DNA of 33,244 nt from Coriobacteriia bacterium (GTDB taxonomy: Bacteria; Actinomycetota; Coriobacteriia; Anaerosomatales; PALSA-660): NCBI GenBank assembly GCA_023252055.1, contig JAHEXP010000012.1, positions 1 through 33,244 of the forward strand. The letters are read 5' to 3'. Position numbers and translations under genes: made by a program. Positions 1 to 33,244 of the stretch are shown here, one piece after another. Below the pieces are notes generated by a model. The model saw only the letters and a list, made by a program, of their open reading frames with translations. It did not search any database and was not told the DNA's origin. Each line of letters begins with the position of its first letter. The stretch's first letter is position 1.

Positions 1-414
1 GACGCCGCCGTCGGCGAGCCTGTACAGCGCTGGGTAGACCTCGCGGCGCATCGCATCGCCGATCACTCCGACGAGCCCGACGCGCCCGGCGAACCGCTCC
101 GCGATCGCATCCAAGGTGTTGACCCCATAGAGCGGGACGCCCAGCCCTTGGGCGACTCCTTTCGCCGCCGAGACGCCGATGCGCACCCCGGTGAACGATC
201 CCGGCCCGCGTCCGACTGCCACGGCGCGGACATCGTCCATGCACAGGTCAGCGGTCTGCAGAAGCCGCATGATCGCCGGCACGAGGTGCGTCAGCGAGGC
301 GCGCGGCACATCGATGTTCGTCTCGCCGATGAGGTGCACGCCCTCCGGCCGCAGGAGCCCGAGACCGATCGCCACCTCTTCTGTGGAGGTGTCGAAGGCG
401 AGGTACAGCGTCAT
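1..414 (-). CDS. tsaB: tRNA threonylcarbamoyladenosine biosynthesis protein TsaB (partial, N-terminal 138 residues)
   Basis: Reading the minus strand from an ATG at 414 gives an open frame that runs off the window edge, so only the first 138 residues are present. It opens MTLYLAFDTSTEEVAIGL, the ASKHA-fold phosphate loop of the TsaB/TsaD family, and contains GRGPGSFTGVRIG at about residues 68-80, the diagnostic TsaB signature. TsaB is the scaffold partner of TsaD in making t6A37 on ANN-decoding tRNAs in the cytoplasm. The ATG overlaps the stop of tsaE in an ATGA tetranucleotide, implying translational coupling, and the two products work in the same TsaBDE complex. The C-terminal part lies outside the window. 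Confidence 0.93.
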   Translation of the reverse strand, partial: MTLYLAFDTSTEEVAIGLGLLRPEGVHLIGETNIDVPRASLTHLVPAIMRLLQTADLCMDDVRAVAVGRGPGSFTGVRIGVSAAKGVAQGLGVPLYGVNTLDAIAERFAGRVGLVGVIGDAMRREVYPALYRLADGGV

Positions 415-908
415 CGCGAACCGCCTTCGCTTGCCATGTTCCACGCCGATACCCACCGGTTCGCCAACTCCCGGGAGCGGGGCCCGGTGCCGCCCACGCT
501 CAGCAGGCGCTCGTCGCCGGCGCCCACCTCTAGAGAGATGTCGAGCCGATCGTCGGGCAGCTCTCCCGTGAACCGATCGGCCCACTCGATGACCGAGACC
601 CCGTCCGACTCCACTGTCTCGTAGAAGTCGATGTCCACGAGCTGGCCGGCCCGCTCCAGACGGTACAGATCGAAGTGGTACAGCGGGATCGGCGCCCGGT
701 GCACGAGCAGGATGTTGAACGTGGGGCTCGGTACATGGCCGCTGACACCGAGGCCTGACGCGATCCCCTGGGTCAGCGCCGTCTTGCCGGCACCCAGCCC
801 GCCGGAGAGTGCGATGACGTCGCCCGGGGCCGCGAGCGAACCCAGCAGGTCCCCGGCACGCGCGGTCTCGGCGGCGGAACCCGTGCGTATGGCGAGGTGC
901 GGCGTCAC
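411..908 (-). CDS. tsaE: tRNA threonylcarbamoyladenosine biosynthesis ATPase TsaE
   Basis: This 165-residue protein has the Walker A loop GGLGAGKT at residues 36-43, the SPTF motif near residue 61, HFDLYRL near 78 and EWADR near 109, the usual order in TsaE (YjeE family). TsaE binds the TsaB-TsaD dimer and its ATPase activity resets the complex during t6A37 tRNA modification. The length is normal for the family. The start codon overlaps the stop of the upstream uracil-DNA glycosylase by four bases (ATGA), and its own stop overlaps the start of tsaB, so the three genes form one coupled unit. Confidence 0.95.
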   Translation of the reverse strand: MTPHLAIRTGSAAETARAGDLLGSLAAPGDVIALSGGLGAGKTALTQGIASGLGVSGHVPSPTFNILLVHRAPIPLYHFDLYRLERAGQLVDIDFYETVESDGVSVIEWADRFTGELPDDRLDISLEVGAGDERLLSVGGTGPRSRELANRWVSAWNMASEGGSR

Positions 909-1492
909 TCGCCACGCTCCGCGCGGTCGAGCACGACGCGGATGCGGTGGAAGTCATCGAGCAAGACGCCGCGCTTGGACGAGTCGTAGAGCGCGGCCGC
1001 CGGGTGGAACACCGGCACGATGTTGCGGCCATCGCGGTGGTAGAGCTTCCCGCGCAGCGTGGTGATCGGCTCGGTCACCTGCAGGACGTAGTGGGCCGCG
1101 AACCGGCCGAGCGTCGCGATCACGTCGGGAGCGATCAGCTCGATCTGGCGCGCGAGGAACGGCGCGCACGTCTGCAACTCGATCGGTTCGGGATCGCGGT
1201 TGCCCGGCGGACGGCACTTGACCATGTTCGCGATGTAGACCTGGGACCGGTGAAGGCCGATGGAATCGAGCAGTTCGTCGAGGAACTTGCCCGCCGCTCC
1301 AACGAACGGCTCGCCGGTGAGGTCCTCGTTCTTGCCGGGCGCCTCGCCGATGAACATGAGCCTGGCATGAGGGTCGCCGACCCCGAACACCAGCCGGTTG
1401 CGGGTCGCGGCCAGCGCGCATCGTTGGCAATCGCCGACGTGCTCGCGAAGCGCATCGAGCGACGAGCAGTCGCCCGGCCCGTCTACAGCCAC
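905..1492 (-). CDS. Uracil-DNA glycosylase, family 4 type (iron-sulfur)
   Basis: A 195-residue protein removing uracil from DNA as the first step of base excision repair. GEAPG at residues 49-53 is the water-activating motif of family 4 enzymes and HPAAAL at 163-168 is the second conserved motif. Cysteines 22, 25, 93 and 109 (CQRC, then VKCRPPGNR, then TCAPF) are placed as the four ligands of the 4Fe-4S cluster known in this family. The start is GTG at 1492, preceded by AGGAGG seven bases upstream; it overlaps the end of the nitroreductase gene by ten bases. The family 4 rather than family 5 assignment rests on the GEAPG motif and is fairly secure. Confidence 0.9.
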   Translation of the reverse strand: MAVDGPGDCSSLDALREHVGDCQRCALAATRNRLVFGVGDPHARLMFIGEAPGKNEDLTGEPFVGAAGKFLDELLDSIGLHRSQVYIANMVKCRPPGNRDPEPIELQTCAPFLARQIELIAPDVIATLGRFAAHYVLQVTEPITTLRGKLYHRDGRNIVPVFHPAAALYDSSKRGVLLDDFHRIRVVLDRAERGE

Positions 1493-1998
1493 GTGGTGAC
1501 CTCCTCGAGAGGACGCCGTGTCGGCTTGGCCGCCGCTTCGGCGGACTTCCCGATCGGGAGTACGGCGATCGGCGTGATCGGGCGCGCGACGCCCACCGCG
1601 TCGCGGACGGCGTCATCGTCGAAGGCGCCGATCCAGCACGATGCGAGGCCGCGGTCGACCGCCGCATGCAGGATGTTGACGACCGCCGCGGCGCTGTCCT
1701 GGATCGCATACAGCTCCTCACCGCGCGCACCGTAGCGCGCAGCGCAGGGCCGCGGGTCGACGCACACCACGATGACGACCGGGGCCGCCGTCGCCCACCT
1801 CTGGCCCATGGCCTGGGCGAGCCGTTCCCGCGCCTCGGGGCTGCGGACCACGACGAACCGCCACGGCTGGATATTGCCGGCCGTCGGAGCCGCGGTGCCC
1901 GCTTCCAGGAGCGCCGTCACATCCGCATCGGTCACCTCGACCTTGGTGTTGAAGTGACGCACGCTGCGCCTCTTGGCGATGACCTCGAGAAACTCCAT
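1483..1998 (-). CDS. Nitroreductase family protein (FMN-dependent oxidoreductase)
   Basis: A 171-residue flavoprotein-type protein. RRSVRHF at residues 10-16 matches the FMN-phosphate-binding N-terminus of the nitroreductase superfamily, followed by PTAGNIQPWRFVVV at about 38-51 and GLASCWIGAFDDD in the C-terminal third. The substrate cannot be inferred; the short length fits the small single-domain reductases of this superfamily. An open frame continues upstream to 2157, but the ATG at 1998 has GGAGGAG eight bases upstream and is where family homology begins, so the extension is rejected. It is the first gene of a unit with the glycosylase, tsaE and tsaB, although no functional link is evident. 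Confidence 0.87.
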   Translation of the reverse strand: MEFLEVIAKRRSVRHFNTKVEVTDADVTALLEAGTAAPTAGNIQPWRFVVVRSPEARERLAQAMGQRWATAAPVVIVVCVDPRPCAARYGARGEELYAIQDSAAAVVNILHAAVDRGLASCWIGAFDDDAVRDAVGVARPITPIAVLPIGKSAEAAAKPTRRPLEEVTTWL

Positions 1999-2040
1999 CC
2001 GGACTCCTCCATGCGGTGTGCGGCGCGCGACCCTTGGGTG

Positions 2041-2072
2041 GGAGCGCGCCCAGATGCGGCCGCTCCATTCTA
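2041..2072 (-). promoter_or_regulatory. Candidate promoter -10 element and 5' leader hairpin for the nitroreductase-udg-tsaE-tsaB unit
   Basis: On the minus strand a TAGAAT hexamer lies at 2072-2067, one base from the TATAAT consensus. The transcript predicted to start a few bases downstream would open with a six-base-pair stem (GGAGCG at 2066-2061 with CGCTCC at 2046-2041). The nitroreductase ATG is about 60 bases further on. No convincing -35 box is seen 17 bases upstream, so this rests on the -10 element and on position in the divergent gap. Confidence 0.35.
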
Positions 2073-2156
2073 GATGATGTCCGCCCTCTTCCTGTGGAAG
2101 CAGGAATCGGGGCGCGTCCGTCGAACTCACATGAGCGAGGAAGGGAGTCATATCCA

Positions 2157-2504
2157 ATGGGCATGAACAGCCAGCGTCCCGACGTCTCCGACGAAGAGAT
2201 CGGGATGCGCACGTTCCAGATCCGCAAGGCGCAGGCGGTCGAGCGCGCGAGCGAGCGTCTCCGCAAGGGACTCGGCTCAGAGTGGTCGAAGTTCACGGGA
2301 CCCGAGATCGAAGCCATCGGCTACGTCCTCGGCGAACTGTGGGCCTACATCGCGCACTCCGAGTGGGAGGACCTGAGGTTCTCGACGCTGTCCATCACGG
2401 ACGTGCGCCGGATACTCAACTTCGCCCGCGAGCTCGTGAATCACAAGCGCAACAGCGTCGACGTGCTCCGGGACGTGCATACGCTGATCGTCGAAAAGGG
2501 CTAG
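2157..2504 (+). CDS. Small protein of unknown function (115 aa)
   Basis: This is the only convincing plus-strand gene. It starts at an ATG (2157) with GGAAGGGAG about ten bases upstream; an ATG at 2163 is an alternative. The protein opens MGMNSQRPDVSDEEIGMR and is rich in charged residues and probably all helical. It has no signal peptide, membrane segment, cysteine or recognisable catalytic motif. Its C-terminal half has several tryptophans and aromatics in the stretch from LGELWAYIAHSEWEDL. It diverges from the nitroreductase gene and converges with the V-ATPase operon, and a perfect palindrome follows its stop. That stop, ribosome-binding site and terminator context support a real gene. 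I do not recognise the family and assign no function. Confidence 0.72.
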   Translation: MGMNSQRPDVSDEEIGMRTFQIRKAQAVERASERLRKGLGSEWSKFTGPEIEAIGYVLGELWAYIAHSEWEDLRFSTLSITDVRRILNFARELVNHKRNSVDVLRDVHTLIVEKG

Positions 2505-2530
2505 AAGCCCGCACCACACGCACGAACACG

Positions 2531-2560
2531 GAAGCGGCCGGGAGATCTCCCGGCCGCTTC
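2531..2560 (+). terminator. Perfect 30-bp palindrome, likely terminator of the unknown plus-strand gene
   Basis: GAAGCGGCCGGGAGA is followed directly by its reverse complement, beginning 26 bases after the stop of the plus-strand gene. The T-rich tract after it is short (TTCC), so it is not a textbook intrinsic terminator, but a 15-base-pair GC-rich stem here is best explained as one. It could also stop readthrough from the opposite direction. Confidence 0.7.
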
Positions 2561-2612
2561 TTCCATACCTGCGTCGCTTCGGCGACAGCGCCGGCGCACC
2601 CCTGATGTGCGA

Positions 2613-2650
2613 GAGGCGGTCCGATCCCCCCCGGGACAACGGACCGCCTC
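2613..2650 (-). terminator. Stem-loop downstream of the V-ATPase operon, likely terminator
   Basis: GAGGCGGTCCG at 2613-2623 pairs with CGGACCGCCTC at 2640-2650, an 11-base-pair stem with a 16-base loop, 32 bases after the stop of the last V-ATPase gene. No T tract follows on the minus strand. A smaller hairpin, GTCGC-TTCG-GCGAC at 2573-2586, lies between this stem and the 2531-2560 palindrome, so the convergent gap holds three hairpins in a row. Confidence 0.6.
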
Positions 2651-2682
2651 CAACGTGTGCCCGAACGCTGCCGGGATGCCCC

Positions 2683-3333
2683 CTACGCGAATGCCTGGGC
2701 GGCCTTCTTGCGCTCGATCTTCTTCTTGACCTTCTTGAGCCGGAACAGGTCCTCGCGTGCACGCTCGTCGAGCGTCTGGCGGATGTAGGCGACCTGTTCT
2801 TTGAGCCCCGGTACGGTGATCTGCTCGAGCGCGTTCACCCGGCGGTTCGTCTTCTGGATCTCCTCGCCGAGGCGCTTCAGGCGCGTCTCGATGTCGGCGT
2901 ACTCGATGATGACGTCGAGGATCTTTTCGAAGCGGTCCGCGGACTCGTCGATGCGGCTGGAAACGCCGGTGATCGAGTAGCCACGTGTGAACGAACTGCG
3001 AACCGGGCTGCGGCCCTTAGTGACGACAGGCACCGACACACCCATGATCTTCGTACCGGTCATGTCGATCGTGACCTCGCCCTTGGTCGCCATGGCGACC
3101 GAGCGGACCGAGACGTTGCCGTCGACCGACTTCGCGACCGCGAGAGAGTACTGCGCGTCGGAAACCGCCTTCTGCAGCGATCCGGACAGGCGCAGCGTCT
3201 CATCCATGACGGACATGAACTCGATGAGCAGGGCGTCGCGCTTCTGCTTGAGCAGATCCATGCCCTGGACGGCGAGCCCGATCTGGGCCCGCCTTTCAAG
3301 GAGTTCTGACCGAGTTGGCCGGACCTCTTCCAC
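2683..3333 (-). CDS. ntpD: V/A-type ATP synthase subunit D
   Basis: A 216-residue protein forming the central rotor stalk that turns inside the A3B3 head. It opens EEVRPTRSELLERRAQ, the PTR-x-ELL start of the V/A D subunit, and has long N- and C-terminal helices suited to a coiled coil, ending in the lysine-rich stretch FRLKKVKKKIERKK. The start is GTG at 3333, two bases after the stop of subunit B, with only a weak ribosome-binding site; coupling to B is likely. It is the last gene of the operon and is followed by a stem-loop. Confidence 0.95.
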   Translation of the reverse strand: MEEVRPTRSELLERRAQIGLAVQGMDLLKQKRDALLIEFMSVMDETLRLSGSLQKAVSDAQYSLAVAKSVDGNVSVRSVAMATKGEVTIDMTGTKIMGVSVPVVTKGRSPVRSSFTRGYSITGVSSRIDESADRFEKILDVIIEYADIETRLKRLGEEIQKTNRRVNALEQITVPGLKEQVAYIRQTLDERAREDLFRLKKVKKKIERKKAAQAFA

Positions 3334-3335
3334 GG

Positions 3336-4763
3336 CTAGATGTCCCCACCCTTCGCGTCTCCAGCGTTCGGGTGGTACTTCGGGATGAACTCGCGCACGC
3401 GCTTCAGCTCACCCATCGGCAGACCTGCGAGCAGCTCCCACGCAACGGTCAGCGTGCCCTCGATCGAGCGGCCTTCCTGGCCCTGACCGATGATCGTCTT
3501 CTCGAAGTCGTCGGCGAAACGCAGGTACCGGCGGTCCGTGTCGGAGAGCGCTTCCTCGCCGACGATGGCGACGAGACGGCGGAGGTCGCGGCCCTGGGCG
3601 TACGCAGCGTAGAGCTGGTTCGCCACGGCGCGGTGGTCCTCACGCGTCTTGCCCTCGCCGATACCGAGGTTCATCAGGCGGCTCAGGCACGGCAGCACGT
3701 CGATCGGCGGGTAAACGCCGCGGCGGTGCAGCTGGCGCGAGAGCACGATCTGACCCTCGGTGATGTAGCCGGTAAGGTCGGGGATCGGGTGCGTGATGTC
3801 GTCGTCGGGCATCGTCAGGATCGGGAGCTGCGTGACCGAGCCCTTGTTGCCTTTGATGCGGCCGGCGCGCTCGTAGATCATGGAGAGGTCGGTGTACATG
3901 TAGCCCGGGTAGCCACGGCGTCCCGGCACCTCTTCGCGTGCGGTCGAGACCTCGCGGAGCGCCTCGCAGTAGTTCGTCATGTCCGAAAGGACGACGAGGA
4001 CCTGCATGCCCTTTTCGAACGCCAGGTACTCGGCGACGGTGAGGGCGACCTTCGGGGTGAGCAGACGCTCGACCGTCGGGTCGTCGGCGAGGTTCATGAA
4101 GAACACGACGCGCTCGAGCGCTCCGGTGTCCTCGAACTGCTGCATGAAGAACGCGGCCTCGCGGTGGGTGATGCCCATCGCGCCGAACACGATCGCGAAC
4201 TCTTCCCCGCTGCCGACGCGCGCCTGGCGGATGATCTGCGCGGCGAGGTCGTTTGCGGGAAGGCCGGAACCCGAGAAGATCGGGAGCTTCTGGCCACGGA
4301 CGAGCGTGTTGAGGCCGTCGATCGCGGAAACGCCGGTCTCGATGAAGTCGGCCGGCTGCTCGCGGCGGTACGGGTTGATCGGTGAACCGGTGATGTCGAG
4401 GCGCTTCTCAGGGATGACCGGGGCGCCACCGTCGATCGGCTTGCCGGTGCCGTTGAGCACGCGGCCCAGCAGCTCGGGCGCGACCTCGACCTTGGCGACC
4501 TCTTCGAGGAAGCGAACGGTCGTCTTGTCGACGTCGATGCCGCGGGTGCCTTCGAAGACCTGGATGACGGCGATGTCGCCGGAGATCTCCAGGACCTGAC
4601 CGGTGCGGATGCTGTCGTCCGGCATCGAGATGGAGACCATCTCGTTGTATGCCACGTTGTGCACGTTGTGCACGAAGATCAGAGGTCCCGTGACGTACTC
4701 GAGGGTCCGGTAGTCGGTCGACAGGAGGGAGCGACTCGAGGTCTCTTCAGCGGTCGGCGTCAT
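3336..4763 (-). CDS. ntpB: V/A-type ATP synthase subunit B (non-catalytic)
   Basis: This 475-residue protein alternates with subunit A in the hexameric head. The P-loop position reads [17 protein letters not shown] at about residues 161-177, the degenerate form typical of B subunits, which do not hydrolyse [14 protein letters not shown] near residue 103, [17 protein letters not shown] and [13 protein letters not shown] are further family blocks. Length is normal for the family. The ATG at 4763 directly abuts the stop codon of subunit A with no spacer, so translation is probably coupled and A:B stoichiometry kept equal. Confidence 0.97.
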
Positions 4764-6518
4764 CTAGAGCACCTCGATTCCGGCGATGTCTTCGGCGAGC
4801 GTGGTGGTGTAGGTCTTCATCTCTTCGATCGCCTCTTCGTGCGGGGTGGTCTTGAATCCGGCGATCTTGTCGCGGATCGGGAGCTCGAGGATCTGGCGGA
4901 GCGAGACGCCCCGGTTCAGGGCCGCAACGGACGCATCCGAGAACGCGAGGATGACCTTGAGGATCCAATACGCCTTCAGCGGCGGGCAGTACGCGTCGAC
5001 CTCGTCGAACGCGAACTGCTGCAGGAAGTCCTCGCGCAGCATGCGCGCGACCTCCAGGATGATCTTCTCGGACTCAGGAAGGGCGTCCGGTCCGACCAAC
5101 TGCACGATCTCCTGGAGCTCCGTCTCCTTCTGCAGGATGAACATCGCGCGATCGCGATAGGACACCCAGTCGCCAGCGACGTTGCTCTCGTACCAGCCGC
5201 GCACCTGGCCGAGGAACAGCGTGTAGCTCTTGGTCCAGCTGATGGCCGGGAAGTGACGGCGGTGGGCCAGCGAAGTGTCGAGCGCCCAGAACGCACCGGT
5301 GACGCGCAGGGAGTTCTGCGTCATCGGCTCGGACATGTCGCCGCCTGCCGGCGAGACAGCGCCGACCATCGTGACCGAGCCCACGCGGTCTTCGCCGCTG
5401 CCGAGCGTCTTGACACGGCCGGACCGCTCGTAGAACGAAGCGAGACGGGTCGCGAGGTAGGCAGGGTAGCCTTCCTCACCCGGCATCTCCTCGAGTCGAC
5501 CGGAGACCTCACGGAGCGCCTCGCCCCAACGGGACGTGGAGTCCGCCATCATGGCGACGTCGTAGCCCATGTCGCGGTAGTACTCGGCCAGCGTCGCGCC
5601 GACGTAGATGGACGCCTCACGTGCGGCGACCGGCATGTTCGAGGTGTTGGCGACGAGAACCGTACGGTCCATCAGCGGAGCGCCGGTGCGCGGGTCGTCG
5701 AGTTCCGGGAACTCGGTGAGCACCTCGGTCATCTCGTTGCCGCGCTCGCCGCAGCCGATGTAGACGATGATGTCGACGTCGGCCCACTTGGCGAGCGACT
5801 GCTGCGTGACCGTCTTCCCCGTGCCGAAACCGCCCGGGATGATGGCGTTGCCGCCGAGGGCGATCGGGAAGAACGTGTCGAGGATCCGCATGCCCGTGGT
5901 GAACGGGGTCGTCGGATCCAGCTTGCGCACGTACGGACGGCCCTCACGGACCGGCCAGCGCTGCGTCATCGTGAACTCGGTGCCGTCTTCCAGCCGGGCA
6001 ACGACGGTATCGACGTTGTAGTCGCCCGAAGGGATGACCCACGCGAGTTTGCCGGACCTCTTGGGCGGGACCATGACCTTGTGGACGATGGTCTTGCCTT
6101 CCTGGACCGTGCCCAGCACGTCGCCCTGGACCAGATCGGCGCCGACCTCAGCCACGGTCACGAACGGCCACAGCTTGGTACGGTCGAGCGCGGAGGCCAC
6201 CGTACCGCGCAGAATGAAGTCGCCACTCTGCTCTGCGATGACCGGCAGCGGGCGCTGCACGCCGTCGTAGATCGACGACAGAAGACCCGGGCCGAGCTCG
6301 ACGGTCAGCGGCGCCTCGGTCGACTCGACCGGGTGCCCGACCATGAGCCCCGAGGTGTCCTCGTAGACCTGGATCGTCGCGTGGTCAGCCTCGAGCCGGA
6401 TGACCTCACCCATGAGCCCCTGCGCGCCTACGCGAACGACGTCGTACATCTTGGCGCCGGTCATGCCGGCGGCCACGACGACGGGGCCGGTGATCTTGGA
6501 GATGCTTCCTGCGATCAT
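4764..6518 (-). CDS. ntpA: V/A-type ATP synthase catalytic subunit A
   Basis: A 584-residue catalytic subunit. It begins [13 protein letters not shown], has the Walker A loop GGFGTGKT at residues 229-236, [11 protein letters not shown] at about 253-263 with the conserved glutamate, and [19 protein letters not shown] downstream. The region at about 110-200 is the insertion specific to V/A-type A subunits and absent from F-type beta. It couples ATP synthesis or hydrolysis to ion movement on the inner face of the membrane. Start and stop codons abut those of subunits F and B without spacers. An intact P-loop and normal length indicate a functional enzyme. Confidence 0.98.
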
Positions 6519-6851
6519 CTATCCTCGCCTCAGTGTTATGTCGAATCCGATTGCCCGACGGATCAGGCGTGACAAGTAAGCCCTGTGGTCCTCGCCGATG
6601 CTCAGCGTTTCCTTGATCGGCAGGGAGACCACGATCGGGCGGTAGATCGAGTCGATCTTGCGCTGCAGACGCTCGTCCACTGCGGTCATCAAGGCCTCGT
6701 TCACGGCGATGATGCCGCTCGTGTCGTCGTCGACGAGCGCGGACAGCGAACGGCGCGCCTCTTCCGGCGACTCCGCCACGACCACGTCGCACCCGGACAG
6801 GCGAAAGCCGTCCGCGTGCTCCGGGTCGGTCAGGACGACGAGCTTATACAA
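6519..6851 (-). CDS. ntpF: V/A-type ATP synthase subunit F
   Basis: A 110-residue central-stalk subunit that binds D and modulates ATPase activity. The start is decided by family length and homology: a TTG at 6851 gives (M)YKLVVLTDPEHADGFRLSG, aligning with the usual MYKIAVIGD-type start, and is preceded by GGAAGGA about eight bases upstream. The TTG lies inside the last codons of subunit C (eight-base overlap). A longer open frame upstream to 6998 reads through subunit C in another frame and has no family similarity. SGIIAVNEAL and the C-terminal PIVVSLPIKE block fit the family. Confidence 0.9.
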   Translation of the reverse strand: MYKLVVLTDPEHADGFRLSGCDVVVAESPEEARRSLSALVDDDTSGIIAVNEALMTAVDERLQRKIDSIYRPIVVSLPIKETLSIGEDHRAYLSRLIRRAIGFDITLRRG

Positions 6852-7932
6852 GGATGAGTTCCTTCCGCATGCGGTCTGCGGGCATGCCGACAGACGTGCC
6901 CTTGACGATGATCCGCAGGTTCGTGATCTCGTTCTGCTTCGCCCACAGGTAACCGATCGTGATCCCGACGCCCAGAGGATCGCCGCGCCCGGCATCAAGC
7001 GCCTTGCGCATCACGAAGTCCTCCAACGCTCGTTCGAACACCGACAGCGAGCCTTCGTCGACGTATGTGGCGATGACCGCCTCGAGCTGCCGTGCGTACG
7101 GCGTGTTCTTGAGGCCGTCGAGCACTTCGTCAACATCCGACATCGCTGCGAGCGTACTGAACAGCGCCTCGTCCACATGGGCCCCGCCCGGCAGGAAGAA
7201 GCTCTTCGGATCGATGTCGCCGATGTCGCTCTTGAGCAACCGGAACACCGTCAGAAGGTTCACCGAGTCGGCCTGAAGGCCCAGGATCCGGCGCGCGAGT
7301 ACCGTGTTCGAGCGGCGGCCGGTCAGACGCGACGCGGCCCAGCTGAAGTAGTACCGGTCGAGCGCGAGTTCCAGAGTCGCCAGGTTGCCGCCCTCGCCGT
7401 ATGCGGCGAGGTTCTCCCGCAGAGGGACGGCGTAGGGAGACTCCCACGTGACGAGCGTGTCGACAACTGCGCGGATGTCCTCCAGGCCGACCAGGACGTG
7501 AAGGTCGGTGGGGGTCAGGGCGCCGACGGCGTACAGGCCGTCTTCGATCTCCTCGGGCTTCAAATGCATGTGCTTGCCGCGGATGATCGACTTGACGTTG
7601 AACATGTCCCAGCGGCCGAGCAGCGTACCCACCAGTGTGTGCGCCTCCGCGTTCAGGAAGCCCATCACCTTCTGGAAGTTCTCGACCATGTTCGCTCGCA
7701 GGGCCTCGTCCATCGCGGCCGGAGTGCGGCCATGGATGATCGCGGTCTCGATGTCGGGACCGTACCCCGTCTGGATGAGCATTCCGATGATCTTACTGAT
7801 ATCGGTGTGGCACATGAGCTCGTCGAAGTAGTGCGCGGTCAGCAGCCGTGAGCGCATCCCGCGCACGCGCGCGTTGCCGTAGCCGTAGTCACGGCCCGGC
7901 GTCGGTGCTTTCGTGGCCACCTGTGCACTCAT
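6844..7932 (-). CDS. ntpC: V/A-type ATP synthase subunit C
   Basis: A 362-residue member of the AC39/Vma6 family, the funnel-shaped connector between the central stalk and the membrane c-ring. Supporting features are GYGNARVRGMRSRLL at about residues 16-30, the block LRANMVENFQKVMGFLNAE, the segment DMFNVKSIIRGKHM, and the C-terminal GITIGYLWAKQNEITNLRII, a characteristic family ending. Length is normal. Its ATG overlaps the stop of subunit E by four bases (ATGA) and its end overlaps the start of subunit F. Confidence 0.94.
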   Translation of the reverse strand: MSAQVATKAPTPGRDYGYGNARVRGMRSRLLTAHYFDELMCHTDISKIIGMLIQTGYGPDIETAIIHGRTPAAMDEALRANMVENFQKVMGFLNAEAHTLVGTLLGRWDMFNVKSIIRGKHMHLKPEEIEDGLYAVGALTPTDLHVLVGLEDIRAVVDTLVTWESPYAVPLRENLAAYGEGGNLATLELALDRYYFSWAASRLTGRRSNTVLARRILGLQADSVNLLTVFRLLKSDIGDIDPKSFFLPGGAHVDEALFSTLAAMSDVDEVLDGLKNTPYARQLEAVIATYVDEGSLSVFERALEDFVMRKALDAGRGDPLGVGITIGYLWAKQNEITNLRIIVKGTSVGMPADRMRKELILV

Positions 7933-8507
7933 GCGGACAGGACCTCCGCGATCTCGGACTGGCCCAGCGTCTTGAACTTCGCCAGACGGTCCTCGAGCGT
8001 GTTGCGCCGCAGCATGCTACCGCCGTCGGCGACGACGGTGAGACCGCCGCGCGTCGAGCCGGTCGCATCCACACTGGCGCTGAGACCCGACGACTTCACG
8101 AAGTCCTCAGCGAGCGACGCGTCGGCCGGATCGACCAACAGCACCAGCTCCCCATCGAGCCCGGCGACCGCTTCCTCAGCGAGCGCACGGAACAGCGCAG
8201 GGTAGCCGGCACCCGAACGGACGGACGCGAGCTTCGCGAGCGCCTCGTCGAACGCCTGCACGATGGCGCGCTCCTTGACACCTGCGACGGCACGACGGCC
8301 TTCGAGGCGCGCGGAGTTGACCGAGCGTGCCGACTTCAGCGTCGCATTGGCGCGAGCCGCCTCGACCCTGGTGTCGCGGATGAGCTTCGCCTGCTCCTCG
8401 GCGTCTTCCTTGATGCCGTGAGCCTGCTCGTGAGCCGCATCGACCGTCTCGCGGCTCTCCTGCTCGCCCTGCTCCTCAAGCGCTATGAAGATGTCTTCGA
8501 TTGCCAT
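7929..8507 (-). CDS. ntpE: V/A-type ATP synthase subunit E
   Basis: A 192-residue peripheral-stalk protein. The N-terminal half (about 1-100) is a charged, alanine- and glutamate-rich helix with no proline, as expected for the coiled coil formed with subunit G/H. The C-terminal half carries GGLTVVADGGSMLRRNTLEDRL, close to the conserved GG...D....N.TL..RL block of E subunits. The ATG at 8507 has AGGGGAG about seven bases upstream. It lies 41 bases after the c-subunit gene, the longest gap but one inside this operon. Confidence 0.92.
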   Translation of the reverse strand: MAIEDIFIALEEQGEQESRETVDAAHEQAHGIKEDAEEQAKLIRDTRVEAARANATLKSARSVNSARLEGRRAVAGVKERAIVQAFDEALAKLASVRSGAGYPALFRALAEEAVAGLDGELVLLVDPADASLAEDFVKSSGLSASVDATGSTRGGLTVVADGGSMLRRNTLEDRLAKFKTLGQSEIAEVLSA

Positions 8508-8548
8508 ACCGGACTCCCCTGCTTTCCTTGCGTCTTAATGGAGAGTCT

Positions 8549-8866
8549 CTAGCCCTTGATCATGATCGCGGACACGAAGCCCAGGAGCACGATGACTTCC
8601 GGCAGCGCCTGGAGGGTGATGACCCAGATCGCGACCTCAGGACGCTCGGCGAGCGTGCCGGCGCCGGCAGAACCGATCTTGGCCTGCGCGTAGGCGGCGC
8701 CCAGCGCAGAGAGGCCCATTGCGAGGCCGGCGGCCAGAGCCTTGCCGACAGCTTCCTGCCATGCGACAGGGGCTGTTACTTCCGCCGCGAAAGCCATCGC
8801 CGGAACCAGCAACGCGGTCAAGAACACTCCTGCTGACAGAACCTTCGTGAGACGCTTGTCCATCAT
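8549..8866 (-). CDS. ntpK: V/A-type ATP synthase proteolipid subunit K (c-ring)
   Basis: A 105-residue hydrophobic protein. Residues 1-27 look like a Sec signal peptide (basic start, hydrophobic core, AFA before a possible cleavage at 27/28); the rest is one helical hairpin: helix about 38-68 containing GLSALGAAYAQAKIG, loop AERPE, helix about 78-103. Glu90 in LQALPEV is the expected ion-binding carboxylate, with Gln61 and Gln86 nearby. It is therefore a single-hairpin c subunit rather than the duplicated four-helix V type. Whether it carries H+ or Na+ cannot be settled. Its ATG overlaps the stop of subunit I (ATGA). Confidence 0.93.
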   Translation of the reverse strand: MMDKRLTKVLSAGVFLTALLVPAMAFAAEVTAPVAWQEAVGKALAAGLAMGLSALGAAYAQAKIGSAGAGTLAERPEVAIWVITLQALPEVIVLLGFVSAIMIKG

Positions 8867-10878
8867 GCTTGCCCTTCTCTTCCTGTCTTGCGGAACGGAC
8901 TGTACTGCGTGTTTCCAGCCTCAAAGAACTTCCCGAAGAACTCGAGGAAGTTGAGACGCATTGCATGGATCGCCGGGCTGAACGCGGAGATGAGCAGGTT
9001 CAGCGCGTGGAGGACGACTCCGAGCAGGACGCCCATGATGATGCCTGCGCCGCCGCCCTTCGACATGTCCACGACGATCCCGTTGATGGCGGAGGCGAAG
9101 ATGGCGCCTCCGAGACCGACGGCCATGATACGGATGTAGCTCGCGATGTGGGTGACGGACTCGACCGTCTCCACGACGCCCATGACTCCACCGCCCTTGA
9201 CGGCGAAGATGAATCCGCCGAAGGCGATCGCGGCGAACACGAACTGTCCGACGAGGCCGACCGTGCCGAGCGACGATCCGGCGACCCCGACGACGATCGC
9301 GATGCCCATCGCGACGAGCAGCACAAGGATGCCGCCGCGCTCCTGCAGGTGGTGCTTGTTCTTCGTGCGGACCGCGTTGATCACGCCCAGTGTGAGCCCG
9401 AGCAGGATCTGGATCACGCCGACCGCGAGCGCGAGGTACATGAACTCCATGTACAGCGTCTCACGGGCGAACGGCAGTGTGAACGGAAGCATGAGCGGCC
9501 CGATGTGGTTGATCGGGACGATGAGGTTCAGCATCTCCTTGCCGAGCGTATCGCCGAAGAACTCACCGTAGAAGATACCGAAGACGATGCACATCGTCGC
9601 CGCCGGGCCGAGGATCGACGTGGCGGTCTGGATGCCCTCGTTGTCCTTGAACTTGGCGCGCAGCCAGAGAACGAGGATGAGGTAGAGCAGGCCGTAGCCG
9701 ATGTCGCCGACGATCATCCCGAAGAACACCGGGAAGAACAGGAACAGCGACCAGGTCGGATCCAGCGTGCCGTACCGCGGAAGTCCGCGGGCGTTCAGGA
9801 TGAACTCGAACGGCTTCATCGCGGCAGGGTTGTCGAGCTGGACCGGAGTCTCCTCCATGTCCTTCTCAGTGATCTCCTTGCGGTTGATGATGACGTCCAT
9901 GCCGAAGTTGGCCTGAACGTCCTTCTCCAGCGTGGAGAGGTCCGAGACGGGGAGCCAGCCGGTGATGACGAAAGCGTACTCGGTCTGCCCGAACTTCGGG
10001 ATGGCCGCGATCTCGTCGATCTTGTCGGTCAGCACGTCACGGATGGTGGTGAGGCGAAGCAGCCACTTGGCCGACATCGACTCGAGCTCGAGCCGGATCG
10101 CCTTGAGCTCGTCCGGCAGCGTCTTGCGGCGCTCGCGGATGGACTCGTACGCCTGATCGAACGGCAGGCCCTGCATGTCGTTCGGGAGGCGGATCTGGTT
10201 GACGTTCTCCATCGCCAGGAACTTGTGCACCGGCTCGGAGTACGTGCGCGAGAAGACGACGATGGCCGCCGTGGTGTCTTCATCCACGTCGGTGGACACG
10301 ATGTCGCACTGCTTGTGCGTGATCGTGTCGAGTTCTTCCTTCAGCTGCTCGAGGAGCCCCTTGTAGCGGCGCTCCACGAGGAGTGCGACGGAGTCGAACG
10401 CCCCGGTCGTGACGATCTGGCGGGCGAGCGGCTGGATCTTGTGGAGGATCGGCTCGTAGCGGCCCAGCAGCGAGATCTCGTTCTCGATCTCGGACTGGGA
10501 CTGCGCGAGCGTTGCGGTGCGCTCCTCGACCTCGTCGATGACCTTGACGACCTCGTCGGAGAGCTCCGCCGACCCGAGCTTCCACAGCTTCAGGTACTCC
10601 TTCTGGCGCGCGACCTCATCGATCGTCGTGCCGGGAAGGTGCAACGCCTTGATGATCGCGCGAACGCGGATGAGAAGATCCTCCATCCGCTCGCGTTCCC
10701 CCGCCTGTCCGACGGCAACAGCCATCTGTTCGACAGGCATCTCACCGCTACCGATCTTCTTCGTGAGATCCTCGATATGCAGTGTGCCCTGCTCATGGAG
10801 CAGCGTCACCACTTCGAAGAAGCGGTTCTTCGGTCCGATGATCTCGACCCGTGCCATCGGGACGAGCACGCGCCTCAC
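8863..10878 (-). CDS. ntpI: V/A-type ATP synthase subunit I (a-type membrane stator)
   Basis: A 671-residue two-part protein. The N-terminal half (about 1-350) is a charged cytoplasmic arm with coiled coils; the C-terminal half has about seven to eight membrane helices, beginning with LFLFFPVFFGMIVGDIGYG. THIASYIRIMAVGLGG in the late helices carries the arginine (YIR) corresponding to the essential ion-channel arginine of V-type a subunits. The start is uncertain: GTG at 10878 is the longest, a GTG at 10869 has GAGGGGG about eight bases upstream, and an ATG at 10857 gives MARVEIIGPK, where family similarity begins. Confidence 0.94.
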   Translation of the reverse strand: MRRVLVPMARVEIIGPKNRFFEVVTLLHEQGTLHIEDLTKKIGSGEMPVEQMAVAVGQAGERERMEDLLIRVRAIIKALHLPGTTIDEVARQKEYLKLWKLGSAELSDEVVKVIDEVEERTATLAQSQSEIENEISLLGRYEPILHKIQPLARQIVTTGAFDSVALLVERRYKGLLEQLKEELDTITHKQCDIVSTDVDEDTTAAIVVFSRTYSEPVHKFLAMENVNQIRLPNDMQGLPFDQAYESIRERRKTLPDELKAIRLELESMSAKWLLRLTTIRDVLTDKIDEIAAIPKFGQTEYAFVITGWLPVSDLSTLEKDVQANFGMDVIINRKEITEKDMEETPVQLDNPAAMKPFEFILNARGLPRYGTLDPTWSLFLFFPVFFGMIVGDIGYGLLYLILVLWLRAKFKDNEGIQTATSILGPAATMCIVFGIFYGEFFGDTLGKEMLNLIVPINHIGPLMLPFTLPFARETLYMEFMYLALAVGVIQILLGLTLGVINAVRTKNKHHLQERGGILVLLVAMGIAIVVGVAGSSLGTVGLVGQFVFAAIAFGGFIFAVKGGGVMGVVETVESVTHIASYIRIMAVGLGGAIFASAINGIVVDMSKGGGAGIIMGVLLGVVLHALNLLISAFSPAIHAMRLNFLEFFGKFFEAGNTQYSPFRKTGREGQA

Positions 10879-10912
10879 CCCCTCGTCAGGACCGCCCAGT
10901 TGTTGTGGGCGG

Positions 10913-11284
10913 TCAGACCTGCGTTACGGCTGCAACGATGGCGTCGACCGCGATTGCACGGCGCACCGCCAGAGCTTCCTCCATCGCGGCCGCTTCTGCG
11001 GCCGCCTTCGTGCGAAGTGCGGCAGCTTCCTTGTCGGCCTCGACCAGCGCAGCCGTCTCCGCATCGCGTGCGAGCTTGTCGCCCTCGGTCTCGCCCTTCG
11101 CGATGATCTCAGCGGCCTTGCGGCGCGCCTCAGAGACGATCTCGTCCGCCTTCTGCTTCGACTTGAGCACCCGGCCGGAGATCTCCATCTCCTTCTCGCG
11201 GATACGGTGAAGCGGCGACGCGCTGTCGTGCTCTACGACGTCCTGGTGGAAGTTGATCTCCTCCAGCACCTTGTCGTCGACCAC
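10913..11284 (-). CDS. ntpH: V/A-type ATP synthase subunit H (G-like peripheral stalk)
   Basis: A 123-residue charged protein that is almost entirely one predicted helix, rich in alanine, glutamate, lysine and arginine with the motif SEARRKAAEIIAKGE repeated in character, as in the NtpH/AhaH stalk subunits that pair with subunit E. It is recognised mainly by composition and by its position as the first gene, immediately before subunit I, which matches the H-I-K-E-C-F-A-B-D order known in other bacteria and archaea. The start is GTG at 11284, with AGGAG five bases upstream. Confidence 0.82.
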   Translation of the reverse strand: MVDDKVLEEINFHQDVVEHDSASPLHRIREKEMEISGRVLKSKQKADEIVSEARRKAAEIIAKGETEGDKLARDAETAALVEADKEAAALRTKAAAEAAAMEEALAVRRAIAVDAIVAAVTQV

Positions 11285-11310
11285 GGCATCTCCTCTCGGT
11301 CAGTTCGAAC

Positions 11311-11376
11311 GCGGGGCCTGTTCGTTTTCGTCCCCGCACCTTCCATGCAGCACAGCGGAAGCGACGCGCACGTCGC
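11311..11376 (-). other. alr to V-ATPase intergenic region with two stem-loops
   Basis: The 136-base gap before the ATPase operon carries two hairpins on the minus strand: GCGACG-TGCG-CGTCGC (11376-11361), perhaps a weak terminator for the alr transcript, and GCGGGG/CCCCGC (11337-11311) with a 15-base A-rich loop in the ATPase leader. I see no convincing -35/-10 pair here, so it remains open whether the ATPase operon has its own promoter or is fed by readthrough from alr. Confidence 0.35.
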
Positions 11377-11420
11377 CTCTGGTGGTTGAGTTCCACACGC
11401 GGCTGGTGATTCCTGCAAGA

Positions 11421-12575
11421 CTATCCGTCCGATTCCGAACGGTCGCCCTCCCCCAGGTACACCTTACCGAGGCGCGCGCCCAACCCACACGCGATCTCGT
11501 AGTCGATCGTGTTCGCGAGCGCGGCCATCTGCTCGAGCGTGAGCTCCTCGCTCCCCTGCCGCCCGATCAGGACCGCCTCGTCGCCCACGGCGACCTCCAG
11601 GCCGCGCGGGACCTCGACCATGAGCTGGTCCATGCACACGCGGCCGACCTGCCGGCACGGCCTGCCCCCGACGAGCACATGCATCGTGTTCGAGAGCGAT
11701 CTGCGAATGCCGTCAGCATATCCGATGGGGAGTGTCGCGACGGTCGTGGGAGCGGCGGCGTGCCACGTCATGCCGTAGCTCACGCCCTCCCCCATCGCGA
11801 GTCTGGCCACGCGCGTGACGCGCGCCTTAACGCTCATCGCAGGCGCGAGCGCGATGCGGCCATGCGTGCTCGCGTCGGGATGCAGCCCGTACAGGGCGAT
11901 CCCGCAACGGACCATGTCGAAGTGGGTCTCCGGATGCAGGATCGTCGCCGCGCTGTTGGCGGCGTGCACGATCCCCGGGTCGATCCCCCGCCGACGGAAC
12001 TCCGCGAGCGTGGCCCTGAACCGTTCGAGCTGGCGCTCGAACTCCCAGTCACCGGGGACGTCGGCGGTGGCGAAGTGCGTGAACGTCCCCTGAAGCGAGA
12101 TCCCGGGCAGTCCGCGCAGCGACTCCACGAAGTCCGCGGCGTCCTCGGCGCGCACGCCGATACGGTTCATGCCGGTCTCGACCTTCAGGTGGAACGGAGC
12201 CGGCCGCTGCTGTGCTGCGGCCGCCCGCGACAGAGCCGACGCGAAGTCGGCGGAGAACAGCGTCGCGATGATGCCGGCCTCCACGATGCGGTCGGCGGAG
12301 CGCGGCGGCGCCTCGGACAACAGGTGGAGCGGCGCGGTCAGCCCCGCCGCCCGAAGGCGCAACGCCTCTTCCAGCGTCGCGACCCCGATGCGGTCTGCCC
12401 CCGAACGCAGAGCCGCGCGCGCGACCTCGCCGGCGCCATGCCCGTAACCGTCAGCCTTCACGACCGCCATGAGCCTCGCGCCCGGGGCCAGAGACGCGCG
12501 CAGGGTGCCCACGTTGCGCCCCACGGCGCCGAGATCGACCTCTGCCCACGCCCAGCGGCGGTCGGCTGTCTGCAC
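11421..12575 (-). CDS. alr: Alanine racemase
   Basis: A 384-residue PLP enzyme converting L-alanine to D-alanine for peptidoglycan. VVKADGYGHG places the PLP-binding lysine at residue 40, HLKVETGMNRIG at about 129-140 and THFATAD at about 166 are core blocks, and Tyr267 in EGVSYGMTW is the second catalytic base. VGRVCMDQLMV and TIDYEI are conserved C-terminal motifs. The start is GTG at 12575, seven bases after the CBS-domain gene stop; no ribosome-binding site is visible, so coupling to the upstream gene is likely. The protein has normal length and intact active-site residues. Confidence 0.96.
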   Translation of the reverse strand: MQTADRRWAWAEVDLGAVGRNVGTLRASLAPGARLMAVVKADGYGHGAGEVARAALRSGADRIGVATLEEALRLRAAGLTAPLHLLSEAPPRSADRIVEAGIIATLFSADFASALSRAAAAQQRPAPFHLKVETGMNRIGVRAEDAADFVESLRGLPGISLQGTFTHFATADVPGDWEFERQLERFRATLAEFRRRGIDPGIVHAANSAATILHPETHFDMVRCGIALYGLHPDASTHGRIALAPAMSVKARVTRVARLAMGEGVSYGMTWHAAAPTTVATLPIGYADGIRRSLSNTMHVLVGGRPCRQVGRVCMDQLMVEVPRGLEVAVGDEAVLIGRQGSEELTLEQMAALANTIDYEIACGLGARLGKVYLGEGDRSESDG

Positions 12576-12582
12576 GGCTGCG

Positions 12583-13038
12583 TCAGCCCGCCAGAGAGCG
12601 GACTATGTCGGACTTGCTGATGATGCCGACGACCGAGCCGCCGTCCATCACGGGGATGCGTGCGATGTCGCGCTCCACCATGAGCGTCGCGATGTCGCTC
12701 ACGAGAGCGTCGGCAGTGACCGTGATCGGCTCGCGGGTCATGACGTCGCTGACGCTGGCTGCGACCGCCTTGCGCAGCGAGGACTCGAACCGCTCGTTGG
12801 CGCCGGGGGCGAACACGTAGCCGCCCAGCAGGCTGAGATACGTCGGGAAGTGGACGCGCACGTCCTGCATGATCAGGTCGCCTTCGGTGACGAGGCCGAC
12901 CATGACGCCCTTCTCCACGACGGGAAGGGCACCGATCCGGCGCTCGGACATGAGGTGCGCGGCGTCGGTCACGGACAGGTCGGGTGAAACGGTCACAGGA
13001 TCGGCCGTCATGATGTCGCGGGCGACGAGTTCCGTCAT
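12583..13038 (-). CDS. Tandem CBS-domain protein
   Basis: A 151-residue protein made almost wholly of two CBS motifs: residues about 1-57 (ARDIMTADPVTVSPD, then RRIGALPVVEKG) and about 95-151 (SDVMTREPITVTAD, then RIPVMDGGSVVGIISKSDI). They are separated by an insert with VRVHFPTYLSLLGGYVFAPG. CBS pairs bind adenine nucleotides and usually regulate a partner; this one has no attached catalytic domain, so its target is unknown. The ATG overlaps the nnr stop by four bases and alr follows after seven bases, which ties it to the cell-envelope operon. Confidence 0.88.
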   Translation of the reverse strand: MTELVARDIMTADPVTVSPDLSVTDAAHLMSERRIGALPVVEKGVMVGLVTEGDLIMQDVRVHFPTYLSLLGGYVFAPGANERFESSLRKAVAASVSDVMTREPITVTADALVSDIATLMVERDIARIPVMDGGSVVGIISKSDIVRSLAG

Positions 13039-14594
13039 CGTGGGTCCCTCCGTTGGTTCGTGGGACCGTCCGACTCCATGAGTGTCCGGACAGCCTCAGG
13101 CAGATATCCAACCACATCCTCGGCGGTGCAACAAACCGCTGTCAGGTCACGTGATGCTGCATCTCCCGCAGCGCCGTGCAGGAAGGCGCCGAGCACCGCT
13201 GCGTCGAAGGCGAGCATGCCGCGCGCGAGCATGGCGCCGATGATGCCCGAAAGGACGTCGCCGGTGCCCAACGTCGCCAGGCCAGGCCCGCCGGTGGGGT
13301 TCACCGCGACGCGACCGCTTTGCGCGATCAGCGTCGCCGGGCCCTTGAGCACCGCGGTCGCCCCGCCCGCCGCCAAGGCGCGTACCGCAGCGGGCCGCCC
13401 CGCATCGACCAGTTCCGGCGAAGTTGCGAGCAGGCGCGCCGCCTCGGCTGAGTGGGGGGTGAGAACCGTCGGGGCCACGCGGGACGCCACCAGCGCCATA
13501 TCGTCGCCGAGCGCGTACAGCGCATCGGCATCGACGAGCAACGGCACCTCCAGGCGCTCGACGATGGCCCGCACCGCCTCGCAGGTGGATGGGCTGCGGC
13601 CGATCCCGGGGCCGAGAACGACCGCGTCGAAGCGCGTCGCGGCCTCCAGCACCCATTCGACCGCTTCCGGGCGCAGAGATCCGTCCGCCTCGGCGGGCAG
13701 CGCCCACTTCACCGGTGCCGTCAGTTTGGCCTCGACGACCGCGAGCGCCGGGGCCGGGACCGCCACAGCCACGTATCCGGCTCCGGAGCGCAACGCCCCG
13801 TTCGCGGCGAGACAGACCGCGCCGGTGAGCCCCGGGGTGCCACCCACTATGAGCACGCGGCCGCGCGTTCCCTTGCGGTCGTCCCAGTGAGGACGGGGCA
13901 GGCACGCGGCATAGCCGGAGACGTCCCACGACTCGAGCGCACCGTCGAAGAACAGCGCGTCGGCAGGAACCCCGATGTCCACGCAACGCAACTCGCCCGC
14001 GAGCGACGCGCCAGGCTGCAGCACGCACCCGATCTTGGGAGCCGAGAAGGTGACGGTGACGTCCGCGGCGACGGCCGGACCAAGGGCGGCGCCGGTGTCG
14101 CTGTCCACACCCGAAGGGACGTCGACCGCGAGAACGAGGGCGGCGGTCTCGCCGATGGCCGTGATGAGTCCCGCGTAGGGCTGACGGGGAACGCCGTGCA
14201 GCCCGATGCCGAGGAGCGCATCGACGATGAGGTCGGCACTCGCGAGCGTGGCTGCCGCATCCGCAGCAGCGTCGACGTGCAGCCACGGCACGCCTGCCTC
14301 CAATGCGGCACGGACCGTCTCGCGCGCGGGAGACGACATCGAGTCGGGCTCGGCCGACGTCAGGACGATCACGTCCCGCCCGGCCGCATGCAACTTGGAC
14401 GCCGCGGACCAGCCGTCGCCACCGTTATTGCCGGGGCCTGCCATGACGACGATGCGGCCTTCCGGCGCGAGCGAGGCCGCCTCTGCGGCCACCGCTGCGC
14501 CCGCGCGGTCCATCAACTGCGCCAGCGACGTACCGGCAGCGACCGCGGCCGCCTCAGCCGCGCGCGCTTGTTCCTCTGTGAGCAGGTGACGCAT
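13035..14594 (-). CDS. nnr: Bifunctional NAD(P)H-hydrate epimerase / ADP-dependent NAD(P)H-hydrate dehydratase
   Basis: A 519-residue two-domain metabolite-repair enzyme that restores damaged NAD(P)HX. The N-terminal epimerase domain (about 1-215) has GPGNNGGDGW at 53-62 and VDVPSGVDSDTG at 157-168. The C-terminal dehydratase domain (about 235-510) has GGTPGLTGA at 251-259, VLTPHSAEAARL at 377-388 and GTGDVLSG at 443-450 with the catalytic aspartate 446. An open frame extends upstream to 15248 across acpS in another frame, but the ATG at 14594 has GGGGGGAG about six bases upstream and starts the family homology. It is 29 bases from acpS, and its stop overlaps the CBS gene start. Confidence 0.95.
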   Translation of the reverse strand: MRHLLTEEQARAAEAAAVAAGTSLAQLMDRAGAAVAAEAASLAPEGRIVVMAGPGNNGGDGWSAASKLHAAGRDVIVLTSAEPDSMSSPARETVRAALEAGVPWLHVDAAADAAATLASADLIVDALLGIGLHGVPRQPYAGLITAIGETAALVLAVDVPSGVDSDTGAALGPAVAADVTVTFSAPKIGCVLQPGASLAGELRCVDIGVPADALFFDGALESWDVSGYAACLPRPHWDDRKGTRGRVLIVGGTPGLTGAVCLAANGALRSGAGYVAVAVPAPALAVVEAKLTAPVKWALPAEADGSLRPEAVEWVLEAATRFDAVVLGPGIGRSPSTCEAVRAIVERLEVPLLVDADALYALGDDMALVASRVAPTVLTPHSAEAARLLATSPELVDAGRPAAVRALAAGGATAVLKGPATLIAQSGRVAVNPTGGPGLATLGTGDVLSGIIGAMLARGMLAFDAAVLGAFLHGAAGDAASRDLTAVCCTAEDVVGYLPEAVRTLMESDGPTNQRRDPR

Positions 14595-14623
14595 GTTCAC
14601 TCCCCCCAGCGAACGGTGCGGTA

Positions 14624-15097
14624 TCAGACGGCGGGTGGCTCCAGGTCGTCGAGGAGCGCCCGTGCGTCCTTGAAGGCCGCGGCGCGACGCTTCTCGGGGT
14701 CGAGCTCCGCGCTGTCGGCCTTCCGCGTCGTGATCGCGACCGCGGATGCCACCGCGGTCGTATGCGTGTAGGACAACGACAGGTGCAACTCTACGACACC
14801 GAGCTCGTCGGCGACTTCCTGGGCCCGCCCCGACAGCCGCGGCGTCGGCCGGCCGCCCGCGTCCCGGACCACCTCGACGTCGGTGAACTTCATGCCCGCG
14901 AACCCCGTCCCGAGCGCCTTGAGCACCGCCTCCTTCGCGGCGAAGCGCAGCGCGTAGTGGATCTCCGGGCGGTTGCGTTTGTCGCAATAGGCCCGCTCCT
15001 CGGCCGAGAACAGCCGCTCCCGCATCCCGGGATGGCGCTGAAGCGCTGTGGCCATGCGGCCGATCTCGACGATGTCGACCCCGAGTCCCGTGATCAT
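14624..15097 (-). CDS. acpS: Holo-[acyl-carrier-protein] synthase
   Basis: A 157-residue enzyme that transfers 4'-phosphopantetheine from CoA to acyl carrier protein. GLGVDIVEIGR at residues 4-14 supplies the metal-binding aspartate, RFAAKEAVLKALGTG at about 51-65 the second conserved block with the glutamate, and LHLSLSYTHT at about 104-113 the CoA-binding region. The C-terminal 30 or so residues (from KADSAELDPEKR) go beyond the usual length of roughly 120-125 and are charged and probably helical. The ATG at 15097 abuts the glmS stop codon with no spacer. Confidence 0.95.
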   Translation of the reverse strand: MITGLGVDIVEIGRMATALQRHPGMRERLFSAEERAYCDKRNRPEIHYALRFAAKEAVLKALGTGFAGMKFTDVEVVRDAGGRPTPRLSGRAQEVADELGVVELHLSLSYTHTTAVASAVAITTRKADSAELDPEKRRAAAFKDARALLDDLEPPAV

Positions 15098-16927
<1,830 letters not shown>

Positions 16928-17054
16928 ATGTATGACCTCCCGGTCGTCTCAGATCAAGGATATGCCGACACAGGGCTCTTGGGCGTGAGTATCCCCGTGA
17001 GAGGAGCGCCCTGCACAGGCCGGCTACGCGCGATGGCGCGTGCGTGTCCCGGTT
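16928..17054 (-). other. glmS 5' untranslated region downstream of the ribozyme
   Basis: This 127-base segment links the ribozyme to the glmS ATG and holds no gene. It can form a hairpin ACGCGC-CATC-GCGCGT (17041-17026) and a long-range stem CAGGGC (17013-17008) with GCCCTG (16976-16971). The glmS ribosome-binding site (GGGAGG) lies at its end. The stems may simply insulate the ribozyme fold; I see no second ligand-binding motif. Confidence 0.5.
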
Positions 17055-17205
17055 CCGCCGCCGTTTTGTCTCTGCGGTCACCCGCAGGCTTTGTCGGAGC
17101 GGTCTCGACATCGGGAGGTGCCGGAGGGCCATCCGCCGAATCTTTCGATGAGCCCTCGCCTCGTCGACTGCGCATCTCTCGCGCAGTCCCGGCGCTTCAG
17201 TGGTG
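17055..17205 (-). ncRNA. glmS ribozyme (glucosamine-6-phosphate-activated self-cleaving riboswitch)
   Basis: On the minus strand, AGCGCCGGGACU starts at 17196, matching the conserved 5' core; cleavage is predicted between A 17196 and G 17195. P1 is GACTGCGC (17188-17181) with GCGCAGTC (17173-17166), loop of seven. It is followed by the conserved GACGAGG block (17165-17159), a stem GAGGGC (17157-17152) with GCCCTC (17129-17124), and inside it ATCGAAAGATTCGGCGGATG, closely matching the known family sequence. P4.1 is CTGCGG-GTGA-CCGCAG (17087-17072), a GNRA-capped hairpin flanked by ACAAAG and ACAAAA, and P4 closes with CCGC/GCGG. In Bacillus relatives GlcN6P acts as cofactor for cleavage and the cut mRNA is degraded, giving feedback on GlmS. 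The position, in the 5' leader of glmS, fits exactly. Confidence 0.92.
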
Positions 17206-17283
17206 CCGCACTGCTTCCAGTCTCGTCGCATCTCTCCTTCCGGAGCGGCTTCGCTCTCCGGCCGCGGGTGGCGGCCACCGCCC

Positions 17284-17289
17284 ATGCTA
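17284..17289 (-). promoter_or_regulatory. Candidate -10 element for the glmS transcript
   Basis: TAGCAT at 17289-17284 (minus strand), preceded by TTGC, could form an extended -10 element; transcription would start near 17277, about 80 bases before the ribozyme cleavage site. The transcript would open with GC-rich hairpins (GGTGGC/GCCACC around 17279-17267 and a stem in 17260-17241). No -35 match is evident, so confidence is low. Confidence 0.3.
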
Positions 17290-17345
17290 GCAAACCGCGC
17301 GGCGCTCGGCGGTCACGGTTCGGTGACGGCGCCAGGCGCGGTCGC

Positions 17346-17362
17346 GACCGCCCGTGGCGGTC
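17346..17362 (-). terminator. Stem-loop just after glmM, possible terminator
   Basis: GACCGCC (17362-17356) pairs with GGCGGTC (17352-17346) over a three-base loop, ten bases after the glmM stop. Two weaker stems follow at 17339-17328 and 17327-17312. No T tract is present. It could separate the glmM transcript from the ribozyme-controlled glmS transcript. Confidence 0.45.
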
Positions 17363-17371
17363 AGGACGGCT

Positions 17372-26066: not shown

Positions 26067-26180
26067 CTAGCCCTGCCGCTGCTTGTGACGCGGGTTCTCG
26101 CAGATCACGAGGACCCGCCCGTGGCGGCGGATGACCTTGCACTTCTCGCAGATCCTCTTCACAGAGGGTCGAACCTTCAT
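26067..26180 (-). CDS. rpmJ: 50S ribosomal protein L36 (zinc form)
   Basis: A 37-residue protein, [14 protein letters not shown] onward, with zinc ligands Cys11, Cys14, Cys27 and His32, ending HKQRQG. The ATG at 26180 has AAGGGA about nine bases upstream; the longer frame to 26273 is not part of the protein. It stands between infA and rpsM, its usual place. Confidence 0.96.
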
Positions 26181-26324
26181 CTGCTTGGTCCCTTCGAAAC
26201 GTCGTTCGTCTATGTGTGCGCCCAGCCGCAGGCGTGTCGTTGTCGTGCTCGGTGCCCTGGTGACGCTAACCAACGCCCCCGGGAGTGGCCCTTGGCTCCC
26301 CCGCAGACGCCGTGCGTGCAGGTA
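26181..26324 (-). other. infA-rpmJ spacer (144 bases)
   Basis: This gap is long for this cluster. It contains a five-pair stem GGGAG/CTCCC (26281-26300) but no convincing promoter, open frame or known RNA motif. Short frames crossing it have no recognisable product. Confidence 0.4.
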
Positions 26325-26546
26325 CTACTTGTAGCGATACGTGATGCGACCGCGTGTCAGGTCGTAGGGAGACAACTCGACGACGACCTTGTCACCCGGC
26401 AGGATGCGGATGTAGTGCATGCGCATCTTGCCGGAGATATGCGCGAGCACCCGGTGGCCGTTCTCCAACTCCACGCGGAACATGGCGTTGGGGAGGGGCT
26501 CAACCACGGTGCCTTCCAGCTCGATGGCGTCGTCGCGCTTTGCCAA
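26325..26546 (-). CDS. infA: Translation initiation factor IF-1
   Basis: A 73-residue OB-fold protein: [40 protein letters not shown] and the ending [11 protein letters not shown] match the family throughout at the normal length. IF-1 occupies the ribosomal A site during initiation. The start is TTG at 26546, with AAGGAG about six bases upstream; no other start in frame fits. A promoter is predicted just upstream, so infA heads a transcript running to rplQ. Confidence 0.97.
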
Positions 26547-26592
26547 ACAGATCTCCTTCTACAGGCGGCTGGACGTGAAGCCGCAAACGGGG

Positions 26593-26621
26593 AGTATATC
26601 AACAGCTGGCACGAGCGTCCA
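26593..26621 (-). promoter_or_regulatory. Promoter of infA-rpmJ-rpsM-rpsK-rpsD-rpoA-rplQ
   Basis: TGGACG (26621-26616) and TATACT (26598-26593) on the minus strand are separated by exactly 17 bases; they match four and five of six consensus positions. Initiation near 26586 would leave a leader of about 40 bases before the infA TTG. The element lies in the 86-base gap after map. Confidence 0.62.
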
Positions 26622-26632
26622 GCGGATAACAC

Positions 26633-27379
26633 CTATTCGAGCGTGAGCACCCTCGGCCCCTGCTCGGTGACGGCAACGGTATGTTCGAAATGCGCCGAGG
26701 GCTTGCCGTCTGCGGTCACGACGGTCCAACCGTCGTTGAGCTGACGAACGCCCGAGCCGCCGAGGTTGATCATCGGCTCGATCGCGAGCACCATGCCCGC
26801 CATGAGAACCGGGCCCTTGCCGGCGACGCCGTAGTTCGGGACCTGCGGCTCCTCGTGCATCGCGCGGCCGATACCGTGGCCCACGTACTCTCGTACGACC
26901 GAGAAGCCGGCGCCTTCGGCGACCGCCTGGACCGCCGCGCCGATGTCGTAGAGCCGGTGGCCGGGCACGCACTGCGCGATACCGGCCTCGAGGCTCGAGC
27001 GGGTCGCGTCCAGCAGCCGCTGAAGCTCGTCGGATATCTTGCCGACACCGAACGTCCGGGCCGAGTCGCCGAAGTACCCGTCGACGATCGCGCCCATGTC
27101 GATGGAGATGATGTCGCCTTCGACCAGCCGGATCTTGCCCGGGATGCCGTGGACGACCTCGCAGTTGCGCGACGCGCAGATCGTGGCGGGGAACCCGTGA
27201 TAGCCCTTGAACGCGGGCTTCGCGCCGGCGGCCTCGATCACGGCCACTGCGACGTCGTCGAGCTCTGCGGTCGTGATACCGGGACGTACGGCGTCGCCGA
27301 CGGCGCGCAGGGCGCGGGCCGTGACGCGCCCTGCCTCACGCATGACGGCCAGCTCGGCCTCTGAGCGCCGGACGATCAT
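26633..27379 (-). CDS. map: Methionine aminopeptidase, type I
   Basis: A 248-residue enzyme removing the initiator methionine from new proteins. The five metal ligands fall at Asp94, Asp105, His168, Glu201 and Glu232, and His77 in VVHGIP is the substrate-site histidine. The pita-bread fold blocks SIDMGAIVDGYFGDSA, YVGHGIG and AIEPMINLG are clear. There is no N-terminal SH3-type extension, so it is the short type Ia form. The ATG at 27379 is four bases after the adk stop. Confidence 0.97.
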   Translation of the reverse strand: MIVRRSEAELAVMREAGRVTARALRAVGDAVRPGITTAELDDVAVAVIEAAGAKPAFKGYHGFPATICASRNCEVVHGIPGKIRLVEGDIISIDMGAIVDGYFGDSARTFGVGKISDELQRLLDATRSSLEAGIAQCVPGHRLYDIGAAVQAVAEGAGFSVVREYVGHGIGRAMHEEPQVPNYGVAGKGPVLMAGMVLAIEPMINLGGSGVRQLNDGWTVVTADGKPSAHFEHTVAVTEQGPRVLTLE

Positions 27380-27383
27380 CGCG

Positions 27384-28040
27384 TCACCCGCGCTGTCCGC
27401 CGCGCACGACGGCAGCGACGTCCTCGAACACGGCGTCGACGTCGCGTGCTCCGTCGACCGCCTTCAGTAGGCCGCGCTCGCGGTAGTACTCGACGAGCGG
27501 CATCGTGTTGCGGTCGTAGACATCCAGGCGGTTCGTGACCGTCTCGACGGTGTCGTCGGCGCGCTGGTAGACCTCGCCGCCGCACTCGTCACACACGGCC
27601 GCGTCGGCCGGCATGTCGCCCATGACGTTGTAGATCTTGCCGCACGCGCGGCACTGGCGGCGGGCGGTGAGACGCTCCACGAGCGCCTCACGCGGGACGT
27701 CGACCAGGATGACCGCGTCGAGGGCGGTGCCCATCGAGGTGAGTGCGGCGTTGAGCGCGTCCGCCTGCGGCACCGTGCGGGGAAAGCCATCGAGGATGAA
27801 GCCTTCGGCGCAGTCGGGCTGCGCGAGCCGCTCTTTGACGATGCCGATCGTGACCTCGTCCGGGACGAGGTCCCCGGCGTCCATGTAGCGCTTGGCCTCG
27901 AGGCCCAGCGGGGTGCCGTCGGCGACCGCCTTGCGGAAGATATCGCCGGTGGAGATGTGCGGGAGCCCGAAGGTCTGCACCATCTTCGCGGCCTGCGTGC
28001 CCTTACCGGCACCCGGGGCGCCCAACAGAATGACGTTCAT
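27384..28040 (-). CDS. adk: Adenylate kinase (zinc-binding LID form)
   Basis: A 218-residue enzyme interconverting ATP + AMP and 2 ADP. The P-loop GAPGAGKGT spans residues 7-15, FILDGFPRT is at 81-89, and the long LID domain carries four cysteines at 130, 133, 150 and 153 (CRAC, CDEC), the structural zinc site common in Gram-positive enzymes. [16 protein letters not shown] follows. Its place between secY and map is standard. A purine-rich stretch just before the ATG serves as the ribosome-binding site. Confidence 0.98.
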
Positions 28041-28077
28041 GTCCTATCCCCGCCTCCCCTTCGCTACAAGTCACGCC

Positions 28078-28107
28078 GGGCGGGACCCGGATTCCCGGAC
28101 CCCGCCC
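28078..28107 (-). other. GC-rich stem-loop between secY and adk
   Basis: GGGCGGG (28078-28084) pairs with CCCGCCC (28101-28107), then a 2x2 internal loop, then CCGG/CCGG around the tetraloop ATTC. It lies in the 112-base gap after secY. With no T tract it could be an RNA-processing or attenuation site inside the operon rather than a terminator. Confidence 0.4.
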
Positions 28108-28152
28108 CGCGATCATGTCGTTTCTCCACCTGCGCCGCTGCGCGGGTCCCCG

Positions 28153-29427
<1,275 letters not shown>

Positions 29428-29429
29428 GG

Positions 29430-29870
29430 CTACTCGACCGCCCCGCCGGCTGCTTCGATCTTCACGCGAGCCGGAGCGGAGACCTTGTCGACCTTGACGG
29501 TGAGCTTCTTGGTGAGTTCACCGTCGCCGAGGACCTTGACCGCCGCATCGGCGGACTTGATGACGCCCTTCGCCTTGAGGGAGGCTGCGTCGACGACGTC
29601 ACCGTCGGCGAAGAGCCCCTCGAGACGGCCGACGTTGACGACGTCGAACTCCTGGCGCCAGTGGTTGACGAAGCCCGGGAGCTTCGGAAGGCGCATTGCG
29701 AGCGGGTTCTGGCCACCCTCGAATCCGGGTCCCTTGCCGCCACCGGCGCGCGAGTTCTGACCCTTGTCGCCGCGACCGGCGGTGGAGCCGTGGCCGCTGC
29801 CGTTGCCGCGTCCTACACGCTTGCGGGCCTTGGTGGAACCGGGCGCCGGAGCGAGATCGTGGATCTGCAT
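29430..29870 (-). CDS. rplO: 50S ribosomal protein L15
   Basis: A 146-residue L15 starting MQIHDLAPAPGSTKARKRVG, with the glycine- and basic-rich GRGNGSGHGSTAGRGDKGQ and FEGGQNPLAMRLPKLPGF in the extended N-terminal part that threads into 23S rRNA. The open frame extends to a GTG at 29900, but that has no ribosome-binding site; the ATG at 29870 has GGAG about 12 bases upstream and matches the usual family start. Confidence 0.96.
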   Translation of the reverse strand: MQIHDLAPAPGSTKARKRVGRGNGSGHGSTAGRGDKGQNSRAGGGKGPGFEGGQNPLAMRLPKLPGFVNHWRQEFDVVNVGRLEGLFADGDVVDAASLKAKGVIKSADAAVKVLGDGELTKKLTVKVDKVSAPARVKIEAAGGAVE

Positions 29871-29979
29871 ATCTGTTCGTGTCTCCTTCTTGGTCGCCAC
29901 CGGGGATCGAAGCGCTTCTCGCGCTTGGCCCCGGTCGCCGGCTGCTCGCCGCCGGCTGACTGTCAGGTGGTGATGCTGC

Positions 29980-30174
29980 CTAGACCTCTTCGACCTTCAC
30001 GAGGTGCTTGACCTTGAAGATCATGCCGCGGATGACGGCGGTATCGGCCTGCTCGACCGTGTCGTGCATGCGCTTGATGCCGAGGGCGCGAACGGTGGCG
30101 CGCTGATCGCGCGGCAGCCCGATCCCGCTTCGGACCTGCGTGATGCGCAGGGTCTTTCCGGATTCCTTCGCCAT
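29980..30174 (-). CDS. rpmD: 50S ribosomal protein L30
   Basis: A 64-residue L30: [31 protein letters not shown] and [17 protein letters not shown] match the family along its length. The ATG at 30174 has GGGAGGAG about eight bases upstream and lies four bases after the rpsE stop. A 109-base gap without a recognised element separates it from rplO. Confidence 0.97.
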
Positions 30175-30178
30175 GGAG

Positions 30179-30688
30179 CTACTCCTCCCAGCCGAAGACC
30201 TGGCCGACCGTCTTGCCGCGACGGCGGGCGATCTGCGCGGCGCTCGTCAGGGACTCGAGGCCCTGAGCTGCCGCCTTGACCATGTTCAGTGCGTTGTCGG
30301 AACCGAGCGACTTCGAGAGCACGTCGGTCACGCCGCCGAGCTCGAGCAGCGCGCGCACCGGGCCGCCGGCGATGATACCGGTACCGGGAGCGGCGGGCTT
30401 GAGCATGACACGCCCGGCGCCGAACTTACCCATGACGGCGTGCGGGATCGTCCCATCGACCAGCGGGAACTTGAACATGTTCTTCTTCGCGTCCTCGACG
30501 CCCTTCTTGATGGCGACCGGGACTTCGGCGGACTTGCCCATGCCGACGCCCACGTTGCCGTTACCGTCGCCGACGACGACCAGCGCGGTCAGCGAGAAGC
30601 GGCGACCACCCTTGACGACCTTCGACACACGGTTGATGTATACGACCTTTTCCTGCAGCTCCGAAACAGGAGCGACGTTGCGTGCCAC
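30179..30688 (-). CDS. rpsE: 30S ribosomal protein S5
   Basis: A 169-residue S5 with [20 protein letters not shown] (double-stranded RNA-binding domain start), [20 protein letters not shown], and the C-terminal [19 protein letters not shown] and [13 protein letters not shown]5 contributes to translational accuracy. The start is GTG at 30688 with AGAGGA about eight bases upstream. Order rplR-rpsE-rpmD is standard. Confidence 0.98.
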
Positions 30689-30702
30689 TGTTCTCGTCCT
30701 CT

Positions 30703-31071
30703 CTAGAACGTGAGCCCGGCGGAGCGGGCACCGTCGGCCAGGGCCTTCACGCGACCGTGGTAGATGCGGCCGCCGCGGTCGAAGACGACCTCGGTGACGC
30801 CCTTGTCCACGGCCCTCTTGCCGACGACCTCGCCGACGGCCTGAGCGGCCGCGACGTTGCTACCGAGCTTGATCATGCCCTTGACCTCGGCGTCCAGCGT
30901 CGAGGCCGACGCGATCGTCACGCCTGCCACGTCGTCGATCACCTGAGCGTAGATGTGCGCGTTGCTGCGCGTCACGCGCAGGCGCGGACGCATCTCGGTG
31001 CCGCTGACCTTGCCGCGGACGCGGCGCTGACGGCGGGCGAGCTTGAACGCCTTTGCTTTCAGCTTGTCCAT
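30703..31071 (-). CDS. rplR: 50S ribosomal protein L18
   Basis: A 122-residue L18 with a basic N-terminus ([15 protein letters not shown]), [20 protein letters not shown], and the C-terminal [20 protein letters not shown], matching the family end to end. L18 binds 5S rRNA together with L5. It starts at an ATG 11 bases after the rplF stop. Confidence 0.98.
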
Positions 31072-31082
31072 TTCCCTGCTCC

Positions 31083-31619
31083 CTACTTCGCCGTCTTGCC
31101 GACCTTGCGGCGGACATGTTCACCCTCGTAACGCACACCCTTGCCCTTGTACGGCTCGGGAGAGCGCCACTTGCGGATCTCGGCGGCCACTTGGCCGACC
31201 CGCTGCTTGTCGATACCGCGCACCGTGATCTTGGTGGGCACCGGCACCTCGAACGTGATACCCGGCTCCGCCTTCACGAGCACGGGATGGCTGAACCCCA
31301 GCGCAAGCTGGATGTCCGAGCCCTTGAGCTCAGCACGGTAACCGACGCCAACGATCTCGAGGTTCTTGAAGAACCCCTCGGAGACGCCCACGACCATGTT
31401 GGAGAGCAGCGTGCGGGTGAGTCCGTGGAGCGAGCGGTTGACACGCTCGTCGTTCGGACGCGTCACCAGGAGAACTCCGTCCTCCAGGCTCAGGCTCATC
31501 GCAGGCTGGAACGTCTGCGTGAGCGTGCCCTTCGGGCCGGTGACGGTGACGGTCGATCCATCGATCTTTACCTCGACCCCGGACGGGACCGGGATGGGCT
31601 GCTTGCCGATTCGAGACAC
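31083..31619 (-). CDS. rplF: 50S ribosomal protein L6
   Basis: A 178-residue L6 opening [16 protein letters not shown], with [32 protein letters not shown] and the ending [20 protein letters not shown]. The start codon is GTG at 31619, preceded by AAAGGAG about nine bases upstream. It lies between rpsH and rplR in the usual order. Confidence 0.98.
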
Positions 31620-31649
31620 GGCTTGTCGCTCCTTTCCTGTCCTGTCCGT

Positions 31650-32048
31650 CTACCAGACGTAGGCGATGACTTCGCCGCCGACGCCGGCCTTCTTCGCTGC
31701 CTTTTCGGTCATGACGCCGGAAGACGTCGAGATGACCGCGATACCGAGCCCGCCCAAGACGCGGGGAAGCTCGTCCTTCTTCGCGTACACACGCAGGCCC
31801 GGCTTGCTGATGCGCCGGATGCCGGTGATGACGCGCTCACGCTTGGGTCCGTACTTCAACTGGAGCGTCAGCGTCGCCTGGACGTCGCCCGGGACGACCT
31901 CGTAACTCGAGACGTAGCCCTCCTCCTTGAGGATGCGGGCGATCTCCACCAGCTTCTTCGACGAGGGCATGGACACCGAGCTCTGGAACGCGTTGTTGGC
32001 GTTCCTCACCCGGGTCAGCATATCCGCGATCGGATCGGTCATGCTCAT
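31650..32048 (-). CDS. rpsH: 30S ribosomal protein S8
   Basis: A 132-residue S8: [15 protein letters not shown] at the start, [28 protein letters not shown] and the C-terminal [17 protein letters not shown] with the conserved STS motif. The frame extends to 32105, but the ATG at 32048 (MSMTDPIAD) has AGGAGG nine bases upstream; the second ATG at 32042 is possible. S8 is a primary 16S binder and in some bacteria represses the spc operon. Confidence 0.97.
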
Positions 32049-32166
32049 GTTGGGATGCCTCCTATGGTCCTGTCGTACATCCTGCGGACCGCGCGGTTCG
32101 CACACGCCCGTGGCGTGCGCGCCTACCCGTCCGCCGAGCCGCCTCGGTCTGCGGCCCTAGTGCGTG

Positions 32167-32352
32167 CTACCAGCTCGCCTTACGAACGCCGGGGACCTCG
32201 CCCTTGTTGGCCAGTTCGCGCAGGCACACGCGGCACAGGCCGAACTGACGGTAGAACGCCCTCGGACGACCGCAGCGATTGCAGCGATGGACGCCACGGA
32301 CGCTGAACTTCGGCGTACGGTTCGCCTTCGCGATCATCGACTTCTTGGCCAC
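32167..32352 (-). CDS. rpsN: 30S ribosomal protein S14, type Z (zinc-binding)
   Basis: A 61-residue short S14: [19 protein letters not shown], then [20 protein letters not shown], whose CxxC...CxxC is the zinc site of the type Z form, and the ending [11 protein letters not shown]. The start is placed at GTG 32352, with GGAGG six bases upstream; a TTG one codon earlier (32355) would leave only three bases of spacing. The short zinc form in the spc operon is typical of Gram-positive bacteria. Confidence 0.96.
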
Positions 32353-32419
32353 CAACTACCTCCATTGGATCTGCCGGACGCTTCCGGGCGCCGGCGCGTG
32401 TGGGACTGTTCCTGCCGCT

Positions 32420-32962
32420 CTATTTCTTGAAGGGGAAGCCGAACGCGTTGAGCAGCGCGCGGCACTCCTCATCGGTGTTTGCAGTGGTGACGAACGTGAT
32501 GTCCATGCCCCGGGTGCGATCGACCTTGTCGTAGTCGACCTCCGGGAAGATCAGCTGCTCATCGACGCCCATGGAGTAGTTCCCACGGCCGTCGAACGAG
32601 TTCGGGTTGATGCCGCGGAAGTCGCGGATGCGCGGGAGCGCGGTCGCGAGCAGGCGGTCGAGGAACTCCCACATGCGGTCGCCGCGCAGCGTGACCTTCG
32701 CGCCGATCGGCATCCCCTTGCGGAGCTTGAAGCTCGCGATCGACTTGCGAGCGCGGGTGATCATCGGCTGCTGGCCGGTGATGATGCGCAGGTCTGCGAT
32801 GGCCGCGTCCAGGAGCTTGGAGTCCTGGGTCGCGCCACCAACGCCCATGTTCACGACGATCTTGTCGAAACGCGGGACCTGGTTCACGTTGCCGTACGCC
32901 AGCTCGGTCACGAGCTTGGCGACGACCTCGCTGCGGTACTTGTCTTTGAGTCTCGGTGCCAC
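32420..32962 (-). CDS. rplE: 50S ribosomal protein L5
   Basis: A 180-residue L5: [59 protein letters not shown] and [20 protein letters not shown] are all family blocks, and the end is [12 protein letters not shown]5 binds 5S rRNA and contacts the P-site tRNA. The frame continues to 33169, but the GTG at 32962 has GGAGG nine bases upstream and gives the normal length; an ATG at 32989 has no ribosome-binding site. Confidence 0.96.
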
Positions 32963-33080
32963 TGTCTGTTTCCTCCGGTCCTTCTTCATCGGCGGGCGCC
33001 GGATTACTGACCCGGCGTCACTTGGCTCACCCACGGTCCCGCTCCGTCGCGCTTCTCGCGGCGGGCGGGGGGCTGCGTAA

Positions 33081-33244
33081 CTAGTTGTCGATGTCCTTGC
33101 CGCACTTCTTGCAGACGCGGATCCGGTCACCGTTCTCACGGCGACGTGCGATCCGGGTCGGCTGCCCACAGTTCGGGCAGATGAGCATCACGTTCGAGAC
33201 GTGCATCGTGCCCTCGTGCTGCATGATGCCGCCCTGAGGGTTCT
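33081..33244 (-). CDS. rplX: 50S ribosomal protein L24 (partial, C-terminal end)
   Basis: The last 53 codons of L24 run in from the window edge: [18 protein letters not shown] then [17 protein letters not shown] and [12 protein letters not shown] before a TAG at 33083-33081. The HVSNVML block is the family signature, and the paired CPNC and CKKC cysteines make this the zinc-ribbon form of L24. The N-terminal KOW domain lies outside the window. A 118-base gap without a recognised element separates it from rplE. Confidence 0.94.

Follow-up and report, generated by a model that had tools for sequence, protein, structure and literature searches.

The leader of the glmS gene in the window (the whole stretch of 33,244 nucleotides that was analyzed) contains what is, by its sequence, an intact glmS ribozyme, and we hold with high confidence that it is a feedback switch turning glmS off. 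The glmS ribozyme emerges as a widely kept trait of one order of Coriobacteriia that is also spread over many families of Actinomycetota.

A search with cmscan matched RF00234, the glmS family of Rfam, on the minus strand at 17207-17046, with a score of 88.9 bits (E 1.9e-19) over model positions 1-167, compared to a gathering cut-off of 37 bits. No other Rfam family scored above its cut-off in the 33 kb window, and the 1.44 Mb assembly (98 contigs, 75% complete) yielded no second RF00234 match. An earlier sequence-only reading of this DNA had called a glmS ribozyme in the glmM-glmS gap, in the 5' leader of glmS, and had proposed the covariance search as a check. The significant match bears out this identity, and the TIGR01455 and TIGR01135 matches of the flanking genes confirm the location. 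The span given there, 17055-17205, was correct in place and slightly short in extent (Table 1). The sequence features on which the call was based are all found: the A/GCGCC block, with the predicted cut at 17196/17195 exactly as placed, the 8-bp P1, the GACGAGG block, ATCGAAAGATTCGGCGGATG, and the GNRA-capped P4.1 with its ACAAAG and ACAAAA flanks. The catalytic core blocks AGCGCC, GACGAGG, ATCGA, and TCGGCGG are present and unchanged in the window. A simple single-strand fold of the element has no unusual stability (z -1.34); the evidence is therefore the covariance model and covariation, not folding energy.

Table 1. Coordinates of the ribozyme, its parts and its neighbors in the window.
Feature	Position	Strand	Basis
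glmS, glutamine--fructose-6-phosphate transaminase	15098..16927	-	TIGR01135, 843 bits
glmM, phosphoglucosamine mutase, upstream gene	17372..18703	-	TIGR01455, 540 bits
Candidate glmS promoter, extended -10-like TGCTAGCAT	17284..17292	-	sequence
Shine-Dalgarno-like purine tract GGAAGGAG, 38-45 nt before cut	17234..17241	-	motif in related leaders
glmS ribozyme	17046..17207	-	cmscan, full RF00234 match
Predicted self-cleavage site A(17196)/G(17195)	17195..17196	-	AGCGCC block identical in 67/67 aligned class members
P1 hairpin, 8 bp (17188-17181 with 17173-17166)	17166..17188	-	Rfam structure and covariation
GACGAGG core block including first strand of P2.1	17159..17165	-	invariant 67/67; block part of collection pattern
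ATCGA...TCGGCGG core	17133..17149	-	ATCGA and TCGGCGG invariant 67/67; GGCGG part of collection pattern
Candidate P2.2, GGCG able to pair with CGCC	17137-17134 with 17194-17191	-	complementarity
P2 (17157-17153 with 17128-17124)	17124..17157	-	two-sided changes across class
P3 hairpin	17106..17123	-	Rfam structure laid on class alignment
P3.1 pseudoknot, UCCCG (17116-17112) with CGGGA (17051-17047)	17047..17116	-	P3 loop/3' tail complementarity, 72 ribozymes
P4	17056..17101	-	RF00234 match and class alignment
P4.1, GUGA cap (GNRA loop) 17081-17078	17088-17082 with 17077-17071	-	RF00234 match and class alignment

The predicted cut is 269 nt upstream of the glmS start codon (16927, MCGIVG), and a GGGAGG ends 8 nt upstream of the ATG. 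Neither a strict sigma-70 (two-hexamer) promoter nor an intrinsic terminator was found in 16900-17420. The extended -10-like element at 17292-17284 suggests that glmS may have its own transcription start; elements similar to it (TGGTATAAT, TGCTAGAAT) stand before the leaders of many relatives in the order. The same contig also carries genes of a V/A-type ATP synthase (subunits A, B, C, and I matched; window 3336-10878).

Ribozymes of the class were gathered with their flanks from whole genomes, using GCGCC, GACGAGG, and GGCGG as the collection pattern. The core blocks are identical across 67 aligned class ribozymes, the invariance of these three motifs being partly built in by the pattern. The helices were not part of it, and the alignment is a plain MAFFT alignment that was not fitted to structure. 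When the Rfam structure of the window is laid on the 67 ribozymes, standard pairs fill 85.0% of the helix cells, compared to 32.5-49.9% when the partners are slid by 1-3 columns. Two-sided changes are seen in 26 of the 36 pairs across the class. Thus, P1, P2, P3, P4, and P4.1 are supported by covariation, weakly so for outer P4, which is loose in the host's order and has an outermost Rfam pair that is mostly G-G. The strands of P2.1 and P2.2, which make up the double pseudoknot core, are complementary and invariant across the class and, as a result, yield no covariation; the role of P2.2 is taken from PMC7125110. P3.1 is not shown in the Rfam structure line. Complementarity between the P3 loop and the 3' tail in 72 ribozymes was 13.3, while the maximum of 300 permutations was 12.6, with some rows missed by crude parsing. 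P3.1 is supported, since loop and tail match better within their own sequence than in all 300 re-dealings. The leader position before glmS is kept in the 48 aligned ribozymes of the host's order. The compensating helices and the intact core in relatives are a sign of selection.

Compared to the glmS ribozymes of B. subtilis and Thermoanaerobacter tengcongensis (RF00234), the element shares the core, P1, P2, P3, P3.1, P4, P4.1 with its GNRA cap, and the position in the glmS leader. It differs in its GC-rich arms, its Actinomycetota host, its weak outer P4, and a class-conserved Shine-Dalgarno-like purine tract ahead of the cut.

Fold, intact core and location are observed, and the proposed switch adds to them the ligand dependence, cleavage and decay that would be expected from family members studied elsewhere. 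Transcription of glmS probably begins at its own promoter near 17284, and the transcript would fold into the ribozyme. GlmS makes GlcN6P, which would bind to the preformed pocket and act as a catalytic cofactor, and the RNA would cut itself between 17196 and 17195. The fragment bearing glmS, with its 5'-hydroxyl end, would then be degraded, probably by RNase J, resulting in less GlmS. In B. subtilis, self-cleavage of the glmS ribozyme is followed by RNase J1 decay from the 5'-OH end (PMC3997798). Each of the five relatives searched has RNase J; it was not found in the host assembly, which is 75% complete.

A ribozyme that still matches the model may have decayed, losing either its cleavage activity or its need for GlcN6P, and work cited in PMC11602151 indicates that a few active-site changes can abolish the ligand requirement. 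We consider such decay very improbable here, as the core is intact letter for letter and the helices still compensate in relatives. The origin of the locus can be read in other ways as well. A recent transfer of the ribozyme together with glmS from Bacillota would fit with the fact that the best-studied glmS ribozymes are in that phylum, where several GlmS loci carry one. However, in the GlmS tree the window protein pairs with that of a genome of the same genus (99%), and both fall within a clade (98%) of 23 GlmS from the host's order whose genes carry the ribozyme. This clade lies beside other Coriobacteriia and outside the Bacillota carriers, and the ribozyme occurs throughout the host's order, making the transfer highly unlikely. 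The deeper order of phyla is not drawn from this tree, because it is a quick tree with SH-aLRT support only.

Broadly speaking, the host is an actinobacterium: it belongs to class Coriobacteriia (Actinomycetota), and the nearest named GlmS, with 75% identity, is from a Coriobacteriia MAG of the host's order. That the contig is instead a foreign contaminant, from a host outside Coriobacteriia, is hardly credible: rpoA and ribosomal protein genes are located on the same contig, and a full-length match precedes glmS in each of four genomes of the same genus, although the assembly is fragmented (98 contigs, 75% complete) and could harbor such a piece.

Of 70 leaders, 57 have a Shine-Dalgarno-like purine motif at a distance of 20-50 nt upstream of the cut, compared to 12% of windows taken as background from the same loci; when ranked by the energy of pairing with the 16S tail, 47% of leaders fall in the top 5%. 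Measured against shuffled versions of each leader, the effect is modest (mean z -1.3, 35% at p 0.05), because the leaders are purine-rich overall. Three of the five Bacillota loci examined also have such a tract. No conserved start codon at the right distance from it was found in related leaders. An upstream frame in the window, which passes through the ribozyme and has an ATG at 17231 preceded by GGAG, was considered as a leader peptide; it was not called as such, because genus relatives keep the purine tract and not the start codon. A leader Shine-Dalgarno sequence can stabilize mRNA in Bacillus (STAB-SD, in work cited by PMC3997798). We suggest that the tract might shield the uncut mRNA, in which case the shield would be lost along with the 5' end on self-cleavage. 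The ∼70 related leaders raise the testable question of whether this conserved tract protects uncut mRNA.

Ribozymes above the RF00234 cut-off were found in 64 of the 398 sampled Coriobacteriia genomes, and in 75 of 396 genomes across Actinomycetota. The sequence-only reading had anticipated an uncommon case if the host were an actinobacterium. The actinobacterial host is upheld by the GlmS tree, while "uncommon" is too strong in view of these counts: the ribozyme is ordinary in the host's lineage. Within the host's order, the class sample contains 49 genomes with the ribozyme and at least 20 without it, some of the latter being incomplete assemblies. In the phylum sample, it is spread over at least 10 families outside that of the window (loci L223-L272), and glmS lies directly behind it in 46 of the 49 genomes whose loci were read, the other three having a glnA-glmS operon. 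This wide actinobacterial spread indicates that a view of the ribozyme as mainly one of Bacillota is too narrow. No glmS ribozyme was found in the sampled genomes of Collinsella, Enorma, Slackia, and Adlercreutzia, which may explain its seeming rarity in the best-known Coriobacteriia; the present data are compatible with loss in these genera as well as with separate gains elsewhere. According to a 2011 survey by McCown, all but two glmS ribozymes were reportedly in glmS mRNAs. The open-licence literature yielded no report of a glmS ribozyme with nagB, in Rubrobacter or in Coriobacteriia, and earlier reports of actinobacterial or nagB-linked cases may exist.

Another Coriobacteriia family (f18) has 24 ribozymes in 23 of its 140 genomes, all in two genera. 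Eleven of them precede glmS and 13 precede nagB, so that 13 of the 23 genomes have a nagB-linked copy (loci L140; L135, L137, L139, L141, L142, L144, L170; L176-L198). Both kinds occur in tandem on one contig of genome G395 (L140, 3282 and 5593). The nagB-linked ribozymes have the same intact core as that of the window, but their P1 has a few pairs only and nagB, rather than glmS, is downstream. The P4.1 loop is AAUCAACA in the nagB-linked copies read (e.g. L135 and L140 5593), and variable in the glmS-linked copies. In the 11 nagB-only genomes where glmS was found, no ribozyme core is present within 400 nt of it (in one genome, 189 nt could be read), and the GlmS proteins of these genomes branch separately (99/97) from those of genomes with a ribozyme on glmS. 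On contigs of sufficient length, nagB often has a hexapeptide transferase and a second glmM behind it. Such a second glmM is seen in L179 (11232-12560) and in L184 (5744-7048 and 4215-5531), the latter with another glmM close by.

The linked NagB is of the long E. coli type and keeps the catalytic motifs, with RTG replacing RTR. The eight linked proteins checked are without the arginine and lysine of RTRIK (RTGxR instead), residues that in E. coli NagB belong to the GlcNAc6P allosteric site. Their loss, with the catalytic motifs kept, is in keeping with a biosynthetic NagB. The linkage of ribozyme and nagB is itself observed. We offer, tentatively and as somewhat less than probable, the view that the Coriobacteriia glmS ribozyme is not tied to glmS and that, if GlcN6P is the OFF signal for the nagB operon, this NagB would be biosynthetic (ammonia and Fru6P to GlcN6P) and not a breakdown enzyme; both the enzyme direction and the switch logic are putative. 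These cases raise the testable question of why some Coriobacteriia place the same ribozyme on nagB.

In one genus (f51/g190), a ribozyme whose core is altered appeared at first to have glnA as a new target. This was rejected, as in three of the four genomes the same contig has glmS immediately after glnA, indicating that the ribozyme heads a glnA-glmS operon. Base pair 5-53, which is changed in this variant, is poorly conserved in the glmS ribozyme family (PMC7125110). The genus is a small AT-rich one of Actinomycetota, and its ribozyme (L239 230-472, L245 204-436, and L257 207-449) has two extra hairpins before AUCGA and a core of GCGCA or GCGAA with UCAGCGG.
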